Source: Halovibrio variabilis
GTDB lineage: Bacteria > Pseudomonadota > Gammaproteobacteria > Pseudomonadales > Halomonadaceae
DNA length: 64,000 nucleotides
Direction: 5' to 3'
NCBI RefSeq assembly: GCF_007991175.1
Contig: NZ_BJXV01000017.1
Coordinates: 1-64,000 of the forward strand
Part shown: one piece after another, positions 1 through 64,000 of the stretch
Layout: every line of letters starts with the position of its first letter
How positions within the stretch are numbered: position 1 is the first letter of the stretch
Notes under the pieces: generated by a model
Told to the model about the DNA's origin: nothing
Seen by the model: only the letters and a program-made list of their open reading frames with translations
Databases searched by the model: none
Program-made: the position numbers and the translations under genes

Positions 1-390
1 CAGCGTGTCCAGGTAGACCTGAGGATTGAGCACGGTCACAGCAAGGGTCGCGAAAATCACTTTGGTTAAACTGCGCGCCTTGCCCGCTTCGGCGCTTAGC
101 CCCTGCCGCCCGCTAACGGCTCTAAACAACGCCTGCGCCGCCAGCCAGCTCAAAAACACCACACCCACCCAGCGCATTACCTCCATAGCGCTGGGCATCG
201 TCAGCAGGAAAGCGCTTACGCCAAACATGCCCGCCGTAAGCAGGATAATATCCGCGCTTATGCAAAGACCCGCCGACCACCAGTGGTACTCGCGGCGAAT
301 CGCCAGCCCCAGGATGTAGGCGTTCTGCGCCCCAATCGCCATGATAATGCCGCCGCACACCACTAATCCGGTGATATAACTCTCCCACAT
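1..390 (-). CDS. LysE/ArgO-family amino-acid exporter, cut by window edge
   Basis: The first 130 codons read from the ATG at 390 give a typical LysE/ArgO N-terminus: a first membrane helix, then the family signature GAQNAYILGLAIRREYHWW, then helices around GLCISADIILLTAGMFGVSAF and WVGVVFLSWLAAQALF, and finally VTVLNPQVYLDT, where ArgO has the same LNPHVYLDT motif. The family exports basic amino acids (arginine, lysine) across the inner membrane. The C-terminal part lies outside the window. An ArgP-like LysR regulator, the usual partner, is not adjacent but lies at 42816. The start region contains a 16-bp tandem duplication that duplicates the ATG. Substrate is inferred from family only. Confidence 0.85.
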   Translation of the reverse strand, partial: MWESYITGLVVCGGIIMAIGAQNAYILGLAIRREYHWWSAGLCISADIILLTAGMFGVSAFLLTMPSAMEVMRWVGVVFLSWLAAQALFRAVSGRQGLSAEAGKARSLTKVIFATLAVTVLNPQVYLDTL

Positions 391-419
391 TGCCCCGCTC
401 CCACATTGCCCCGCTCCCA
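388..419. repeat. 16-bp tandem duplication over the LysE start codon
   Basis: The unit cattgccccgctccca occurs twice back to back (388-403 and 404-419). Read on the minus strand it duplicates a purine-rich ribosome-binding stretch (gggagcgggg) and the ATG. Because 16 is not a multiple of three, the upstream ATG at 406 opens a different frame from the exporter ATG at 390. Confidence 0.9.
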
Positions 420-542
420 GCGTCAGAATTAGCGTCGTGTTGATTGATCTGTCACTAAGATAATGGGCAGCACTGATAACTAAAAATCATCCTGCTAATG
501 GGGCATTAGTTTTTCTTATGAAATGGGAAATCACACAGCTAC

Positions 543-1559
543 TCAGTGATGCGATGTACCAACGGGCTGAGGCTCAGCGGGTGCCTCCAGTGCCTCGACA
601 AGGGCCTCAGCGAAGCGGAGGGCAGAGGGGAATCCTCCCCAATGCCAATAGTTGAGCGGTAGAATTACATAGTTGTCTTGTTTTACACTTGGCAAGTGCC
701 GCCACTGGCCATCAGAGAGTAGTTGCCTCCGGCCTCCAACGCGGTCGTAGGAGCTTTCAATAAATATGATTTTAGCATCGGTCTTAAAGAGAGAGCTTGC
801 GCTAACAGCTGTCATTCCCCACTGACCCATATCATTCTGCCAAGCGTTCTTGAGGCCAAGGCGACTTAGCACCATACCTTCAACGCTTCCTTTGCCAAAA
901 ACACGGGCATGACGATCATCAACTAGACGTACGATCAGTAGAGATGAGTTGATGCTATTAAGCTGACTTTTTAAGTTGTCAAAGTGGTGATTTGTTTGCT
1001 TAATATAGTGCTCCGATGCGACAGGATCATTGACTAGAATACCGAGCTGACGAGTCAATTCCTCTACTATTTCCCAATGGTTATGACCATTATCACTATC
1101 GGAAAAATTATAAATTGGGTACTCCTTAACATCAGCAATTTCTCTAAGCCTGGGTACTAAATTGGCATGGAAGGGAGGAGAGATCAGAATATGCTGCAGT
1201 GAGAGGCTTGCAAGAAGCTCAAAATTAGGAAAGCGACGACCACCAAGATTAGTCGCGTCAGAGATGATGCCATCCAGACGTAAATATCTCTCGTACTCTG
1301 TGAGACCTGATAAAAATCCAGAAGGGTGACCAATCGCGGTGAGTGTTTCGGCAATTGCGAAATCAAAGGCCGCTATAGGAGCTGAGTTGCCATCATCGTT
1401 TGCCATCGCAACGTTGCTAATCAATAAACTGATTAGTAGGGCAACCGATAAGGCAATTTTTTTATAGCGTATAGAGCGACAAAAAAGGTTATTTTTATGT
1501 TTCACAATTTTGCCTGTGTTTTGCGTATAAAAAGAGAAGACATGATGATTTTTAAGCAT
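543..1559 (-). CDS. FhuD-like siderophore-binding periplasmic protein (unit A)
   Basis: Periplasmic binding protein of the FhuD class that would hand an iron-siderophore from the outer-membrane receptor to the FhuB-type permease. A hydrophobic signal segment (ALSVALLISLLISNVAMA) precedes the mature start. The fold signatures seen in all five paralogues of this window are present: FDFAIAETL at the mature N-terminus, FPNFELL, LLIVRLVDDRHARVFGKGSV, RLGLKNAW, LPSVKQDNYVILP and SALRFAEALVEALE, which match the layout of E. coli FhuD. No lipobox Cys is seen. The long N-terminal extension is doubtful: a GTG at 1505 with the same upstream bases as in the paralogue at 31402 is an alternative start. It follows receptor A, separated by a hairpin. 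Closest relative in the window is protein E. Confidence 0.85.
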   Translation of the reverse strand: MLKNHHVFSFYTQNTGKIVKHKNNLFCRSIRYKKIALSVALLISLLISNVAMANDDGNSAPIAAFDFAIAETLTAIGHPSGFLSGLTEYERYLRLDGIISDATNLGGRRFPNFELLASLSLQHILISPPFHANLVPRLREIADVKEYPIYNFSDSDNGHNHWEIVEELTRQLGILVNDPVASEHYIKQTNHHFDNLKSQLNSINSSLLIVRLVDDRHARVFGKGSVEGMVLSRLGLKNAWQNDMGQWGMTAVSASSLFKTDAKIIFIESSYDRVGGRRQLLSDGQWRHLPSVKQDNYVILPLNYWHWGGFPSALRFAEALVEALEAPAEPQPVGTSHH

Positions 1560-1590
1560 CCAGTCTTACCGGGTAAGATTGGCTATTAGC

Positions 1591-1623
1591 AAAAAGAACA
1601 CCGGCCAGATATTGATCTGGCCG
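1591..1623 (-). terminator. Hairpin between receptor A and its binding protein
   Basis: Perfect 9-bp stem cggccagat/atctggccg (1602-1610 and 1615-1623) with a 4-nt loop, followed on the minus strand by gtgttcttttt. It looks like an intrinsic terminator, but the binding-protein gene lies just downstream, so it is more likely a leaky terminator/attenuator that lowers expression of the second gene. Confidence 0.65.
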
Positions 1624-1715
1624 ATGATCTTTTATGCGCGAGACTAGCAGATGGATTTATCTAAGCGTGTTGCCTCGTTATCGCATTTTGCAATGAGGTA
1701 TTACATACGTAATGA

Positions 1716-4148
1716 TCACCACTGATAGGAGGCCGTGCCGACGATACTGCGAGGTTCTCCATAGTAACAAGCGTAAGTGCAGGACTCGATATAAATTTCG
1801 TCTGTCAAGTTAGTCGCATTTAACGATAATAGCCACGGGCCAGTCTCATAGCTGACCATGGCGTCAAAAAGGGTAAAATCAGGGACTTCTCCATCAAGAT
1901 AGGCGTTAGGAAGGGTTGAGCCAACATAACGTACGCCAGCACCCAACTTCAGGCTAGGTAAACCGAAATTGCCAAAGCGGTAATCACCCCATAATGAGAA
2001 TTGATTATAGGGCGCTTGACCGGTTCGCTCGCCGACTTTGTCGGGAGTAGCCGGGCTACTTTTCGTTGTACGCGCATCGGTATATGCATAGGCCGCGACC
2101 AAATTGGCATTAAGTCCTATCTGTGTTTTAGCTTCTAACTCAACGCCGCGAGAACGCACCTCGCCCATTTGTACTTGGAAGCTGGTATCCACCGGATCAG
2201 TTACTAGCATGTTTTCCTGAGTCAATTCATAGGCGGTAGCGGTTAACAGAGTATCCCAACCGTCTGGTTGAAAACGGATACCAAGTTCATACTGTTCACC
2301 TTGGGTGGGTTCGAATTGATTGCCACTTCGGTCGGCACCAGTAGCTACCTCGAAAGATTGGCTGAAACTGGCGAAGGGAGCAAATCCATTATCGGCTAAG
2401 TAAACGAACCCGACACGGCCGGTGAAAGCATTGTCGTCCTGCTGCGATCCTTGAGAAGGATCGAAGTATCGCGAAGATTCGGTGTCCGTCCAATCCTGAC
2501 GCCCACCCAGCATGAACACCCATTTATCGGCAATCTTCATCTGGTTCTGAAGATACAGGCCCACCTGCTCTTTGTGGTTGACTAGGGAGTAGGGAAGAGG
2601 AACACTCTCACCTAGTTCGCCGCTTCCATAAATAGGATTATAGATATCTAGGGAAGGGACGGTTTGCTGGTAACGCTCGGTTTCGTGACGTTGGCGAACA
2701 TAGTCGAGACCGACCAGAGTGGTGTTTTCAGTCGCTTCGTCTCCCCAGTCATACTGCAAGGACGTATCGGAAGAGAGTGCCCTGGAGGCATCACGCCGAT
2801 CAAATGCAGTTCTGGAATAAAGGCGTCCAGCGGAACTCTCAGGACTCTGAACAATACTAGTAAGGTCATAGTCTCTATCAGAATGGAAGCTGCGCAAATT
2901 ATGGCGCAATTTCAAGTTATTGGAGAAATCGTGCTCGAACAAATAGCCAAGGGAGTAGCTTTCGTTATCGTAGTCATCGAAGCCGGGTTCGCCAACGAAC
3001 CGCTCCCGAGGTATATCACCGTTAGGGTTGGGTAGGATGGTGCCGTTTGCGGGGAGCCCATAGACATAAGTCGTCTCGTCTCGTTGATACTCGCTGAGTA
3101 GGGTCAGCGAGGTATCCGCGTTAGGTTGCCACTTAAAAGCAGGTGCGATGTAAGTGCGATCATCGGGCACATGGTCGATAAAGGTGTCGCTTTCGCGGCG
3201 TAGCATGGTTAAACGGTAGGAAAACTCACCCTCTTGATCCAAGGAGTCGGAAAAGTCTGCAGAGACTTGACGCCGATCAAAACTGCCTACTTGGAGGTTA
3301 ACTTCGCGCAAGGGCTCGCTGGTAGGGCGTTTACTGACGGCGTTGATCATGCCACCGGGTGCAGCCACACCATAGAGGATCGAAGATGGCCCCTTAAGTA
3401 CCTCCAGCCGTTCCAGTCCATACAGTTCCTGCTGTCCATCAAAGGTATTGGCTTGATATTTGCTGCCATCTCGGTAACCGGTATGCACACTGAAGCCGCG
3501 AACCATCATGCTGTCATGAGTTGTATCAGCACCTCCCCCGCCATAAGAGTTTGCCACGCCCGCCGTATAGCCTAGCGCTTGGTTAACGTTCCGCGCACCA
3601 TAATTGCGGAATTCTTGACTGCTGACCACTGAGATAGACTGTGGCGTTTCAATAATTGGTGTATCGGTTTTGGTGCCTGTTGCACTGCGAGTGGCGGCAA
3701 TACCCTGCACTGGCCCGTAGGCTGTTTCCTGCATCCAGTCGGCTTCCACCCGCATCGTAGAAAGATTCACATCTTCGGGCCGCTCCTCCAGCCGATAACT
3801 ACCATCAGCACGACGCACTGGTGCAAGCCCAGTACCCGCCAGCAAGCGCTGCAACCCTTCATCAACACTGTACTGCCCCTGCAGGCCATTGGTCTGCTTA
3901 CCGCTGGTTAGCGATGCATCAAAGGCAATCTCGATACCTGCACTGACCGCAAACCGGTTAAGCGCAGTGTCGAGTTGTCCAGCGTCGATGGAATAGCTTT
4001 GCTGAGCGGTGCTGTCCTGCCCTGTGGCTTGTTGGGCGAGCGCCGTGGCGGGCAGTCCACCTGCCAGGCAACTGGCCAGCAGGCCGTATTGAATGGCTCG
4101 CGCCAAGGGCGTACGGATAAAGCGGGAGTGCGCTTGCTGCGTCGTCAT
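1716..4148 (-). CDS. TonB-dependent siderophore receptor with STN signalling domain (unit A)
   Basis: Outer-membrane ferric-siderophore receptor of 810 residues. Order of parts: signal peptide about 1-39 (ends ALAQ), STN domain about 51-120 (YSIDAGQLDTALNRFAVSAG ... GLQGQYSVDEGLQRLL), TonB-box-like LSTMRVEA about 129-136, plug from about 165 (ETPQSISVVSSQEF, VRGFSVHTGYRDG, ERLEVLKGPSSILYG), then the barrel ending in an aromatic residue (SYQW). The plug resembles FhuA/FoxA-type hydroxamate receptors; the true ligand is unknown. The STN domain implies signalling to the FecR encoded just upstream, so it should be switched on by its own ligand through FecI. A decayed copy of its C-terminal part lies at 31131-31425. 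Confidence 0.93.
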   Translation of the reverse strand: MTTQQAHSRFIRTPLARAIQYGLLASCLAGGLPATALAQQATGQDSTAQQSYSIDAGQLDTALNRFAVSAGIEIAFDASLTSGKQTNGLQGQYSVDEGLQRLLAGTGLAPVRRADGSYRLEERPEDVNLSTMRVEADWMQETAYGPVQGIAATRSATGTKTDTPIIETPQSISVVSSQEFRNYGARNVNQALGYTAGVANSYGGGGADTTHDSMMVRGFSVHTGYRDGSKYQANTFDGQQELYGLERLEVLKGPSSILYGVAAPGGMINAVSKRPTSEPLREVNLQVGSFDRRQVSADFSDSLDQEGEFSYRLTMLRRESDTFIDHVPDDRTYIAPAFKWQPNADTSLTLLSEYQRDETTYVYGLPANGTILPNPNGDIPRERFVGEPGFDDYDNESYSLGYLFEHDFSNNLKLRHNLRSFHSDRDYDLTSIVQSPESSAGRLYSRTAFDRRDASRALSSDTSLQYDWGDEATENTTLVGLDYVRQRHETERYQQTVPSLDIYNPIYGSGELGESVPLPYSLVNHKEQVGLYLQNQMKIADKWVFMLGGRQDWTDTESSRYFDPSQGSQQDDNAFTGRVGFVYLADNGFAPFASFSQSFEVATGADRSGNQFEPTQGEQYELGIRFQPDGWDTLLTATAYELTQENMLVTDPVDTSFQVQMGEVRSRGVELEAKTQIGLNANLVAAYAYTDARTTKSSPATPDKVGERTGQAPYNQFSLWGDYRFGNFGLPSLKLGAGVRYVGSTLPNAYLDGEVPDFTLFDAMVSYETGPWLLSLNATNLTDEIYIESCTYACYYGEPRSIVGTASYQW

Positions 4149-4197
4149 GAAGATCCCCGTTGAGTGATGTATTTTTTATGTCTACATCCTCTATTCC

Positions 4198-4240
4198 GAA
4201 CGAGAACGAGAATCCCTCAATATTTTATGGAAATTTTCCC
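4198..4240 (-). promoter_or_regulatory. Possible FecI-type promoter of receptor A
   Basis: In the 95-bp gap between fecR A and receptor A the minus strand reads ggaaaat, then about 18 A/T-rich bases, then tgagggattctcgttctcg, continuing into ttcg. The gaaaat element and a ttctcgttcg stretch downstream resemble what I recall of the E. coli fecA promoter recognised by FecI. Spacing differs slightly. The assignment is by resemblance only. Confidence 0.35.
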
Positions 4241-4243
4241 ACT

Positions 4244-5248
4244 TTATTTCTGTCCACCGCTGCGCGGCTTAAGAGTCACCCATAGCGGCGTGCGGTAAAC
4301 CAGTTCCAGCGACAAGGCATCGGCGAGGCTTGCCAGGGCGCGGTCGGTATCTTCGAGGGAGAACACACCGCTCACCCGCCGGTCAGCCACCTCCGGCGCG
4401 CAGCGCAACACCCCATGGCGGTAGCGCTTCAAGGTATCGAGTACTTCGATCACCCGCATGCTCTCCGCCACCAACCGTCCCTCAAAGCGTGCCAGTTCGG
4501 TCGTGTCTAGCGGTTCGGGCGAGGTCACCCGCTCGGCACTCATGGCGGCTTGCTGGCCGGCATCCAACGTCGTCCGCTTGGCACTTCTCCGCCGCTCCAG
4601 GGCCACCCGCCCCTCGAAAACCGCTACGTGGGTGCTATCGCTATGCTGCTGCACGCTGAAGCGGGTGCCCAACGGATAAGAAAGCCCTTCTCGCGTCATC
4701 ACGCTGAACGTGCGGGCATCCGGGGTTTTAGAGGTGGTAATCAGCACCCCGCCACGCAGAAGATGGAGTCGCCGTTGATGGCCATCGAAGCTGACGTCGA
4801 TGGCGGTATCGGTATCCAGGCGCAGTTGAGTGCCATCGCTCAACGTCACGTCACGCATCTCGCCAATGCCGGTCGCGTAGTCGGCAAACTGGCGCTGCCA
4901 TTGAGGCGTGCGCGGCAGCCCAAAGCCCAGGCCGCCTGCGAGCAGCGCAACGCCGCCCCACTGCAGTAGATGACGCCTGGAGACCTGCGAGGAGGCCTCG
5001 AATAACTCACTGCGCGCCGCATGGCGCGGCAACGTTCCCAATCGACCGTCGATAGCCTGAAGCTGCTGCCAGGCACGTTCGTGCTCCGGTGCGGCTTGCC
5101 GCCATTGCAGGCAGGCCTTGCGCTGAGCGTCGGTGGCGTCGTCGCTCCATAGCCTTGCCATCCACAGGCTGGCCTGCTCCAGAACAGCAGGGGAGATGGT
5201 TTCTCGAGAAGGCGTCTCTTGGGAGGCGTTGGCGGATGGTCGGCTCAT
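4244..5248 (-). CDS. FecR-family anti-sigma/sigma-regulator (unit A)
   Basis: Inner-membrane FecR-type protein that relays the occupied state of receptor A to its sigma factor. The N-terminal cytoplasmic domain (DUF4880 type: LEQASLWMARLWS ... CLQWRQAAPEHERAWQQL) is followed by one membrane segment (WGGVALLAGGLGFGL) preceded by SRRHLLQW, a twin-arginine-like motif as known for some FecR proteins. The periplasmic FecR domain (VTLSDGTQLRLDTDTAIDV ... RGGVLITT ... GTRFSV ... VFEGRVALE) comes next, and a C-terminal STN-like part ends the protein. I chose the ATG at 5248, 13 nt after the sigma-gene stop; an ATG at 5278 overlapping the sigma gene is possible. It is cotranscribed with the sigma gene upstream. 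Confidence 0.88.
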   Translation of the reverse strand: MSRPSANASQETPSRETISPAVLEQASLWMARLWSDDATDAQRKACLQWRQAAPEHERAWQQLQAIDGRLGTLPRHAARSELFEASSQVSRRHLLQWGGVALLAGGLGFGLPRTPQWQRQFADYATGIGEMRDVTLSDGTQLRLDTDTAIDVSFDGHQRRLHLLRGGVLITTSKTPDARTFSVMTREGLSYPLGTRFSVQQHSDSTHVAVFEGRVALERRRSAKRTTLDAGQQAAMSAERVTSPEPLDTTELARFEGRLVAESMRVIEVLDTLKRYRHGVLRCAPEVADRRVSGVFSLEDTDRALASLADALSLELVYRTPLWVTLKPRSGGQK

Positions 5249-5261
5249 GGCATCGGCTCGC

Positions 5262-5786
5262 TTAGGGTTGAGATTCATGCATGGCCTGATGGCACACCAG
5301 CAGCGCCTTGGCGATGTACTTCTCCACCGATGAAACCGACACCTCCAAGGCGTCAGCGATTTCCTGGTAGCTCCGGCCATCCAGGCGGCACATAAAAAAA
5401 GCCCGGCGTGGCTTGTCGGGTAAGCCATGCAATAGCGCATCAATCTCGACTAATGCCTCGATAGTAAGTGCTTGCTCCTCTGGCGAAGGCGCCATGGGTT
5501 CCGGGAGCAGGCTCAGGGCATCAAGATAGGCGGTTTCAATACGCCGACGGCGATAGTGATCGATCACTAACCCCTTGGCGATCTGAGTTAGAAAACGCCG
5601 CGACTGCTCCGGTGCTGGCGTAGTGCCCCGCGCCAGTATACGTAGGTAAGTATCGTGAGCGAGATCCGCAGCGGTGTGGGAACAGCCCAGCTTGGCGCTC
5701 AGCCAGCGCCGCAGCCAACTGTGGTGATTATGATAGAGCGCGTCGAAAGGAGCCTCGCGCCTACCCTGCTGCTTTATCGATACCAT
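5262..5786 (-). CDS. ECF sigma factor, FecI type (unit A)
   Basis: Iron-starvation sigma factor of 174 residues. Region 2 is visible as FDALYHNHHSWLRRWLSAKL ... AADLAHDTYLRILA and KGLVIDHYRRRRIE; region 4 as LPDKPRRAFFMCRLDGRSYQ ... SVSSVEKYIAKALL, a helix-turn-helix. These match FecI/PvdS-like sigma factors that act with a FecR partner and an STN receptor, both directly downstream here. A Fur-box-like palindrome lies 70 bp upstream of the start, so iron starvation should control production of the sigma factor and ligand binding its activity. Confidence 0.92.
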   Translation of the reverse strand: MVSIKQQGRREAPFDALYHNHHSWLRRWLSAKLGCSHTAADLAHDTYLRILARGTTPAPEQSRRFLTQIAKGLVIDHYRRRRIETAYLDALSLLPEPMAPSPEEQALTIEALVEIDALLHGLPDKPRRAFFMCRLDGRSYQEIADALEVSVSSVEKYIAKALLVCHQAMHESQP

Positions 5787-5856
5787 CGCCCGTTGCCATT
5801 GATTGCCTATGCCAAATGCCCCAAGGAGTGGGCCACACCAGAGGCAAACAATAAGT

Positions 5857-5875
5857 GATAATACGTATCATTACA
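5857..5875 (-). promoter_or_regulatory. Fur box upstream of the unit A sigma gene
   Basis: On the minus strand tgtaatgatacgtattatc matches the 19-bp Fur consensus (GATAATGATAATCATTATC) at 14 positions and has a tgata/tatca dyad. It lies between the end of binding protein B and the sigma gene start at 5786, in the right place to repress the fecI-fecR operon. Confidence 0.6.
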
Positions 5876-5916
5876 AATATGTTGGCGGTATCGAATCATT
5901 TAAGTAATAGGCCCTA

Positions 5917-6831
5917 TTAGGGCTCGGCGGGCGTCTCCAGTGCCTCAACCAGAGCCTCGGCGAAGCGGAGGGCGGAGGGATGAACGCCGGCTATCCAAAA
6001 AGTAGATGGTAAAACGACATAATCACCCCGCTGAACGCTGGGAAGATAACGCCACATACCACTTGTTTCGATATTGTTTTCTATGCCTGCAGGGAATGCA
6101 CTTTCCATCACGACCAGTCTCGCGTCTTCGAGGTGAATATTGAAGAGCTCCCTGATACTTACCAGTGAGCGTCCCCATCGATCAGTCTCTCCTGTCCATG
6201 CATTGCGAAGGCCTAATCGCAGCAGCACTCCCTGAAATATACTGTTATCACCGTATACGCGAACATATTGCTCAGTTATTAATTGGACGACTAATAAAGG
6301 AGGCTGAGGTTCCAGCTTATTTTTAAGGGATTCCAATTTAGATTGAGTATTTATAATCAACTTTTCTGCTGCGGCTCTTCGTCCTGACAGTTCACCCATT
6401 TCAAGAACAAAGGCATCGAACCTTGACCATAGATCATCGCTACTATTGTTAGTATATGGGTAGGACTGGATCACGTTGGAAGTTACAATATTATCTAATA
6501 CAGCTTTCATCCGGGTATGACGAGGTGCAAGAAGCATTCGACTCGGATTAATACTGCTTAACAGCTCTAGGTTGGGAAATGATGGTGTTCCGATATCAGT
6601 AACATCCGCATGTGCATATTCATTGCCGGTCCATGTGTGAAACACCGTAATATTACCCATAAGCACAGAACCAGGAGGATTAAGTGCAATAAGCGCTTCC
6701 GCGGTAGTCCAATCGAAAACCGCAATGGATGGTGGTGCTGAAGCAGCCAGTGCTGAACTGGTGTTCAAGGAAAGTATCAGCATGAAAGGCAGAGTACGCA
6801 AGAATCTAAACATAAGTGGGAAAATAAACAT
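5917..6831 (-). CDS. FhuD-like siderophore-binding periplasmic protein (unit B)
   Basis: Second paralogue of the FhuD-type binding proteins. A signal peptide ending near SALAA precedes IAVFDWTTAEALIAL. Family landmarks are FPNLELLSSINPSRMLL, LLVVQLITEQYVRVYGDNSI, LRLGLRNAW, WRYLPSVQRGDYVVLP and SALRFAEALVEALE. At 304 residues it has the size of E. coli FhuD (296). The ATG at 6831 is backed by aaaggag seven bases upstream. It lies behind receptor B, with a hairpin in the 148-bp gap, and is the last gene of the long minus-strand unit that starts with fhuB. It probably delivers the receptor B ligand to FhuB. Confidence 0.87.
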   Translation of the reverse strand: MFIFPLMFRFLRTLPFMLILSLNTSSALAASAPPSIAVFDWTTAEALIALNPPGSVLMGNITVFHTWTGNEYAHADVTDIGTPSFPNLELLSSINPSRMLLAPRHTRMKAVLDNIVTSNVIQSYPYTNNSSDDLWSRFDAFVLEMGELSGRRAAAEKLIINTQSKLESLKNKLEPQPPLLVVQLITEQYVRVYGDNSIFQGVLLRLGLRNAWTGETDRWGRSLVSIRELFNIHLEDARLVVMESAFPAGIENNIETSGMWRYLPSVQRGDYVVLPSTFWIAGVHPSALRFAEALVEALETPAEP

Positions 6832-6906
6832 AGCGAACTCCTTTATGGAAATATAGTGTAAGATAGACCGGCAACCTGCATTTTCATGGCCTTGCTTTTT
6901 GAACTA

Positions 6907-6934
6907 ACTCAGCCCCACTAAGGTGAGGCTGAGT
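6907..6934 (-). terminator. Hairpin between receptor B and its binding protein
   Basis: Inverted repeat actcagcc/ggctgagt (6907-6914 and 6927-6934), with further pairing of ccac and ggtg inside the loop. No long U run follows, so it is more likely an attenuating or mRNA-stabilising intercistronic structure than a strong terminator. Equivalent hairpins occur in units A, C and D. Confidence 0.55.
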
Positions 6935-6979
6935 AAAATGCTTGCTTAGAAATATATTGAGCACTAAAATGCTGGCTTT

Positions 6980-9409
6980 TTAGAAGTCATACTTCATTGT
7001 TAGCATGAAATTACGTGGTGCACCGTAATAGTTGTGTCTAGTAATCCCCCGCACTGCAGAGTAATACTCTTTATCAGTTAGATTGTTGCCATTTAAAGAA
7101 ATGTCCAAGCTCTCATTGACGCGATAACCAGCCATGGCTGAAACAGTGGTATAGCCCCCATGTTCGATACGAAAACCTAAGCTTTCGGCATAAACACTGC
7201 TGACCGTATTTATCCCGGCACCCACTCGCCAGCCCTGATTAGGATTATCGCTAAAGCGGTAGCGTGACCACAGATTGAAGTTATGTTCCGGCGTATCCGG
7301 CGAAAGTGTGAGGCCTTCTGAGCTAGCATCCCTTACGTACTCAGTTTGTGTATAGGCATAGCCCGCACTCAGATCCCAACGGGGCATTAGCTGACCGCTG
7401 ACCTCCAGCTCAAGGCCCTCACTCTTGGCTTCGCCAATGGGAATTGAAAAACCTGGGTTATTAGGATCCGTATAGGCGCGGTTGGTGTCTTCAATACGAA
7501 AAACTGCAGCATGCCAGTTTAAGTCGCCTCCAGCATGGGAACCCTTAATGCCGACCTCGTACTGTTCGCCTTCTCTTGGATCGATCGGGTCGCCATCGCT
7601 GCTATTCGCCGTTTGTGGCTCGAAAATGCCAGTGTAACTCGTGTATAGATTAATTTCTTCGTTAAGCCGATAGATCAAGCCAGCGTAGGGAATAAACTCG
7701 GTACCACTATCTCCGTCAATAATAAAATTATCTGTTTCCCACCAATTGACTCGACCACCAAGTGCAATAGTGAAGTCATCGATAATATTGAAGCGCGCTT
7801 GACCATAAGCGGCGTATTGTTTTGTGCTGAACTTCGATCTTCCTGGGGTGGTTTCGAAATTTGGTTCTGCGCGACCATACTCTGGATCAAACAGATTCTG
7901 GGGAAGGTATTTTGGATCGCCGTAGGCCCATTCACTATCCCGATCACTATTCTGGTAACTCGCACCTAGCACTGCTTCATGGGTTACTCCAGTTAATTGA
8001 AATGGCGTTCTAACTTGAGCTTCGATGTGATCAGCCTGTTGCACAGTATCCCACGCGATCTGACGAATCATAAAATCACCGCTATCTTTTTCGACGGTGG
8101 TGAGATCACCCTCGCTACTTTTCTTCAAACTTGCATCACGATCCAGTCGGTTTGCCTGAAATGTAATCTCACCGCCATTTGCGAGGCGATGTTCAAGTTC
8201 AAGGAAGTAACGCTGCGCGTCTCCAGCCTGTTTGTCCCAGTCGGATCCGAGGTAGGTAGAGCGGTCTACATTAGGTAATGTGCCATCACTGTAGATAGGC
8301 AGTCCTGAGTGAGGACGGAACTCTTCATCTTGTAAAGTTACACCCATTGACAGTGTCGTGTCGGGGGATAAGTCAAACTCAAGCGTGCCATAGCCTATCT
8401 GGTTCTCTGAGTAGACGTGGTCAATAAAAGAGTTTCTATCATCGTAGACACCAACAAAGCGACCGCGAACTCGTCCTTCGCTATCTAGCGCGCCAGTAAC
8501 GTCGACAACACTCCGGTAAGCGTCATCAGAGCCGGCGGAAAGGGAAACCGAGGCCTGGCTTTCTCCTAGGGCACGCTTGCGCACTAAGTTGATGGTGCCG
8601 CTGGGTTGGCCAGATCCATGGAGAATACCTGCGGGCCCACGAAGCACTTCTATACGGTCAAGCAACGCTGTATCAAATACGCCGGCACTTTGCCAAGCGG
8701 AGCCGACACTCTGAACCGGGCTACCATCCATAAGAAAGGAGTCGATATTATAGCCACGCGCCTTGATTGTGTACTGATTCCCCCCGTATTCGTTCACAGT
8801 GACGCCAGTGACGTTACGCATGGCCTCAGCCAGTGAGGTCGTCTTTTGGTCATCCAATTTTTCCCGCGTCACGACACTAACGGACTGAGGCGTTTCCTTA
8901 ACTGACTGCGAAAACAACCCGATAGTAGCGCTTTCACTTGTATAGGAATTACTGTTCTCGGTCATGCCGTAGGGCAGACGTGCTCCTGTCACCTCAACCG
9001 TCGACAGCGCCACACCATCTGGCCGCTCTTCCAACCGATAAGTACCATCCCCCTGCCGTACGGCTCTCAGGCTTGTACCACTCAGCAGCCGCTCCAGTCC
9101 TTCATCAACGTTGTACTGCCCCTGCAACCCAGGACTTTGCCGCCCTTGCCCCAACTCGCCAGCGCCGCTGATAAAAACACCTGATTCAGCAGCGAAGCGG
9201 TTGAGCACCGTGCTGACCGGGCCTGCGGGGATATCGTACTGGCGTGTTTGCTGTTGGTTGGTTTGCGCCATGGCGGGTAGCGATAACAGCGGCGTGGCTA
9301 GCAAACAGGCGGCGGCGAGGTGTACCGCCAGCGCGAGGGCGCGGCGACGCCGTGGGAGCTGACGAGTAACGGTTAGTGATGGTTGTAACGCGGTACGTTG
9401 TTGCGGCAT
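6980..9409 (-). CDS. TonB-dependent siderophore receptor with STN signalling domain (unit B)
   Basis: Outer-membrane receptor of 809 residues. After a long basic signal peptide (about 1-49) comes an STN domain (YDIPAGPVSTVLNRFAAESG to about 127), a TonB-box-like ALSTVEVTG, a plug (KETPQSVSVVTREKLDDQ, IKARGYNIDSFLMDGSP, LDRIEVLRGPAGILHGSGQP) and a barrel ending KYDF. It resembles FpvA/FoxA-type receptors for hydroxamate or mixed siderophores. It is clearly related to receptor C (19760-21889) along plug and barrel, but C has no STN domain. Its sigma/anti-sigma pair lies directly upstream. The start codon abuts a perfect 12-bp inverted repeat that could hide the ribosome-binding site. Confidence 0.93.
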   Translation of the reverse strand: MPQQRTALQPSLTVTRQLPRRRRALALAVHLAAACLLATPLLSLPAMAQTNQQQTRQYDIPAGPVSTVLNRFAAESGVFISGAGELGQGRQSPGLQGQYNVDEGLERLLSGTSLRAVRQGDGTYRLEERPDGVALSTVEVTGARLPYGMTENSNSYTSESATIGLFSQSVKETPQSVSVVTREKLDDQKTTSLAEAMRNVTGVTVNEYGGNQYTIKARGYNIDSFLMDGSPVQSVGSAWQSAGVFDTALLDRIEVLRGPAGILHGSGQPSGTINLVRKRALGESQASVSLSAGSDDAYRSVVDVTGALDSEGRVRGRFVGVYDDRNSFIDHVYSENQIGYGTLEFDLSPDTTLSMGVTLQDEEFRPHSGLPIYSDGTLPNVDRSTYLGSDWDKQAGDAQRYFLELEHRLANGGEITFQANRLDRDASLKKSSEGDLTTVEKDSGDFMIRQIAWDTVQQADHIEAQVRTPFQLTGVTHEAVLGASYQNSDRDSEWAYGDPKYLPQNLFDPEYGRAEPNFETTPGRSKFSTKQYAAYGQARFNIIDDFTIALGGRVNWWETDNFIIDGDSGTEFIPYAGLIYRLNEEINLYTSYTGIFEPQTANSSDGDPIDPREGEQYEVGIKGSHAGGDLNWHAAVFRIEDTNRAYTDPNNPGFSIPIGEAKSEGLELEVSGQLMPRWDLSAGYAYTQTEYVRDASSEGLTLSPDTPEHNFNLWSRYRFSDNPNQGWRVGAGINTVSSVYAESLGFRIEHGGYTTVSAMAGYRVNESLDISLNGNNLTDKEYYSAVRGITRHNYYGAPRNFMLTMKYDF

Positions 9410-9459
9410 TTCGATTCCCCTTGCAGATGGTTTTTGGCTGCTTATATAGGGGAATCGAA
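9410..9459 (-). promoter_or_regulatory. Perfect 12-bp inverted repeat over the ribosome-binding site of receptor B
   Basis: Arms ttcgattcccct (9410-9421) and aggggaatcgaa (9448-9459) are exact complements separated by 26 nt. In the minus-strand transcript the second arm is aggggaatcgaa, immediately followed by the ATG, so the Shine-Dalgarno sequence aagggga sits inside the stem. This could be a translational switch or, as DNA, an operator. Confidence 0.7.
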
Positions 9460-9515
9460 CCAGCGCGGAAAAAGGGAACCGGAAAAGCGCTTTTTTCTTT
9501 TATTCTTGGCTCGTT

Positions 9516-10535
9516 TTATTCGCGCTCTGCCCCGGCCGCCTCGATCTTGATCCACCAGGGCATGACTTTGCGCACCTTCACCGGCAACGTGGTCTCGACC
9601 ATGTTCAAGGTGCGCTCCAGATCGTCAAGCGGGAAAGCGCCGAGCAGCGTGAGATTCGCCACCGCCGGGTCGACCTCTAATCGGCCGTGGTGATGCTGGC
9701 TTAGCTCCGTTGCGAAGGTCCTCAACGACATATTTTCGGCCAACAACACCCCGTTGGCCCAGGCGGCTCGGCTACCGTCGGCGGGGTTGAGTTCGCCAAT
9801 ACCGTTAGCGGCATAGCTGGCCTGCTGCCCAGCGTCGACCACCTGGCGTTGGCCAGCATGGTCGGCATCGCCAAGGGTCTGAATAGCCACCGCGCCTTCG
9901 AACACCGCCAGCAGTTCGTCGGCCTGGCGTTGGCGCACGCTGAAGCGGGTGCCCAAGGGGGTCAACCGCGCGCTTCGGGTATCCAGGTAAAAGGGGCGTT
10001 CGGGGTCTTTACCGGTCTTAATCAGCACTTCACCTGCCACCAGTTGCAGTCGGCGCCGCTCCTGGTCGTAGTCGACGTCCAATGCCGAGGCGCTGCTTAG
10101 CCATACCTGGGTGCCATCCTCCAGTTCGATGCGGGAAATTTCGCCGGTGGCGGAGCGATAGTCGGCGCCCCAGTAGGCCACCCATTGCGGCAAGGGTGTC
10201 CACTGCCAGGAGAGCCCTACCAACACAGCCACGATTGCCAGGCTAGAGAGCCCACTCAGCAGATGCCACCGCCCCTGCCGCCGATGCCGCGCCGAGCTGA
10301 TGACCTGGTCGGCGGTGTGCCGCTCCGCCTCATCCAGGTGGGTGGTAAAACGTCGGCTGACACCTTCCACCTGTTGCCAGGCCCAGCGGTGGGTGTCGCT
10401 GGCATCATGCCAAACCTGCCAACGTTGACGCTCAGTTGCCGACATCTCCCCCGCTTGCCACTCAGCAAACCACTCGGCGGCCTGGGCCAAGGCGCGGCGC
10501 TTGGCGGCGTCATCGGGGCGAACGGCAGAGGCCAT
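9516..10535 (-). CDS. FecR-family sigma regulator (unit B)
   Basis: Second FecR-type inner-membrane regulator, 339 residues. It has the cytoplasmic DUF4880-like domain (LAQAAEWFAEWQAGEMSATE ... WHDASDTHRWAWQQVEG), one membrane helix near residues 92-112 (SSLAIVAVLVGLSWQW), the FecR domain (IELEDGTQVWLSSASALDV ... VAGEVLIKTG ... PLGTRFSVRQ ... VFEGAVAIQ) and a C-terminal STN-like region (LLAENMSLRTFATELSQHH). The start directly abuts the stop of the sigma gene (10536), indicating translational coupling. It should report the state of receptor B to the sigma factor upstream. Confidence 0.9.
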   Translation of the reverse strand: MASAVRPDDAAKRRALAQAAEWFAEWQAGEMSATERQRWQVWHDASDTHRWAWQQVEGVSRRFTTHLDEAERHTADQVISSARHRRQGRWHLLSGLSSLAIVAVLVGLSWQWTPLPQWVAYWGADYRSATGEISRIELEDGTQVWLSSASALDVDYDQERRRLQLVAGEVLIKTGKDPERPFYLDTRSARLTPLGTRFSVRQRQADELLAVFEGAVAIQTLGDADHAGQRQVVDAGQQASYAANGIGELNPADGSRAAWANGVLLAENMSLRTFATELSQHHHGRLEVDPAVANLTLLGAFPLDDLERTLNMVETTLPVKVRKVMPWWIKIEAAGAERE

Positions 10536-11102
10536 TTAGAGGCTGGCCTCGAAACCGGCTTCAATCAACGCACACTGCAGCATGGCCTGGGCCATGTACT
10601 TCTTGACCATGCGCTCAGAAACCCCCAGTTCCTCGGCAATCTGCCGATAGGGTTTGCCCTGCAGTTGCGAAGCCAGGAAAGCAGTCGCCACCTTTTCAGG
10701 CAGCCGCGCCAGCATGCGGTCGATCTCGCATAGCGTCTCGATCACGATCTGCTGGTGTTCGACGGAAGGCAGGTGTGATTCAGCGCGGGCGGCCAGGGCG
10801 TCTTGCCAGGCTTTTTCGATATCCAGACGGCGCCAATGATCCACGCACAGCCCCTTGGCCATACGGCTCAGATAGGCCCTGGCCCCATCGAAACTATCCA
10901 GATGGCGCGGCGTTTGCAGCAAACGCACAAAGGCGTCCTGGGCCAGATCAGCCGCCGACTCGCCACAGCCCAGCCGCCGGCTCAGCCACTGCTGCAACCA
11001 GGGTTGATGGTGGTGATAGAGCTGGCCGAGTGAGTCCCGACAGCCGGTATGATAAGCCGTTGTTTCGGCTGATTGCTGGTTAGCCATCACGCTTTCACCC
11101 AT
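10536..11102 (-). CDS. ECF sigma factor, FecI type (unit B)
   Basis: FecI-like sigma factor of 188 residues. Region 2 reads [20 protein letters not shown] ... [16 protein letters not shown] and [16 protein letters not shown]; region 4 reads [20 protein letters not shown] ... [16 protein letters not shown]. It overlaps the end of the exporter gene by 8 nt (gtgaatgggtga), so it is embedded in the fhuB-fhuF-exporter transcription unit rather than behind its own visible Fur box. An in-frame ATG at 11087 is an alternative start. It probably drives receptor B together with the FecR that follows. Confidence 0.9.
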
Positions 11103-12753
11103 TCACCCTTGCCACCGCATCGCGGCTGGCTGCTTTGCGCTCCTCCCCGGTCAACTCATAGAGCTGCCCGCCGCGCATTTCCAGCAGGCGGTCGGCCTGA
11201 TCGAAGTAGTGGTCGTCATGGCTGATCACCACCAGCGTTTTGCCCAGCGCGCGAAGCTGGGGCAGTAGCTCGCGGTAGAACACCCGCCGGAACTGAGGAT
11301 CCTGGTCGGCGGCCCACTCGTCCAGCAGCAGCAGGTCGCGCTGCTCGGCCACCGCCAACAGCATCGCCAGGCGTTTGCGCTGCCCTTGTGAAAGATTGGC
11401 GTTGGTAACCCGGTCGCCGTCAAAGTCGAGCTTGCTGTGCATGCCCAGTGCCGCCAGCCACTCCTCCATCAGCGCGGGGTCCGGAGACTCCCCCGCAGGC
11501 CCAATCAAGCGATCAAACAGGTGCAGATCGGTATAAATAGCCGAAATGTGCTGGCGATAGGTTGTCCAGTCCGCCTCCTGCAACGGCCTGCCATCGACGC
11601 GAACATAACCGCTCTGGGGCTGATAAAGCCCGGTTAATAGCCTTGCCAGGGTCGATTTACCACTGCCGTTACCACCAATCAGAAACACCACCTCGCCACG
11701 CTTCAAGGTCAGGTCGAGAGGGCCAATGGCAAAGCCCGACCGCGCCTCTTCAGCGGGGTATCGATAGGTGACCTGATCCAGCGCCAGCACTTGCCAGTCG
11801 TGGCGCTGGGCGCCGATGTCAAAGGTTTCGCGATGTTCTGCTAAATCTAATGCGCTGATTTTTTCGAACGCCACCCGCGCGTTAATCAACGGCGGAAAGG
11901 CGCCAATGGCTTGAATCAGCGGTGCGCGCAAAAATAGCAGCGTAAGCGAGAAGGTAGTCGCCACCTGGGCCGACGACCAGCCCAGGCCGTTGGCCAGGAA
12001 AAACACCACACCGATGGCGCCCAGCATCATGATATTGAACCAGTTCACGGCGCTAAGATGGTAGGTATCGCCGCGAATAATCTGGTGCCGATACTCTTTG
12101 GCGTTGGGCGTATAAACGTCGCGGTAGAGCCACTCGGCACGGTCGCGGTTGAGCGCCAGCTCTTTACGCCCCTCAATCACCGACTGGTAATCCGCGTAGA
12201 GGCGATCTTCAGAATCGCGCAGCTTGGCCATATGCCGATAAACCTTCGCTACCAAGCGCATTCCCACCAGGATCGTAACAATCACCCACAGCGCTGTGAC
12301 GGCCAGCATGGCAGGCGAGAGCCAAGCCAAATAAACAGTGACACCCGCCGTCAATACGCCCCCCTGCACCAGCTCTGGCAAGCGCACAAAGGCGACGGTG
12401 ATATAGCGCACATCGCTGGATAAGCTGGCCAGCAAACGCGCGCTGCCGATCTGCTCGATACGTTCGATATCGGTATCCAGAATGCGTTTAATCAACTGCC
12501 CCCGCAGCCGATAAACGAAGTGATGGCCCAAGGTGGTCAAGGCTAACTGCGAGGCCAGGGTGATCGCCAGCAGCAGCGCCACCAGACCCAGAAATTCCGG
12601 CAGGATTCGCCAAGGGTCGGCGAAGGTGCCCAGCATCCGTTCATTGATATAGGCAATGACCCCAATGCCAAGACCAGCGCTTACCAGACTGAGCACCACC
12701 ACGGCCACAAATGGCCAGCGGTAATCACGCCAGACAATCCTCAACAACTCCAT
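11095..12753 (-). CDS. Cyclic-peptide/siderophore exporter, PvdE/SyrD-type ABC protein
   Basis: Fused membrane and ATPase ABC exporter of 552 residues, full length for the cyclic-peptide export (PvdE/SyrD) family. Six membrane helices occupy about 1-300. The ATPase has Walker [15 protein letters not shown], signature [12 protein letters not shown], Walker [14 protein letters not shown] (the DEWAADQDP motif is characteristic of this family) and the switch VISHDD. PvdE-type pumps move siderophore precursors to the periplasm; here no biosynthesis genes accompany it. It may export or recycle a siderophore, or be a leftover of a lost pathway. Downstream of fhuF by 26 nt and overlapping the sigma gene. 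A truncated homologue lies at 17956-19314. Confidence 0.88.
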
Positions 12754-12779
12754 GAATAGGGCTCCTTGGCGATTCGGGG

Positions 12780-13568
12780 TTAGCGCCGACGCTTGGCCGG
12801 CTTGTTTTCAGGTTTCAGCGGGCAGCCGCCGCACAGGGGCTCGCCGGGTAGCCGATATTTGATGCAGCACAACCGCCTTACCCGAGCGGGCGTTTCGCCA
12901 CCCAGTTCCAGATAGCGTACCGGTTGATAGAGCGGGTTGCGACGCCCGTCAGGGAGCGTCTTGGTGGCGAGATAATCCAGCAGCGGCTCACCCGCGCCAG
13001 CAAATGCCGGGTGCTGCGAGCAGGTCTGCCCCACGAACTCCACATAGTGGCCAAGGTTGCTCCAGAACACCTTTTCAGAAAGCCCGGAGACCACGGCCAG
13101 CGTCTCAATGAGCGGTGCACAGTGGTCATCGAACAGGCGACTGAATCGCGCCTGGGGCGCTTGAGAGGCCAGCGGCACGCCACCGTGAGGCAGCCAGATA
13201 CGCGCGGTCTGGCCTTTGTCGCCAAGCGCCAGCCGCAGCTCATTCCCACCCACCGGCAGGTCGTAACCCAATAACAGATTGGCCACCAGCGTCGGGATCG
13301 AGACACTGCTGAAATGAAATTTCGACCAGATTGAAGCGACGGCTTTGCGGTCGGCATCGTCTCCATGGACACGGCCGTAGCGCGCCAGCTGCTCGCTTAG
13401 GACGTCTTGATCCAGCAGCGCAGAGGCCGCCAGCGTCGGCTCACTAGGCTGACCAAACACGGGGGCCTTCATTTTATCCAGCGGCGGCTGACGGTAAAGC
13501 GCCAATAACGCCTCCGCAGGATCCACCGTTGCCAAAAGCTCCCTCGGTTTGGTCGCCACGTTACTCAT
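12780..13568 (-). CDS. fhuF: FhuF-like siderophore-iron reductase
   Basis: Cytoplasmic [2Fe-2S] protein that reduces ferric hydroxamate siderophores to free Fe(II). The C-terminal cluster motif is present in full: [20 protein letters not shown], i.e. CC-x10-C-x2-C as in E. coli FhuF. The length of 262 residues fits the family. The true start is the ATG at 13568, which overlaps the fhuB stop in an ATGA arrangement; the longer reading upstream only runs through fhuB in another frame. Translational coupling to fhuB supports a hydroxamate-type role for the whole system. Confidence 0.9.
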
Positions 13569-15565
13569 AGCCGCCGCAGCCCCCACATAAAGTAAGCGCC
13601 GCCAATCAGGGAGGCGACCAAGCCTGCCGGTATCTCGTAGGGGAAAATAATCTGACGGCCTACCCAGTCCGCCAGCACCATCAGCAGCATACCGATTAGC
13701 GCCGCGCCCAGCAGATGCTGACCCGCACGGGAGAAGCCGACCAAGCGCGCCATATGGGGCGCCAGCAGGCCAATAAATGATAGCGGCCCGACCACCAAAG
13801 TGGCACAGGCAGTGAGCAGCGCCACCAGTAACAGCAACGCCAAGCGGGCACGGTTTAGGGTGACCCCAAGCGCCTTGGACGTCGCTGCGCCTAACGGCAT
13901 AATATCCAGCCAACGGGTAAAGGGAAGCGTGACCAGCGCCAATACCGCCGCAATGCCCCCGACCACCACGGCATTGGTGATATCCACGTAATAGGTAGAC
14001 CCCGCCAGCCAGGCGATCACCTGCTGGCCGCGGGGGTCGCCGCCTGCCAGCATCACGCTGCGCACGGCGTCAAACAGCGCACTGACCGCCACCCCGGTGA
14101 GCAACAAGCGCTCGGGGAGATAACCGCTCTTGCGGTTGATGCCCACTAGCACCACTAACGTCGCGAAAGCACCTAACGTTCCAACGCCAATCAGCATCAT
14201 ATTAGTGGGCGCAGGCAGCAGAAAAATCCCCAGAATCAGTGCAATGGCACAACCACCGCTAATACCCAGCACTTCGGGGCTGGCCATGGGGTTAGCGGAA
14301 AGACGCTGTAGAATCGTCCCGGCAATCGCCAGCATTAAGCCGCTGGCGGCGGCCGCCATTACTCGAGGCAGGCGCCACTGCATCACGTTCCAGTTATTGG
14401 GCGCGAGCCAATACCAGCCATCAACGCCCTGGCCAAACAGCAAGCCAAGCAACGTGGCACCCAGTAGCGCGAGGATTAGGCCACCCGCCAATCGAGAAGG
14501 CGCCGGGTGACGATGGGCGAAAACGCCCGCCCCCTGCGGTGGCTTGTCACCCTGAAGCTTCAGGCGTGGAATCAGCCACATTAACAGTGGCGCCCCCAGG
14601 GCACCGGTAATCGCCCCGGTAGGAATAAAGGCCGCCACCATGCCCCCAAACTGCTGCAGCAGCAGATCCGTGGTGGCCAGCAGCACCGCCCCCAACAGGG
14701 TCGACCATAATAGCCGTGGGCCTAACCGGCGAGCCCCGGCCATACGCACAATGTTGGGTGCGGCCAGGCCGATAAAGCCAATGATGCCCACCACGCTGAC
14801 AATGCTGCCGGTAATAAACACCGCCAGTCCCATGCCCGCAAAACGTAAATAGGCAAGCGAGACCCCCAGGCTCTTGGCACTGGCATCGTCCAGCTCCAGC
14901 ACCGCCAGAGGGCGCAGCAAGAACCAGGCGGCGACGCAGCTAATTGCCAGCCGTGGCCAGAGCACCGCCACCCCGTCCCAACCGTTTTGCGCCAGCGACC
15001 CCGCGCCCCAAATCAGCAGCCCGGAGAGCGCCTCGTGGTTAAACAGCAAAAGCGCGGTAGAGAGCGCCCCCAGGTACAAATTGACGACCAGGCCCGCCAG
15101 CACCACCACAATAGGGGCCAAACCGCGCCGCCAGGAAAGCAGGAAAACCAGCCCCACCGCCAGCGCGCCACCCAGCAAAGCCACCCATTCGCGCCCCACC
15201 ACTAATAAGCCAGGGGCCATTAACGTGGCGGTCATCAACGCCAAATTAGCGCCCGACGCCACCCCCAGGGTGGTGGGCGAAGCCAAGGGGTTGCGCAGCA
15301 CCTGCTGCATGAGTACACCCGCCAGCCCCAAACCGCCCCCGGCGAGCAGTGCGATCGAGAGGCGTGGCCACCAGGCGTAGTAGAGCAGTAGCTCGTCAAC
15401 GTTCTCAAAGGAAGGCGCCACTAACGCCTGCAAACCCAGCGCAAAACCGCCTTGGCCCTGCAGGCCAATCCAAAATAGCACCACCATCGGCAGGCTAAGC
15501 AATAGGCAGGCTTTCGCGGGCGACATGCCCCCCACTCGTTGGGCAACTTGCGCGGCACCTAGCAT
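13565..15565 (-). CDS. fhuB: Fe(III)-hydroxamate ABC transporter permease FhuB
   Basis: Double-length FecCD-type permease of 666 residues, matching E. coli FhuB (660). Each half has about ten membrane segments; both carry the family motifs ([20 protein letters not shown] and [35 protein letters not shown] and [33 protein letters not shown] and [17 protein letters not shown]). It is the only siderophore permease in the window, while five FhuD-like binding proteins are encoded, so it is likely their common partner. No ATPase is linked; the FhuC-type ATPase is 20 kb away at 35410. First gene of the minus-strand unit running to 5917, divergent from the SIP gene. Confidence 0.95.
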
Positions 15566-15684
15566 AGCGGGCCCCCTTTTGTGGTGGCCGTGCCGTTCGC
15601 CAAGCAGGATGTGATAGGCAGCAGAATCATTGTCTTAGCCTTACTATGTTCTAGAGGTTAATGATTGAATTATTGACAACGATT

Positions 15685-15703
15685 CTAAATGATAATAATT
15701 AGC
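15685..15703 (+). promoter_or_regulatory. Fur box in the fhuB/SIP divergent region
   Basis: The site ctaaatgataataattagc matches the 19-bp Fur consensus at 14 positions. It lies 12 bp after a ttgaca (15673-15678) that could be the -35 element, with taatta (15696-15701) at a plausible -10 spacing, so Fur would cover the SIP promoter. It may also act on fhuB, which starts 120 bp away on the other strand. Confidence 0.6.
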
Positions 15704-15751
15704 ACTACAATTGACTCCTTGATTTATGCACACGTAAAGGAGACCCACACC

Positions 15752-16708
15752 ATGGCAGCCAAACCGAGCTACCAGCTTTTCGATATCACCCTCGCCCGGC
15801 GCACCCAAGTCAGCGCCTCGTTAGTCAGGTTTACCTTTACGGGCCCAGACGTTGGCCATATGGCAACCTATGCTCCGGATCAGCGCGTCAAACTGTTCTT
15901 TCCCGAAGGCGGTGGCAGCCTCGACCCGCTGTTTGAGATCGCCAAGCTGGAAGAGCACGACTGGTACGGCGCCTATCGCGCACTACCAAATGCCCAGCGG
16001 CCCTCTGCACGTACCTATACCATTCGCGCTCTGCGGCCGGAGAAGGCCGAGGTAGACGTTGAATTTGTGCTCCACGGCGACAATGGCCCCGCCTCGCGCT
16101 GGGCAATGCACGCCCGCCCCGGCGACCGCCTGGCCATGACAGCCCCCGACGCCAATGCGGAAGGCCCAAAGCTGGGTTACGAGTGGAAGCCACCCCAGGG
16201 CGTGCGCCGTATTCTGATCATCGCCGATGAAACCGCCCTCCCCGCCGCCGCCGGTATTCTGGAAATCCTTGATGACCTGCCTCTCAAACCCAGGGTCGAA
16301 GCGCTGATCGAAGTACCCCGCAGCGACGACGTTCAGCCGCTGCCCCAGGCCGCCAAACTGCGCTGGCTGGCGCGCGATGCCGAACCCAGCTGCCAACACG
16401 GTGAACTATTGATGAGAGCGCTGCGCGATATCGATTTACAACAAGAGATTGTCGCACTAAGGGGCAACCCTTCGACCGTCAGCAATGGCAGTGAAGATGA
16501 ACAAGGCGAGGATGAACTAAGCCAGGATGAAAATGCCCCCCTCTGGGAATCCGCCACTCTTGACGACAGCGCGCCCTTCTACGCCTGGATCGCCGCTGAA
16601 ACCAAGGTCGCCATGAAACTGCGCCGCTACCTGGTTAACGAGTGCGGGCTCCCCAAACAGTACGTCACCAGCATGGGCTACTGGCGTCAGGGTAAGTCTA
16701 ATGGCTAA
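15752..16708 (+). CDS. Siderophore-interacting protein (SIP/ViuB family ferric reductase)
   Basis: Cytoplasmic FAD-dependent siderophore-iron reductase. The N-terminal FAD domain shows RFTFTGPDVGHM, RVKLFFPEGG and the flavin motif RTYTIRAL, followed by HGDNGPASRWAMHARPGDRL; the C-terminal domain has ILIIADETALPAAAGILE and ends with YVTSMGYWRQGK, all typical of SIP proteins. A strongly acidic insert (SEDEQGEDELSQDENAP) near residues 248-265 is in keeping with a halophile. I chose the ATG at 15752 because aaaggag lies 10 bases upstream. Works alongside FhuF and overlaps the cytochrome b561 gene by 8 nt. Confidence 0.92.
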   Translation: MAAKPSYQLFDITLARRTQVSASLVRFTFTGPDVGHMATYAPDQRVKLFFPEGGGSLDPLFEIAKLEEHDWYGAYRALPNAQRPSARTYTIRALRPEKAEVDVEFVLHGDNGPASRWAMHARPGDRLAMTAPDANAEGPKLGYEWKPPQGVRRILIIADETALPAAAGILEILDDLPLKPRVEALIEVPRSDDVQPLPQAAKLRWLARDAEPSCQHGELLMRALRDIDLQQEIVALRGNPSTVSNGSEDEQGEDELSQDENAPLWESATLDDSAPFYAWIAAETKVAMKLRRYLVNECGLPKQYVTSMGYWRQGKSNG

Positions 16709-17330
16709 AGAAGCAGCAAACAGCACGGCGTTAAACAGTGATCATATAAGCAAGCCAGCTCAAGTGACTATTGGCTGGCGAGACAGACCCAGCCACTACG
16801 GGCGCATAAGCCGTGCGTTGCACTGGCTGACCGCCGCACTGATCACACTGCAATTTACCGTGTTGCTGGCTTGGCGGGGAATGGGCGAAAACGCTATCAC
16901 GTTGTTTTTGGCGAGCATTGGGCCTCATGGCTCGTTAGGTTTTATGATTTTGATAGTGAGCCTGGCACGCCTTTTCTGGGCATGGGTCAACCGCAAGCAG
17001 CGTCCTCCGCAGCCGCTCGGATGGGGTGGCCGCATAGCGCGCCTTGTACATATCACTTTTTATGCGCTCCTGCTGTGGCTGCCTGCTTTCGCCATTTTGC
17101 GCCAATACGGCCGTGGCGGGGCGCTGCGCTTTTATGGCATGGAGCTACTGCCCGAAGCGGAACGAGACATCACCTGGATGATCGCCCCCGCCGATCTTCT
17201 TCACGGCCCACTTTCGTGGCTGCTATGTGGGTTGGTCATCGGCCATATCGCGATGGCGCTGATTCACCGCTTCTGGCTTAAAAACCGGGTACTGGCGCGT
17301 ATGGTGGGGGCCAGTGATAGACAAAGGTAA
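16701..17330 (+). CDS. Cytochrome b561-family membrane protein
   Basis: Four-helix di-heme membrane cytochrome. Landmarks are RISRALHWLTAALITLQF (first heme His), IGPHGSLGFMILIVSLARLFW, RIARLVHITFYALLLWLPAF and LLHGPLSWLLCGLVIGHIAM; the paired His residues of the family are present. At 209 residues it is a little longer than usual because of a 25-residue N-terminal extension. Its start overlaps the end of the siderophore-reductase gene, so both are cotranscribed from the Fur-controlled promoter; an electron-supply role for ferric reduction is an inference from this coupling. Confidence 0.85.
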   Translation: MAKEAANSTALNSDHISKPAQVTIGWRDRPSHYGRISRALHWLTAALITLQFTVLLAWRGMGENAITLFLASIGPHGSLGFMILIVSLARLFWAWVNRKQRPPQPLGWGGRIARLVHITFYALLLWLPAFAILRQYGRGGALRFYGMELLPEAERDITWMIAPADLLHGPLSWLLCGLVIGHIAMALIHRFWLKNRVLARMVGASDRQR

Positions 17331-17351
17331 AGTGAAACAAGTGGAATTTTG

Positions 17352-17633
17352 TCATCCCGCCGCGTGAAGAGGAGTGACCTGAGAGCGTGGACGCTGTGAC
17401 GCTTGCCATAGCTCATACTTGAGTTGCATTTCCAGCCACATTTCGGCGCTGGTACCCAATGCTTGCTCAAGCCTCAATGCCATGTCAGCAGAAATACCGG
17501 CATTACCGTTCAGAATCCGCGATAGCGCAGTACGCGTCACGCCAAGCTGCTGGGCCGCCTGGGTAACAGAGATATCGCCAATGTACTCGCGCAAAACAGC
17601 GCCAGGATGCGCGGGATTATGCATGCGATTCAT
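17352..17633 (-). CDS. higA: HigA-type antitoxin (XRE family)
   Basis: Small helix-turn-helix protein of 93 residues of the HigA/VapI type: N-terminal NRMHNPAHPGAVLREYIGDI, then the DNA-binding motif VTQAAQQLGVTRTALSRILN and GNAGISADMALRLEQALG. It neutralises the HigB-type toxin encoded just upstream (9-nt gap) and should repress the operon. The pair stands between the cytochrome b561 gene and the truncated exporter, in a stretch with rearrangement marks. Confidence 0.9.
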   Translation of the reverse strand: MNRMHNPAHPGAVLREYIGDISVTQAAQQLGVTRTALSRILNGNAGISADMALRLEQALGTSAEMWLEMQLKYELWQASQRPRSQVTPLHAAG

Positions 17634-17641
17634 GCGACCTC

Positions 17642-17920
17642 CTAGTGATAGTCTTGATAATCAACGAGGATGGCATCCTCGCCTTCGAAAGCGAAGGTGA
17701 GCCGCCAGTTCCCGTTGACAGTGATAGACCAGTGTCCTTTCAGCTTATGGGACAAAGGATGCAGCTTCCAACCGGGTGCATTCATATCCTCAGGGCCCTT
17801 TGCACTGTCCAGCGCAGTTAGCTGGATTTGCAACTTGGTCGCGTGCTTGGCCTGAATACCGGAAGTTGAGCCGGTTTCGAAGAACTTGCGCAGGCCTTTG
17901 TGTCGAAAGCTCTTGATCAT
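17642..17920 (-). CDS. higB: HigB-type toxin (RelE/ParE superfamily)
   Basis: Toxin of 92 residues of the RelE/ParE fold, a ribosome-dependent mRNA endonuclease in characterised members. It starts MIKSFRHKGLRKFFETGS and has the family's central LSHKLKGHWSITVNGNWRLTF followed by DAILVDYQDYH. Toxin-first order, with the antitoxin 9 nt downstream, is the higBA arrangement. The dyad at 17928-17946 just upstream of the start is a likely operator. Confidence 0.9.
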   Translation of the reverse strand: MIKSFRHKGLRKFFETGSTSGIQAKHATKLQIQLTALDSAKGPEDMNAPGWKLHPLSHKLKGHWSITVNGNWRLTFAFEGEDAILVDYQDYH

Positions 17921-17927
17921 ATGCGCA

Positions 17928-17946
17928 GTGTATAGCCACGCTACAC
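17928..17946 (-). promoter_or_regulatory. Dyad upstream of higBA, probable operator
   Basis: gtgtatagccacgctacac contains gtgta/tacac arms around a 9-nt centre and lies 8 bp before the higB start. Position and symmetry fit an operator for the HigA repressor; not proven. Confidence 0.45.
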
Positions 17947-17955
17947 GTCTATCAA

Positions 17956-19314
17956 CTATGTAGCCTCAGCCGTCTTTAACACCACCTCCTCACCAACAAC
18001 CTGCTCTATCGCCAACAGCTTGCCGCTCTCCAGCCTCACCAAACGATCCGCGAGGTGGAAGTAGCGGTCATCGTGGGTAATCACCAGCACCGCTTTGCCC
18101 ATGCGTTTTAGCTCAGGTAATACCTCGCAGTAGAATACCTCTTTGAATAACGGATCCTGATCCGCCGCCCACTCGTCAAACACCAAAAACGGCCGATCTT
18201 CAAGGTAGGCTACCACCAACGCTAGCCGCTTGCGCTGCCCCTGGGAGAGCGCCTGTGTGGTGAACGCACCGTTCTCAACGCGCACCTTGTGCTGCAAATG
18301 CAGCTTGGCCAGCAGGCGATTGCCCTCTTCGTCGAGGTCTTCCCGCGGCGCTTCCAACAGGCGCTCGAAAAGATGGAAGTCCGAGAACACCACCGAGAAG
18401 AGCTGCCGGTAGGCATCCCAGTCATCCGCCTCAACACGTTCGCCATTAAGCAACACCTCGCCACCATCCGGTGGGTAAAGCCCCACCACCACTTTGGCCA
18501 GCGTGGTCTTGCCGCTACCGTTGCCACCCACCAGAAACACCACTTCCCCCGGCGTAAAACTCAGATTAATCGGCCCCAGCTCAAAGAAGTCATCGCTCTG
18601 CTCGTGGTAGTACTGGTGGGTGACGTCGCGCAACTCAAGCCGTTGAAAATCAGGCACCTGAGGTGACGCCTGCCGCTCCTGCCCATGGGGCATCTCGCGT
18701 GTGATGTCATCAATTCGGCTAGCAGCTACCCGCGCCATATTGATCCGCGGAATATTAATCAGCAACCCTTCCAAGGGCGTCACCATAAATACAAACACCA
18801 GGGCAAAACCGGTCATTACATGGGTTTGATTAGGCCCGTCGCCCGCCAATACAAACAGTACCAGGCCAATAAAGGCGTACATCAGGAACTGCCCCCAACT
18901 GGTCGAGATAACGAACAGCGACATGCCATAGGTGCGCAGCCGCCGCACGCTTTCAACCGACTCCCCCAGTATCTGATCCATAAAGACCCGGCTCTTGCGC
19001 CGGTGCAGGCGTAGCTCTTTTGCCCCATCGGTCAGCGCGCGGAAATGCCCAAACAAGCGATCCTGCTCTGACGAGGCATCCTGGAGGTAATGAATAGCGC
19101 GTAAGTGCACCAGATGGTAGCCAACAGCACCCAGCCCAATCACCCCTAAAGCAAACAAGAACACCTGCCATGAGAGCATCGCCAGGTAGCCCAAGCACCC
19201 CACTACAATGACCGTATTGGTCAAAATCACCGGCAAGCTAACGAACAGTACCGCCACATTGTTGCTGTGCTCGGTGAGCGCCGACTGGATCCGCGCACTG
19301 CCCCAGCCGCTCAA
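17956..19314 (-). CDS. Truncated PvdE/SyrD-type cyclic-peptide exporter
   Basis: Homologue of the exporter at 11095-12753 that lacks about 100 N-terminal residues: the reading begins at GSARIQSALTEHSNNV, which aligns with residue about 107 of the complete protein, and only a TTG (19314) is available as a start. Immediately upstream a one-base insertion (ctgggg for ctggg) separates it from LFERL in another frame, and after that the sequence turns into a PvdA fragment. The ATPase part is complete ([45 protein letters not shown]). Two to three N-terminal helices are missing, so it is probably a pseudogene despite the long open frame. Confidence 0.75.
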   Translation of the reverse strand: MSGWGSARIQSALTEHSNNVAVLFVSLPVILTNTVIVVGCLGYLAMLSWQVFLFALGVIGLGAVGYHLVHLRAIHYLQDASSEQDRLFGHFRALTDGAKELRLHRRKSRVFMDQILGESVESVRRLRTYGMSLFVISTSWGQFLMYAFIGLVLFVLAGDGPNQTHVMTGFALVFVFMVTPLEGLLINIPRINMARVAASRIDDITREMPHGQERQASPQVPDFQRLELRDVTHQYYHEQSDDFFELGPINLSFTPGEVVFLVGGNGSGKTTLAKVVVGLYPPDGGEVLLNGERVEADDWDAYRQLFSVVFSDFHLFERLLEAPREDLDEEGNRLLAKLHLQHKVRVENGAFTTQALSQGQRKRLALVVAYLEDRPFLVFDEWAADQDPLFKEVFYCEVLPELKRMGKAVLVITHDDRYFHLADRLVRLESGKLLAIEQVVGEEVVLKTAEAT

Positions 19315-19322
19315 ACAGCGCC

Positions 19323-19643
19323 GTCGACACCATTCGGCAGGTCACCCGCTACGACGCAGTGGTGTTAGCCACCGGCTATGTACGCGACACCCATAAACAG
19401 CTACTGGCCTCAGTGGCGGACTACCTGCCTGATTTTGCCGTTAATCGCCACTATCAGCTCTATACCAAGCCTGAGTTCAAACCGGCTATTTTCCTGCAAG
19501 GCAGCTGCGAGCCCACCCATGGCTTGAGCGACACCCTGCTGTCGATTTTGGCGGCACGGACAAGTGAGATTTGTGCTGCAATAGATCAGACAACCGCCTT
19601 GTCTACCTCTGCTCCCTGTAAGCAAGAAGTCCCCGCGCCATAG
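19323..19643 (+). pseudogene. C-terminal fragment of ornithine N5-monooxygenase (PvdA type)
   Basis: In frame from 19323 the sequence reads RYDAVVLATGYVRDTHKQLL, later YQLYTKPEFKPAIFLQGSCE, then THGLSDTLLSILAARTSEI and stops. The ATGY motif and THGLSDTLLS are hallmarks of flavin N-hydroxylases that make hydroxamate siderophore building blocks. Only about the last 107 codons remain; the FAD- and NADPH-binding parts are absent. It abuts, in opposite orientation, the truncated exporter. A fragment from the middle of the same kind of gene lies at 27460-27711. Confidence 0.82.
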
Positions 19644-19697
19644 TGGCCAATCCCGGTGTTCACAAAGTGTTGACATCGGGTTATAGCCATTCATAAT

Positions 19698-19716
19698 ACA
19701 AACAATAATAATTAGT
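19698..19716 (+). promoter_or_regulatory. Fur-box-like site upstream of receptor C
   Basis: The A/T-rich stretch around aacaataataattagtatt shares the aataattag core with the better site at 15685, but matches the 19-bp consensus at only about 10-11 positions. It lies 45-60 bp upstream of the GTG start of receptor C, a suitable place for a Fur operator. Confidence 0.4.
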
Positions 19717-19759
19717 ATTTACATAAAATCGACACAAACCTAATGCAAGGAGAACATTC

Positions 19760-21889
19760 GTGAACCAACCTCTTTTCCGCAAGCGGTGGCTAACGGCAGC
19801 TATTGCTGCAGCTGCCTGCAGCTCTTCGGCGTTTGCTCAGGAAGCAGACCAAGACTCATCTGATTTGCCAGTTGTCAGGGTAGTAGGCGAAGCAATCTCT
19901 GAGCCTGCTACCGAAGATACAGGGTCTTACACGTCAAACAGGGTGACCATAGGTAAGCAAGGACTGTCACTCAAAGAGACACCTCAATCTGTCAGCGTCA
20001 TCACCCGAGAGCGCATGAACGACCAGAATATGACAACGCTGGATGACGTCCTTACACGCACCACAGGCATCACCAAACGAGACTTCGGCCCCACCGCATC
20101 GGTCTACCTCTCGCGCGGCTACGAAATTGACACCATGCTGCTCGACGGCACCCCCATCGACAGCGCGATCGGCGTAACCGACACCATGTTCGATACTGCG
20201 GTACTGGACCGTGTGGAAGTCCTACGAGGGCCGGCAGGGCTCATTCAGGGCTCAGGTGAGCCCAGTGGTACCGTTAATCTGGCGCGCAAACGCGCCCAGG
20301 AAGAGTTCGGCTTTCAGACGGCGCTATCATATGGCTCTCACGACGCCTATCGCGGTGAAATCGATGTTACCGGAGCGTTGGATGAGTCCGGCCGACTTCG
20401 TGGTCGCTTTGTCGGCGTACATGATGATCGGAACCATTTCATCGACCATGTCTATACCGAAAACACCACAGGGTATGGAACGTTAGAATACGACATCACT
20501 CCGAGCACCACCGTATCCGTCGGTCTCATGGATCAATCAGGCGAATCCAGGCCCAATTATGGCCTCCCTCAACTCGCCAATGGGCAGTTACTGGACATTG
20601 ATCGGTCTACCTATCACGGCTCGCTCTGGGACGTGAAGGATGAAAGCATCGAGCGCTATTTCGCCGAGCTGGAGCATGAGCTTGATAACGGAGGCAATTT
20701 TCGTATTATCGCCAACCATATTGATCGAGAAACCGATACACAGCAAAGCACCGCTGGCGTCAGCATCCCTACATCAAACTCGGATGATATTGATATCTGG
20801 CAATGGCGCATCGTCAACCCACGCCAAGATCGCTTCGTCGATGCCACGCTTTCCACGCCTTTTGAGCTGGCAGGAAAGACACACAACCTAATGGTCGGCG
20901 CCAGCCATAGGATCACCGAGGAAGAAACCTTATTCGGATCCGGCGATCCTCAGTTCATTCAGCGCAACTTGGCCAATCCCAATCCAAACACACCGAAACC
21001 CACATTCGACGTCAACCAAACTCGGGATCTGGAGACGCAGGAAACCAGCCTCTACAGTCAGCTCAGACTATCGGTCCTTGAAGACACCACTCTCATTGCA
21101 GGCGGCCAAGTGAGCTGGTGGGAATCAGAGGACCAACTGGATTCAACCAACAACTTCGAGATCGACAGCGAGTTCACGCCCTATGTCGGCTTGATCTATG
21201 ATATCAACGATCAAGTCTCAACCTATGCCAGCTACACCGAAATTTTCCAGCCGCAGAGCTCGCAGCAGGTGAACGGCGACTTCCTCGACCCCCGCACCGG
21301 TCAGCAGGTTGAGCTCGGGCTGAAGGGGGAGCACATGAACGGAGCCTTGAACTGGCATGCCTCGACGTTCAAGATTACCGACAAAAACCGCGGCATCACT
21401 GACCTGGACAATCCGGGCTTTTCAGTTGCCGAGGGTGAAGCGGAAAGTGAAGGCTTCGAGCTTGAGGTCACCGGCCGCCTGATGCCTCGCTGGGATATTT
21501 CAGCAGGCTATGCCTATACCCAGACAGAACTAGTCAACGACCCAGTACAGGAAGGTAGACCGCTTTCCACCGACACGCCGGAGCATGACCTTAAGCTCTG
21601 GACTCGCTATCGATTCTCCGATAACCCTGATCAAGGCTGGAGAGTGGGCGCCGGTCTCAACTATTCAAGTGAAACCTTCGCCGAAGCCGGGGACACGCGT
21701 TGGGAGCAAGGCGGATACACGACAATCTCCGGCCTGATTGGCTATCGACTCAATCGTAACCTGGACTTCGCCCTGACCGGAGAAAACCTGACAGACAAGA
21801 AGTATTTTGAAACTGTCAGAGCTAGAACTCGCAACAACTATTATGGTGAACCACGTAACTTCATGCTAACAATGCGCTACCAGTACTAA
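19760..21889 (+). CDS. TonB-dependent siderophore receptor without STN domain (unit C)
   Basis: Outer-membrane receptor of 709 residues with a GTG start backed by aaggag. Signal peptide to about residue 26 (SSAFAQ), TonB-box-like LPVVRVVGE, plug (KETPQSVSVITRERMNDQ, LSRGYEIDTMLLDGTP, LDRVEVLRGPAGLIQGSGEP) and a barrel ending MRYQY. It parallels receptor B along its length (for instance TPEHDLKLWTRYRFSDNP and NNYYGEPRNFMLTM) but lacks the STN domain, and no FecI/FecR pair is linked, so it is not expected to signal. FpvA/FoxA/FhuE-like; ligand unknown. Paired with binding protein C downstream. Confidence 0.93.
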   Translation: MNQPLFRKRWLTAAIAAAACSSSAFAQEADQDSSDLPVVRVVGEAISEPATEDTGSYTSNRVTIGKQGLSLKETPQSVSVITRERMNDQNMTTLDDVLTRTTGITKRDFGPTASVYLSRGYEIDTMLLDGTPIDSAIGVTDTMFDTAVLDRVEVLRGPAGLIQGSGEPSGTVNLARKRAQEEFGFQTALSYGSHDAYRGEIDVTGALDESGRLRGRFVGVHDDRNHFIDHVYTENTTGYGTLEYDITPSTTVSVGLMDQSGESRPNYGLPQLANGQLLDIDRSTYHGSLWDVKDESIERYFAELEHELDNGGNFRIIANHIDRETDTQQSTAGVSIPTSNSDDIDIWQWRIVNPRQDRFVDATLSTPFELAGKTHNLMVGASHRITEEETLFGSGDPQFIQRNLANPNPNTPKPTFDVNQTRDLETQETSLYSQLRLSVLEDTTLIAGGQVSWWESEDQLDSTNNFEIDSEFTPYVGLIYDINDQVSTYASYTEIFQPQSSQQVNGDFLDPRTGQQVELGLKGEHMNGALNWHASTFKITDKNRGITDLDNPGFSVAEGEAESEGFELEVTGRLMPRWDISAGYAYTQTELVNDPVQEGRPLSTDTPEHDLKLWTRYRFSDNPDQGWRVGAGLNYSSETFAEAGDTRWEQGGYTTISGLIGYRLNRNLDFALTGENLTDKKYFETVRARTRNNYYGEPRNFMLTMRYQY

Positions 21890-21895
21890 GCGTCA

Positions 21896-21928
21896 AAACC
21901 GGTGCAGATGCCTTATCTGTACCGGTTT
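21896..21928 (+). terminator. Hairpin between receptor C and its binding protein
   Basis: Arms aaaccggtgcagat and atctgtaccggttt (one G-U pair) form a 14-bp stem with a 5-nt loop, starting 6 nt after the receptor stop and ending 42 nt before the binding-protein start. The following ccttctct is a poor U tract, so partial attenuation or 3'-end protection is likelier than full termination. Confidence 0.65.
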
Positions 21929-21969
21929 CCTTCTCTGGGCTGCTCCCGCCCCACTACACAGACTTTGAT

Positions 21970-22869
21970 ATGCTTGACGGACGATCAATAAATACCATTT
22001 CGTGGTTTGCACTGGTCATCGCCACCATTTTGACCTCCTTCCCCGTATGGAGTCAGCAGGTCAGGGAAGCAGGAACCGTCGCAACCCTCGACTTCGCCAT
22101 CGCCGAAACACTCTTCGCGGTCCAAGACCTGCCGGTCGCCATGGGCGGCGTCAGCAACTACCAAAGTTGGACAGAAGATGACTCACTCCCGCCCAACCTC
22201 GTGGACATTGGCTCCAACCCGCAGCCCAATAAGGAATTACTGTCCACGCTCAACCTCAACACTATTTTGATTCCGCTACAGTATGCGTACCTGAAGGATG
22301 ATCTTTCAAGTATCGCCCCGGTGGCGCAGCTCTCGCCCTATAACACATCCCCCTTATCAGGCTGGGAAAAAATGATCGCCTTCACCAAGGAAATCGGGAC
22401 ACATACGGAAAGGAAACCAGAGGTGCACCAGTTGATTGCTAACGCGGATGACCGCATGAATCATCTCCGCGATACTGCCACAACGCTTCCACAGCCACTA
22501 TTGCTAATGCAGTTCCTCGATACGAGACACGTCAGGGTCTACGGACGCAACAGCCTGCCTGGCATCATCCTTGAGCAACTTGGCCTGCGCAACGCCTGGG
22601 ACGGTCCATCCAGTCGCTGGGGAATCTCGACCATCGGAATCGGTGAGCTATTCAACATGGAGGCTCACTTCGTCGTAGTGGACACCTCGCACCTGCCGAG
22701 CAGACGTACGACTCAGGAGAATGTCATGGCCAGCGAGCTATGGGGGCAACTGCCTAGCGTTCGGGCGGGCAACACCACCCTGCTGGACGCCGACTTCTGG
22801 GTTTTTGGTGCGATTCCCTCGGCAATTTTGTTTGCTGACTCTTTAATCAATGCCTTTGAATCGAAGTAA
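21970..22869 (+). CDS. FhuD-like siderophore-binding periplasmic protein (unit C)
   Basis: Third paralogue of the FhuD-type binding proteins, 299 residues. After a signal peptide (ISWFALVIATILTSFPVWSQ) the mature part starts near VATLDFAIAETLFAV. The family landmarks are there: PNKELLSTLNLNTILIP, LLLMQFLDTRHVRVYGRNSL, LEQLGLRNAW, WGQLPSVRAGNTTLLDADFW. No clear Shine-Dalgarno precedes the ATG. It follows receptor C after the hairpin and probably carries the same ligand to FhuB. Confidence 0.87.
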   Translation: MLDGRSINTISWFALVIATILTSFPVWSQQVREAGTVATLDFAIAETLFAVQDLPVAMGGVSNYQSWTEDDSLPPNLVDIGSNPQPNKELLSTLNLNTILIPLQYAYLKDDLSSIAPVAQLSPYNTSPLSGWEKMIAFTKEIGTHTERKPEVHQLIANADDRMNHLRDTATTLPQPLLLMQFLDTRHVRVYGRNSLPGIILEQLGLRNAWDGPSSRWGISTIGIGELFNMEAHFVVVDTSHLPSRRTTQENVMASELWGQLPSVRAGNTTLLDADFWVFGAIPSAILFADSLINAFESK

Positions 22870-23266
22870 ATAACAGATGCGAAGACGGTAAAATCTTGCC
22901 GATCGTTTTTCCTACCAGGCAGTCCAAAACCGTTCCTATTGCGGCCTTCTTGCGCGGCCACTGTAGCCTCGCGAACCTCTAACAGAGAAATTAATTAGGC
23001 TTCGATATCGCAAAGTTCGATAGACAGAACACAATTTTCACTTGGTAGTTAAGAACTTCCAGAAACCAGAAATGAACATCTACCCACCATTGCACCCGAT
23101 CGCCGGTGCCGCACATTTCGATTCCTTCCCCATGGCCTCATACTGTCCAAGGCAGACGGCACCCCGCATCAAGGAATGCAAATCACTCTTATTGAGTTTC
23201 ATTATTATCTTCCCTACCCTATGTCGCGCATTCCAATACCAAGCATCCCCAGCAAGGGTAATCGCA
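22870..23266 (+). other. Intergenic stretch with a weak Fur-box-like site upstream of iutA
   Basis: About 400 bp without a convincing gene. A reading frame continuous with the receptor extends back to 23042, but its content is not protein-like before the signal peptide. At 23191-23209 attgagtttcattattatc matches the Fur consensus at 11 of 19 positions, best in its right half, and is placed about 60 bp before the receptor start. Nothing else was recognised. Confidence 0.35.
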
Positions 23267-25384
23267 ATGAAAAAACCGCTGACATTCGGCCTGATGGTAA
23301 CCGCCGGGTCGATGGCAACCAGCCTATACGCCCAGGAAAACCAGGACACCATGGTGGTGGTTGGCTCCCGCACCCCGGCACAGATCGATCAGGTACCCAG
23401 TGCTGCCCAAGTGGTCGAGGGCGAGCAACTACGGGAACAAACCAGTACCGGCGCCGACCTCAAGACCGCCCTGGGCAAACTGGTGCCCGGTCTCGACTTC
23501 GGCCCGCAGGGACGTACCAACGCCGGTCAGAACATGCGCGGGCGTACCGTCCAGGTACTCATCGATGGTGTCTCGATGAACAATTCGCGTAGCCTGTCAC
23601 GGCAATTTGATTCTATCGATCCGTTCAACATCGAGCGCGTCGAGGTCCTTTCCGGCGCCAGCAGCCTCTATGGCGGCGGCGCGACCGGCGGTATCATCAA
23701 TATCATCACCAAGACGGGTGACGAAGGCGAGCCGAATTGGGAGAGCGAGGTCGGCACGACGACGGGCTTCAAAAACAGCGATGATCTCGATTATCGTGTC
23801 GCCCAATCCGCCAGTGGGGGTAACGAATTCGTCACCGGGCGTATTGGCGTGGCCTATAAGGACAACGGCCGACACTATGACGCCAATGGCGATGAAATCT
23901 TCCCTGACCTGGCCCAGTCGGATCTTCAGGGTAACCGCTCCCTCGATATTCTCGGTAACCTGAGTTTCCAACTGACCGAAAACCAGACGCTGGACCTCAA
24001 GGCCCAGTTGTATGAATCCGGTTATGAAGACGATAAAGGCGTCTATTTCCCCAATCTGGCCTCATCGACGCCCAACTTGAGAGATGCTGAAATCCGTGAT
24101 GGTTTCTCGGCCGACCGGGAGCCGAAAACCGACCGTCGCATGTTCAACGTCAACTACCATCATGCGGATTTCCTTGGGCAGGACCTGTACCTTCAAGCCT
24201 ATCATCGTGAAGAGGAATCAAGCTTCCATCCCTTCCCCTACCCGGATGATGATGGCAGCTATTACTTCACCACCTCCAAGCAAAACACCACCCTCAGTGG
24301 ACTCAAGACGCTGATGTCATCGGACATCAGCGATACCGTCAGCCTGGATTATGGTCTGGATATCGACCGCGAGGAATTCGATGCCAGCCAGATGTATTTT
24401 GACGACTCGATTACGGATGCAACAGGCGGTCTCGTCCATAAAGAAAGTCGGGTGGAGCCTCGCTATCCAAGTTTCCAGATCGATGGGTTGTCGGCATTTG
24501 GGCAAGGTGAGTGGCAGGCGACCGAGCACTGGACATTGGGGGCCGGCATTCGTCAGCAGCACATGAATGTCGATGTCGATGACTTTCAGCCATCCGGACA
24601 AGCCTTGGCCAAGGGAGGGGAAAGTGATTATGACGTCACACTCTTCAATGCCAGTGCGCTTTACGATTTCCACAACGGCCATCAAACCTGGACCAGCTAC
24701 AGCGAAGGATTCGATCTGCCTGATCCTTCCAAGTATTACGGAAGGCCTGGACAGGATGCCAGCGATCAGACACTTGATGGTATAAAGACCCGCCAAGTCG
24801 AGCTGGGATGGCGCTATCAGGGTAACCAGTGGCAGACCCAGGCAGCGGCTTATTATTCATGGTCTAACTCCACCATTGAACTGGATGAGCAACTCAATAC
24901 CGTCCAAACAGATGACAAGCGTCGCGACTTCGGTCTCGAAGCTTCCGCTACACGATACCTTGGGGAACATTGGCAAGTGGGCGGTACGCTGCATGCCTTG
25001 AGATCCGAACAGAAAATCGACGGTGAATGGGAGAAACGAGGCATCACCGTGTCTCCTTACCCCTCGCAACATACCGCCACATTGCATGCACAATGGTCGG
25101 ATCTCGACCGCACACTACGCCTGCAAGCCAACCGCTCGTGGGACTACGAAGACTATCAGGGTGACGAAATCGAGGGTAATACCACCCTGGATCTCATCGG
25201 CAGCCACCAGACCGACTTTGGCAAGGTCAGCCTGGGCATAGAGAACCTGACCGATGAACAGTACTCAACGCCGTGGGGGCAGCGTGCCGCCGGCTTCTAC
25301 TCTCCCTACTTCGGCCCCGAATACCTCTACGACTACCAAGGACGTGGACGCACCTACACGCTGAACTGGTCGATGTCCTACTGA
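23267..25384 (+). CDS. iutA: IutA-like ferric aerobactin/hydroxamate receptor
   Basis: TonB-dependent receptor of 705 residues very like E. coli IutA along its length: plug RTNAGQNMRGRTVQVLIDGV, SRQFDSIDPFNIERVEVLSG, ASSLYGGGATGGIINIITK; barrel DLPDPSKYYGRPGQ, TRQVELGWRYQGNQ, TVQTDDKRRDFGLEASA; C-terminus WGQRAAGFYSP and LYDYQGRGRTYTLNWSMSY. The start at 23267 gives a normal signal peptide (ending SLYAQ) and has aaggg upstream. Unlike units A-D it has no binding-protein gene behind it; a terminator follows. Aerobactin is a citrate-hydroxamate siderophore taken up via FhuBCD in E. coli, consistent with the shared pump here. Confidence 0.9.
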   Translation: MKKPLTFGLMVTAGSMATSLYAQENQDTMVVVGSRTPAQIDQVPSAAQVVEGEQLREQTSTGADLKTALGKLVPGLDFGPQGRTNAGQNMRGRTVQVLIDGVSMNNSRSLSRQFDSIDPFNIERVEVLSGASSLYGGGATGGIINIITKTGDEGEPNWESEVGTTTGFKNSDDLDYRVAQSASGGNEFVTGRIGVAYKDNGRHYDANGDEIFPDLAQSDLQGNRSLDILGNLSFQLTENQTLDLKAQLYESGYEDDKGVYFPNLASSTPNLRDAEIRDGFSADREPKTDRRMFNVNYHHADFLGQDLYLQAYHREEESSFHPFPYPDDDGSYYFTTSKQNTTLSGLKTLMSSDISDTVSLDYGLDIDREEFDASQMYFDDSITDATGGLVHKESRVEPRYPSFQIDGLSAFGQGEWQATEHWTLGAGIRQQHMNVDVDDFQPSGQALAKGGESDYDVTLFNASALYDFHNGHQTWTSYSEGFDLPDPSKYYGRPGQDASDQTLDGIKTRQVELGWRYQGNQWQTQAAAYYSWSNSTIELDEQLNTVQTDDKRRDFGLEASATRYLGEHWQVGGTLHALRSEQKIDGEWEKRGITVSPYPSQHTATLHAQWSDLDRTLRLQANRSWDYEDYQGDEIEGNTTLDLIGSHQTDFGKVSLGIENLTDEQYSTPWGQRAAGFYSPYFGPEYLYDYQGRGRTYTLNWSMSY

Positions 25385-25408
25385 TTCATCGTGCCAACGC
25401 TCGCTTTC

Positions 25409-25433
25409 GCCCCGCTCTCATGCGGGGCTTTTT
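25409..25433 (+). terminator. Intrinsic terminator after iutA
   Basis: Perfect 7-bp GC stem gccccgc/gcggggc (25409-25415, 25422-25428) with loop tctcat followed by ttttt, 25 bp after the receptor stop codon. Confidence 0.85.
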
Positions 25434-25501
25434 AATGGCTAGAACGACGACAGCTGACTGTTATCCCTCCTCTCCCATCCAATCACCAAGAAGTCACTGC
25501 G

Positions 25502-25606
25502 GCATGGCATTCCCCTTCCAGGCTCGCGGCGGTTATTGCTATAACTGCCTGCAGCACCTCGACAGCGGCACTTGCGCAAAACGCTGAAGTCGCTCTTTTT
25601 ACCTAA
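25502..25606 (+). pseudogene. Possible signal-peptide remnant of a receptor gene
   Basis: Reading in one frame from 25502 gives RLAAVIAITACSTSTAALAQ followed by NAEVALFT and a stop, which looks like the export signal of a TonB-dependent receptor such as those at 19760 and 27871. No start codon is in frame nearby and no plug domain follows; the AAA/PD-(D/E)XK repeat unit begins at its end. Short, so tentative. Confidence 0.3.
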
Positions 25607-27302
25607 AGCACTAAACCTCGCCTTGTGTGATCGCATACGCCTTCCACTAACAATCTCGCCCCTGAGCAGTGAAACCCATGGGCATGCTAGACTGTTAGCC
25701 ATATCGCTGCTTTTGCTCTGGAGACCCACCGTGATGGATTCCCACCGCCGTAAGCTCCCCATCGGGATTCAGACGTTCTCGGATATCCGCGAGGGCAACT
25801 ATTACTACGTCGATAAGACCCCGCATATCGAGCGCCTAGTCAACCAGAACAAGTACTACTTCCTCTCGCGACCACGCCGCTTTGGCAAAAGCCTGTTGCT
25901 GGATACTCTGCGCTGCCTGTTTGAAGGTCGCCAGGCGCTGTTCGAAGGGCTGTATATCCATGACAAGTGGGACTGGCAGCAGCGCTATCCGGTGATTCGT
26001 ATTAGCTTTTCAGACGGTGTTATCCATAGCCGTGAAGGGCTTGATCAGCATATCCATGAACTATTGGGCGGCGAGATTAAGCGTCTGGGCTTAACGCTGG
26101 ATAACACCACTATCGCTGGCAGATTTCGGGAGCTTATTCAGTTAGCGCATCAGCAATATGGCCAACCCGTGGTTGTTCTAATTGACGAGTACGACAAGCC
26201 GATTCTGGATAACATCCTGGTGCCCGAACGCGCCCGAGAACTGCGCGAAGGTTTGAAGAATCTTTACAGCGTGCTTAAAGACGCCGACCCCCACCTGCAC
26301 TTCGTGCTGCTTACCGGCGTTTCCAAATTCAGCAAGGTCAGTCTTTTCTCGGGATTGAATAACCTCAACGATATCACCCTGGATGCCCCTTTTAGCACCA
26401 TTTGCGGCTATACCGACGAGGACATCGATACGGTGTTCGCCCCGGAACTTTCTGGGTTAGACCGTCAGGAAATCAAACATTGGTATAACGGCTATCGCTG
26501 GGGTGGCCGTGAGACAACGTCCGTCTACAATCCCTTCGACGTGTTGCTGCTATTCCAGAAACGCGAGTTCGCCCCTTACTGGTTTGAGTCCGCGACACCG
26601 ACGTTTTTGGTCGACATTCTTAAGCAGCGCGGGGTATTTACCCCCTCATTGGATCATTGGGAAACCGAGTATGAACTGCTCAGCCAGTTTGATGTTGACC
26701 AGATCAGCACCGAAGGCCTGCTGTTTCAAACCGGCTACCTGACCATCCAGCAGGTAGAAGAGCCCCTGCGGGGCTACCGCCAGTACACTCTGGGCTTTCC
26801 TAACCGCGAAGTCGAAACCAGCCTTAACCATGCGCTACTGCCGTCACTGGGCGTCGAAAACGCCCCGCGTGAGCGCCGAACGCTGTTTCGTCATTTAAGC
26901 CAGCACGACCTCGCCGGCTTAGAAGTTCACCTCAAAGCGCTCTACGCCGGGCTGCCTCACGATTGGTACCGCAACAATCCGATTGCCCGCTACGAAGGGC
27001 ATTATGCGAGTGTCTTTTACAGCCATTTTGCGGCCTTGGGGCTGGATGTGACGGTGGAAGACGCCAGTCACCATGGCAAGGTGGATATGAGCGTGGATTT
27101 TGGCGGGCAACTCTACCTGTTCGAGTTCAAGGTAGTCGAGCAACTGCCAGAAGGTAAAGCGCTCGAGCAGATCAAACACAAGGGCTACGCCGACAAACAC
27201 CGCGCCTCAGGTAAGCCCATTCATCTGATCGGGGTGGAGTTTTCCAGCGCCCGGCGCCAGATTGTGGCGTTTGAGGTGGAGACTTTACCTAAAGGCGCTT
27301 GA
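25594..27302 (+). repeat. Long direct repeat, copy 1 (AAA/PD-(D/E)XK unit)
   Basis: The upstream leader (cctaaagcactaaac ... catgctagactgtta) and the whole coding region recur at 32433-34136 in the same orientation. Coding parts are nearly identical over long runs; the leader is more diverged. The similarity ends at the stop codons. The two copies are about 6.8 kb apart and bracket the fhuE region. Confidence 0.85.
25734..27302 (+). CDS. AAA-ATPase-like / PD-(D/E)XK nuclease-fold protein, copy 1
   Basis: Protein of 522 residues with an N-terminal AAA-ATPase-like domain (PF09820 type) and a C-terminal PD-(D/E)XK domain (PF08011 type). Seen: PIGIQTFSDIREGNYYYVDK, Walker-A-like SRPRRFGKSLLLDTL, the Walker-B-like VVVLIDEYDKPILDN, LLTGVSKFSKVSLFSGLNNL; near the C-terminus the nuclease-type core KVDMSVDFGGQLYLFEFKVV (D ... 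EFK). Families of this type occur in many near-identical copies in some genomes; their function is not established. Start at 25734 (gtgatggat) after ggagacc. A near-identical copy lies at 32574. Confidence 0.85.
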   Translation: MDSHRRKLPIGIQTFSDIREGNYYYVDKTPHIERLVNQNKYYFLSRPRRFGKSLLLDTLRCLFEGRQALFEGLYIHDKWDWQQRYPVIRISFSDGVIHSREGLDQHIHELLGGEIKRLGLTLDNTTIAGRFRELIQLAHQQYGQPVVVLIDEYDKPILDNILVPERARELREGLKNLYSVLKDADPHLHFVLLTGVSKFSKVSLFSGLNNLNDITLDAPFSTICGYTDEDIDTVFAPELSGLDRQEIKHWYNGYRWGGRETTSVYNPFDVLLLFQKREFAPYWFESATPTFLVDILKQRGVFTPSLDHWETEYELLSQFDVDQISTEGLLFQTGYLTIQQVEEPLRGYRQYTLGFPNREVETSLNHALLPSLGVENAPRERRTLFRHLSQHDLAGLEVHLKALYAGLPHDWYRNNPIARYEGHYASVFYSHFAALGLDVTVEDASHHGKVDMSVDFGGQLYLFEFKVVEQLPEGKALEQIKHKGYADKHRASGKPIHLIGVEFSSARRQIVAFEVETLPKGA

Positions 27303-27367
27303 ACTACCCTTAGCTCACCAACACGACGACAGTACGCTTGTTGCCTCCTCCCCTCCACACTAGTCGA

Positions 27368-27448
27368 CTGCTCTGTCGCCAGCAGCTTGCCGCTCTCCCT
27401 TCTCACTAAACGATCCGCGAGGTGGAAGTAGCGGTCATCATGGGTAAT
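27368..27448 (-). pseudogene. C-terminal scrap of a PvdE/SyrD-type exporter
   Basis: The minus strand encodes ITHDDRYFHLADRLVRRESG followed by KLLATEQS, which is nearly identical to the end of the exporter at 17956 (about 90% at DNA level with 18001-18081). Only this piece of the ATPase domain remains. It abuts a PvdA fragment, the same pair of genes seen broken at 19.3 kb. Confidence 0.8.
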
Positions 27449-27459
27449 CTCACCAGCCC

Positions 27460-27711
27460 TTCTACAAGAATACAAGAAGCACCAACTATTCAGCATCAGA
27501 CTTGGCGCTGATTCAGGAAATTTACAATGTGTTCTACCAGCAAGAAGTAACCGGTCAGGCCCGCCACCGCCATAAGGTAATCGGTAGTGAAGCAGGTACC
27601 GACGGCGTTGAGCTACTTGTGCGCGATTTGGAGAGCAGCCATACGGAGTCCACCCGCTACGACGCCCTACGGCACCACTTTAGTCACCATCCAAGCCCAA
27701 TAGATGTTTAG
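27460..27711 (+). pseudogene. Internal fragment of ornithine N5-monooxygenase (PvdA type)
   Basis: From 27460 the frame reads FYKNTRSTNYSASDLALIQE, then IYNVFYQQEVTGQARHRHKV and ELLVRDLESSHTESTRYDAL before losing similarity. This aligns with the middle of PvdA (NTNYSVVD..LIERIYGVFYRQKVSG..RH) up to the RYDA just before the ATGY motif, exactly where the other fragment (19323-19643) begins. The bases cacccgctacgacgc occur in both. N-terminal FAD and NADPH domains are absent. The remainder of 27303-27870 holds nothing recognisable apart from the exporter scrap and the Fur site. Confidence 0.78.
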
Positions 27712-27812
27712 TTGCCGCCGCATAGGGCACGGCATGGATGATAAATAGAGCGCCTCTTGCCACAGGTACCATTTTGAGCAACAGGTGGTTGCAAGACAGC
27801 ATAAATTCAGAA

Positions 27813-27831
27813 CATAATGCTAATAATAACA
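27813..27831 (+). promoter_or_regulatory. Fur box upstream of the FhuE-like receptor
   Basis: cataatgctaataataaca matches the 19-bp Fur consensus at 13 positions and is followed by further A/T-rich half-site-like sequence (caattactatt). It ends 39 bp before the ATG of the receptor, consistent with iron repression. Confidence 0.5.
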
Positions 27832-27870
27832 ATTACTATTAACGTATAAATATCATTCAAGGGAATTACT

Positions 27871-30075
27871 ATGCACCAACTTCGTACCGGCCTGCGCAGG
27901 CAACTGTTCACTGTGGCCATTGCTAATGCCTGCGCTGCGACGCTATTCGCGGCGCCGGCAGCTTCCGCTCAAAGCACCACAACGCAGGAGCCAGAAAACG
28001 ACGAGGCGACCAATACCTTGCCCACCCTTCAGGTAACCGGCGAGTACCAGCGTGATGCCACGACGGAAGGAACAGACTCATATACAACTGACGCAATGAA
28101 TACGGCGACGCGGCTAGGCTTATCCATTCGTGAAACGCCACAATCAGTATCCGTTATCAGCCGCCAGCTGATTGATGATATGCAGTTGGAATCACTGACG
28201 GATGTGGTCAATACAGCGACAGGCCTCACTTCAACCCAGCAAGATAGCCAGAGGCATGTTTTTTCAGCACGTGGCTTTGAGATAAATAATTATCAAATTG
28301 ATGGTGTACCAACAGCTTGGGAAAGTGGTTACTCCGCTGGTGAATCACAAATGGACACCATACTTTATGACCGTATTGAGATTGTTCGCGGTGCGAGCGG
28401 ACTGACTTCCGGCGCGGGAGATCCTTCGGCTGCGATTAACCTTGTACGCAAGAAAGCGGATAGTAAGGAATTTACTGGGCATACCACTGTCAGTGCTGGG
28501 AGTTGGGATCGCTATCAGAGTACTGTGGATATGTCGACGCCACTAAATGAAGCTGGAACCGTGCGTGGCCGCGTCGTTGGCAGCTATCTCGAAGAAGGTT
28601 CTTTTATTGATTCGCTGGAAAATGAAAAATCTGTTTTTTATGGCACTGTCGCTGCCGATCTCACTGATAATACCTTGATGAACATTGGCATCAGCCAACA
28701 GCAAAACAGGCCCACCGGCTCAACCTGGGGTGGTTTGCCTACTTGGTTTAGTAATGGAGAAAGAACAGATTGGTCTCGTTCTAAAACGGTCGGCGCAGAC
28801 TGGACAAGATGGGATTCAGAAGTCACCAACTACTTCGTGAACCTTGAGCATAACTTTGATTCAGGTGCATCAGTTTACGCAGCTTATAGCAAAAGCATTA
28901 ATCATGCTGACTTACCCTTAGTCTATTTGTACGGTTCTCCAGATAGGCAAACCGGCCTTGGAATGAGTGCGCTTCCAGCTTGGTATGAGTTTGAACGAGA
29001 GCAGGACAATATCGATATCTATGGTAACCTGCCATTTGAATTTTCCGGTCGTGACCATGAGGTGACTGCAGGGCTGATGCACAACAAGCAGGACTTTACT
29101 TCCGAACGTCGGAATCCACTGAGTGCACCACCAGTCGGCAATTTCTATGAATGGGATGGCTCATATCCAGAGCCTGAGTGGGGACCCAAAACACCCTATA
29201 CAAGAAGAGAAACTGAACAACTTGGTGGTTATGCCGCTTTACGCTTATCGCTGGCTGACCCACTGACACTAATCCTGGGTAGTCGCGTTACTAACTGGGA
29301 CATTGAAGGTATGAAATCAAATGGTGACTTCTATGATTTTAGTCATCATCAGGTAATTACACCTTATGCTGGCTTAATCTACGATATTAATGATGTCTAT
29401 TCAGCTTATGTCAGCTATACAGATATTTTCAACCCGCAAGACGCGCAGGATAGAAATGGCAGTTATCTTGATCCAGTGGAAGGTAAAAACTATGAAACCG
29501 GTATCAAAGCAGAGTATTTTGAAGGGCGTCTGAACGCCATGCTATCAGTATATCGGATTGATCAGGATAACCTGGCACAGACCGATACGGGATATTTGAT
29601 TCCTGGAACCACTGACCAGGCCTCATATGCGGCGGAAGGCACCACCAGTATCGGCTATGAGTTTGAAGTGTCAGGTGCTATTACCGATGATTGGAACCTT
29701 ATGTTCGGTTGGTCACAGTTCCATGCCGAAGATGCCGATGGCTCAGCAGTAAATACCGATCAACCTCGCCGCACCGCAACTCTGTTCACTACCTATAAAC
29801 TAAATGATTTAACCCTCGGTGGCGGTTTCAATTGGCAAAGCTCAAACTACACAATAGCAACCAACCCTTTGGGAAACAGCGAAGAAATAAAACAGGGTAG
29901 TTATTCGCTTGCTCGCTTGATGGCCAGATATCAGATGACTCCGGAATTAAGCGCTCAGCTTAATATCAACAACCTATTTGATGAGAAGTATTACACCAAT
30001 AGTGGTGCTTGGTTCAGTCAGTTGGCATACGGCGCTCCACGCAGCGCAAACTTGACATTAAAATATGACTTCTAA
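27871..30075 (+). CDS. fhuE: FhuE-like TonB-dependent receptor (unit D)
   Basis: Outer-membrane receptor of 734 residues strongly resembling E. coli FhuE, the receptor for coprogen, rhodotorulate and ferrioxamine. Shared stretches include RGFEINNYQIDGVPTAWES, YDRIEIVRGASGLTSGAGDP, SAAINLVRKKADSKEFTG, GSTWGGLPTWFSNGE, ADPLTLILGSRVTNWD, YAGLIYDINDVYSAYVSYTD, RIDQDNLAQTDTG and the terminal LKYDF. Signal peptide to about residue 34. No STN domain. Lower GC than its neighbours can be felt in codon choice. Downstream come a hairpin and binding protein D. Fur-box-like site upstream. Confidence 0.9.
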   Translation: MHQLRTGLRRQLFTVAIANACAATLFAAPAASAQSTTTQEPENDEATNTLPTLQVTGEYQRDATTEGTDSYTTDAMNTATRLGLSIRETPQSVSVISRQLIDDMQLESLTDVVNTATGLTSTQQDSQRHVFSARGFEINNYQIDGVPTAWESGYSAGESQMDTILYDRIEIVRGASGLTSGAGDPSAAINLVRKKADSKEFTGHTTVSAGSWDRYQSTVDMSTPLNEAGTVRGRVVGSYLEEGSFIDSLENEKSVFYGTVAADLTDNTLMNIGISQQQNRPTGSTWGGLPTWFSNGERTDWSRSKTVGADWTRWDSEVTNYFVNLEHNFDSGASVYAAYSKSINHADLPLVYLYGSPDRQTGLGMSALPAWYEFEREQDNIDIYGNLPFEFSGRDHEVTAGLMHNKQDFTSERRNPLSAPPVGNFYEWDGSYPEPEWGPKTPYTRRETEQLGGYAALRLSLADPLTLILGSRVTNWDIEGMKSNGDFYDFSHHQVITPYAGLIYDINDVYSAYVSYTDIFNPQDAQDRNGSYLDPVEGKNYETGIKAEYFEGRLNAMLSVYRIDQDNLAQTDTGYLIPGTTDQASYAAEGTTSIGYEFEVSGAITDDWNLMFGWSQFHAEDADGSAVNTDQPRRTATLFTTYKLNDLTLGGGFNWQSSNYTIATNPLGNSEEIKQGSYSLARLMARYQMTPELSAQLNINNLFDEKYYTNSGAWFSQLAYGAPRSANLTLKYDF

Positions 30076-30118
30076 AGCATCAGCATAGCAATATTAAAAA
30101 CTTTCTTATCAAATATTG

Positions 30119-30146
30119 ACCCAGTCCTATCTATTTAGGGCTGGGT
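30119..30146 (+). terminator. Hairpin between receptor D and its binding protein
   Basis: Arms acccagtccta and tagggctgggt (11 bp, one G-U) with a 6-nt loop, followed by attttaat. It sits in the 206-bp gap before binding protein D and corresponds in position to the hairpins of units A, B and C. Confidence 0.65.
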
Positions 30147-30281
30147 ATTTTAATAAAGAAAATTGCTGCCAAAAGATAATATTTTCTAATGTATGTCTAG
30201 GCACCGGCATCGGCGGGTTATTCTTTTAACTTAATACCTGAACCCATGACCGTCATGTTACATGTCTCTAAGGCGCGACAC

Positions 30282-31130
30282 ATGAAGTTTTTAACGGCAG
30301 CACTAGCGTTTCTTACATTCTGCAGCACTGCATATGCGGGCGAAAGACAACCTATTGCCACTTTCGACTGGGCTGTTACAGAAACCCTGAGTATGCTGGA
30401 CATTGGCCCGCTAGGCGTAACGCAACTGGAAACTTATAACGAGTGGGCAGATAACGGGCTTATCGCATATGATGCTATAGAGCTGGGCTTTGGCCCGATG
30501 CCAAACCTTGAGCTGATGTCGCATCTAAACCCTGCACTCATAATAGGCGGTCTTACACCTCTGAATGAAAAACTATCGCATATCGCACCCACGGAAAATA
30601 TCTCCTTATTTCCGATTACAGGCGACCCTTGGCAGGCAGTGCACGATTTCACTCTGGCTTTAGCGGCGCGACTGGGGCATCAAAAGGATGCAAAGCGTCT
30701 TATCCTTGAATCTGAACAACAACTCGCTAGGCTCAACCATAAGCTTTCTGCAGACCAAGCCCCCCTTCTTATTATCCAATTTAGGGATGATCGTCATGTC
30801 TGGATATATGGCGAAAACAGTCTATTTCAAGGCATTTTGGATCAACTTGGCCTTACCAATGCCTGGAATAAACCAACCAACCATGTAGGGGTTTCCACTG
30901 TCAGCATCGATGAACTACCCGCCATTGAAGGTAGATTGGTTGTTTTGAAGAGCCCTCATTATACTGCCAGCATTGGCGATCGCCTCAACCGTGGCGGGCT
31001 ATGGCAAGCGTTGCTACGTGTACGCGGTGGCAAAACTGTCTATCTCCCTGTCAATTACTGGACTCTGGGAGGCCTTCCCTCTGCCATGCGTTTCGCCGAA
31101 ACCTTGGTAGAAACGCTTGAAGATACGTAA
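30282..31130 (+). CDS. FhuD-like siderophore-binding periplasmic protein (unit D)
   Basis: Fourth FhuD-type paralogue, 282 residues from the ATG at 30282, which gives a clean signal peptide (MKFLTAALAFLTFCSTAYAG) and has aagg upstream; an ATG at 30246 is less likely. Landmarks: IATFDWAVTETLSML, MPNLELMSHLNPALII, LLIIQFRDDRHVWIYGENSL, FQGILDQLGLTNAW (close to E. coli FhuD LFQEILDEYGIPNAW), VNYWTLGGLPSAMRFAETLV. It follows the FhuE-like receptor and probably receives its ligand. Its stop codon directly touches the receptor remnant that follows. Confidence 0.88.
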   Translation: MKFLTAALAFLTFCSTAYAGERQPIATFDWAVTETLSMLDIGPLGVTQLETYNEWADNGLIAYDAIELGFGPMPNLELMSHLNPALIIGGLTPLNEKLSHIAPTENISLFPITGDPWQAVHDFTLALAARLGHQKDAKRLILESEQQLARLNHKLSADQAPLLIIQFRDDRHVWIYGENSLFQGILDQLGLTNAWNKPTNHVGVSTVSIDELPAIEGRLVVLKSPHYTASIGDRLNRGGLWQALLRVRGGKTVYLPVNYWTLGGLPSAMRFAETLVETLEDT

Positions 31131-31425
31131 ATTGGTCGAAGACCTGATCGACGCCACTTTCCAGACACAAATAGGCGAAGTGCGCTCTCGGGGCTTCGAG
31201 CTGGAGGTCAAGACGGAGATCGGCCTCAATGCCAACTTGGTCACTGCTTATGCCTACACCGATGCCCGAAACCAACAAAAGCAGCCCGGCGACGCCTGAA
31301 AAAGTCGGCGAACGAAGCGTAAGCTCCCTACAACCAGTTCTCGCTATGGGGTGACTATCGCTCCAGTGTTGTCGGTCTACCGGGGCTGAAACTGGGTACC
31401 GGTGTACACTCTATCAGTGATGACG
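31131..31425 (+). pseudogene. Decayed C-terminal part of an A-type TonB-dependent receptor
   Basis: From 31131 the sequence reads LIDATFQTQIGEVRSRGFEL and KTEIGLNANLVTAYAYTDAR, matching receptor A (SFQVQMGEVRSRGVEL, KTQIGLNANLVAAYAYTDAR). Two frameshifts follow: TNKSSPATPEKVGERS continues in a second frame and APYNQFSLWGDYRSSVVGLP plus LKLGTGVHS in a third. All upstream parts of the receptor are gone and the last barrel strands are lost too. The A-like binding protein E follows at once, so this is the ruin of a second A-type receptor/binding-protein pair. Confidence 0.88.
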
Positions 31426-32424
31426 GTAGCACTTATTTATCCGCAAAACACAGGCATGATTGTGACCTATCAAAACGAGACATTTAATCGCCCCGTACGT
31501 CATAAAAGCATGGCCTTACCGATCGCGTTGCTCATCAGTTTCTTCATGGGCAACGCATCAATGGCCAGCGAGGAAAACACCCAGGCGCCATTAGCAACGT
31601 TTGATTTCGCCATCGCGGAGACCCTCAATGCGATTGGTCATCCGCCGAGGTTTCTGTCAGGCCTTGAGGGGTACGAAACATATTCACGGCAAGAGGAAAT
31701 TCTGCCTCATGCGATTAACCTCGGCTACCGCCACTTCCCAAACCTTGAACTGCTTTCAAGCGATCCGCCACAACATATTCTGATTTCACCGCCTGCTCAT
31801 GCCAGCTTACTCCCTAGGCTCAGAAAAATTGCTGATGTAATGGCGTACCCGCTTTATAAGTATGCCGATGTTGAAGACGGCCATAACGACTGGGATACGA
31901 TCGAAGGGCTGACGCGTCAGCTTGGCGATTTGGTGGAAGATCCTGACGCGGCGGAACATTATATCGAGCAATCCAGCCATCACTTCGCGGCGTTGAAACG
32001 ACAGCTTAATGGTATCGACTCACCTATTTTACTCGTGCGCCTGATGGATGAGCGCCATGCCCGCATATATGGCGAAGGAAGCGTTGAAGGCATGATGTTA
32101 AACCGCCTTGGCCTTCAGAACGCTTGGCAGGGGGATTTTGGCCGATGGGGAATGACAACCATCAGCGCAACGCCTCTGTTTGATGTCGATGCCAAATTGG
32201 TGTTTCTTGATAGCCCCTACGGCCCGGACGGGGGTGTAAGACAACTCCTCTCCGATGGTCAGTGGCGACACTTGCCAAGCGTGAAACAGGGAAACTATAC
32301 GATTATTCCCGTCAACTATTGGTCCTGGGGAGGTTTACCTGCCGCCCAACGCTTTGCTGACAGCCTTGCCAGCCATCTGACTGAGAGCGATCACTCAGGC
32401 AGTGCCTCTGTCGATACAAACTAG
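31402..32424 (+). CDS. FhuD-like siderophore-binding periplasmic protein (unit E, orphaned)
   Basis: Fifth FhuD-type protein and the closest relative of binding protein A; shared runs include FDFAIAETLNAIGHP, HFAALKRQLNGIDSP, RHARIYGEGSVEGMMLNRLG and RQLLSDGQWRHLPSVKQGNY. The signal segment is MALPIALLISFFMGNASMAS. The extreme N-terminus is uncertain: starts at 31402 (GTG), 31420, 31456 (ATG) or the GTG at 31462 that is conserved in A are all possible. Its receptor is a ruin (31131-31425), yet the coding frame is intact, which suggests it still serves the shared permease or lost its partner recently. Confidence 0.85.
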   Translation: MYTLSVMTVALIYPQNTGMIVTYQNETFNRPVRHKSMALPIALLISFFMGNASMASEENTQAPLATFDFAIAETLNAIGHPPRFLSGLEGYETYSRQEEILPHAINLGYRHFPNLELLSSDPPQHILISPPAHASLLPRLRKIADVMAYPLYKYADVEDGHNDWDTIEGLTRQLGDLVEDPDAAEHYIEQSSHHFAALKRQLNGIDSPILLVRLMDERHARIYGEGSVEGMMLNRLGLQNAWQGDFGRWGMTTISATPLFDVDAKLVFLDSPYGPDGGVRQLLSDGQWRHLPSVKQGNYTIIPVNYWSWGGLPAAQRFADSLASHLTESDHSGSASVDTN

Positions 32425-32432
32425 TGGCTCAC

Positions 32433-34136
32433 TTTTCTCGTCTAAAGCAGTAAACATCGCCCGGCGTGGTCACATGCACCCTCCACTGGCAGGCTCGTCA
32501 CTGCGCAATGCAATCGGTGAGCATGCTAGACTATTGACCATAACGTTGTTTTTTGCTCTGGAGACCCACCGTGATGGATGCCCAACGCCGTAAACTCCCC
32601 ATCGGGATTCAGACGTTCTCGGATATCCGCGAGGGCAACTATTACTACGTCGATAAAACCCCGCATGTTGAGCGCTTGGTTAACCAGAACAAATACTACT
32701 TCCTCTCGCGGCCGCGCCGCTTCGGCAAAAGCCTGTTGCTGGATACCTTGCGCTGCCTGTTTGAAGGCCGCCAAGCGCTGTTTGAAGGACTTTATATCCA
32801 CGACAAGTGGGACTGGCAGCAACGCTATCCGGTGATTCGTATTAGCTTTGCCGATGGCGTGATGCAGAGCCGTGAAGGGCTGGACGAGCGTATTCGTGAG
32901 CAGCTAAGGGTTCAACGCGAGCAGCTCGGCATTACCCAGCACCACAAAACTGACATACCCGGCGAATTTTCCGCCCTCATCCGCGCCGCCCACCAGCAAA
33001 GCGGCCAGCGGGTGGTCGTCCTGATCGACGAGTATGATAAGCCGATTCTGGACAATATCCTGGTGCCGGAGCGTGCCCGTGAACTGCGCGAAGGCCTGAA
33101 AAACCTTTACAGCGTGCTTAAAGACGCCGACCCGCACTTGCACTTTGTGCTGCTGACCGGTGTGTCCAAATTCAGCAAGGTCAGTCTTTTCTCGGGATTG
33201 AATAATCTCAACGATATCACCCTGGATGCCCCCTTCAGTACGCTTTGCGGTTATACCGACGCGGATATCGATACGGTGTTCGCCCCGGAACTTCCCGGCC
33301 TTGATCGCGAAGCAATTCGCCAGTGGTACAACGGCTACCGTTGGGGTGGCAGCGAGATCACATCTGTCTATAACCCCTTTGACGTGCTACTACTGTTTCA
33401 GAAACGCGCGTTCGGCCCTTACTGGTTTGAGTCTGCAACGCCGACATTTTTGGTCGACATTCTTAAGCAGCGCGGGGTATTTACCCCCTCATTGGATCAT
33501 TGGGAAACCGAGTATGAACTGCTCAGCCAGTTTGATGTGGATCAGATCAGCACCGAAGGCCTGCTGTTTCAAACCGGCTACCTGACTATTCAGCAGATAG
33601 AAGAGCCCCTGCGGGGCTACCGCCAGTACACCCTGGGCTTTCCTAACCGCGAAGTCGAAACCAGCCTCAACCATGCGCTACTGCCTTCGCTGGGCGTCGA
33701 AAACGCTCCGCGTGAGCGCCGTACGCTGTTTCGCCATTTAAGCCAGCACGATCTTGCCGGCTTAGAAACACACCTCAAAGCCCTTTACGCCGGGCTCCCT
33801 CACGATTGGTACCGCAACAATCCCATTGCCAAATATGAAGGCCACTATGCCAGTGTCTTTTACAGCCACTTTGCGGCCTTGGGGCTGGATGTGACGGTGG
33901 AAGACGCCAGTCACCACGGCAAGGTGGATATGTGCGTGGACTTTGGTGGGCAACTCTACCTGTTTGAGTTCAAGGTGGTGGAGCAACTGCCGGAAGGCAC
34001 CGCTCTGGCGCAGATCAAACACAAGGGCTATGCCGACAAACACCGTGCCTCCGGCAAACCCATACACCTGATCGGCGTGGAGTTTTCCAGCGCCCAGCGC
34101 CAGATTGTGGCCTTTGAAGTGGAGACCTTGGCTTAG
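32433..34136 (+). repeat. Long direct repeat, copy 2 (AAA/PD-(D/E)XK unit)
   Basis: Second copy of the unit at 25594-27302, same orientation. It begins 9 bp after the stop codon of binding protein E and ends at the stop of the AAA gene. The leader (tctaaagcagtaaac ... gcatgctagactattg ... ctctggagacccaccgtg) is recognisably the same as in copy 1. Confidence 0.85.
32574..34136 (+). CDS. AAA-ATPase-like / PD-(D/E)XK nuclease-fold protein, copy 2
   Basis: Near-identical paralogue of the protein at 25734, 520 residues. It has the same Walker-A-like SRPRRFGKSLLLDTL, LIDEYDKPILDN and C-terminal KVDMCVDFGGQLYLFEFKVV. The two copies differ mainly in a block around residues 105-145 (MQSREGLDERIREQLRVQRE against IHSREGLDQHIHELLGGEIK) and at the last residues, while flanking parts are almost the same; such mosaic divergence suggests gene conversion. 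Function unknown. Confidence 0.85.
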   Translation: MDAQRRKLPIGIQTFSDIREGNYYYVDKTPHVERLVNQNKYYFLSRPRRFGKSLLLDTLRCLFEGRQALFEGLYIHDKWDWQQRYPVIRISFADGVMQSREGLDERIREQLRVQREQLGITQHHKTDIPGEFSALIRAAHQQSGQRVVVLIDEYDKPILDNILVPERARELREGLKNLYSVLKDADPHLHFVLLTGVSKFSKVSLFSGLNNLNDITLDAPFSTLCGYTDADIDTVFAPELPGLDREAIRQWYNGYRWGGSEITSVYNPFDVLLLFQKRAFGPYWFESATPTFLVDILKQRGVFTPSLDHWETEYELLSQFDVDQISTEGLLFQTGYLTIQQIEEPLRGYRQYTLGFPNREVETSLNHALLPSLGVENAPRERRTLFRHLSQHDLAGLETHLKALYAGLPHDWYRNNPIAKYEGHYASVFYSHFAALGLDVTVEDASHHGKVDMCVDFGGQLYLFEFKVVEQLPEGTALAQIKHKGYADKHRASGKPIHLIGVEFSSAQRQIVAFEVETLA

Positions 34137-34259
34137 CGAGTGGGCTATTTGCCGCTGTCATCGTCGTGTCATTCGCTACTAGTTACATTGATAGAAGATT
34201 CATATCTCTCATGTACTAAACACGACGAACGCCCAGCCGTTCTATTCAGGGGAAACACG

Positions 34260-35063
34260 ATGCTTGATAGCAGCAATGACCTGCTCGAAACGGTAAAGCA
34301 AGCGGCCTATGAGGCCGGCGCTTTGTTGCGCGAAGGGTATGCAAAAGAGGGGCGAGTGGCTTTTGAGCAAAAGGGCGCATCGGACTTTGTTACCTACTAC
34401 GATACAACGGCTGAGAATATCATTATCGACTGCATCAGCAGCACGTTTCCTGACATCGCTTTTCTTGGCGAGGAGAGCGGCCTGACACCCAGCACCGATA
34501 GCGACTATACCGTGGTGATTGACCCCCTGGATGGCACCAACAATTTCCTCCACAGGGTGCCTCACTTCTCGGTTTCGATTGCGGTTACTCAGGGCGATGA
34601 GTTGATCATTGGGGTCGTCTACCAACCGCTGCTTGATGAAATGCTTTGGGCGGCCAAAGGCTCTGGCGCCTTCCTCAATGACCGGCAGCTCACTACGCCT
34701 GACGCTCGCCCGATGACCGAAATGCTGGTGAGCACCTGCCTGCCCTACCACGCCAAAGGCGACTGCGCGATTGCCTTGCAGCAACTCACCGCGCTAATGC
34801 CCCAGGTAGCCGGCATTCGCAGCCCCGGCTCTGCGGCGTTAGAAATCGCCTACCTCAGTCTGGGCCGCTTTGATGCCTTTTGGTCTCAGGGTGCCAAGCT
34901 CGACTTTTGGGACATTGCCGCGGGTATTGTGATCGCCCGAGAAGCAGGCTTTACCGTTACCGACCTCACTGGCGAGCCAAATCCTCGTCAGTGGAATAGC
35001 CTAATTGCGGCACACCCCGAGCGGCATAGCCAACTGCTAGCGTGTTTAAAAGCGTTCTCATGA
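34260..35063 (+). CDS. Inositol monophosphatase-family phosphatase
   Basis: Cytoplasmic Mg-dependent phosphatase of 267 residues from the ATG at 34260 (agggga seven bases upstream). The metal-binding signatures of the IMPase/SuhB/CysQ superfamily are complete: FLGEESG, VVIDPLDGTNNFLHRVPHF (DPxDGTxNF) and KLDFWDIAAGIVIAREAG (WDxAAG). Substrate could be inositol-1-phosphate or another small sugar or nucleotide phosphate; it cannot be told from sequence. No operon partner; it follows the second AAA repeat. Confidence 0.9.
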   Translation: MLDSSNDLLETVKQAAYEAGALLREGYAKEGRVAFEQKGASDFVTYYDTTAENIIIDCISSTFPDIAFLGEESGLTPSTDSDYTVVIDPLDGTNNFLHRVPHFSVSIAVTQGDELIIGVVYQPLLDEMLWAAKGSGAFLNDRQLTTPDARPMTEMLVSTCLPYHAKGDCAIALQQLTALMPQVAGIRSPGSAALEIAYLSLGRFDAFWSQGAKLDFWDIAAGIVIAREAGFTVTDLTGEPNPRQWNSLIAAHPERHSQLLACLKAFS

Positions 35064-35345
35064 AAATCTAAAGATAGGTGCCGGGGTTGGTGTGGTGCCA
35101 CTGGGCGTCGTACCGCCGCCACCCGCGGGTGCCTCAAACGCTCGCTGAACTCGCTTTCTCGTTACCACGCGCTACAAGTGCCACAAAGTTGCATCGGTGG
35201 GGTTTCGTAGCGCGGCGTAAGCGTCAGCGCACCCGCGACGGCGGCCCGGCGCGGAAGCAGCGCAAGCAGAGGCTAGCTGACTGAGACTTATCATTTCCCC
35301 AAGCTGCGTTTGCCATCTCTTAGTAAATCTTTTCATTTTTTTGTT
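35064..35345. other. GC-rich intergenic stretch, nothing recognised
   Basis: About 280 bp between the phosphatase and the Fur site of fhuC. It is rich in GC with a short palindrome (cacccgcgggtg, 35119-35130). Short open frames on both strands give arginine-rich, low-complexity peptides without a ribosome-binding site and are not believed. No RNA gene recognised. Confidence 0.5.
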
Positions 35346-35364
35346 AAAAATGAGAACTATTAGC
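35346..35364 (+). promoter_or_regulatory. Fur box upstream of fhuC
   Basis: aaaaatgagaactattagc matches the Fur consensus at 13 of 19 positions; a second half-site-like cattatcattaac lies at 35379-35391. Together they occupy the presumed promoter 20-65 bp upstream of the ATPase gene. Confidence 0.5.
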
Positions 35365-35409
35365 ACTAGAATGGAGCCATTATCATTAACGCATCGCTAG
35401 GAGTGATTC

Positions 35410-36177
35410 ATGTTCGAGGTCAAAGGCGCCACCTTCGAAATCAATGGCAAGCCGATCCTAACGCCCATTGAACATAGCTTTCAGGAAGGAAAGATTTACG
35501 GCCTGATTGGCCACAATGGCTCAGGCAAGTCGACCTTGATAAAACTCATGGCGCAGCAGCAGCCTACCAGTCAGGGAGAAATCCACTTTGACCAGCGCCC
35601 ACTGAGTGATTGGGGCAACCGCGAGTTCGCCCGCCAAGTCGCTTACCTCCCCCAACATCTGCCCAGCGCTGAGAGCCTTACCGGGCGGGAACTGGTGTCC
35701 TTTGGGCGCTACCCATGGCACGGTTTGCTCGGGCGCCACACCCAGAAAGACAAAGATGCCATTGACCGCGCCATTGCCCTCACCCATACCGAAGACTTCG
35801 CCGACCGCCTGGTCGATACGCTTTCCGGCGGCGAGCGCCAACGGGTCTGGCTGGCCATGCTACTGGCCCAAGGCAGCCGTTTTCTACTCTTGGATGAACC
35901 ACTGGCAGCGCTGGATATCGCCCACCAGATGGAAGTGCTGGAGTTGATTCGCAAGCTATGCGATGAGCTAAACCTTGGGGTGATTATCGTGCTGCACGAT
36001 ATCAACATGGCCTCGCGCTACTGCGATGAACTGATGGCGTTGCACAGCGGCCGTCTACTGGCCTGCGGCTCCCCAAACGACCTGATGTGCGATAGCACGC
36101 TGGAAGCGATTTACGGGCTCCCCATGCAGGTCATGAAACACCCTAACGGAGAGCACAATATCGCCGTGGCGCAGTAA
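35410..36177 (+). CDS. fhuC: Iron-siderophore ABC transporter ATPase (FhuC type)
   Basis: ATP-binding subunit of 255 residues for a ferric-siderophore importer. Walker [16 protein letters not shown]-loop VAYLPQHLPS, the FhuC/FecE-like GRYPWHGLLGR, signature LSGGERQRVWLAMLLAQ, Walker B FLLLDEPLAALD and switch VLHDINMA are all present. It stands alone behind its own Fur box, without permease or binding protein, and is the only importer ATPase in the window; with FhuB at 13565 it would complete one Fhu pump serving all the binding proteins. That pairing is inferred. Confidence 0.92.
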   Translation: MFEVKGATFEINGKPILTPIEHSFQEGKIYGLIGHNGSGKSTLIKLMAQQQPTSQGEIHFDQRPLSDWGNREFARQVAYLPQHLPSAESLTGRELVSFGRYPWHGLLGRHTQKDKDAIDRAIALTHTEDFADRLVDTLSGGERQRVWLAMLLAQGSRFLLLDEPLAALDIAHQMEVLELIRKLCDELNLGVIIVLHDINMASRYCDELMALHSGRLLACGSPNDLMCDSTLEAIYGLPMQVMKHPNGEHNIAVAQ

Positions 36178-36366
36178 ATTAAAATACTATCAATGGTTCA
36201 GGTTGCGTCTGTGCATTCAAAAAAATAACGATGTTGCTCGCTTGCTACTCATGCGCGAGAGCGCATTGGCGACGGCGGCATCCTTAATCAGTACTCACTA
36301 TGATCAAGGAGACAGCATGCACCATGTGAGGGCCCTGTTTACCCAGCGCCATGCCAGGAAGGTTTT

Positions 36367-37566
36367 ATGACGGCTACTTACCGCGAAGGTCCGATCATTA
36401 CCTCGCTGCTGGACACCGACTGGTACAAGATCACCATGATGCAGGGGGTGCACCACAAATACCCCAACGCCAGTGTGGCCTGGGAGTTTCGTTGCCGTAA
36501 CTCGGAGGATCTCGCGCCTTACATCAGCGAGATTCGCGAACAGATCGATCGGCTGGCGACGCTCAAACTCAGCGCGGATGAATCGGCGTACCTCAGCTCG
36601 GTTCCCTATCTCACGCCGGACTTCATACGTTTTCTCGAGCTATTCCGCTTCCGCCCTGAGTACGTCGACGTCTTCATGGAGGGGCAAGAGCTATGCATCG
36701 TCATCGACGGCCCCTGGACGCACAGCATTTTGTTTGAGATCGTCATTTTGGCGATCATAAGCGAAGTACGTAATCGAGTACTCTACCCTAAGGTGACCAT
36801 TGAAGAGGCAGTGAGCCAGCTACGCCAGAAGCTCGCTACCCTGCGTCAGCACTATACTCCCGAACAACTAGCAGGCTTCAACCTTGCCGACTTTGGCACT
36901 CGCCGCCGCCTTTCCCAGCCGGTGCAGGAAGCCATCATCACGATATTAAGCCAGGAGTTTCCAGGCAACTTCGTGGGCACCAGCAATGTGGATATCGCAC
37001 GGCGCCACGGGCTCGCCCCCATGGGCACCATGGCCCACGAATGGGTCATGGCCCACCAGCAACTCGGCAGCCGCTTAGTTGACAGCCAGCGTGCCGCACT
37101 TGAAGCCTGGGTGCAGGAGTATCGCGGCCACCTGGGTATTGCACTGACTGACACCATCACGCTCGACGCCTTTCTGCATGATTTTGACCTGTATTTTGCC
37201 AAGCTCTTCGATGGGTTGCGCCACGACAGCGGCGACCCGATGCTCTTTGCCGAAAAATGCATTCGCCATTACGAGGCATTGGGCATTGACCCGCGCAGCA
37301 AAACCTTGATCTTCAGTGACGCCTTGACCTTCGACAAGGCCATGGAGATCAAAACGGCCCTGGAGGGCAGGATCAAGACCAGTTTCGGGATTGGCACAAG
37401 CCTTACCTGCGACGTGCCCGGCCTCAAGCCCATGAACATGGTGATCAAAATGGTGTCCTGCAACGGCCAGCCCGTCGCCAAGATATCCGATGAACCCGGC
37501 AAAACCACCTCAAGAGACCAGAACTTCGTCAACTACCTAAAGCAGGTATTCCAAGTGGCGCATTAA
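36367..37566 (+). CDS. pncB: Nicotinate phosphoribosyltransferase
   Basis: Enzyme of NAD salvage that joins nicotinate and PRPP to give nicotinate mononucleotide. At 399 residues it has the length of E. coli PncB (400). Characteristic segments are [46 protein letters not shown]-like [38 protein letters not shown] (with the active-site His region), GLRHDSGDP and [10 protein letters not shown]. aggaaggt precedes the ATG. Not linked functionally to the iron genes. Confidence 0.95.
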
Positions 37567-37611
37567 GGCCGCTCGAACTTACTATGCCCCGCTGGTGTTT
37601 AATCACGCGTA

Positions 37612-38700
37612 TCAGGTCAGATGGTTATCCCACAGCATATCCAGGCGGGCGAGCAGCTTGGGCGATGCCTGATTGAGCGACACGCGGTAGAGCCCGCCCT
37701 GGCCGGAAGAGACCAGAAAGCCACCGTTGCCATCGCAGCGGGCGCCGGCGGCATCGGGCAGTTCCAGGTTAGCAAGAAGCTTGCCTTGCGCAGCATCCAG
37801 CAGCAGCACCCGGTTGCCTCGGGGTGCAGTGACCAGGGCATTTGCCGAAACCCGGCTAAACGCCACGCTGGCGGTGTATTGTTGCAGGCTGGCGGTGACA
37901 TCCTCAGGCAGCGCCAGCTCAGAAAACTGGCCATCGGCATCCAGACAGCAGATCAACGGGTGGGCCTCCCACTCGGGGCCTTCGAACTGGTAGCCGGCGA
38001 TTACCGTGCCGTCTGCCGCGACATCGAGATGACGACAGCTGAGCTGGTGGTGCGAGGGTTCATGGCGGGCCAGTATCTCGCCGCTGTGGCGATCCATCAG
38101 CATCAACGCCGGTGCCATGGTCGCCAAGTTGAGCTTTACCCGGCCGTAGTCAGGATGCGTCTGGATGCCGCCCAAGCCAATCACCAGGGTGTCACCGTCC
38201 GGCATCAGCCGAAGCTCGTGAGGGCCAATACCGTCCAGTGGCATATCGCGCACATGGGCGTAGTCATTGGCCGCATCGTAAACCCGCACCAGCCCGGCGC
38301 TGTCCGCCAGGCGATTGGCGGTGACATACAGGTAGCGCCCGCTTTGATCGAATACGCCATGCCCGTAGAAGTGGTAGCCCTCTCCCGCCGCAATAGTATG
38401 GGCGAGTTGGCGGCTGTCGCCATCGATCACATGCATCCGCGTGCCGGGGCGGCGGGCAAACAGCACCGCCTGGCGGGAATCAGGCCGTAAACAACCGCCG
38501 TGACAGCGCTCGGGCACTTCTATCATAAAGCGGGTCTTGCCATCCAGCGCCACCCCGGCAATGAAATGCCCGCCGCGGGGATCATCCACCGCGCTAAATA
38601 GCCAATCCACCTCTTCACGGGCGGGCAGCGCCCAGCTCAGTGGCGTCAGCGCCATGACCATACTGCCCAGCACTACTTTGAGTACTTGGCGTCGGTGCAT
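37612..38700 (-). CDS. DUF1513 protein of the imelysin operon
   Basis: Periplasmic protein of 362 residues, DUF1513 family, predicted beta-propeller-like. The N-terminus MHRRQVLKVVLGSMVMALTP has a twin-arginine (RRQVLK) signal, suggesting Tat export of a folded protein. GGHFIAGVALDG, GGCLRPDSRQAVLFARRPGT, EGYHFYGHGVFDQSGRYLYV and GIGPHELRLMPDGDTLVIG are typical. It is the last gene of the minus-strand operon imelysin/di-heme protein/imelysin/DUF1513, three nt after the preceding stop. Biochemical role unknown; the conserved context points to periplasmic iron handling. Confidence 0.85.
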   Translation of the reverse strand: MHRRQVLKVVLGSMVMALTPLSWALPAREEVDWLFSAVDDPRGGHFIAGVALDGKTRFMIEVPERCHGGCLRPDSRQAVLFARRPGTRMHVIDGDSRQLAHTIAAGEGYHFYGHGVFDQSGRYLYVTANRLADSAGLVRVYDAANDYAHVRDMPLDGIGPHELRLMPDGDTLVIGLGGIQTHPDYGRVKLNLATMAPALMLMDRHSGEILARHEPSHHQLSCRHLDVAADGTVIAGYQFEGPEWEAHPLICCLDADGQFSELALPEDVTASLQQYTASVAFSRVSANALVTAPRGNRVLLLDAAQGKLLANLELPDAAGARCDGNGGFLVSSGQGGLYRVSLNQASPKLLARLDMLWDNHLT

Positions 38701-38703
38701 AGC

Positions 38704-39729
38704 TTAATCTCCATCGCTGGAATTAAAGCCGCGCATCAGACCCAGTTCAGCGGCTATCTCATTACCCAGCAGGTGGCGCAGCTGGCTGATGTCGAGGTAG
38801 AGCGATTGCAAGCCGCGAAACGCCTCTTCGTATTCAAGGGCTGGCACTAAGCCCGACGGCTGTTCGCTGGCCTGGGCGAGCGTCTTATCGAGCTGGTCAC
38901 GAAACGCCTCGGCTAGGGGAAGTGCATCGGCCTCGCGCAGCAAGGCGGTTAAGCCCGGCAAGAAGCCGGTACGCAGGCCCTCCAGGCTACTCGCTACCAA
39001 ACGAACCGATTGTTCACTACGCCAGGCTTCGGCCAGATAGCCATTAGCAGGCGCGCCTTTGAGGCCCATGGGCTCACCGAGGCGTTTATCCTCAAGTTGC
39101 TCAAGGGCCTGAATGGCACTGGCCAGCGTGGTTTCGGTGTAGTCAGACATATCAAGATAGTGCTCGCCAAAGGCCTGCCAGTCGCGATGCAACGCGCTTG
39201 TGGTATCCGCCAGATGGGTCGTAATGGCCTGCATCAGCGCGCAGGCGTTGGGGTCGCTGAGGGCTCGCCCGTCCTCCATGGCGTCGTCATAGAGCAGATA
39301 TTCCAGCGCTGGAAAGCCCTGGATCGCCACGCTGTCCCTGGCGATCGCCTGGGCATCGGGCGCGGCGGGGGCTTTCAGCCAGCCGTTCACCTTACGGCCG
39401 ACCAGGTTTTTGCGATCCGGCCAGAACTGCAGTTGCCAGCCTCGGCTGTTCTGTTCGACCGGGCCAAACTGAATAAAGCGCACTGCCTGCCAGGCTTGAT
39501 AGGCGCTCAGCCAGTCATTTTCCAGCCGCTGCCTGAGCGATTCGTCGGGGGCTTGGCAAAAGCGCGCGGCGCTGGCCTCCAAACGCTCGGACGCATCGCT
39601 CAGCTCGGCATACTGCATCGCCATCGCGCCGTGCCAAATATCCCGCGGCGCGGGCGTGTCCGCCGCAAAAGAAAGCGGTGCCGCCAATAGCGTACAAGCC
39701 AGTAAACCCAGCCGTCGAAATGCAGCCAT
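38704..39729 (-). CDS. Imelysin-family periplasmic protein (second copy in operon)
   Basis: Imelysin-like (peptidase M75 superfamily) protein of 341 residues with a signal peptide ending LSFAAD. It shows the family's helical repeats and landmarks: WLSAYQAWQAVRFIQFGPVE, QLQFWPDRKNL and GFPALEYLLYDD, the last in place of the GxHxxE metal motif of the other family member, so the His is missing here. Imelysins are periplasmic or outer-membrane-associated proteins tied to iron uptake; no peptidase activity should be assumed. Start at 39729 with aaggag upstream. Confidence 0.87.
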   Translation of the reverse strand: MAAFRRLGLLACTLLAAPLSFAADTPAPRDIWHGAMAMQYAELSDASERLEASAARFCQAPDESLRQRLENDWLSAYQAWQAVRFIQFGPVEQNSRGWQLQFWPDRKNLVGRKVNGWLKAPAAPDAQAIARDSVAIQGFPALEYLLYDDAMEDGRALSDPNACALMQAITTHLADTTSALHRDWQAFGEHYLDMSDYTETTLASAIQALEQLEDKRLGEPMGLKGAPANGYLAEAWRSEQSVRLVASSLEGLRTGFLPGLTALLREADALPLAEAFRDQLDKTLAQASEQPSGLVPALEYEEAFRGLQSLYLDISQLRHLLGNEIAAELGLMRGFNSSDGD

Positions 39730-39775
39730 CACATAAACTCCTTGGCAATCAAGCCTTTCAACAATTCAACAACAC

Positions 39776-41227
39776 TTATAGCGATTCAAGGAAACGGATG
39801 AGTTCAGCGCGCTGGTCTTCAGGCAGCTCACGGTACCCTTGGGTGGCCTCTTCGGCTTCGCCACCGTGCCAGAGAACTGCCTCTTCCAGGGTGCGGGCGC
39901 GGCCGTCGTGGAGAAAGCCCGCGCGGGGGTTAACCGTTTGCGCCAGGCCGATGCCCCATAGTGGTGGGGTACGCCACTCGCGGCCATCAGCTTTGAACTC
40001 ACTACGATGATCGGCCAGGGCGTCGCCCATGTCGTGGAGCAGCAGATCGCTGTAGGGCCAGATGATCTGATCCGCCAGCGCCGGGCGGTCAGCATCCGCA
40101 GCGGTGCGATGGCGCGGCGTGTGGCAGCTGGCGCAGCCCAGCGCGTTGAACCGCTCGGCGCCTTGTTTCACTGCCGGGTCATCCATGTTGCGGCGCATTG
40201 GCACTGCCAGGCTAGAGGCATAGAAGGTCACAAAGCCGGCCACGTCATCGCTGACTTCAGGCGTTCCGCCGTTGGGAAAGCCGTCGCAGCCCTGGCTTTC
40301 CATGCAGTCGGTTTGCGGCACTAAGCTGGAGGTCAGTCCCATATCGCCGGCGAAGGCGTGCAAGCCCTGCTGCTCAATACTGGGTTCGCCGGCCTTCCAG
40401 CCGAATCGCCCCATGACGGTGCTAAAACTGCGCACATCCCAAACCTGGTTGGCGCGCCCGGAGATACCGTCGCCATCGGCGTCGTCAGGATCGGCGGCGG
40501 CGATCAGATCCGCTTCGGGAATCGCTTCCAGTAATCCCAGACCCGTCATGGGGGGGGCCAGGCGGGGCGAGGTGTGTAGCGCCTCGGGCAGCTCGCCGTA
40601 AGCGGGTTCAGCAATTGAGTAGAGTGGTTCCTGCAGGGTAACGCTAGCGCCATCGGCGAGACTAACCTCCCGTGGGCGATACTCGATGACCAGCTTGCCC
40701 TCAGGCTGGGCGCCGGGAATCGCCGCGGTTTGCAGCTGCAGGCCGTAGTTGGGTACCGGAAGTGCACCGCGCTGTTCCAGCGTCGCGGCGTCGGCTTGGT
40801 TAGCGGGCAGCGAGAGGCGCAGAAAGAGCGCGATGGGGTTTTCGTCGCCGGTCGGCGGGTGTCCGCGGCCATCTTTTATGTGGCAGCCCTGACAGCTATT
40901 GGTGTTGAATAGCGGGCCCAGGCCGTCGCGGGCCTCGGTACTGGCGGGAGCCGCCACCCAGGGATTACGGAAGAAACTGTTGCCAACGCTGAAGTCCAAG
41001 CGTTTGGTCATTGACATATTGCCCAGTGGCAGCGAATAGGCGTTGTGGTCGAACTGCTCCACCGACCCATCGCCGCCGCTCATGGGCGTCGTTTGAATGG
41101 GATAATCGTGGGTAGGTGATTCGGCTGCCAGCAAGGGCGCTGCCAACAGGGCCAGTAAGAAACTGCTGCGGGCTAATGTGTTGGGCAGCCACTTGGCGAA
41201 GATAATAAACGAGGGTAAGCGGTACAT
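39776..41227 (-). CDS. Di-heme cytochrome c-type oxidoreductase (DUF1111)
   Basis: Periplasmic c-type cytochrome of the DUF1111/'thiol oxidoreductase' family, 483 residues. It has a signal peptide ending PLLAAE and two heme-attachment motifs: NTNSCQGCHIKDGRGHP and LGCASCHTPRH. Other family stretches are EARDGLGPLFNTNS, DPDDADGDGISGRANQVWD, FGWKAGEPSIEQQ, DLLLHDMGDALAD and FLHDGRARTLEEAVLWHGGE (MauG-like end). The start at 41227 has aaggta upstream. Encoded between the two imelysins, as in Pseudomonas-type loci; a redox step in iron acquisition is inferred. Confidence 0.9.
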   Translation of the reverse strand: MYRLPSFIIFAKWLPNTLARSSFLLALLAAPLLAAESPTHDYPIQTTPMSGGDGSVEQFDHNAYSLPLGNMSMTKRLDFSVGNSFFRNPWVAAPASTEARDGLGPLFNTNSCQGCHIKDGRGHPPTGDENPIALFLRLSLPANQADAATLEQRGALPVPNYGLQLQTAAIPGAQPEGKLVIEYRPREVSLADGASVTLQEPLYSIAEPAYGELPEALHTSPRLAPPMTGLGLLEAIPEADLIAAADPDDADGDGISGRANQVWDVRSFSTVMGRFGWKAGEPSIEQQGLHAFAGDMGLTSSLVPQTDCMESQGCDGFPNGGTPEVSDDVAGFVTFYASSLAVPMRRNMDDPAVKQGAERFNALGCASCHTPRHRTAADADRPALADQIIWPYSDLLLHDMGDALADHRSEFKADGREWRTPPLWGIGLAQTVNPRAGFLHDGRARTLEEAVLWHGGEAEEATQGYRELPEDQRAELIRFLESL

Positions 41228-41333
41228 GGTGATACCTTGAGAAGGATGGTACTGAATGCGAGCCATTCAAAAAAACCAACAGAGCCGCTCGATAGTAAAA
41301 CTATCAGCGGCTCATGGTAGACGCTAGCCCGGG

Positions 41334-42623
41334 CTAGAAGCGGTGACCGGCGTCATCCGGCTGCAGCGACGTCACGCCCAGCTCACCGGCGGCCTGTTCG
41401 ATGGATCCCGTTTGCGCTACCAGGGTGAGAATGGCCTCATTGATCAGCTCACTGCCCTGCTCATTGCCCGGCGCGATCATCATGTCAAACGCCATTGGCG
41501 AGCTTTCCGCCTCGGCCGCCTGCTTGATGGCATCGAGGCGCGCCATGGTGGCATCAAGCTGCTCACTCAGGTTGTCGGCAAGCGCCTCATCCTGCTGAGC
41601 CAGCAGGTCTTGCAGTGAAGGCCCTTCGACCACGCTGCCGTCAAGGCGCTGATAGGTACCGGTGTAGATATTCTGAATACCCTGGCCGTTGTAGTAGTGG
41701 GAGTTGTGGGTATTGTCGCTGAAGCAATCATGCTCATCCTCAAAAGAGTTGGCTTCCAGAGCGACTTTTAAGCGCTCACCCGCCAGCTCGCCAAGCGACA
41801 GCGAACCCATGCCAAACAGCATGCGCCGCAGACCTTCCTGGTCGCTTTCCGCCAGCAGCGACTGGCGATAGTTATCCTCAGCTTCCGGCGCCCACTGGGC
41901 GACCATCCATTCAAGGTCGTCGACTAACAAATCGGACACCGCGTCCAGGTAGCTGCGGCGACGATCGCAGTTGCCGTGGGTGCAGTCGTCGCCGGTTTGG
42001 TAATCGCTCACCGGTCGTTCGCCGCTGCCCGCCTCGAAGCCATTCAAATCCTGCCCCCAGAGCAAAAATTCGATGGCATGATAGCCGCTGGCCACGTTAG
42101 CTTCCGAGCCGCCGACTTCATTGAGGTCGGCGAGGAGTTCTGGGGTGATCTCGCTAACGTCCAGGCTTTCACCGCCCACTTCGATTTGCTCGTTGGCGAC
42201 AATATTGGCCGTGGCGCCTTCGTTCCCCAGCTCGTGCTGATAGTCATCGCCTTCGACATAATCGATCATGCCTTCATCAAGCGGCCAGGCGTTCAACTGC
42301 CCTTCCCAGTCATCCACCACGGCATTGCCGAAGCGGAACACTTCGCTCTGCTGGTAAGGAATACGCGCCTGCAACCAAGCTTGCTTGGCGGCATCCAGGG
42401 TCTCGGCGGTGGGGTTGGCCAGCAATTCGTCGATGCGCTCGTTCAACACCTCGGCGGCGTTGAGCGCATCGGCGTAATTAGCATGCGCCAGGTCGGCGTA
42501 ATGATGAACCACGGCATCTGCGCTAACGGTGTCGTCAGCAGCGGTAGCAACTGAGGCAAAAGGCATCAGCGCGCTAAGCGCAACAATGGCGGCAAGAGGG
42601 CGACGGAGCATAATGGCGGGCAT
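41334..42623 (-). CDS. Imelysin-family periplasmic iron-regulated protein (IrpA/ICMP type)
   Basis: First gene of the four-gene periplasmic operon, 429 residues, with signal peptide ending VATAAD. It has the imelysin signatures: ANPTAETLDAAKQAWLQAR, FRFGNAVVDDWEGQLNAWPL, DEGMIDYV, the metal-type motif ASGYHAIEFLLWGQDLNG (GxHxxE) and FSDNTHNSHYYNGQGIQNIY. aaaggaca precedes the ATG. Related proteins (IrpA, ICMP) are induced by iron limitation. I see no convincing Fur box in the 190 bp upstream, so its regulation here remains open. Confidence 0.92.
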   Translation of the reverse strand: MPAIMLRRPLAAIVALSALMPFASVATAADDTVSADAVVHHYADLAHANYADALNAAEVLNERIDELLANPTAETLDAAKQAWLQARIPYQQSEVFRFGNAVVDDWEGQLNAWPLDEGMIDYVEGDDYQHELGNEGATANIVANEQIEVGGESLDVSEITPELLADLNEVGGSEANVASGYHAIEFLLWGQDLNGFEAGSGERPVSDYQTGDDCTHGNCDRRRSYLDAVSDLLVDDLEWMVAQWAPEAEDNYRQSLLAESDQEGLRRMLFGMGSLSLGELAGERLKVALEANSFEDEHDCFSDNTHNSHYYNGQGIQNIYTGTYQRLDGSVVEGPSLQDLLAQQDEALADNLSEQLDATMARLDAIKQAAEAESSPMAFDMMIAPGNEQGSELINEAILTLVAQTGSIEQAAGELGVTSLQPDDAGHRF

Positions 42624-42815
42624 GACAATGTCCTTTGGGCTATAGCGTTAAACAAAGCACTCAAATAAAGTGCTACAACACCGATGCTGGGACCGAGTGC
42701 TGCACCTATCTATGGAATGTAATTCATTAACTCATGAGATTCAATCCTATTAAATTCAACGCCAATCGCCCTGCCGGACTTTATCGCCATTTTTTGCTGC
42801 CCTGGGAACACCGCC

Positions 42816-43682
42816 ATGCTCGATTACAAACTGCTTCATGCCTTAGCAACCGTGATCGAATGTGGCGGTTTCGAACGCGCAGGCAACGTGCTGGGGCTTT
42901 CACAATCGGCGGTTTCCCAGCGTATTAAGGCGCTGGAAGTGCGTCTGGGTCAGCCGGTGCTCATTCGTCATCCTCACTTAGCCCCTACGCCGGCGGGCCA
43001 GCGGCTGTTAACGCATTACCAGCAAGTCCAGCTGTTAGAGCGCGATCTACGTGGTTCGCTACCCACCCTGGACGACCAGGCACCGCGCCTGCGCATTGCC
43101 ATCAATGCGGATAGCCTGGTCACCTGGTGGGCCGATGCCGTGGCCGCTATTTGCCAGGAAGAGGGGTTGCTGCTGGACTTGGTGATCGAAGACCAGGATG
43201 TCGGCCTTAAGCGCTTGCGCGATGGCGATGTAGCCGCTTGCCTGTGCGCCGCGCCGCAGCCAATTGCTGGGGCACGCTGCGTTGCGCTGGGGGAAATGCG
43301 TTATCACCCCTTGGCAACACCCCGCTATGTAGAGCGCTATTTCCCACAAGGCCCGACGCCGGAAAGCTTTCAACGCGCCCCGGCCATCGTCTTCGGCCCC
43401 CACGATCAACTCCAGCATCGCTTTCTTGCCCAGTGCGGCTACCACGGGCACTTTCCTTACCACCTCTGCCCCTCATCAGAAGGGTTTGTGCGCTTAGCCG
43501 CGGCGGGGATCGGCTACGGCATGATGCCGCAACGCCAGGTCGGCGAATTAATGGCGAACGGCCAACTAGCGAGTATCGCCCCCGGCCATTTCTTGACCGT
43601 GCCGTTGTATTGGCATTTTTGGCGGCATAGCGGCCAACTCATACAGCGGCTAACCGAAAGGCTTAGACGTCTAACCCTTTAG
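42816..43682 (+). CDS. argP: LysR-family regulator, ArgP/IciA type
   Basis: DNA-binding regulator of 288 residues. The N-terminal winged helix is LDYKLLHALATVIECGGFER, AGNVLGLSQSAVSQRIKALE, VRLGQPVLIR, as in ArgP, which controls the ArgO/LysE arginine-lysine exporter. The effector domain contains LRIAINADSLVTWWADAV, DLVIEDQDVGLKRLRDGDVA and GIGYGMMPQRQVGELMANGQL, matching ArgP (NADSLATWLLPAL; GVAYCMIPQLQI). The exporter at the left window edge is 42 kb away on the other strand, so the common argP-argO adjacency is absent in this window. Confidence 0.88.
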   Translation: MLDYKLLHALATVIECGGFERAGNVLGLSQSAVSQRIKALEVRLGQPVLIRHPHLAPTPAGQRLLTHYQQVQLLERDLRGSLPTLDDQAPRLRIAINADSLVTWWADAVAAICQEEGLLLDLVIEDQDVGLKRLRDGDVAACLCAAPQPIAGARCVALGEMRYHPLATPRYVERYFPQGPTPESFQRAPAIVFGPHDQLQHRFLAQCGYHGHFPYHLCPSSEGFVRLAAAGIGYGMMPQRQVGELMANGQLASIAPGHFLTVPLYWHFWRHSGQLIQRLTERLRRLTL

Positions 43683-43694
43683 CACCATAATGCC

Positions 43695-44187
43695 TTGGGG
43701 CGGAGAAAAACCGACTACACTCAAACTGTCTTCCTCTATTACGCTCTCTTTACGCTGGGTTTTACCGTCGCCATCCTGACCTTTAACGGCGCCGGCACGC
43801 TGATGTTTTGGAGTGCCCTGGGCGACAATACCTCTCGCCTTGTCGCTATCGGGTTTACCTTTGCGTCTACCATGGCCACTTTCTTTGACCAAAGCTTTCT
43901 TGACACCCAAACCTATGCCCCCCGCTGGCACCGCGTACTCAGCTATTTCCGTATTTATTGTCTTCTTGCGTTGATAGCGACCCTGGTACTGCCCAATCCA
44001 ACCCGCCCTGCGGCTTATGGACGTCACTGGTTTTATGGCGGCGCTGTTAATGCTGGTTTGCGGCCTTTACGGTTGGTCGAAGCGGATACCCAGCGCCCGG
44101 CTCTTTGTCGTGGCGTGGTCGCTTTTCCTGGTCGGGGCTGGCGTGTTTGCGTTGCGTAAGAGGCCGATAGCCACATGTACGCCATAA
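43695..44187 (+). pseudogene. Fragment of a 7TMR-DISM membrane sensor
   Basis: Reads TVFLYYALFTLGFTVAILTF and FNGAGTLMFWSALGDNTSRL, then helices AIGFTFASTMATFFDQSFLD and YFRIYCLLALIATLVLP, like the seven-helix 7TMR-DISM module that usually precedes a diguanylate cyclase or kinase. Near 44015-44035 the frame breaks; a second frame continues as MAALLMLVCGLYGWSKRIPS, ARLFVVAWSLFLVGAGVFAL and stops at 44187. Both the periplasmic N-domain and any output domain are missing. Starts 12 nt after argP. Confidence 0.7.
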
Positions 44188-44241
44188 AGTCATGCCAAGT
44201 TGCCGCTTGCTACCGCTACGACTCGGCGAGCCCATAAGCCC

Positions 44242-44799
44242 TTAATCAAACAAACTCATACGCTTCATCACGTTGTCGTGCTTTATTTTCCAGTGGAACA
44301 TAGCGCCAGCGACGTGCAGCACCACCAAGCCTAAAATGACCCATCCCAGGCGTCCATGCCACATAAAAAGTTGCTCGGAGAGCTGCTCACGCTTGCCGAT
44401 CAAGCCGGGCAAATGCCAATGAAAAAACTCCACCGGAAACCCGCCGCTCGCTGTGGCAGCCCAGCCCAGTAAAGGCATCGCAATCAGCGCTAAATAGAGC
44501 AAGTGATGCACGCTGGTACTGACAATTCGCTCGAACGCATTCAAGGGTGGCTCGTGATCGGGCACCACAAAAGCCCAGCGCGTCACAATACGCAGCGTCA
44601 TTAACACCAGGATCGTTACGCCTAGCGTTTTATGACTGGTATACAGCAGATTAGTAAGCGTATTGCCCACCAACGCAACGCTTCGTTCATAGCCCAGAAA
44701 GCCTAGCGTTAAACCGCTCGCCAATGAGAGCAGCACGGCCCCCGCCACTAGCCAGTGAAGTACCCGATGCGGGTAGATATAGCGATCCAGTTCGTGCAT
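44242..44799 (-). CDS. Cytochrome b561-family protein
   Basis: Second b561-type di-heme membrane cytochrome, 185 residues. Four helices with paired heme histidines: YPHRVLHWLVAGAVLLSLAS, LYTSHKTLGVTILVLMTLRI, STSVHHLLYLALIAMPLLGW and FMWHGRLGWVILGLVVLHVA followed by GAMFHWKIKHDNVMKRM. In the family it passes electrons from the quinone pool or takes part in superoxide removal. Monocistronic as far as can be seen, with tgctcc rather than a good ribosome-binding site upstream. Confidence 0.9.
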   Translation of the reverse strand: MHELDRYIYPHRVLHWLVAGAVLLSLASGLTLGFLGYERSVALVGNTLTNLLYTSHKTLGVTILVLMTLRIVTRWAFVVPDHEPPLNAFERIVSTSVHHLLYLALIAMPLLGWAATASGGFPVEFFHWHLPGLIGKREQLSEQLFMWHGRLGWVILGLVVLHVAGAMFHWKIKHDNVMKRMSLFD

Positions 44800-44913
44800 G
44801 CAGTGCTCCTAGCAACCATTCATTTGCCTTCATTCTAGTCAGTAACGCTACCTTGTGCTGCTTAAAGCATCGCCCTCGGCGTTACGGCTCTCCTTGCAAG
44901 GCATAAATCTACT

Positions 44914-45786
44914 CTATAGCGCTTCGGTTGGCGCCGCTAGCTGCTCGCGGATTAACTCGCCCAAACGCCGCGCTGGCTCGGAAGGGCGGTGCGGCGCCCG
45001 GTGCAGCGCCAGCTCAATCATCGGCAGCGCCGGCAGGCCGCTACTCTCATCCAGCGGTCTCAGCGCGGGCGTCAACATACTGCGGGTGACCACCACGATA
45101 GCCAGCCCAGCGGTCACAAGCGGCGCCAAACCCGTCATCGACTGGCTGGTGTAAGCAACGCGCCAGTTGCGCCCAGCGGCTTGCAGCGCCTGCTCGGCCA
45201 CCTCACGGAAAACGTCTGCCCCCGGTGAGTAAAGCGCCAGCGGCAGCGGGTCGCTGAGCAACGGTTGCCGGTCGACACCCACTGCCCATACCAAGGGTTC
45301 TCGACGAATCACATCGCCCCCTGGCGAGTTGCGTTGCCGGGTTACCAGGGCCAGGTCCAGCTCTTTGGCTTTGACTTGTTCAACCAAGTGCACGCTGGTA
45401 CCGCAGATCACTTTTAACCCAACCGCCGGATAAAGTTGGTGAAAATAAGCAAACACCGAGGGCAATAGCGAGGCGTAATCTTCGGGGATACCTAAGGTGA
45501 GATCCCCGGTAACCTGGCGCGCCTGCATATCGCTCCAGGCGTCGTCGTTAAGCGCTAATAAGCGCCGTGCATGGACCAGTAAACGACCGCCTTCCGAGGT
45601 AAAGCGTATTCGCCGCCCTTCCCGTTCGTGCAGCGTAAGCGCTAGCTGCGTCTCCAACCGCTGCAATTGCATACTCACCGTGGACTGGGTATACGCCAAG
45701 CGTTTAGCCGCTGCCGTCACACTGCCGGTGTCGGCAATCGCTACCAGCGTCCGCAATAGGGTGAGGTCCAATGTGGGTGCGCGCAT
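44914..45786 (-). CDS. LysR-family transcriptional regulator
   Basis: Regulator of 290 residues; helix-turn-helix at LDLTLLRTLVAIADTGSVTA, AAKRLAYTQSTVSMQLQRLE, followed by a LysR substrate-binding domain (GDLTLGIPEDYASLLPSVFA ... LDLALVTRQ ... AGLAIVVVTRSM). The ATG at 45786 has aagga upstream. It is divergent from the EamA-type exporter gene at 45902, and the 115-bp gap contains several atcgat-type dyads (around 45835-45860), so it most likely controls that exporter and itself. Confidence 0.9.
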   Translation of the reverse strand: MRAPTLDLTLLRTLVAIADTGSVTAAAKRLAYTQSTVSMQLQRLETQLALTLHEREGRRIRFTSEGGRLLVHARRLLALNDDAWSDMQARQVTGDLTLGIPEDYASLLPSVFAYFHQLYPAVGLKVICGTSVHLVEQVKAKELDLALVTRQRNSPGGDVIRREPLVWAVGVDRQPLLSDPLPLALYSPGADVFREVAEQALQAAGRNWRVAYTSQSMTGLAPLVTAGLAIVVVTRSMLTPALRPLDESSGLPALPMIELALHRAPHRPSEPARRLGELIREQLAAPTEAL

Positions 45787-45901
45787 ATATCGGTCCTTAT
45801 TTATCAACATCCTTGATAATAACGATCAAGAAAGATCGATATTGTGATGTATCGATAATGAGTATGCTGCTCGGCACATGCACTAATCAAGGAGATCGCA
45901 C

Positions 45902-46780
45902 ATGCATCCCGTTCACTCCCCCGTCATATTTCCACGTTGGTACAGTGTTGGCGCGGCGTTAGTGGCCGTGATGCTGTGGAGTGCGGCACCGCTGCTGGCG
46001 GAATTTGCTAAAGCGACTCCGCCCCTGCAGTTAACCGCCGTTACGCTATTAGCCGGCGCATTAGCGACGCTGCCGTTAAGCCGCCGCGCCAATGTAGCCG
46101 CCTGCGGTGCGGGCTGGCAGCTCAGTGTCTGGGTGGGTATTCCACTGCTGATTTTTGGCGCCGTCAGCACTTACTTTATTGGCATGCGCTTAGCCCCCGC
46201 CGCTGAAGCAGCGCTGATTACCTATACGTGGCCGGTGCTGTTTGTGCTACTTAGCCAGTGGAGTCGTTTTGGCCGTTTGCGTCTTGCGGGTATTTTAGGC
46301 GCCTTGATCGCGTTTTCAGGCGCGGCACTCCTACTAGTGCCGCAAGCCATCAGCGGCGGCCTGGGTGGTGCCACGACGGGCTATGCACTGGCACTTTTAG
46401 CTGCCTGCTGCTGGGCTACTTACTCCTGGCTGGGCCAGGCAGCACCGGTGGCGCTGACACCGTTACTGCCTCGGCTACTGCTTATCGCTTGCGCTATCGC
46501 CGTGGCCGCCAGTCTGTTCCTGGAAGGCCGCCTTGCCTTGCCTAGTGGTGAAGCGTTATTAGCGGGAATCGCGCTGGGACTAGGCCCTTATGGGGTAGCC
46601 ATGGTCGCTTGGGATAAAGCGCTGCGCTGGGGGCACGCCAGCCTAGTGGGCAGCCTCGCCTACGGCGTCCCCATCCTAGCGGCCCTGCTGCTGGTGCTTG
46701 CGGGCATGAGCGTACTCGATTGGCATTTACCCGTTGCCGCTGTGCTGGTGGTAGTGGGTTGCCTCAAAGCGGGCCGCTAA
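45902..46780 (+). CDS. EamA/DMT-family transporter
   Basis: Ten-helix inner-membrane carrier of 292 residues of the drug/metabolite transporter superfamily. Two EamA halves are visible: VGAALVAVMLWSAAPLLAEF to FIGMRLAPAAEAALITYTWP and VLFVLLSQW, then GYALALLAACCWATYSWLGQ to ALRWGHASLVGSLAYGVPIL and AALLLVLAGM. The layout resembles aromatic-amino-acid exporters of the YddG type, but substrate is not certain. aaggag precedes the ATG. Its LysR regulator is divergent. Confidence 0.9.
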   Translation: MHPVHSPVIFPRWYSVGAALVAVMLWSAAPLLAEFAKATPPLQLTAVTLLAGALATLPLSRRANVAACGAGWQLSVWVGIPLLIFGAVSTYFIGMRLAPAAEAALITYTWPVLFVLLSQWSRFGRLRLAGILGALIAFSGAALLLVPQAISGGLGGATTGYALALLAACCWATYSWLGQAAPVALTPLLPRLLLIACAIAVAASLFLEGRLALPSGEALLAGIALGLGPYGVAMVAWDKALRWGHASLVGSLAYGVPILAALLLVLAGMSVLDWHLPVAAVLVVVGCLKAGR

Positions 46781-47141
46781 TCAGCCTGAAAACTGACTGC
46801 CTCAAACTAGCTGCCTTGAACATGCCCTTAACCAGTCGTGATAATAAATTCAATTAATCAAGCCGAACCGATTTTAAGACGCTGATGCCTTTCAAGTTAG
46901 CGTTTGATGAAAAAGAATGCTTTTCACACTGCTGTTTATTGACGCCACTCATACGTGCCTGGATAAGTGGCTGAAACGTAAGGGCACTTAGTCGGAGAGC
47001 AAAATTCTTAATTCTGACCCTATTTGCGCCGATCTTCTCAAAGCTTGCTGACTGCAAACAACAGCGTTACTATCGTTGGGCCTATTAGGCACCTCATCGA
47101 AGAAGGCGGAATTCGCAATACTCAACACTGAGGTAACTCCC
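46781..47141. other. Intergenic stretch, nothing certain
   Basis: About 360 bp before the RlpA-like gene. A minus-strand frame at 46854-47057 starts with GANRVRIKNFAL-type sequence that recalls debris seen beside small transposases in other genomes, but it has no domain and no good start. No RNA gene was recognised. Confidence 0.35.
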
Positions 47142-47525
47142 ATGGGAGCCCACAATCGACTACTCCGAACGATTTGCTTGGCAGCAGTGGTAATCAGCAG
47201 CGCTGCCAATAGTGCGTTGGCACACGATACGTCAACAACACAGGAAGGCGTTGCCTCCTTTTACAGTGATCGCTTCCAAGGCCAAACCACTGCAAGCGGC
47301 GAACCTTTTGACCAGCAGGCGCTGACTGCTGCTCATCCGAGCCTGCCTTTTGGCACCAAAGTACTGGTCACGCGGGAAGATACCGGCCAAGAGGTAGAGG
47401 TTCTTATCAATGACCGCGGCCCCTTCGTACAAGGGCGCATTATTGATTTATCCAAACGCGCGGCAGTCAAGCTTGGCATGCTCCGCCGCGGTACGGCACC
47501 GGTTATGGTAACGCTACTGGATTAA
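47142..47525 (+). CDS. RlpA-like double-psi beta-barrel secreted protein
   Basis: Small exported protein of 127 residues. Signal peptide [20 protein letters not shown] to ALAHD; the rest is a single RlpA-type double-psi beta-barrel: [60 protein letters not shown]. The conserved Asp (INDRGPF) and His (AAHPSLPFG) of RlpA-type lytic transglycosylases are present, but there is no SPOR domain, so septal targeting is not expected. Start at 47142 chosen for gagg upstream and the proper signal peptide. An intrinsic terminator follows. Confidence 0.88.
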
Positions 47526-47605
47526 TGGATAACACACTCTTGGTTGGTGTGTGATACCCCTTAGCCTCAGCAGTACGGTAATTAAGTCAACGCTGTAACA
47601 ATGCA

Positions 47606-47642
47606 AAATAGGGCGGCCAGCCATGGCGCGCCCTATTTTTTT
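47606..47642 (+). terminator. Intrinsic terminator downstream of the RlpA-like gene
   Basis: Perfect 10-bp stem aaatagggcg/cgccctattt (47606-47615, 47629-47638) followed by a T run (ttttt continuing to 47642). Could act in both directions because of the A-rich left side. Confidence 0.85.
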
Positions 47643-47737
47643 GTCTGCTTTTTACGCGTGCATTGGCGAACTTGCAAGCAGGCTAATAGTCTTTATGCTG
47701 CACTAAGCTCAATACGCTACGCATTCAGGAGGCACTA

Positions 47738-48742
47738 ATGCAAACACGCTTTTATACGCTCACCGATTACCCCAAGGGCTTGCCTAAGCGCGACCTGTTT
47801 AAGCTAACAACGCAAACCCTGCCCGAACTGGCCGAAGGCGAAGTGCGTATTCGTAACCGATGGCTTTCTGTTGATCCTTACATGCGTGGCCGTATGAGCG
47901 GCATTCGCACCTATGTGGAGCCGTTTGAAATCGGCAAGCCCATGGAAGGCGGGGCCATTGGTGAAGTCATTGCGTCACGCGATGCGCGCTTAAAAGAGGG
48001 TGACATCGTTAATCATATGGGTGGCTGGCGCGATATCGCCCAACTGCCTGCAGAAGGCGTCACGCCACTGCCCGACATTGACGTTCCCGAGCAGGCCTAC
48101 CTAGGCGTATTGGGAATGCCCGGCATGACCGCTTGGACCGGCCTCAACGTCATTGCCGAATGCAAGCCAGGCGATAACGTTTTAGTCAGTGCCGCCAGCG
48201 GCGCGGTAGGCTCTCTCGCCGTTCAACTGGCCCGCGCAAAAGGCTGCCACGTCGTAGGCATTGCAGGCGCTGCGCATAAACTCGCCTGGCTAGAATCGCT
48301 TGGTGTAGAACCCGTGAGCTACCGCAATAGAGATGCTGATGAGCTTGGCGACGCTATTCACCTGGCCAGCCCTAATGGCATTGATGTGTATTTTGAAAAC
48401 GTTGGCGGCGACTGCCTGGAGGCGGCGCTCAGTCAGTTGAATGAAGGCGCGCGCATAGCGGTATGCGGCATGATCGACAGCTACAATGCTGAGCAACCAA
48501 CGCCTGGGCCTCGCAACCTGGTTCAGTTGGTAATGCGCAAAGCCAAAATGCAGGGCTTTATCGTCACCGACCACTGGGACCACTACCCTGAGTTTCTGAA
48601 GGAGGTGGCCCCCCAAGTAGCCGAGGGCAAGCTCACCTATAAAGAGACGGTTAAAGAAGGCCTGGAAAGCACCCCTGACGCCTTCCTGGCGCTGTTTGAA
48701 GGCGGCAATATCGGCAAAATGCTGGTCAAGCTATCTCCTTAA
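47738..48742 (+). CDS. NADP-dependent MDR oxidoreductase (CurA/leukotriene-reductase-like)
   Basis: Cytosolic medium-chain reductase of 334 residues without zinc ligands. Family marks: RNRWLSVDPYMRGRMSG near residue 45, GMPGMTAWTGLNVIAECKPG, the nucleotide-binding loop VSAASGAVGSLAVQLARAKG and VGIAGAAHKLAWLESLG, GIDVYFENVGGDCLEAALSQ and NIGKMLVKL at the end. Such enzymes reduce alpha,beta-unsaturated carbonyls with NADPH. Good ribosome-binding site aggaggc; monocistronic. Confidence 0.92.
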   Translation: MQTRFYTLTDYPKGLPKRDLFKLTTQTLPELAEGEVRIRNRWLSVDPYMRGRMSGIRTYVEPFEIGKPMEGGAIGEVIASRDARLKEGDIVNHMGGWRDIAQLPAEGVTPLPDIDVPEQAYLGVLGMPGMTAWTGLNVIAECKPGDNVLVSAASGAVGSLAVQLARAKGCHVVGIAGAAHKLAWLESLGVEPVSYRNRDADELGDAIHLASPNGIDVYFENVGGDCLEAALSQLNEGARIAVCGMIDSYNAEQPTPGPRNLVQLVMRKAKMQGFIVTDHWDHYPEFLKEVAPQVAEGKLTYKETVKEGLESTPDAFLALFEGGNIGKMLVKLSP

Positions 48743-48786
48743 AACACTTTCTTAAAAACATTGCCTTAAAACATTGCCTTAAAAAT

Positions 48787-48858
48787 GTCGCCTTCCAATA
48801 AGGCGACTGAATCTCCCCCCTGCTACTTCCTGCCGCGGCGATAAAAGCGTCGCGGCAG
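48787..48858. terminator. Two successive hairpins after the MDR oxidoreductase
   Basis: gtcgcctt/aaggcgac (48787-48794, 48800-48807) and ctgccgcg/cgcggcag (48830-48837, 48851-48858) are perfect 8-bp stems. Neither has a long U tract. Just before them a short tandem (ccttaaaacattg, repeated around 48750-48785) is visible. Confidence 0.45.
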
Positions 48859-48907
48859 GATACCCGCCTAATAAAAAAGCATTAAATCGTTAGACCAATG
48901 GCGAATT

Positions 48908-48926
48908 GATAATTAAAATCATTGAC
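48908..48926 (+). promoter_or_regulatory. Fur-box-like site upstream of the PQQ dehydrogenase
   Basis: gataattaaaatcattgac matches the 19-bp Fur consensus at 15 positions, as good as or better than the sites in the iron island. It lies 112 bp upstream of the dehydrogenase start. If real it would place glucose-type oxidation under iron control. Confidence 0.45.
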
Positions 48927-49038
48927 AATCAGGGTGTGCTCTAACCCATCGGCGCTGTCGATGGGTTAGCGCGCGTCGTGGGTTCGGCGCCTAGCCACTG
49001 GGCTTAAGCGCAGCAACACATCAATCAAGGAACATCTC

Positions 49039-51582
49039 ATGGAAGGAAGTACGCGCAATCACCGCAAATGGCCGCCCGTCATTGCGGGCATGCTGCTATT
49101 TGTTGCGGGCCTGGCACTGGCCGTGGGTGGCGGTAAGCTAATCAGCCTGGGCGGCAGCGCCTACTACGTAATCGCCGGACTTAGCATTATTGCCTGCGGC
49201 CTTTTACTCGCTATGCGCCGTGGCGCCGCGCTATGGCTCTACGCGCTGACACTTTTCGCAACGCTTGCATGGGCGCTTTGGGAAGTCGGCCTGGACTGGT
49301 GGCAGTTAGTCCCCCGCGTTGCCATCCTCAGTTTAATCGGCATTCTGCTGCTATTGCCCTGGTGGCGTAAACCGCTGCGCTCAAAGGGTGGCAGCCTGGC
49401 GCTAGTGGGTAGCATTGCGGCCACTGTTATCGTCGCCATTGCCAGCCAATTTAACGACCCCGGCAGCATCGAAGGGTCGCTGGCAAATGACCGCCAAGCT
49501 ACAGCCGATAGCGTTAATCCTGCTCAAGCGGCGGGCGATGACTGGCCTTCCTATGGCGGGACTAACGCGGGCACCCATTACTCCTCGCTTGCGCAGATCA
49601 CGCCCGACAACATCGGCGAGCTTGAAGAAGTCTGGCGCATTCAAACCGGTGACGAAGCGGGCCCTAATGCGCCCCCGGAGATCACCAATCAGAATACGCC
49701 GTTAAAAGTGAACGACAGTCTGTATATCTGTACGTCCCATAGCCGGGCGATGGCGCTTTCCCCGGAAACCGGTGAAACCCTGTGGTCGTTTGACCCCGAG
49801 ATCAGCACCATGGGCGCTGATGACTTCTCCGGTTGGGCGCACATGACCTGCCGCGGCCTCGCTTACTACGACGCTGCCAGCTATGTCGCAACTAACGATG
49901 TCGCAACTAACGATGATGCCAGCGATAGCACCTCTTTTGACGTTTTCGATAACAGCGATATTTTCAGTCTGGACCTCTCCTTCTTGTCACTGCTGTTTGG
50001 TGTTGAAGAAAATGTTGAAGAAAATGTTGAAGAAAATAGCAATACACAGCCCATGCTCAGCGAAACCGATGTCATGTGCCCGCGCAGGCTTTATCTGCCC
50101 ACCGCGGATGCGCGCCTGATTGCGCTGAATGCCGACACGGGCGAGCGGTGCGCAAACTTTGGCAACAATGGCGAAATCGATCTCACTAACAATATTGGCG
50201 AGTTCTCACCGGGCGGTTACTACTCCACGTCGCCCGCCACTGTGACTGAAAACCTGATTATTCTGGGTGGCCATGTCACCGACAACAGCTCCATCGACGA
50301 ACCTTCCGGCGTTATCCGTGCCTTTGATGTGCATACCGGCGAGCTGGTATGGAACTGGGACAGCGGCAACCCCGATAGCACCGAGCCGCTGCCAGAAGGC
50401 GAAACCTACACGCGTAACTCTCCCAACGTGTGGGCGCCAATCAGCGTTGATGAAGAGCTAGGTCTCGTTTATCTGCCGATGGGTAACGCCACGCCTGACC
50501 AGTATGGCGCCGACCGCACCGCAAACGACGAAACTTACAGCGCGGGCTTAGTGGCACTTAACGTCAATGACGGCCAGGTGGCATGGGTTTATCAGTTTGT
50601 ACACCACGACCTGTGGGATATGGACACACCGGCACAACCGGTGCTCATTGACCTAGCCACCGATAACGGCCCCCAGCCTGCGGTTATTCAGCCAACCAAA
50701 CAGGGCAGCCTGTACGTGCTGAACCGTGAAACCGGCGAACCGATTGTGCCTATCGAAGAAGTGCCCGTGCCACAGGGTGCGGTAGAAGGCGACTGGACCG
50801 CCGAGACGCAGCCGCGTTCAGCACTTAACCTGCTGCCACCGCCGCTCACCGAGCGCGACATGTGGGGCGCCTCACCGTTTGACCAGATGATGTGCCGCAT
50901 TCAGTTCAACTCCTTGCGCTACGAAGGCCAGTACACGCCGCCGTCGCTGGAAGGCAGTATTGTCTATCCTGGCAACGTTGGTGTGATGAACTGGGGCGGC
51001 GTCGCCGTTGACCCTGAGCGTCAAGCACTATTTACCGGTGCCAAGTATCTGGCGTTCGTGTCGACGTTAGTGCCCCGCGATCAAGTCACAGAAGGCCAGG
51101 GCTCGGCGAGCGAACAGGGCCTACAAGCCAATGCGGGCGCGCCCTATGCCGTTGAACTGGGCCCGCTGCTCTCGGTACTCGGCCTGCCCTGCCAGGCGCC
51201 CTCCTGGGGCGATGTGGCGGGCATTGACCTGCAAAGTAACGAGGTGGTCTGGAGACACCCTAATGGCACCACACGGGACAGCATGCCGTTTGATCTGCCG
51301 ATAGGTTTGAACGTCGGCGTTCCGGCGCTCGGCGGCCCGCTGACGACTGCCGGCGGCGTTTCGTTCTTGAGCGGCACGCTGGACCAGTATCTGCGCGGTT
51401 ACAACATCACCACCGGCGAAGAGCTGTATAAAACTCGCCTACCGGCAGGCGGCCAAGCGACGCCGATGACGTATACCGGTGAAGATGGTCGTCAGTATGT
51501 GGTCGTCACGGCCGGTGGTCACGGCACCTTCGGCACCAAGATGGGCGATTACGTGATTGGCTACGCGCTACCGGAGGATTAA
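49039..51582 (+). CDS. Membrane-bound PQQ-dependent glucose/quinate/shikimate-type dehydrogenase
   Basis: Inner-membrane quinoprotein of 847 residues. About five N-terminal helices (to residue about 135) anchor a periplasmic eight-bladed propeller: DDWPSYGGTNAGTHYSSLAQ, NQNTPLKVNDSLYICTSHSR, RLYLPTADARLIALNADTGE, VWAPISVDEELGLVYLPMGN, VHHDLWDMDTPAQPVLIDL, KQGSLYVLNRETGEP, GGQATPMTYTGEDGRQYVVV. It oxidises sugars or cyclitols and reduces ubiquinone. The exact substrate is open. Between about residues 281 and 335 it carries an acidic insertion with tandem DNA repeats that makes it about 50 residues longer than usual. Confidence 0.92.
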   Translation: MEGSTRNHRKWPPVIAGMLLFVAGLALAVGGGKLISLGGSAYYVIAGLSIIACGLLLAMRRGAALWLYALTLFATLAWALWEVGLDWWQLVPRVAILSLIGILLLLPWWRKPLRSKGGSLALVGSIAATVIVAIASQFNDPGSIEGSLANDRQATADSVNPAQAAGDDWPSYGGTNAGTHYSSLAQITPDNIGELEEVWRIQTGDEAGPNAPPEITNQNTPLKVNDSLYICTSHSRAMALSPETGETLWSFDPEISTMGADDFSGWAHMTCRGLAYYDAASYVATNDVATNDDASDSTSFDVFDNSDIFSLDLSFLSLLFGVEENVEENVEENSNTQPMLSETDVMCPRRLYLPTADARLIALNADTGERCANFGNNGEIDLTNNIGEFSPGGYYSTSPATVTENLIILGGHVTDNSSIDEPSGVIRAFDVHTGELVWNWDSGNPDSTEPLPEGETYTRNSPNVWAPISVDEELGLVYLPMGNATPDQYGADRTANDETYSAGLVALNVNDGQVAWVYQFVHHDLWDMDTPAQPVLIDLATDNGPQPAVIQPTKQGSLYVLNRETGEPIVPIEEVPVPQGAVEGDWTAETQPRSALNLLPPPLTERDMWGASPFDQMMCRIQFNSLRYEGQYTPPSLEGSIVYPGNVGVMNWGGVAVDPERQALFTGAKYLAFVSTLVPRDQVTEGQGSASEQGLQANAGAPYAVELGPLLSVLGLPCQAPSWGDVAGIDLQSNEVVWRHPNGTTRDSMPFDLPIGLNVGVPALGGPLTTAGGVSFLSGTLDQYLRGYNITTGEELYKTRLPAGGQATPMTYTGEDGRQYVVVTAGGHGTFGTKMGDYVIGYALPED
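49885..49914 (+). repeat. 15-bp tandem repeat in the PQQ dehydrogenase gene
   Basis: gtcgcaactaacgat occurs twice in direct succession (49885-49899, 49900-49914), encoding VATND twice. In frame. Confidence 0.95.
50002..50037 (+). repeat. 12-bp tandem repeat, three copies, in the PQQ dehydrogenase gene
   Basis: gttgaagaaaat occurs three times without interruption, encoding VEEN three times. In frame, within the same acidic insertion as the VATND repeat. Confidence 0.95.
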
Positions 51583-51610
51583 TAGCGCCAGCACACCACT
51601 AGCGTAACGA

Positions 51611-51648
51611 AAAACGGGCGGCCTCAAGCAAGAGCGCCGCCCGTTTTT
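51611..51648. terminator. Bidirectional terminator between convergent genes
   Basis: aaaacgggcggc and gccgcccgttttt form a GC-rich stem with A and T tails on either side, midway between the PQQ dehydrogenase (+) and the TonB-dependent receptor (-). Confidence 0.88.
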
Positions 51649-51663
51649 ATGTTTGTAATGCTG

Positions 51664-53730
51664 TTAAAAACTTACTTCTAATCCACCATAAACGCTGCGC
51701 CCCGGGGCGGGTTCGTAGAAACGACCGTAAGAGCCGTTCAAGCGCACGTTGGCATAGTGCTCCTCATCAAGCAGATTGCGCACGCCGACATAAGTATTCA
51801 GCCGGGTGTCACCCCCCAACTGCCAGCCATCGCCCACCCGCAAGTTCACTAGCCAGTAGCTATCGACCTCTGTCTCGTTGGCGTTGTCCGCCACCATATC
51901 GCCTACGTACTGGGTTTCCAGGGTGGCAAAGCGCTCGTCAAGGCCCTCCCAAGTGAGCTGATTCACCCAGGTTTGCTCAGGCAGGCCGGGGATGCGATTG
52001 CCATCAAAGCGCTCTGAAGGCGTGGCAAACTGGTCAAACTCGTAGCGCGCCAGTGTCAAGGCGCTATCCAGCCGCCACTGAGTAGCTAACTGCCAGCCCA
52101 GCGCCAGCTCGATACCGTCGCGGTCGGTGTCGCCCGCGTTTTGGTAGAAGGTACGCCCGCCGTTCTCTTCTTCGTAAGGCACCAGCTCATCACGCACGCG
52201 CACCGAAAACAGCGCCAAATCGTAATCCATCGCCAACGGCTCAATGTAGCCCCGCAGCCCTACCTCACGGTTCCAGGCTTTTTGCGGCTCTACCAAGGGG
52301 TTAAAACCGCCGCCCGCCGGGTTGGCAAACTCCGAGAACGTCGGCGTTTCAAACGCCGTACCGGTATTTACATAGGCCTGATGCTGGGGGCGGTAACGAT
52401 AGCTTAGCCCCGCTGAGCCGCTCCACTCATTAAAAGTGCGATCGCCGCTTTGGTCGCCATCGCTCAGGTAGCTGTCGTCTACCTCTAATTCCACACTATC
52501 AAAGCGCGCGCCCAGCGAGAGCGTCACCTGCTCGGTCAGCGCCAAATCACCCTGGGCAAATACCCCTGCTGAAGTCGCCGTTTGGGTCTCTTCCGCGAGC
52601 TGCTGGCCAACAACGCCCTGATCGTTTACGTCGTTACGAAAGCGCTCGTCGTCTTGGCGAGCCACATCAACACCAGTGATATAGCTTAGCGGGAGGCTGC
52701 CCAAGGTGATTTCATGGTGGTACTCGGCGCTTGCTCCCAGGTAATCACGCTGATAGCCGATACGGCTGTCACCGACATAGGGCAGCTGCTGTTCAAAATC
52801 ACGCTGGGAAATAAAGCCTTTTAGGTAAAGCTCGCCGGGGCCAGCGGACAAATCCTCGTACTGTAAGCCAAGCAGCTGTTGATCGACATTCTGCCCAGCG
52901 TCTAGGGCGAGCGAGTTAGGCGCGGCTTGATCACGCCCAGCGGCCACTTCTCTGGCGTTTAAAGCACCGGGGTCTTCGGAACGCGGGTTATCGAGCAGAT
53001 TGATAATCGCGGTTAACGCCCGGTCGCTGCCTAGCTCGCGGCGAAGCTTGGCATTCAGCAAATATTTTTCCGTGGAGCTCTGTTCGCGATAGCCATCCAC
53101 ATTGAGCGCCGAAAGGCTCACATGGTGCGACCAATCCCCCTGGGCGCCGCCGGTTTGCAGCGACGCTTTGCGGTAGCCATCGCTGCCCGCTTCGACGCGA
53201 ACGCTCGTCCCAGGGTTATCGCGCCCATCAGCGGTGGTGACATCGATGACCCCACCCGCTGCATTGCCGTAAAGCACCGACGAAGGCCCACGGATCACCT
53301 CAATGCGCTCAGCGCTGTCTAGGTCAATGGCATCGAGCTGCGCCTGGCCATCCGGCAGCGTATAGGGAATACCGTCGACCATAATGGTAATACCGCGCAC
53401 CCCAAAAGGCGCCCGGGCGCCAAAGCCACGAATGGAAATTCGCTGGCCTTGGGCAAAGTTGTCGCGGTTCTGCAGGAACACCCCCGGCACGCGCACCAGC
53501 GACTCATCCAGCCGCGCGCGCTGCTGGCCCTGAGCAATCGCCTCGCGGTCGAGCGTTGAAACCGCGGCGGGCGTGGCATAAAGCTCTCTGGACAAGCGTG
53601 GCGCCGTGACTTCCAACGTGGCCATCGCACTGTCACTCGTCGGGCTTTCCTGGGCCCAACCTTGACCTGAAACAAAGCAGCTTAATAAACAAAAAGACGT
53701 GGTGATTACTTTCAGCACAGGTGCCCTCAT
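51664..53730 (-). CDS. TonB-dependent outer-membrane receptor (unlinked, no binding protein)
   Basis: Receptor of 688 residues: signal peptide to about 26 (GWAQ), TonB-box-like ATLEVTAP, plug (YATPAAVSTLDREAIAQG, RISIRGFGARAPFGVRGITI, MVDGIPYTLPDGQAQLDAID, ERIEVIRGPSSVLYGNAAGG) and a barrel ending GGLEVSF. It differs from units A-E: no FhuD-like partner, no STN domain, and a plug of the FecA/PA1922-like kind whose ligands range from ferric citrate to unidentified chelates. It converges with the PQQ dehydrogenase; an acidic sugar product as iron chelator would be an attractive but unproven link. Confidence 0.92.
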   Translation of the reverse strand: MRAPVLKVITTSFCLLSCFVSGQGWAQESPTSDSAMATLEVTAPRLSRELYATPAAVSTLDREAIAQGQQRARLDESLVRVPGVFLQNRDNFAQGQRISIRGFGARAPFGVRGITIMVDGIPYTLPDGQAQLDAIDLDSAERIEVIRGPSSVLYGNAAGGVIDVTTADGRDNPGTSVRVEAGSDGYRKASLQTGGAQGDWSHHVSLSALNVDGYREQSSTEKYLLNAKLRRELGSDRALTAIINLLDNPRSEDPGALNAREVAAGRDQAAPNSLALDAGQNVDQQLLGLQYEDLSAGPGELYLKGFISQRDFEQQLPYVGDSRIGYQRDYLGASAEYHHEITLGSLPLSYITGVDVARQDDERFRNDVNDQGVVGQQLAEETQTATSAGVFAQGDLALTEQVTLSLGARFDSVELEVDDSYLSDGDQSGDRTFNEWSGSAGLSYRYRPQHQAYVNTGTAFETPTFSEFANPAGGGFNPLVEPQKAWNREVGLRGYIEPLAMDYDLALFSVRVRDELVPYEEENGGRTFYQNAGDTDRDGIELALGWQLATQWRLDSALTLARYEFDQFATPSERFDGNRIPGLPEQTWVNQLTWEGLDERFATLETQYVGDMVADNANETEVDSYWLVNLRVGDGWQLGGDTRLNTYVGVRNLLDEEHYANVRLNGSYGRFYEPAPGRSVYGGLEVSF

Positions 53731-53893
53731 TGATGGCTTTAGGTGAAACGGATGGCGAGATTGAACGATCGTTTACTCGGCTAGTCGCATAAGGGCAGCC
53801 AAGGTGAATAATTTTTTGAGTGTGTCTTATGATAGCACCTAAAACAGTGGCTACACTTGGACAAGCTACCCTAATGAAAGCAAAGGAGGCTTC

Positions 53894-54067
53894 ATGGCGT
53901 TTACCGCGACTGATCCGATCAAGATGATTTGTGCCGTTATACTCCCCCCACTCGGCGTATTTTTTGAGGTCGGCTTTAAAGGGCATTTCTGGTTGAACAT
54001 TATTTTAACGCTATTTGGCTTCGTACCGGGCATCATCCATGCGTTTTATGTCATATTGAAGTATTAG
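53894..54067 (+). CDS. yqaE: YqaE/Pmp3-family small membrane protein
   Basis: Short gene of 57 codons with an excellent ribosome-binding site (aaaggagg). The product has two membrane helices, KMICAVILPPLGVFFEVGF and HFWLNIILTLFGFVPGIIHA, with the PPLGVF and GxxPGIIHAFY signatures of the UPF0057/Pmp3 family. Members are stress-induced membrane proteins affecting ion homeostasis and membrane potential, fitting a salt-adapted host. An intrinsic terminator follows. Confidence 0.93.
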   Translation: MAFTATDPIKMICAVILPPLGVFFEVGFKGHFWLNIILTLFGFVPGIIHAFYVILKY

Positions 54068-54096
54068 CGTTTAATAGAAACGCGTTAAAAATGACG

Positions 54097-54127
54097 CCGC
54101 CTAAGCTGATGCTCAGGCGGTTTTTTT
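54097..54127 (+). terminator. Intrinsic terminator after yqaE
   Basis: ccgcct/aggcgg stem (54097-54102, 54115-54120), with ctgat/gctcag also partly pairing in the loop, followed by seven T. Confidence 0.85.
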
Positions 54128-54132
54128 ATGTT

Positions 54133-54618
54133 TTAAAAGTAAGGGCTGGCATGGCGACGCTTGTGCAACTCATGAACTCGTTCATCCAGCTCAGCTATTG
54201 GGCCTTCTACCGTGAGTCCAGGCACAACCTGTTGAATAGGCAGGGTCGCAACAGGCGGTGGCGCTACGCCTAAGTCCGCAAGCCAGCGGCCCAACTGTTC
54301 AGACGAGCTGGCGTAGGCGATACGTCCCAACCCTACCCAGCCGTGGGCAGCGGCGCACATCGGGCAATGTTCGCCTGACGTATAAACGGTCGCTTTTGCT
54401 CGCGCCTCCGGCGTCATATTCTGAGCAGCCCAGCGCGCCAGGAAAAACTCGGGGTGCTGAGTAGAATCCCCACCGGCTATTCGGTTACGATCTTCTGCCA
54501 GCACCACCCCCTCTGCACTTACCAGTACGCTACCAAAGGGTTCGTCACCCGCATTAAGGGCCTCTTCAGCCAATTCAACGGCACGGGTTAAGTAGGCGAA
54601 CTCACGATCATCCAACAT
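54133..54618 (-). CDS. Nucleoside/cytidine deaminase-superfamily enzyme
   Basis: Zinc-dependent deaminase of 161 residues of the guanine deaminase/tRNA-adenosine deaminase-like group. The N-terminal AVELAEEALNAGDEPFGSVL and VVLAEDRNRI are typical. The active site reads STQHPEFFLARWA instead of the common HAE, and the zinc cysteines are in TVYTSGEHCPMCAAAHGWVG, with His in place of the usual Pro before CPMC. Substrate unknown; likely a free purine or pyrimidine base. Overlaps no neighbour. Confidence 0.87.
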   Translation of the reverse strand: MLDDREFAYLTRAVELAEEALNAGDEPFGSVLVSAEGVVLAEDRNRIAGGDSTQHPEFFLARWAAQNMTPEARAKATVYTSGEHCPMCAAAHGWVGLGRIAYASSSEQLGRWLADLGVAPPPVATLPIQQVVPGLTVEGPIAELDERVHELHKRRHASPYF

Positions 54619-54653
54619 GTGCTTTCCTTATAGTAAAAGTTGGCCTGTTGCAT

Positions 54654-55916
54654 TTACCCCTTTACCGCCGTTGGCGCTTCTTCAACAGGCGTTTCACTCA
54701 ACTGTTCGCCTTCGCTACGGGCGATGACGGACGTACCCACCAAGTCGCCTGTGACGTTTAGCGCTGTACACCCCATGCCCACTAGCGCATCGATCGCCGT
54801 GAGCAGCGCCACGGTTTCAATTGGCAGGCCCACTTGGGCAAATACGGTCGCGATCATAATAATGCCCGCCCCCGGCACCCCCGCCGTACCGACCGATACC
54901 AGCGTGCCGATTAGCACTATTTGCACCATGCTGATGAAATCCAGCGGCGCGCCAATCACATTGGCCGCAAATACCGCCGAAATAGCAATACGAATTGCCG
55001 CCCCATCCATGTTTAAGGTAGCCCCTAGCGGCAGGCTGAAGCCATAGATGCTTTTGGGAATCCCTAAGCGGTGGGCAGCATTAATGGTGAGCGGTAATGT
55101 CCCCGAGCTACTTTGAGTAGCAAATGCCGTCGCCATCGGCGTGCGGGCTTCACGAAAGAAGGTGCGTAGCTTGACGCCAAACAGCCGCATAATGCCGCAA
55201 TAAATCAGCAGGTGGATTCCCAGTGCGATATACAGCACCACCACCATATCCCCCAGTGACAGCAGTGTTTCCAATCCCTGCTGGCTCACCGTCTCAGCGA
55301 CAATCGCAAACACCCCAATAGGCACATAGTGCAGCACCCCTGACATCACTTTGAGCGTGACTTCGTTTAGCGCCTCAAGCACCTCATAAAGGCGCTCACC
55401 CATCGCATGCTGGCGCTGAGACTGGCGCATTTTCAGCAGCGCGATGCCAAACACCAGCGCGGTAAAAATAATCCCTAGCATATTCAGCTCGGAAAACGCG
55501 CCGATAATATTATTAGGCACAATATTGAGCAGCGTATCGACAACCCCTGGATTGTCCGGCACCGAGAAGCTGGCGTCCTCGTTCAGGGTCATACCGCTGC
55601 CTGGGTTAAATAGTGTGGCAACGGTCAACCCCACCGTGATCGCCAGCGCCGAAGACACCAGATAATAAACGAGCACCTTGCCGCCAACGCGACCTGCACT
55701 GCCCTCCCGCGACTGGTTCACACCCACCATTAGGGTAAACAACACGATTGGGACGATAAGAAACGTCAGCAGCCGCAGGAGCAAATCGCCCAGCGGGGCT
55801 AACCAAACCGCCACCGTCTCGCCGCCGACTAACCCCACTACAACGCCCATCACCAACGCGATGGTAACGCGCAGAACCAGCGATGCTTGAAAATAGGCCT
55901 TCCATATACGTGTCAT
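54654..55916 (-). CDS. Dicarboxylate/amino-acid:cation symporter (DAACS)
   Basis: Inner-membrane carrier of 420 residues of the DAACS family (GltP/DctA relatives). Landmarks: LLRLLTFLIVPIVLFTLMVG, FATQSSSGTLPLTINAAHRL (serine-rich re-entrant loop), PLGATLNMDGAAIRIAISAV (NMDG motif) and VGTAGVPGAGIIM. The motif near the C-terminus reads ALVGMGCTALNVTGD, lacking the Arg-Thr of glutamate carriers and having Ala for Thr in NMDGT, so substrate preference may be unusual. Uptake is driven by Na+ or H+. Confidence 0.92.
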   Translation of the reverse strand: MTRIWKAYFQASLVLRVTIALVMGVVVGLVGGETVAVWLAPLGDLLLRLLTFLIVPIVLFTLMVGVNQSREGSAGRVGGKVLVYYLVSSALAITVGLTVATLFNPGSGMTLNEDASFSVPDNPGVVDTLLNIVPNNIIGAFSELNMLGIIFTALVFGIALLKMRQSQRQHAMGERLYEVLEALNEVTLKVMSGVLHYVPIGVFAIVAETVSQQGLETLLSLGDMVVVLYIALGIHLLIYCGIMRLFGVKLRTFFREARTPMATAFATQSSSGTLPLTINAAHRLGIPKSIYGFSLPLGATLNMDGAAIRIAISAVFAANVIGAPLDFISMVQIVLIGTLVSVGTAGVPGAGIIMIATVFAQVGLPIETVALLTAIDALVGMGCTALNVTGDLVGTSVIARSEGEQLSETPVEEAPTAVKG

Positions 55917-55959
55917 TTGAGTTCCTACAGGTTTGAAAAAGTGGGGTTAATTTGCCCGC

Positions 55960-56163
55960 ATGGTACGCACCTCTTCAGTAGGGGTGGTGAAATCCGAACT
56001 GGCGAATACCATTACCGACCCTGAGACCGCTAAGGCGATCGGCTTTTACCGGCAGATTGCCCTCAAGCCTGACGCTATTGCTTCGGCTATCGCGCATGCC
56101 ATCAACCAGCCCGATGACGTGGACACCAGTGATATTGTCGTACCCACTACCGCGAGTTACTAG
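55960..56163 (+). pseudogene. C-terminal remnant of a short-chain dehydrogenase (SDR)
   Basis: The frame ends GVVKSELANTITDPETAKAI, GFYRQIALKPDAIASAIAHA, INQPDDVDTSDIVV, which is the standard tail of SDR oxidoreductases (PGVVxTEL ... Y.xIAL.PDAIA.AI.YAI.QP). The nucleotide-binding and catalytic YxxxK parts are missing upstream, where a carrier gene on the other strand begins. Not expected to be functional. Confidence 0.75.
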
Positions 56164-56244
56164 AGCTAAGCTGTAGGGCGCTTCCCCCCGCGGGAAACGC
56201 CCTGCATGATGACTCACGTAGGGTAATGTTTTCCAGGAGTGCCA

Positions 56245-56460
56245 ATGAACGCGATCAATCCCAACAAGCTACACCACAGCAAATGGACGGCGGCGCAGCC
56301 GCTCAACAAAGAAAAGCACTTTATAGTGACCCAACTACTGCGCGATGAAGAAGAAAACGTAGTGGACGTGGTGATTGAAGCGATCCACTCTCACCGCGAA
56401 ATCAGCCTTCCCTGGCAGGCGTTAAAAGACGACAGCGTGTGGAGAATGGGCTGGCAATAG
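56245..56460 (+). CDS. TIGR02450-family Trp-rich small protein
   Basis: Small cytoplasmic protein of 71 residues. The opening NAINPNKLHHSKWTAAQPLN followed by KEKHFIVTQLLRDEE and the ending ISLPWQALKDDSVWRMGWQ carry the conserved tryptophans of the TIGR02450 family, whose function is unknown. The ATG at 56245 has caggag five bases upstream. Confidence 0.88.
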   Translation: MNAINPNKLHHSKWTAAQPLNKEKHFIVTQLLRDEEENVVDVVIEAIHSHREISLPWQALKDDSVWRMGWQ

Positions 56461-56570
56461 AGGCGTTCACAGCGCCCCAGAGAAAAGATAACCAAGAAAG
56501 GCTTTGACACGTCGAACAATTCGTGACACTGTAGCGTCAGTTGGTTAGCAAGCAAGCATGGTTTCAGAAG

Positions 56571-56613
56571 TGTACGAAAAAGATTTAGAAATGTACGAGA
56601 TAGACGTGTACGA
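56571..56613 (+). repeat. Three tgtacga repeats upstream of the cold-shock gene
   Basis: tgtacga occurs at 56571, 56592 and 56607, with 21- and 15-bp steps, in the long leader region 100-145 bp before the cold-shock start. May be protein-binding sites or part of the leader RNA. Confidence 0.6.
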
Positions 56614-56715
56614 GATCTTTCGGCAAGCCTGTAATTGTATTCCTTGTTTTATCCGCTATTAATCTGGGTGATACCAGGAACTTTACTAAGCGTATTTGCG
56701 CGAAAGGATTTTATT

Positions 56716-56922
56716 ATGTCTACTGGCACAGTTAAGTGGTTCAACGATACTAAAGGCTTCGGTTTTATTGCTCCTTCTGACGGCGGCGATGACCTATTTG
56801 CCCATTTCTCTGAAATTCAAGCAGACGGCTTCAAAACCCTGCAAGAAGGTGCTAGCGTTTCTTTTGACGTTACCCAGGGCAAGAAAGGCCTTCAAGCTTC
56901 AAACATCAAGCAAACTTCTTAA
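56716..56922 (+). CDS. CspA-family cold-shock protein
   Basis: Single OB-fold cold-shock domain protein of 68 residues. RNA-binding motifs KGFGFIAP (RNP1) and DDLFAHF (RNP2) are intact, preceded by GTVKWFNDT. It binds single-stranded RNA/DNA as an RNA chaperone. The ATG at 56716 has gaaagga upstream; the 250-bp gene-free leader ahead of it fits the long structured 5' leader of csp mRNAs. Two strong hairpins follow the stop. Confidence 0.95.
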
Positions 56923-56944
56923 CATTTATTGTTAACAGTTTGCT

Positions 56945-56991
56945 CGAACCTTTCGAGGTTCGGATAACAAGGCCCGCTTATGCGGGCCTTG
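56945..56991 (+). terminator. Double hairpin terminator of the cold-shock gene
   Basis: cgaacct/aggttcg (56945-56962) is followed by aaggcccgc/gcgggcctt with loop ttat (56969-56990). The second is the stronger. Directly after it gttgcgtttggct occurs twice (56991-57030). Confidence 0.75.
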
Positions 56992-57069
56992 TTGCGTTTG
57001 GCTGTAAAAAGTTGCGTTTGGCTATAAAAAAGTTGGTTTGAGGTGTATCAGTAATGCGTTTGGGAGCGA

Positions 57070-57930
57070 CTAGAGACGTCGCCACTGCACCACTCGCACA
57101 TCCACTGTCACTACCAGCACTTCAAGCGCTGCTGCGCGAGCACGCCCTTCGGCGCTGGCCCGGTAAAGATGCGGTGTCATCGCCAACAGATCGGCGATTT
57201 GCTCAGTTCCGTTCAACTCTAACCAGTAGTTGATAGCCTCAGTGTGCTGGTGTGCGAAGTTCTCGGGCACTTGGCGATCACTCGAACGCTCAGGTTTTAA
57301 CGTCGGGTAGATAATTTCCCGCAACTCCCGCAGATGGTTCGGCCCCGCCTCAACTTGCAGCAGCACGCCCCCGGTTTTCAGCACACGAGCAAACTCGCTA
57401 ATCACCGGAAAACCAAACATACACAGCATGCTGTCCAGCGTTTCCGCCTGCACCGGCAAGTGCGCGTTACTGCCCACGACCCAGCTACTTAGCGGTGCCT
57501 GTTTATCATCCTGCCTGGCCGCCGCTAACACCGCCCATTTAGAAATATCCAACCCCATCAACGACAGTGATTGAGGGCCTGGCATAGCGCTAGCTAACTG
57601 GCGCAGGTAATAACCTTCGCCGCAGCCGGCATCCAGGCAGCTAAACGGCGGTTCGCCTGCCGCTTGAGCATGGCTCAATACGGTATCACTGACGGCATCC
57701 GCAATGGGCTGGTAGTGACCCGCATTTAAAAAACGCTGGCGAGCGGCCACCATGGCCTTACTATCGCCTGGGTCGTGGGAGCGTTTCTGCTGCACCGGCA
57801 GCAAATTCACATAGCCCTGCCTGGCAATATCAAAGCTGTGCCCCATTGCACAGCGCCAAACGCTGCCTTCTAGCTCTAACGGCTCGCCATCCAGCGGGCA
57901 GGCCAGGGATTGAAAAGGGGTTATGCTCAT
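57070..57930 (-). CDS. rlmA: 23S rRNA (guanine-N1)-methyltransferase RlmA
   Basis: SAM-dependent enzyme that methylates G745 of 23S rRNA. The diagnostic segments RQGYVNLLPVQQKRSHDPGD, SKAMVAARQRFLNAGHYQPI, the SAM loop CLDAGCGEGYYLRQL and GLDISKWAVLAAARQ match E. coli RlmA closely. The N-terminal zinc knuckle is incomplete: CPLDGEPL has Asp where E. coli has the second Cys (CPLC), while C and H in WRCAMGHSFD are kept. Start at ATG 57930; a TTG at 57939 is less likely. Confidence 0.93.
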   Translation of the reverse strand: MSITPFQSLACPLDGEPLELEGSVWRCAMGHSFDIARQGYVNLLPVQQKRSHDPGDSKAMVAARQRFLNAGHYQPIADAVSDTVLSHAQAAGEPPFSCLDAGCGEGYYLRQLASAMPGPQSLSLMGLDISKWAVLAAARQDDKQAPLSSWVVGSNAHLPVQAETLDSMLCMFGFPVISEFARVLKTGGVLLQVEAGPNHLRELREIIYPTLKPERSSDRQVPENFAHQHTEAINYWLELNGTEQIADLLAMTPHLYRASAEGRARAAALEVLVVTVDVRVVQWRRL

Positions 57931-58145
57931 AGGTAGCAATTCTTCACGGATAGTAGAGGATTAAACAGCTTTGTGACCCAGGCGGTTAGCGCGTCACCAA
58001 AACAATACAATAAGATGACGCCGCCACCGATAAGAAAATTGATGCTAAGCGGCTCGTGAAGCAGCAGGGTACCAAAAAGAATCCCGAAGAGGGCCCGCTT
58101 ACTTTCGTGGCACATCCCTAGACAGCGATCTATAAGGCTACACAA
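57927..58145 (-). pseudogene. C-terminal remnant of a DMT/EamA transporter
   Basis: The minus strand reads RALFGILFGTLLLHEPLSIN, FLIGGGVILLYCFGDAL, i.e. the last two helices of an EamA-type carrier with the family's 'GE-P' turn (LLHEPLS). Everything upstream is replaced by the acyltransferase gene on the other strand, so only about 60 codons of the original gene survive. It overlaps the start of rlmA by 4 nt. Confidence 0.6.
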
Positions 58146-58147
58146 CC

Positions 58148-61100
58148 ATGCAACGACTGCTGCACTTGAAAGGCGCCTGGCCCTACCTGATCGCCATCTT
58201 TCTCAATGCCTTTGTGGATCTAGGTCACAAGATCGTCATCCAGAACACGATCTTCAAAAGTTATGACGGCACCACCCAGGTGGTCCTCACAGCGCTGGTC
58301 AATGGGTTAATTTTACTGCCGTTTATCTTGCTATTTAGCCCGGCGGGCCACGTGGCGGACAGCTACCCCAAGGTACGTATTCTGCGCATATCGGCCTGGG
58401 CCGCCGTGGCGGTGTCACTGGGCATCACCGCCGCCTACTACCAAGGCTGGTTCTGGCTGGCCTTTGCGATGACGCTAATGCTGGCGATTCAATCAGCCTT
58501 CTACTCCCCGGCCAAATACGGCTTGATAAAAGGCCTGTTTGGCAAGCCACGCCTGGCGGAAGCCAACGGGCTGATCCAGGCAGTGACTATCGGCGCTATC
58601 CTGGCGGGCACTGTAGCGTTTACCGCGTTGTTTGAGACCTGGGTGTCGCCAGACGATCACACCCCAGCACAGCTGTTGCGCCAAATAGCGCCGCTGGGCT
58701 GGCTGCTTGTTCTCAATAGCGCTATTCAGGTGGCAACGCTTTATCGCCTGCCGCTGGATAACACCACGCAACCTGATACCCCGCTGACCTGGCAGCGCTA
58801 CATTAAGGGCGTTGCCCTGAAAGATAACCTGCGCCTTATCGCCCGCCAGCCCGTCATCAGGCTCTCCATTATCGGCCTGGCCACCTTCTGGTCAGTCGGC
58901 CAAGTGCTGCTGGCAGCCTTCCCCGCCTATGCTAAAGATGCCCTCAGTATCGATAATACCCTGGTGCTGCAAGGCATTCTGGCGGCTAGCGGTATCGGGA
59001 TTGCGCTGGGTTCCCTGCTCGCCAGCAAGCTCTCTCACAACCGTATCGAGACCGGCTTGATCCCGGTAGGCGCTGTTGGGGTGGCCGTGGGGTTATGGTG
59101 CCTGCCGCTATTAACCACGCCCGGCGGTCAGGCGCTGAACTTTGTCTTTATCGGCATCATGGGTGGGCTGTTTATCGTGCCGCTTAACGCCCTGATCCAG
59201 TTTCACGCCGCCGACAAAGAGCTAGGCACCGTGCTGGCCGCCAATAACTGGATTCAAAACATCGCCATGCTGGGCTTTTTAGTGCTCACGGCGCTATTCG
59301 CCCTGGCAGGGGTAGACAGCCACTACCTGCTGCTACTGATCGCCACCGTGGCGATGGTCGGCGGCGGCTACACCATTGTTAAGCTGCCGCAGAGTCTGGT
59401 GCGCTTTCTGTTGAGCTTCCTGCTGACACGCCGCTATCGCGTAGACGTGCATGGCTTGCAGAACCTGCCCGCCCAGGGCGGCGTGCTGCTACTGGGCAAC
59501 CATATCAGTTGGGTGGATTGGGCCATGGTACAGATTGCCAGCCCCCGCCCGGTACGCTTTGTCATGCTGAAATCAGTTTACCAGCGCTGGTACCTCAACT
59601 GGTTCTTAAAAGCCCTGGGCTGTATTCCCATTGAGCGCGGCAGCGGTGCCGACAAGGCCCTGGCCGATGTTGCTGAACAACTCAACGCAGGCGAGGTGGT
59701 GTGCCTATTTCCTGAAGGGGCGATTAGCCGCACAGGACAACTGGGGGAATTTCGCCGCGGCTACGAGCGCGCCTGCGAGATGGCCAACCCTGATGTCAAG
59801 ATTGTGCCTTTCTACCTGCGCGGCCTGTGGGGCAGCCAGTTCTCCCGCTCCTCCAGCAAATTAAAGGAGCTGCGCAACGCGCCTCTGCACCGCTCGGTAG
59901 TAGTCGCCTTTGGCAAGCCGCTGCCCAAAGATACCCCCGCTGACCTACTCAAGCGGCGCATCTTTGAGCAGGCAACCCGCTCCTGGCAGCGGGCCATGGG
60001 CGAGCTCCCCAGCCTGCCCAACGCCTGGATTCAAAGCGTTAAACGCCGCCCTAGCGAGCTTGCCCTGGCCGACACTCTGGGCCGCACACTCAACGCAAGC
60101 CAAGCGCTTACTGCCAGCCTGCTGATGACCAAACAGATTCGCAAACTCAACCCAGGACAGAACGTTGGCCTGCTGCTACCCACCAGCAGTGCCGGGGTTA
60201 TCGCCAATATGGCCACGTTGCTGGCGGGTAAAACGTTGGTAAATCTCAATTACACCGCCGACCAAGAAGCGTTGACGTCTGCCATTTCCCAGGCGGAAAT
60301 CACCACCGTATTCACTTCACAGCGGTTTGTGAAGAAGCTGGAGCAGCGCGGGCTCAACGTTAGCCAATTGCTTAGCGAGAAGCAGGTGGTCTGTTTAGAA
60401 GACCTGCAAACCTCGATTGGCCGTGCCGAGCGTTGGAGCACCTCGCTTGCGGTGAGAATACTGCCGACTTGGTTACTCCAGCGCTGCTTCTGCCACGGCC
60501 ACGATGCCGATGAGACGGCCGCCATTCTGTTCTCCAGTGGCAGTGAAGGCAAACCCAAGGGCGTGATGCTTAGCCACCGCAACCTGATGGCCAATATCAA
60601 ACAGACCTCGGATGTGCTCAACACCCAGAGCAACGACGTGGTGATGGGCTCACTGCCGCTGTTTCACGCCTTTGGCCTTACGGTCACCCAGTTGCTGCCG
60701 CTGATTGAAGGGCTGCCGCTGGTGTGCCACCCCGACCCCACCGATGCCCCTGGCATCGCGGGCGCGATTGCCAAGCACAAAGCCACTATTATGTTCGGCA
60801 CCTCCAGCTTTTTAAGGCTGTTTGTACGCAGCACAAAGGTGCACCCGCTGATGCTGGAGAGCTTGAGGATCGTGGTCGCCGGGGCCGAGAAGCTCGACGA
60901 AAACGTGCGCACCGACTTTGCGCTGAAATTCTACAAGCCCATTTACGAAGGCTACGGCGCCACCGAAATCGCCCCTGTTGCTTCCGTCAATCTTCCCGAT
61001 GCCATGGGCGTTCACTATCAGCCGGTGCAGCGGGGTAGTAAAGTAGGCAGCGTCGGTATGCCGCTGCCCGGCACCAGCTTCAAAATCGTCGACCCGGATA

Positions 61101-61618
61101 ACTTTGAAGAGCTGCCCACCGGCGAGGCTGGCATGATATTGATCAGCGGCCCGCAGATCATGCAGGGTTACCTCAACGACCCTCAACGCACCGCCCAAGC
61201 GCTAAGGGAGATGGATGGCCAGTACTGGTACGTGACGGGCGATAAAGGCTTTATCGATGAAGATGGTTTTTTAACCCTGATTGACCGCTACGCCCGCTTT
61301 GCCAAAATCGGCGGTGAAATGATCAGCCTCAGCGCCGTTGAAGCGGCCGTTAAAGCCTCACTGGAGGAGCCAGACAACGCGCTGATGGCAGTGAGTATTC
61401 CCGATAGCCGCAAAGGCGAGCGCATTGTGCTGCTATCAGAAACAGCGCTAGACGCCAACACGGTTAAAACCGCCCTCCTCGCCAACGGTACGCCAGCCAT
61501 GATGATCCCCAGCCACTGGTTGACGGTGGAGACCCTTCCCCATCTTGGCTCTGGAAAAGCGGATTTTGCCGGTGCGAAACGTTTGGCTCAAGAACTGATA
61601 GAGAAAAAACTGACGTAA
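58148..61618 (+). CDS. aas: Fused LplT-like transporter / PlsC acyltransferase / acyl-ACP synthetase (Aas)
   Basis: Three-part protein of 1156 residues for lysophospholipid salvage. Residues about 1-420 form an MFS carrier like LplT (AGHVADSYPKVRILR, YSPAKYGLIKGLFGKPRLAE). About 430-640 is a PlsC domain with GNHISWVDWAM (HxxxxD motif), IPIERGSGADK and LFPEGAISRTG. About 640-1156 is an AMP-binding acyl-activating domain: ILFSSGSEGKPKGVMLSHRN, YEGYGATEIAPVASVNLPD, YVTGDKGFIDEDGFL, RYARFAKIGGEMIS. In E. coli LplT and Aas are separate adjacent genes; here both are one chain. It flips lysophospholipid inward and reacylates it. Confidence 0.95.
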   Translation: MQRLLHLKGAWPYLIAIFLNAFVDLGHKIVIQNTIFKSYDGTTQVVLTALVNGLILLPFILLFSPAGHVADSYPKVRILRISAWAAVAVSLGITAAYYQGWFWLAFAMTLMLAIQSAFYSPAKYGLIKGLFGKPRLAEANGLIQAVTIGAILAGTVAFTALFETWVSPDDHTPAQLLRQIAPLGWLLVLNSAIQVATLYRLPLDNTTQPDTPLTWQRYIKGVALKDNLRLIARQPVIRLSIIGLATFWSVGQVLLAAFPAYAKDALSIDNTLVLQGILAASGIGIALGSLLASKLSHNRIETGLIPVGAVGVAVGLWCLPLLTTPGGQALNFVFIGIMGGLFIVPLNALIQFHAADKELGTVLAANNWIQNIAMLGFLVLTALFALAGVDSHYLLLLIATVAMVGGGYTIVKLPQSLVRFLLSFLLTRRYRVDVHGLQNLPAQGGVLLLGNHISWVDWAMVQIASPRPVRFVMLKSVYQRWYLNWFLKALGCIPIERGSGADKALADVAEQLNAGEVVCLFPEGAISRTGQLGEFRRGYERACEMANPDVKIVPFYLRGLWGSQFSRSSSKLKELRNAPLHRSVVVAFGKPLPKDTPADLLKRRIFEQATRSWQRAMGELPSLPNAWIQSVKRRPSELALADTLGRTLNASQALTASLLMTKQIRKLNPGQNVGLLLPTSSAGVIANMATLLAGKTLVNLNYTADQEALTSAISQAEITTVFTSQRFVKKLEQRGLNVSQLLSEKQVVCLEDLQTSIGRAERWSTSLAVRILPTWLLQRCFCHGHDADETAAILFSSGSEGKPKGVMLSHRNLMANIKQTSDVLNTQSNDVVMGSLPLFHAFGLTVTQLLPLIEGLPLVCHPDPTDAPGIAGAIAKHKATIMFGTSSFLRLFVRSTKVHPLMLESLRIVVAGAEKLDENVRTDFALKFYKPIYEGYGATEIAPVASVNLPDAMGVHYQPVQRGSKVGSVGMPLPGTSFKIVDPDNFEELPTGEAGMILISGPQIMQGYLNDPQRTAQALREMDGQYWYVTGDKGFIDEDGFLTLIDRYARFAKIGGEMISLSAVEAAVKASLEEPDNALMAVSIPDSRKGERIVLLSETALDANTVKTALLANGTPAMMIPSHWLTVETLPHLGSGKADFAGAKRLAQELIEKKLT

Positions 61619-61684
61619 TAAAAGCTGATGTCTCAATGAGATACTGTACAGCAAAGCCCAACCTCAATTTTCGCTGTACAGCAT

Positions 61685-61900
61685 CTAGCCCGGGGAGCGC
61701 GAAAGCAAGAGGCGACCGCCGACGAGAGCCAGCGTGGCATGAGAGATGATCGCTGCACAGAAGCCTAGGGTCATCACCACTCCAGTAACACGGCCTTGCA
61801 CCGGCGTTGCTTGAAGCAGTAAAAACAGGTTCGCGCCAGGCGAGACCACGATGAGTGTCACGATGGAGAGAAAGGTCAGGTAGTCATGAAGTGGGATCAT
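61685..61900 (-). pseudogene. N-terminal remnant of a LysE-family transporter
   Basis: Begins MIPLHDYLTFLSIVTLIVVS, PGANLFLLLQATPVQGRVTG, VVMTLGFCAAIISHATLALV, the start of an RhtB/LysE exporter with its PGAN/PGPN motif, then stops after 71 residues where the family has about 205. A true start codon is present but two thirds of the protein is missing. Confidence 0.7.
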
Positions 61901-61974
61901 GGAGCCTCTTCCTGTAACGCGAAATTCGAGAAATAGAAATGAAATACTGAACCTTTATTCCATGAACTCAGGAT

Positions 61975-62730
61975 TTAAAGGTGTTTTAAAAAGAAGCCTA
62001 ACAACAGCTCGTAGTGCTTATTCTGCCCAGCGCTACTGGGTATATGATCCTCACCTTCGTAGTAGTGCACTTCCGGATGGCCGCCATTCTCACGCAGGTG
62101 TTTTTCCAGGCGCTTGGTCATTTCAATAGACCACATGCGGTCTTGCGTGCCATGAGAAAGAAACAGCGGCCCAGGGTAGCGCTCGATTTCAATCGGTGTG
62201 GTGGGCAATAAGCCTTCATGGCTATTCTGCCATGTCCAAGCGCGTTGACTAACATCCCAGGCTTGCCAACCAGGGTCGCCGACATCACGAAAACCACGTG
62301 CATCGAAGGCCCCGCACACCACATCGGGCGGGCTATGGGCCGCGATAGCATCTGGCGCTCCTTCGACCTTATCTCTTGCCATTAGAGAAGCGAGCAATAA
62401 CGCGTGCTCGGCGCCGCGTGAAAGACCATAAAGCCCAACCCGCTCACTCACGTATTGAAAACCCCGAAGTACTCTCAGCGCCTCCACGCTGCGATCAAGC
62501 GGGTAATCAACTATATGACCGGCATTCCATGCATTACCGCCGCTTGAGTAGCCATAGGGAAATGCCAAGAAACCATGGGCGGCAAATAGCATCGCGTCCC
62601 GATGGCTCCACCCTGCCCATGCGCCTTCAGAGCCATGCAGCAACATGATGGCTGGAAAAGGGCCATCGCCCGGTGGCCCATAAGTAACGCCCCAGCCGGG
62701 AAGTACACGCTGCACGATATTTAATGGCAT
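61975..62730 (-). CDS. Alpha/beta hydrolase, BAAT/dienelactone-hydrolase-like
   Basis: Soluble hydrolase of 251 residues. Oxyanion region MLLHGSEGAWAGWSHRDAML, nucleophile elbow GLYGLSRGAEHALLLAS (G-L-S-R-G with Ser as nucleophile), acid region PLFLSHGTQDRMWSIEMTKR (Asp) and the His in YYEGEDHIPSSAGQ form a complete catalytic set. The layout resembles acyl-CoA thioesterase/BAAT C-terminal hydrolases. No signal peptide is seen. Substrate unknown. taggagt precedes the ATG. Confidence 0.87.
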   Translation of the reverse strand: MPLNIVQRVLPGWGVTYGPPGDGPFPAIMLLHGSEGAWAGWSHRDAMLFAAHGFLAFPYGYSSGGNAWNAGHIVDYPLDRSVEALRVLRGFQYVSERVGLYGLSRGAEHALLLASLMARDKVEGAPDAIAAHSPPDVVCGAFDARGFRDVGDPGWQAWDVSQRAWTWQNSHEGLLPTTPIEIERYPGPLFLSHGTQDRMWSIEMTKRLEKHLRENGGHPEVHYYEGEDHIPSSAGQNKHYELLLGFFLKHL

Positions 62731-62872
62731 TTAGATAACCACTCCTACGCGATTTTTTTGCCGCAATCCTCTCTGCTAACATAATGATATTCAACCATCA
62801 CAATAAGAAGAGTGAAGCCGATGTAGCAAGAAGTCATTTCTTGTACCTGGTAGTCTCAATACCATTAGGCGT

Positions 62873-63307
62873 CTATCTAGGCAAAACGTTTAGCTTTTCC
62901 CTGGGGTCTTTGAACGAATCAGTAGCGATGCCAAACCGCTCAGAAAGCTCACAGATTTGGCGCCAGTTCAACTTGCGGCGCCCATTGAGAATCTCAGACA
63001 CCACCGATTGAGCGCCAACTTCAGGTAGCTCGCTTTGCGCTATCCCATGCTCTTGCATAAGGTAGCGAAGTACCTCACTTCCAGACACCTCAGGCATCGG
63101 GCGATGCGCTTCGTCATAGGACTCAATGATATCACCCAAGCGATTCGCCAGACCGGCAAGTGGGTGTGTCTCATCGTCACCGACAAGATCAAGAATTTCA
63201 TCAAGCGCCTCGACCCGGGCATCGTATTCAGCTTCGGAATGTGGGTCGCTAAGAAGAGGGGCAAGATAAACCCAATGTTCAGTCGCTTGTTCAACGAGTG
63301 CGTGCAT
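62873..63307 (-). CDS. higA: HigA-type antitoxin, E. coli HigA-like
   Basis: Antitoxin of 144 residues of the larger HigA kind: N-terminal helical domain (LVEQATEHWVYLAPLLSD ... YDARVEALDEILDLVGDDET) and C-terminal HTH (LRYLMQEHGIAQSELPEVGA, QSVVSEILNGRRKLNWRQI). It differs from the short HigA at 17352. The ATG at 63307, with aaaggag upstream, lies 2 nt after the toxin stop, so the two are translationally coupled. Confidence 0.92.
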   Translation of the reverse strand: MHALVEQATEHWVYLAPLLSDPHSEAEYDARVEALDEILDLVGDDETHPLAGLANRLGDIIESYDEAHRPMPEVSGSEVLRYLMQEHGIAQSELPEVGAQSVVSEILNGRRKLNWRQICELSERFGIATDSFKDPREKLNVLPR

Positions 63308-63309
63308 AG

Positions 63310-63621
63310 TCACTCCTTTTTCCACTTCCCCTTGTCATACTCTTTGTGATCAAGGATATGGCGGATAAATACTTTTTTGCTCTGATAATGAACAACAGCG
63401 ATTAACCTCAGCTTGTTGCCACCTATATCAAAAACGTGGAAGTTTCCCACTTTATCAGTGGCTGGGAATAGCGCTCTCATGGCATTGAAATCTTTTGGAT
63501 CATTAGACTTCATCAGCCGGTACCATACTTCTAGGGCAGTGGCAGTATTTGGATTTTCTCCTATAGCTTCCCAGATACGCTTCTGTGTGATGACGTGCAC
63601 TAGCAGAGTCCTCGTTTTCAT
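63310..63621 (-). CDS. higB: HigB-type mRNA interferase toxin, E. coli HigB-like
   Basis: Toxin of 103 residues from the ATG at 63621. It has the HigB_toxin (PF09907) features: NTATALEVWYRLMKSNDPKD, FNAMRALFPATDKVGNFHVF, DIGGNKLRLIAVVHYQSKKV, FIRHILDHKEYDKGKW. Family members cleave mRNA on the ribosome. The gene is first in the operon with HigA downstream; an operator-like palindrome array lies 10-43 bp upstream. Confidence 0.93.
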   Translation of the reverse strand: MKTRTLLVHVITQKRIWEAIGENPNTATALEVWYRLMKSNDPKDFNAMRALFPATDKVGNFHVFDIGGNKLRLIAVVHYQSKKVFIRHILDHKEYDKGKWKKE

Positions 63622-63630
63622 GGAAATATT

Positions 63631-63664
63631 ATAGCAAATTGCGATAAATAGCAAATTGCTATTT
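63631..63664 (-). promoter_or_regulatory. HigA operator: direct and inverted repeats
   Basis: aaatagcaaattgctattt (63646-63664) is a perfect 9-bp inverted repeat around a central base. A second imperfect copy atagcaaattgcgat (63631-63645) is directly adjacent, giving two tagcaaattgc motifs 18 bp apart, just upstream of the toxin start. Typical of an autoregulated TA promoter. Confidence 0.75.
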
Positions 63665-63700
63665 AAAAGAAAACAGCACCTGCAGCTGCCTAACGGCCCT

Positions 63701-64000
63701 CTATTCCGACGGTTCCCCCTCAGCGCTCTCCATACCCTCCGAGCGCTGGCCCTGCCTTTTGCCGCGGGCGATATCCTGATGACTGATGACCATTACCTCT
63801 CTTGGCCACCATTCAGGGTGCTGGTCACGGATGAACGCCATCAGCTTTTCGCGTACGTTCATTTCCGCTGTCCACCCCGCCATGGGATCAGAGGTCATTA
63901 AATAGCAGGTCACTATTTGCGCCGTTGCCGTTTGGTCCGTCACATAACAAAACAGTTTATGGTGCTCAATAACATTGTCTTCCTCTTTGGCGAACTCCAA
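63701..64000 (-). CDS. Hypothetical protein, cut by the right window edge
   Basis: Open frame of 99 codons running to the last base of the window; the apparent start (TTG at 64000) may simply be an internal codon, so the gene probably begins outside. Content is protein-like and acidic: HHKLFCYVTDQTATAQIVTC, MTSDPMAGWTAEMNVREKLM, AFIRDQHPEWWPREVMVISH, with a low-complexity Glu/Ser tail. No family recognised. Confidence 0.5.
   Translation of the reverse strand: MEFAKEEDNVIEHHKLFCYVTDQTATAQIVTCYLMTSDPMAGWTAEMNVREKLMAFIRDQHPEWWPREVMVISHQDIARGKRQGQRSEGMESAEGEPSE

Follow-up and report, generated by a model that had tools for sequence, protein, structure and literature searches.

The window, i.e., the whole 64,000-nucleotide stretch of Halovibrio variabilis DNA analyzed here, carries on its minus strand the gene of a TonB-dependent receptor with an STN signaling domain (receptor B, 6980..9409). 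Upstream of it lie a fecR-like anti-sigma/sigma regulator gene (9516..10535) and a fecI-like ECF sigma factor gene (10536..11102), the start of which overlaps the end of an ABC transporter gene (11095-12753). Pfam matches at the locus comprised sigma-70 regions 2 and 4, FecR, DUF4880, STN, plug and barrel, i.e., fecI and fecR adjoin a receptor with an N-terminal STN domain, the gene set of a FecI-type (ECF, cell-surface signaling) promoter. FecCD, FhuF, ABC, fecI, fecR and receptor B form a run on the same strand, and no terminator-like site was found on the minus strand between fecI and the start of receptor B. Two FecI-FecR-receptor sets are arranged in tandem on one strand (window 543-11102), each receptor being followed by a periplasmic binding protein gene, and FecR-domain matches in the whole genome number two.

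Between fecR and receptor B, the leader on the minus strand reads TTCGATTCCCCT, 26 nt, AGGGGAATCGAA and ATG. The left (5') arm occupies 9448..9459 and the right (3') arm 9410..9421; in mRNA sense the latter runs from 9421 to 9410 and is followed by the receptor B ATG at 9409-9407. Both arms are complementary at 12/12 positions, and we could hence confirm the perfect 12-bp inverted repeat of the initial annotation, with its 26-nt spacer and a second arm that contains the Shine-Dalgarno sequence (SD) and abuts the ATG. This SD, AGGGG, is the sole SD-like sequence in the right-arm region as judged by eye. The left arm combines TTCGA, which is part of the FecI-type GTTCGA element, with TTCCCCT, which is complementary to the SD (anti-SD). 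The loop (9422..9447, minus strand) may contain a 4-bp inner stem of GCAG (9441-9438) and CTGC (9426-9423), and its sequence differs among orthologues.

RNA folding of 9380-9470 gave a predicted structure of -27.7 kcal/mol (z -3.84), and 0 of 200 shuffled sequences were equally stable. The SD is paired in the predicted minimum-energy fold as well as in the ensemble. At 37 C the predicted probability of an open SD was 0.012; the probability that the SD is unpaired was 0.112 when the SD window was widened and the coding part shortened. A temperature-opened switch, as initially proposed, finds no backing here, since predicted opening only varied from 0.004 at 4 C to 0.026 at 65 C, and we rejected an RNA thermometer on this prediction. 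A known riboswitch or RNA family was rejected because Rfam models gave 0 matches in the window at gathering score, and an intrinsic terminator because the minus strand has no terminator site (stem, then T run) at the repeat.

Exact 12-mer inverted-repeat seeds with spacers of 0-60 occurred four times in the window and stemmed from three repeats, compared with a mean of 0.33 and a maximum of 4 seeds in dinucleotide-shuffled windows (n=100). A 12-bp repeat somewhere in 64 kb is unremarkable; its position on the SD is the notable part. When the SD was held fixed, about one in 100 shuffled upstream regions paired equally well (p 0.01, 300 shuffles). The other two perfect inverted repeats of the window (13 and 12 bp, at 51610-51648 and 56966-56993) have short loops and a terminator-like shape.

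The left arm of the hairpin overlaps a promoter-like sequence. The window leader reads GGTTCCCTTTTT...CTGGTTCGATTCCCCT, the E. coli fecA sequence is GTCCTTTTT-ACCCTTCTC-GTTCGACTC, and paralogue leaders of the genus read GTCCCTTTTT...CTCGTTCGACC, ...CCCCGTTCGACTT and ...CTCGTTCGGAA. We putatively assigned the -10-like element GGTTCCCTTTTT (9469..9480, minus strand) by its homology with E. coli fecA GTCCTTTTT, using the fecA numbering given in an excerpt of the review PMC9249621. Counted from the first T of TCCCTTTTT, the GTTCGA element common to FecI-type promoters (9455..9460, minus strand) lies 17 nt in the 3' direction, which is the E. coli fecA spacing; by hand count, the window and E. coli agree in a distance of 17 nt between the pyrimidine -10-like element (TCCC/TCCT) and GTTCG. 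The leader thus has a pyrimidine -10-like element and GTTCG at fecA spacing, as looked for in a FecI-type promoter, and genus leaders are similar. GTTCG, which the left arm overlaps, is carried by E. coli fecA and other FecI-type leaders; the TTCCCCT that follows it in the window is absent after GTTCG from E. coli fecA and other genus leader types. Just upstream of the -10-like element, at window 9483-9494, lies a palindrome, AAAAGCGCTTTT, which among the 18 orthologous leaders described below has this form in the window only.

For E. coli fecA, an excerpt of PMC9249621 places the Fur box at -36 to -17. Projected onto the window, this position suggests a transcription start at 9465 on the minus strand, uncertain by several bases, with an alternative about 15 nt further 3'. 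By analogy with fecA, the left arm would then lie at about +7 to +18 and be transcribed. If GTTCG were instead the true -10 element, the start would be at about 9448 and FecI messages would be made without the arm. The predicted probability of an open SD was 0.012 for a start at 9465 and 0.019 at 9452, and it rose to 0.50 at 9449 or 9446. Whether FecI-made mRNA carries the left arm hence depends on the start site, for which we use the projected position.

From fold prediction and sequence comparison, we tentatively favor a reading in which the hairpin acts in the mRNA leader as a translational brake or insulator that hides the receptor B SD and guards against unsignaled receptor synthesis. Coincidence is a serious rival to this brake, although we consider it unlikely on balance: a FecI promoter segment rich in pyrimidines would by chance be complementary to a purine-rich SD, the perfect 12 bp would reflect lineage drift, and the hairpin would form but be unselected. 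The fold z score favors the brake, whereas a p no lower than about 0.01 with the SD fixed agrees with coincidence. The restriction of TTCCCCT to this leader type, in comparison with E. coli fecA and the other genus leaders, points to the brake and speaks against coincidence.

When 82 genomes of the genus were searched with a DNA pattern, 18 contained the repeat. This pattern fixed most of the left arm; a separate FecR search, however, gave orthologues of 73-100% identity in the same 18 of 82 genomes (other matches ≤38%), and the invariance of the left arm is therefore not merely an effect of the search. As both searches pick the same 18, every sampled genome with this fecR has the repeat, i.e., its absence from close relatives, named in the initial annotation as an argument against a function, was not seen. 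No similar leader was found in plasmid records. In one relative (G021:C1, about 370900-372700; L079, L041), the promoter between fecR and the receptor is interrupted by an HTH gene and a HipA-like gene, both named by eye from sequence; a -10-like element precedes this insert, and a fecR tail together with a full promoter and hairpin comes after it.

Counted from the outermost to the innermost, the 12 pairs are formed in 5, 16, 13, 18, 7, 18, 18, 18, 18, 18, 17 and 17 of the 18 orthologous loci. All 12 are formed in just 3/18, and perfect 12-bp pairing as a conserved unit was rejected for this reason. Inner pairs 6-12, a 7-bp core, are formed in 17-18 of the 18; judged from this comparison, it is this core of the repeat that is conserved. 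Among the outer pairs, pair 1 is broken at 13 loci, pair 3 at 5 and pair 5 at 11, because the right arm changed while the left arm stayed, and no compensating left-arm change was seen. The single left-arm change among the 18, C to T in three genomes, retains a G-U pair (TTCCYCT). Compensatory changes among the 18 orthologues amount to 0; a distant leader, L261, has one pair altered on both sides and one G-U pair. The predicted probability of an unpaired SD is ≤0.013 in 17 of the 18 orthologous leaders and 0.19 in the remaining one (G012).

The initial proposal that an RNA hairpin hides the SD is backed by this core pairing in 18 genus genomes together with the predicted stable fold. Low SD accessibility in 17/18 leaders, the kept inner pairs, the retained G-U pair and the agreement of the repeat with the separate FecR search all favor the brake. 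The uncompensated breaks in the outer pairs count against it, and core conservation alone could stem from a conserved promoter element plus a conserved SD. Coincidence, in turn, is consistent with a left arm that is invariant save for one C/T site, with a right arm that drifts uncompensated in the 18 orthologues, and with the small number of fully paired loci, whereas the altered pair in L261 speaks against it.

The initial annotation had suggested a search for the same motif before other receptors in the genome. The full repeat has no second copy there with ≤1 mismatch per arm; the second FecR-linked receptor, however, has a different SD-masking fold. In this receptor A leader, GGAUUCUCGUU is predicted to fold on AACGGGGAUCU and to mask the SD (pairing p 0.06). 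In predicted folds of other genus leaders, L111/L118 mask the SD with AUCUCGU/ACGAGAU, and L099 and L102 (L098 type) do so with other sequences; L101 (L098 type) and L120 adopt other folds. Shuffle p values of the eight genus leaders in the non-redundant set were 0.010 (window B), 0.007 (L099), 0.023 (L118), 0.027 (L119), 0.056 (L098), 0.06 (window A), 0.163 (L097) and 0.292 (L120). Outside the genus, L261 has the SD-masking segments GAUUCUCC/GGAGGAUC (p 0.01, pairing read by hand) and can pair GATTCTCC with GGAGGATC; compared with the window, one pair is changed from C-G to U-A and one from U-A to U-G. L267, also from outside the genus, can pair CCTTTTTGGCGA with TCGCCAAAAAGG (p 0.003, pairing read by hand), the left arm being the -10 element itself. 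Masking by different sequences in the leaders of receptor A, L111/L118, L099 and L261 argues for the brake, and its occurrence in several other genus leader types argues against coincidence.

Four near-twins of receptor B (L018, L019, L024 and L044; 50-82% identity) match it from residue 120-129 onward, i.e., past the STN part. These receptors have another leader, with no excess of SD pairing (z -0.0, 0.73, -0.37 and 0.2), which again favors the brake for receptor B. A further TonB receptor of the window (19760-21889), with the four near-twins as its relatives, has no STN match and shares 50% identity with receptor B across residues 119-809. In this receptor, a leader that looks Fur-box-like by eye replaces the FecI-type one; receptor B and receptors of the 19760-21889 type form a natural pair for a comparison of regulation.

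SD masking as a possible rule of FecI leaders was assessed with 161 FecR loci, 129 among the matches listed in one search and 32 from other searches; of these, 152 were followed by an ORF, 118 showed an STN match and 116 had a start that could be used. Loci with gaps <60 nt were then dropped; with E. coli fecA and 10 leaders from the genus the set came to 120, of which 106 were left when near-duplicates and short ones were removed. Addition of 39 leaders from 46 order-level loci, which were part of the listed matches, raised the final set to 127 non-redundant leaders. In the 106 leaders, pairing of the upstream region with the SD had a mean z of -0.60, with 15 leaders at p below 0.05. In an initial, crude control set of 270 genes, the mean z was -0.27, and 7% of the genes fell below -2.3 compared with 12/106 leaders (p 0.007). 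Own upstream-SD pairs were stronger than swapped ones in the 106 leaders (mean -1.46 vs 0.01; 1/20001 counting the observed arrangement), which favors the brake and speaks against coincidence.

As second controls we used 183 genes from 20 stretches of 19 of the leaders' own genomes. The mean z was -0.64 in the 127 leaders and -0.05 in these controls (p 3e-5), with an upstream GC of 0.51 vs 0.59 between the sets and z shuffle-normalized for GC. A z below -2 was found in 17/127 leaders vs 9/183 controls (Fisher 0.008), and an SD-opening probability below 0.05 in 9/127 vs 8/183 (Fisher 0.22). By fetch order, strong cases made up 10/26 of the leaders fetched first and 7/101 of the later ones. The 101 held-out leaders, which were not blind in that the sequences of most had been inspected before the tests using them, showed a small shift in mean z (-0.48 vs -0.05 in the 183 controls, p 5e-4). 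Strong cases were not enriched among them (7/101 vs 9/183, Fisher 0.33), and their predicted SD opening did not clearly differ from that of the controls (p 0.058). The top single score belonged to L383, apparently a repeat whose GTG start was mis-called; its removal gave a held-out mean of -0.44, with 6/100 strong cases. In 10/14 leaders the best SD partner overlapped the promoter, a frequency not above that for swapped SDs (0.76); this comparison is weak, given that the promoter regular expression recognized only 14/127 leaders. In the E. coli fecA leader, upstream-SD pairing did not exceed that of shuffled sequences (z 0.24).

A general law of FecI leaders was rejected, as the held-out leaders showed a shift in the mean only. 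Because these leaders had no strong-case excess and E. coli fecA had no excess pairing, we conclude that strong masking is a feature of the receptor B orthologues and of certain other leaders, several from this genus. Both results count against the brake, as do the small mean shift, the p of 0.058 for SD opening and the promoter being equally often the best partner with swapped SDs. The missing strong-case excess and the partner comparison are, moreover, what coincidence would lead one to expect.

We nevertheless favor the translational brake, because read-through messages, if made, contain the arm and no terminator-like site lies from fecI to receptor B on the minus strand. The 5' arm would be dual-coded, with GTTCGA in the FecI-type promoter region and TTCCCCT behind it as anti-SD. 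Messages with the left arm, e.g., read-through from FecCD-FhuF-ABC-fecI-fecR, would be poorly translated into receptor B; lowered translation, the occurrence of read-through and its role as the main target are all suppositions of this scheme. FecI-started messages might escape, as the arm would be missing from transcripts initiated at about 9449 or beyond. With a start before about 9449, S1, kinetics or some factor would have to open the hairpin, and it counts against the brake that the projected start at 9465 puts the whole arm in the FecI message, with no known opener.

Translation might also be gated by the start site itself, since FecI-started messages would begin inside or past the arm: the promoter would double as anti-SD, fecIR read-through messages would be silent, and FecI-started ones would lack the arm and be translated. 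We regard this as rather improbable; if true, the sigma factor would decide both transcription of the gene and translatability of the message. Improbable, too, is a regulated switch, i.e., a trans-acting factor (sRNA, RNA-binding protein or ligand) that opens the same hairpin on receptor demand, on top of FecI. FecI messages starting near 9465 would carry the full hairpin and so require an opener, for which the 26-nt loop would be available; this loop, however, largely differs among orthologues, and neither an Rfam gathering-score match nor predicted thermal opening supports a switch. Stems at the 5' end are known mRNA stabilizers, e.g., in ompA, and the hairpin, about 6 nt from the 5' end if the projected start is right, might chiefly stabilize the message by blocking 5'-end-dependent decay, and passing ribosomes would open it. 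We consider this quite improbable, as inclusion of the SD would be unnecessary, yet the pairs over the SD are those conserved. A DNA operator for a regulator besides FecI, the other initial proposal, would have a dimer bound to its two half-sites; it agrees with the perfect dyad in the window but was rejected as very improbable, because the left arm overlaps the FecI-type GTTCG element, the right arm drifts alone while the left is unchanged, paired segments shift in sequence, position and spacing among other leaders, and the full site, at ≤1 mismatch per arm, is single-copy in the genome.

Surface-signaling systems are described as transcriptional in an excerpt of PMC9249621. If real, a promoter element with a second role in masking the ribosome site of its own gene would add a translational layer to surface signaling, and such masking would be a simple way of keeping read-through silent where iron-uptake operons are tightly packed. 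According to the same review excerpt, alterations downstream of the fecA start strongly lower transcription (PMC9249621); the brake suggests a second, RNA-level reading of this loss of fecA expression.

The E. coli ferric citrate system FecI/FecR/FecA shares with the window the fecI-fecR-receptor order and a pyrimidine -10 element followed by GTTCGA at the same distance. Unlike in the window, CCUUCUC lies on GGGGAAGG in the fecA minimum-energy fold but does not pair above shuffles, and no SD masking of E. coli fecA is described in the excerpts of the review PMC9249621. SD-sequestering leader hairpins of riboregulators, RNA thermometers and riboswitch platforms resemble the window in that the SD lies inside a stable stem adjoining the start codon. 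Hairpins that mask an SD are common. In contrast to SD-sequestering riboregulators and riboswitches, the masking strand of the window overlaps an ECF sigma promoter element, and its fold is a predicted one. A riboswitch platform on another TonB receptor is the btuB riboswitch, the subject of PMC11162775. Among the matches listed from the open-access literature, no paper addressed SD masking in FecI-dependent receptor leaders in its title or abstract start, and there was no precedent for an SD-masking strand that overlaps an ECF sigma promoter element and differs in sequence between neighboring systems. Long or read-through messages of a known class carry a 5' segment that masks and silences them and that is absent when transcription starts further downstream; the window would match this class if FecI messages start past about 9449. 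The sRNAs OmrA/OmrB, which have fecA among their targets, resemble the proposed brake in exerting post-transcriptional control over outer-membrane receptor messages. They act in trans, whereas the masking strand of the window would act in cis.
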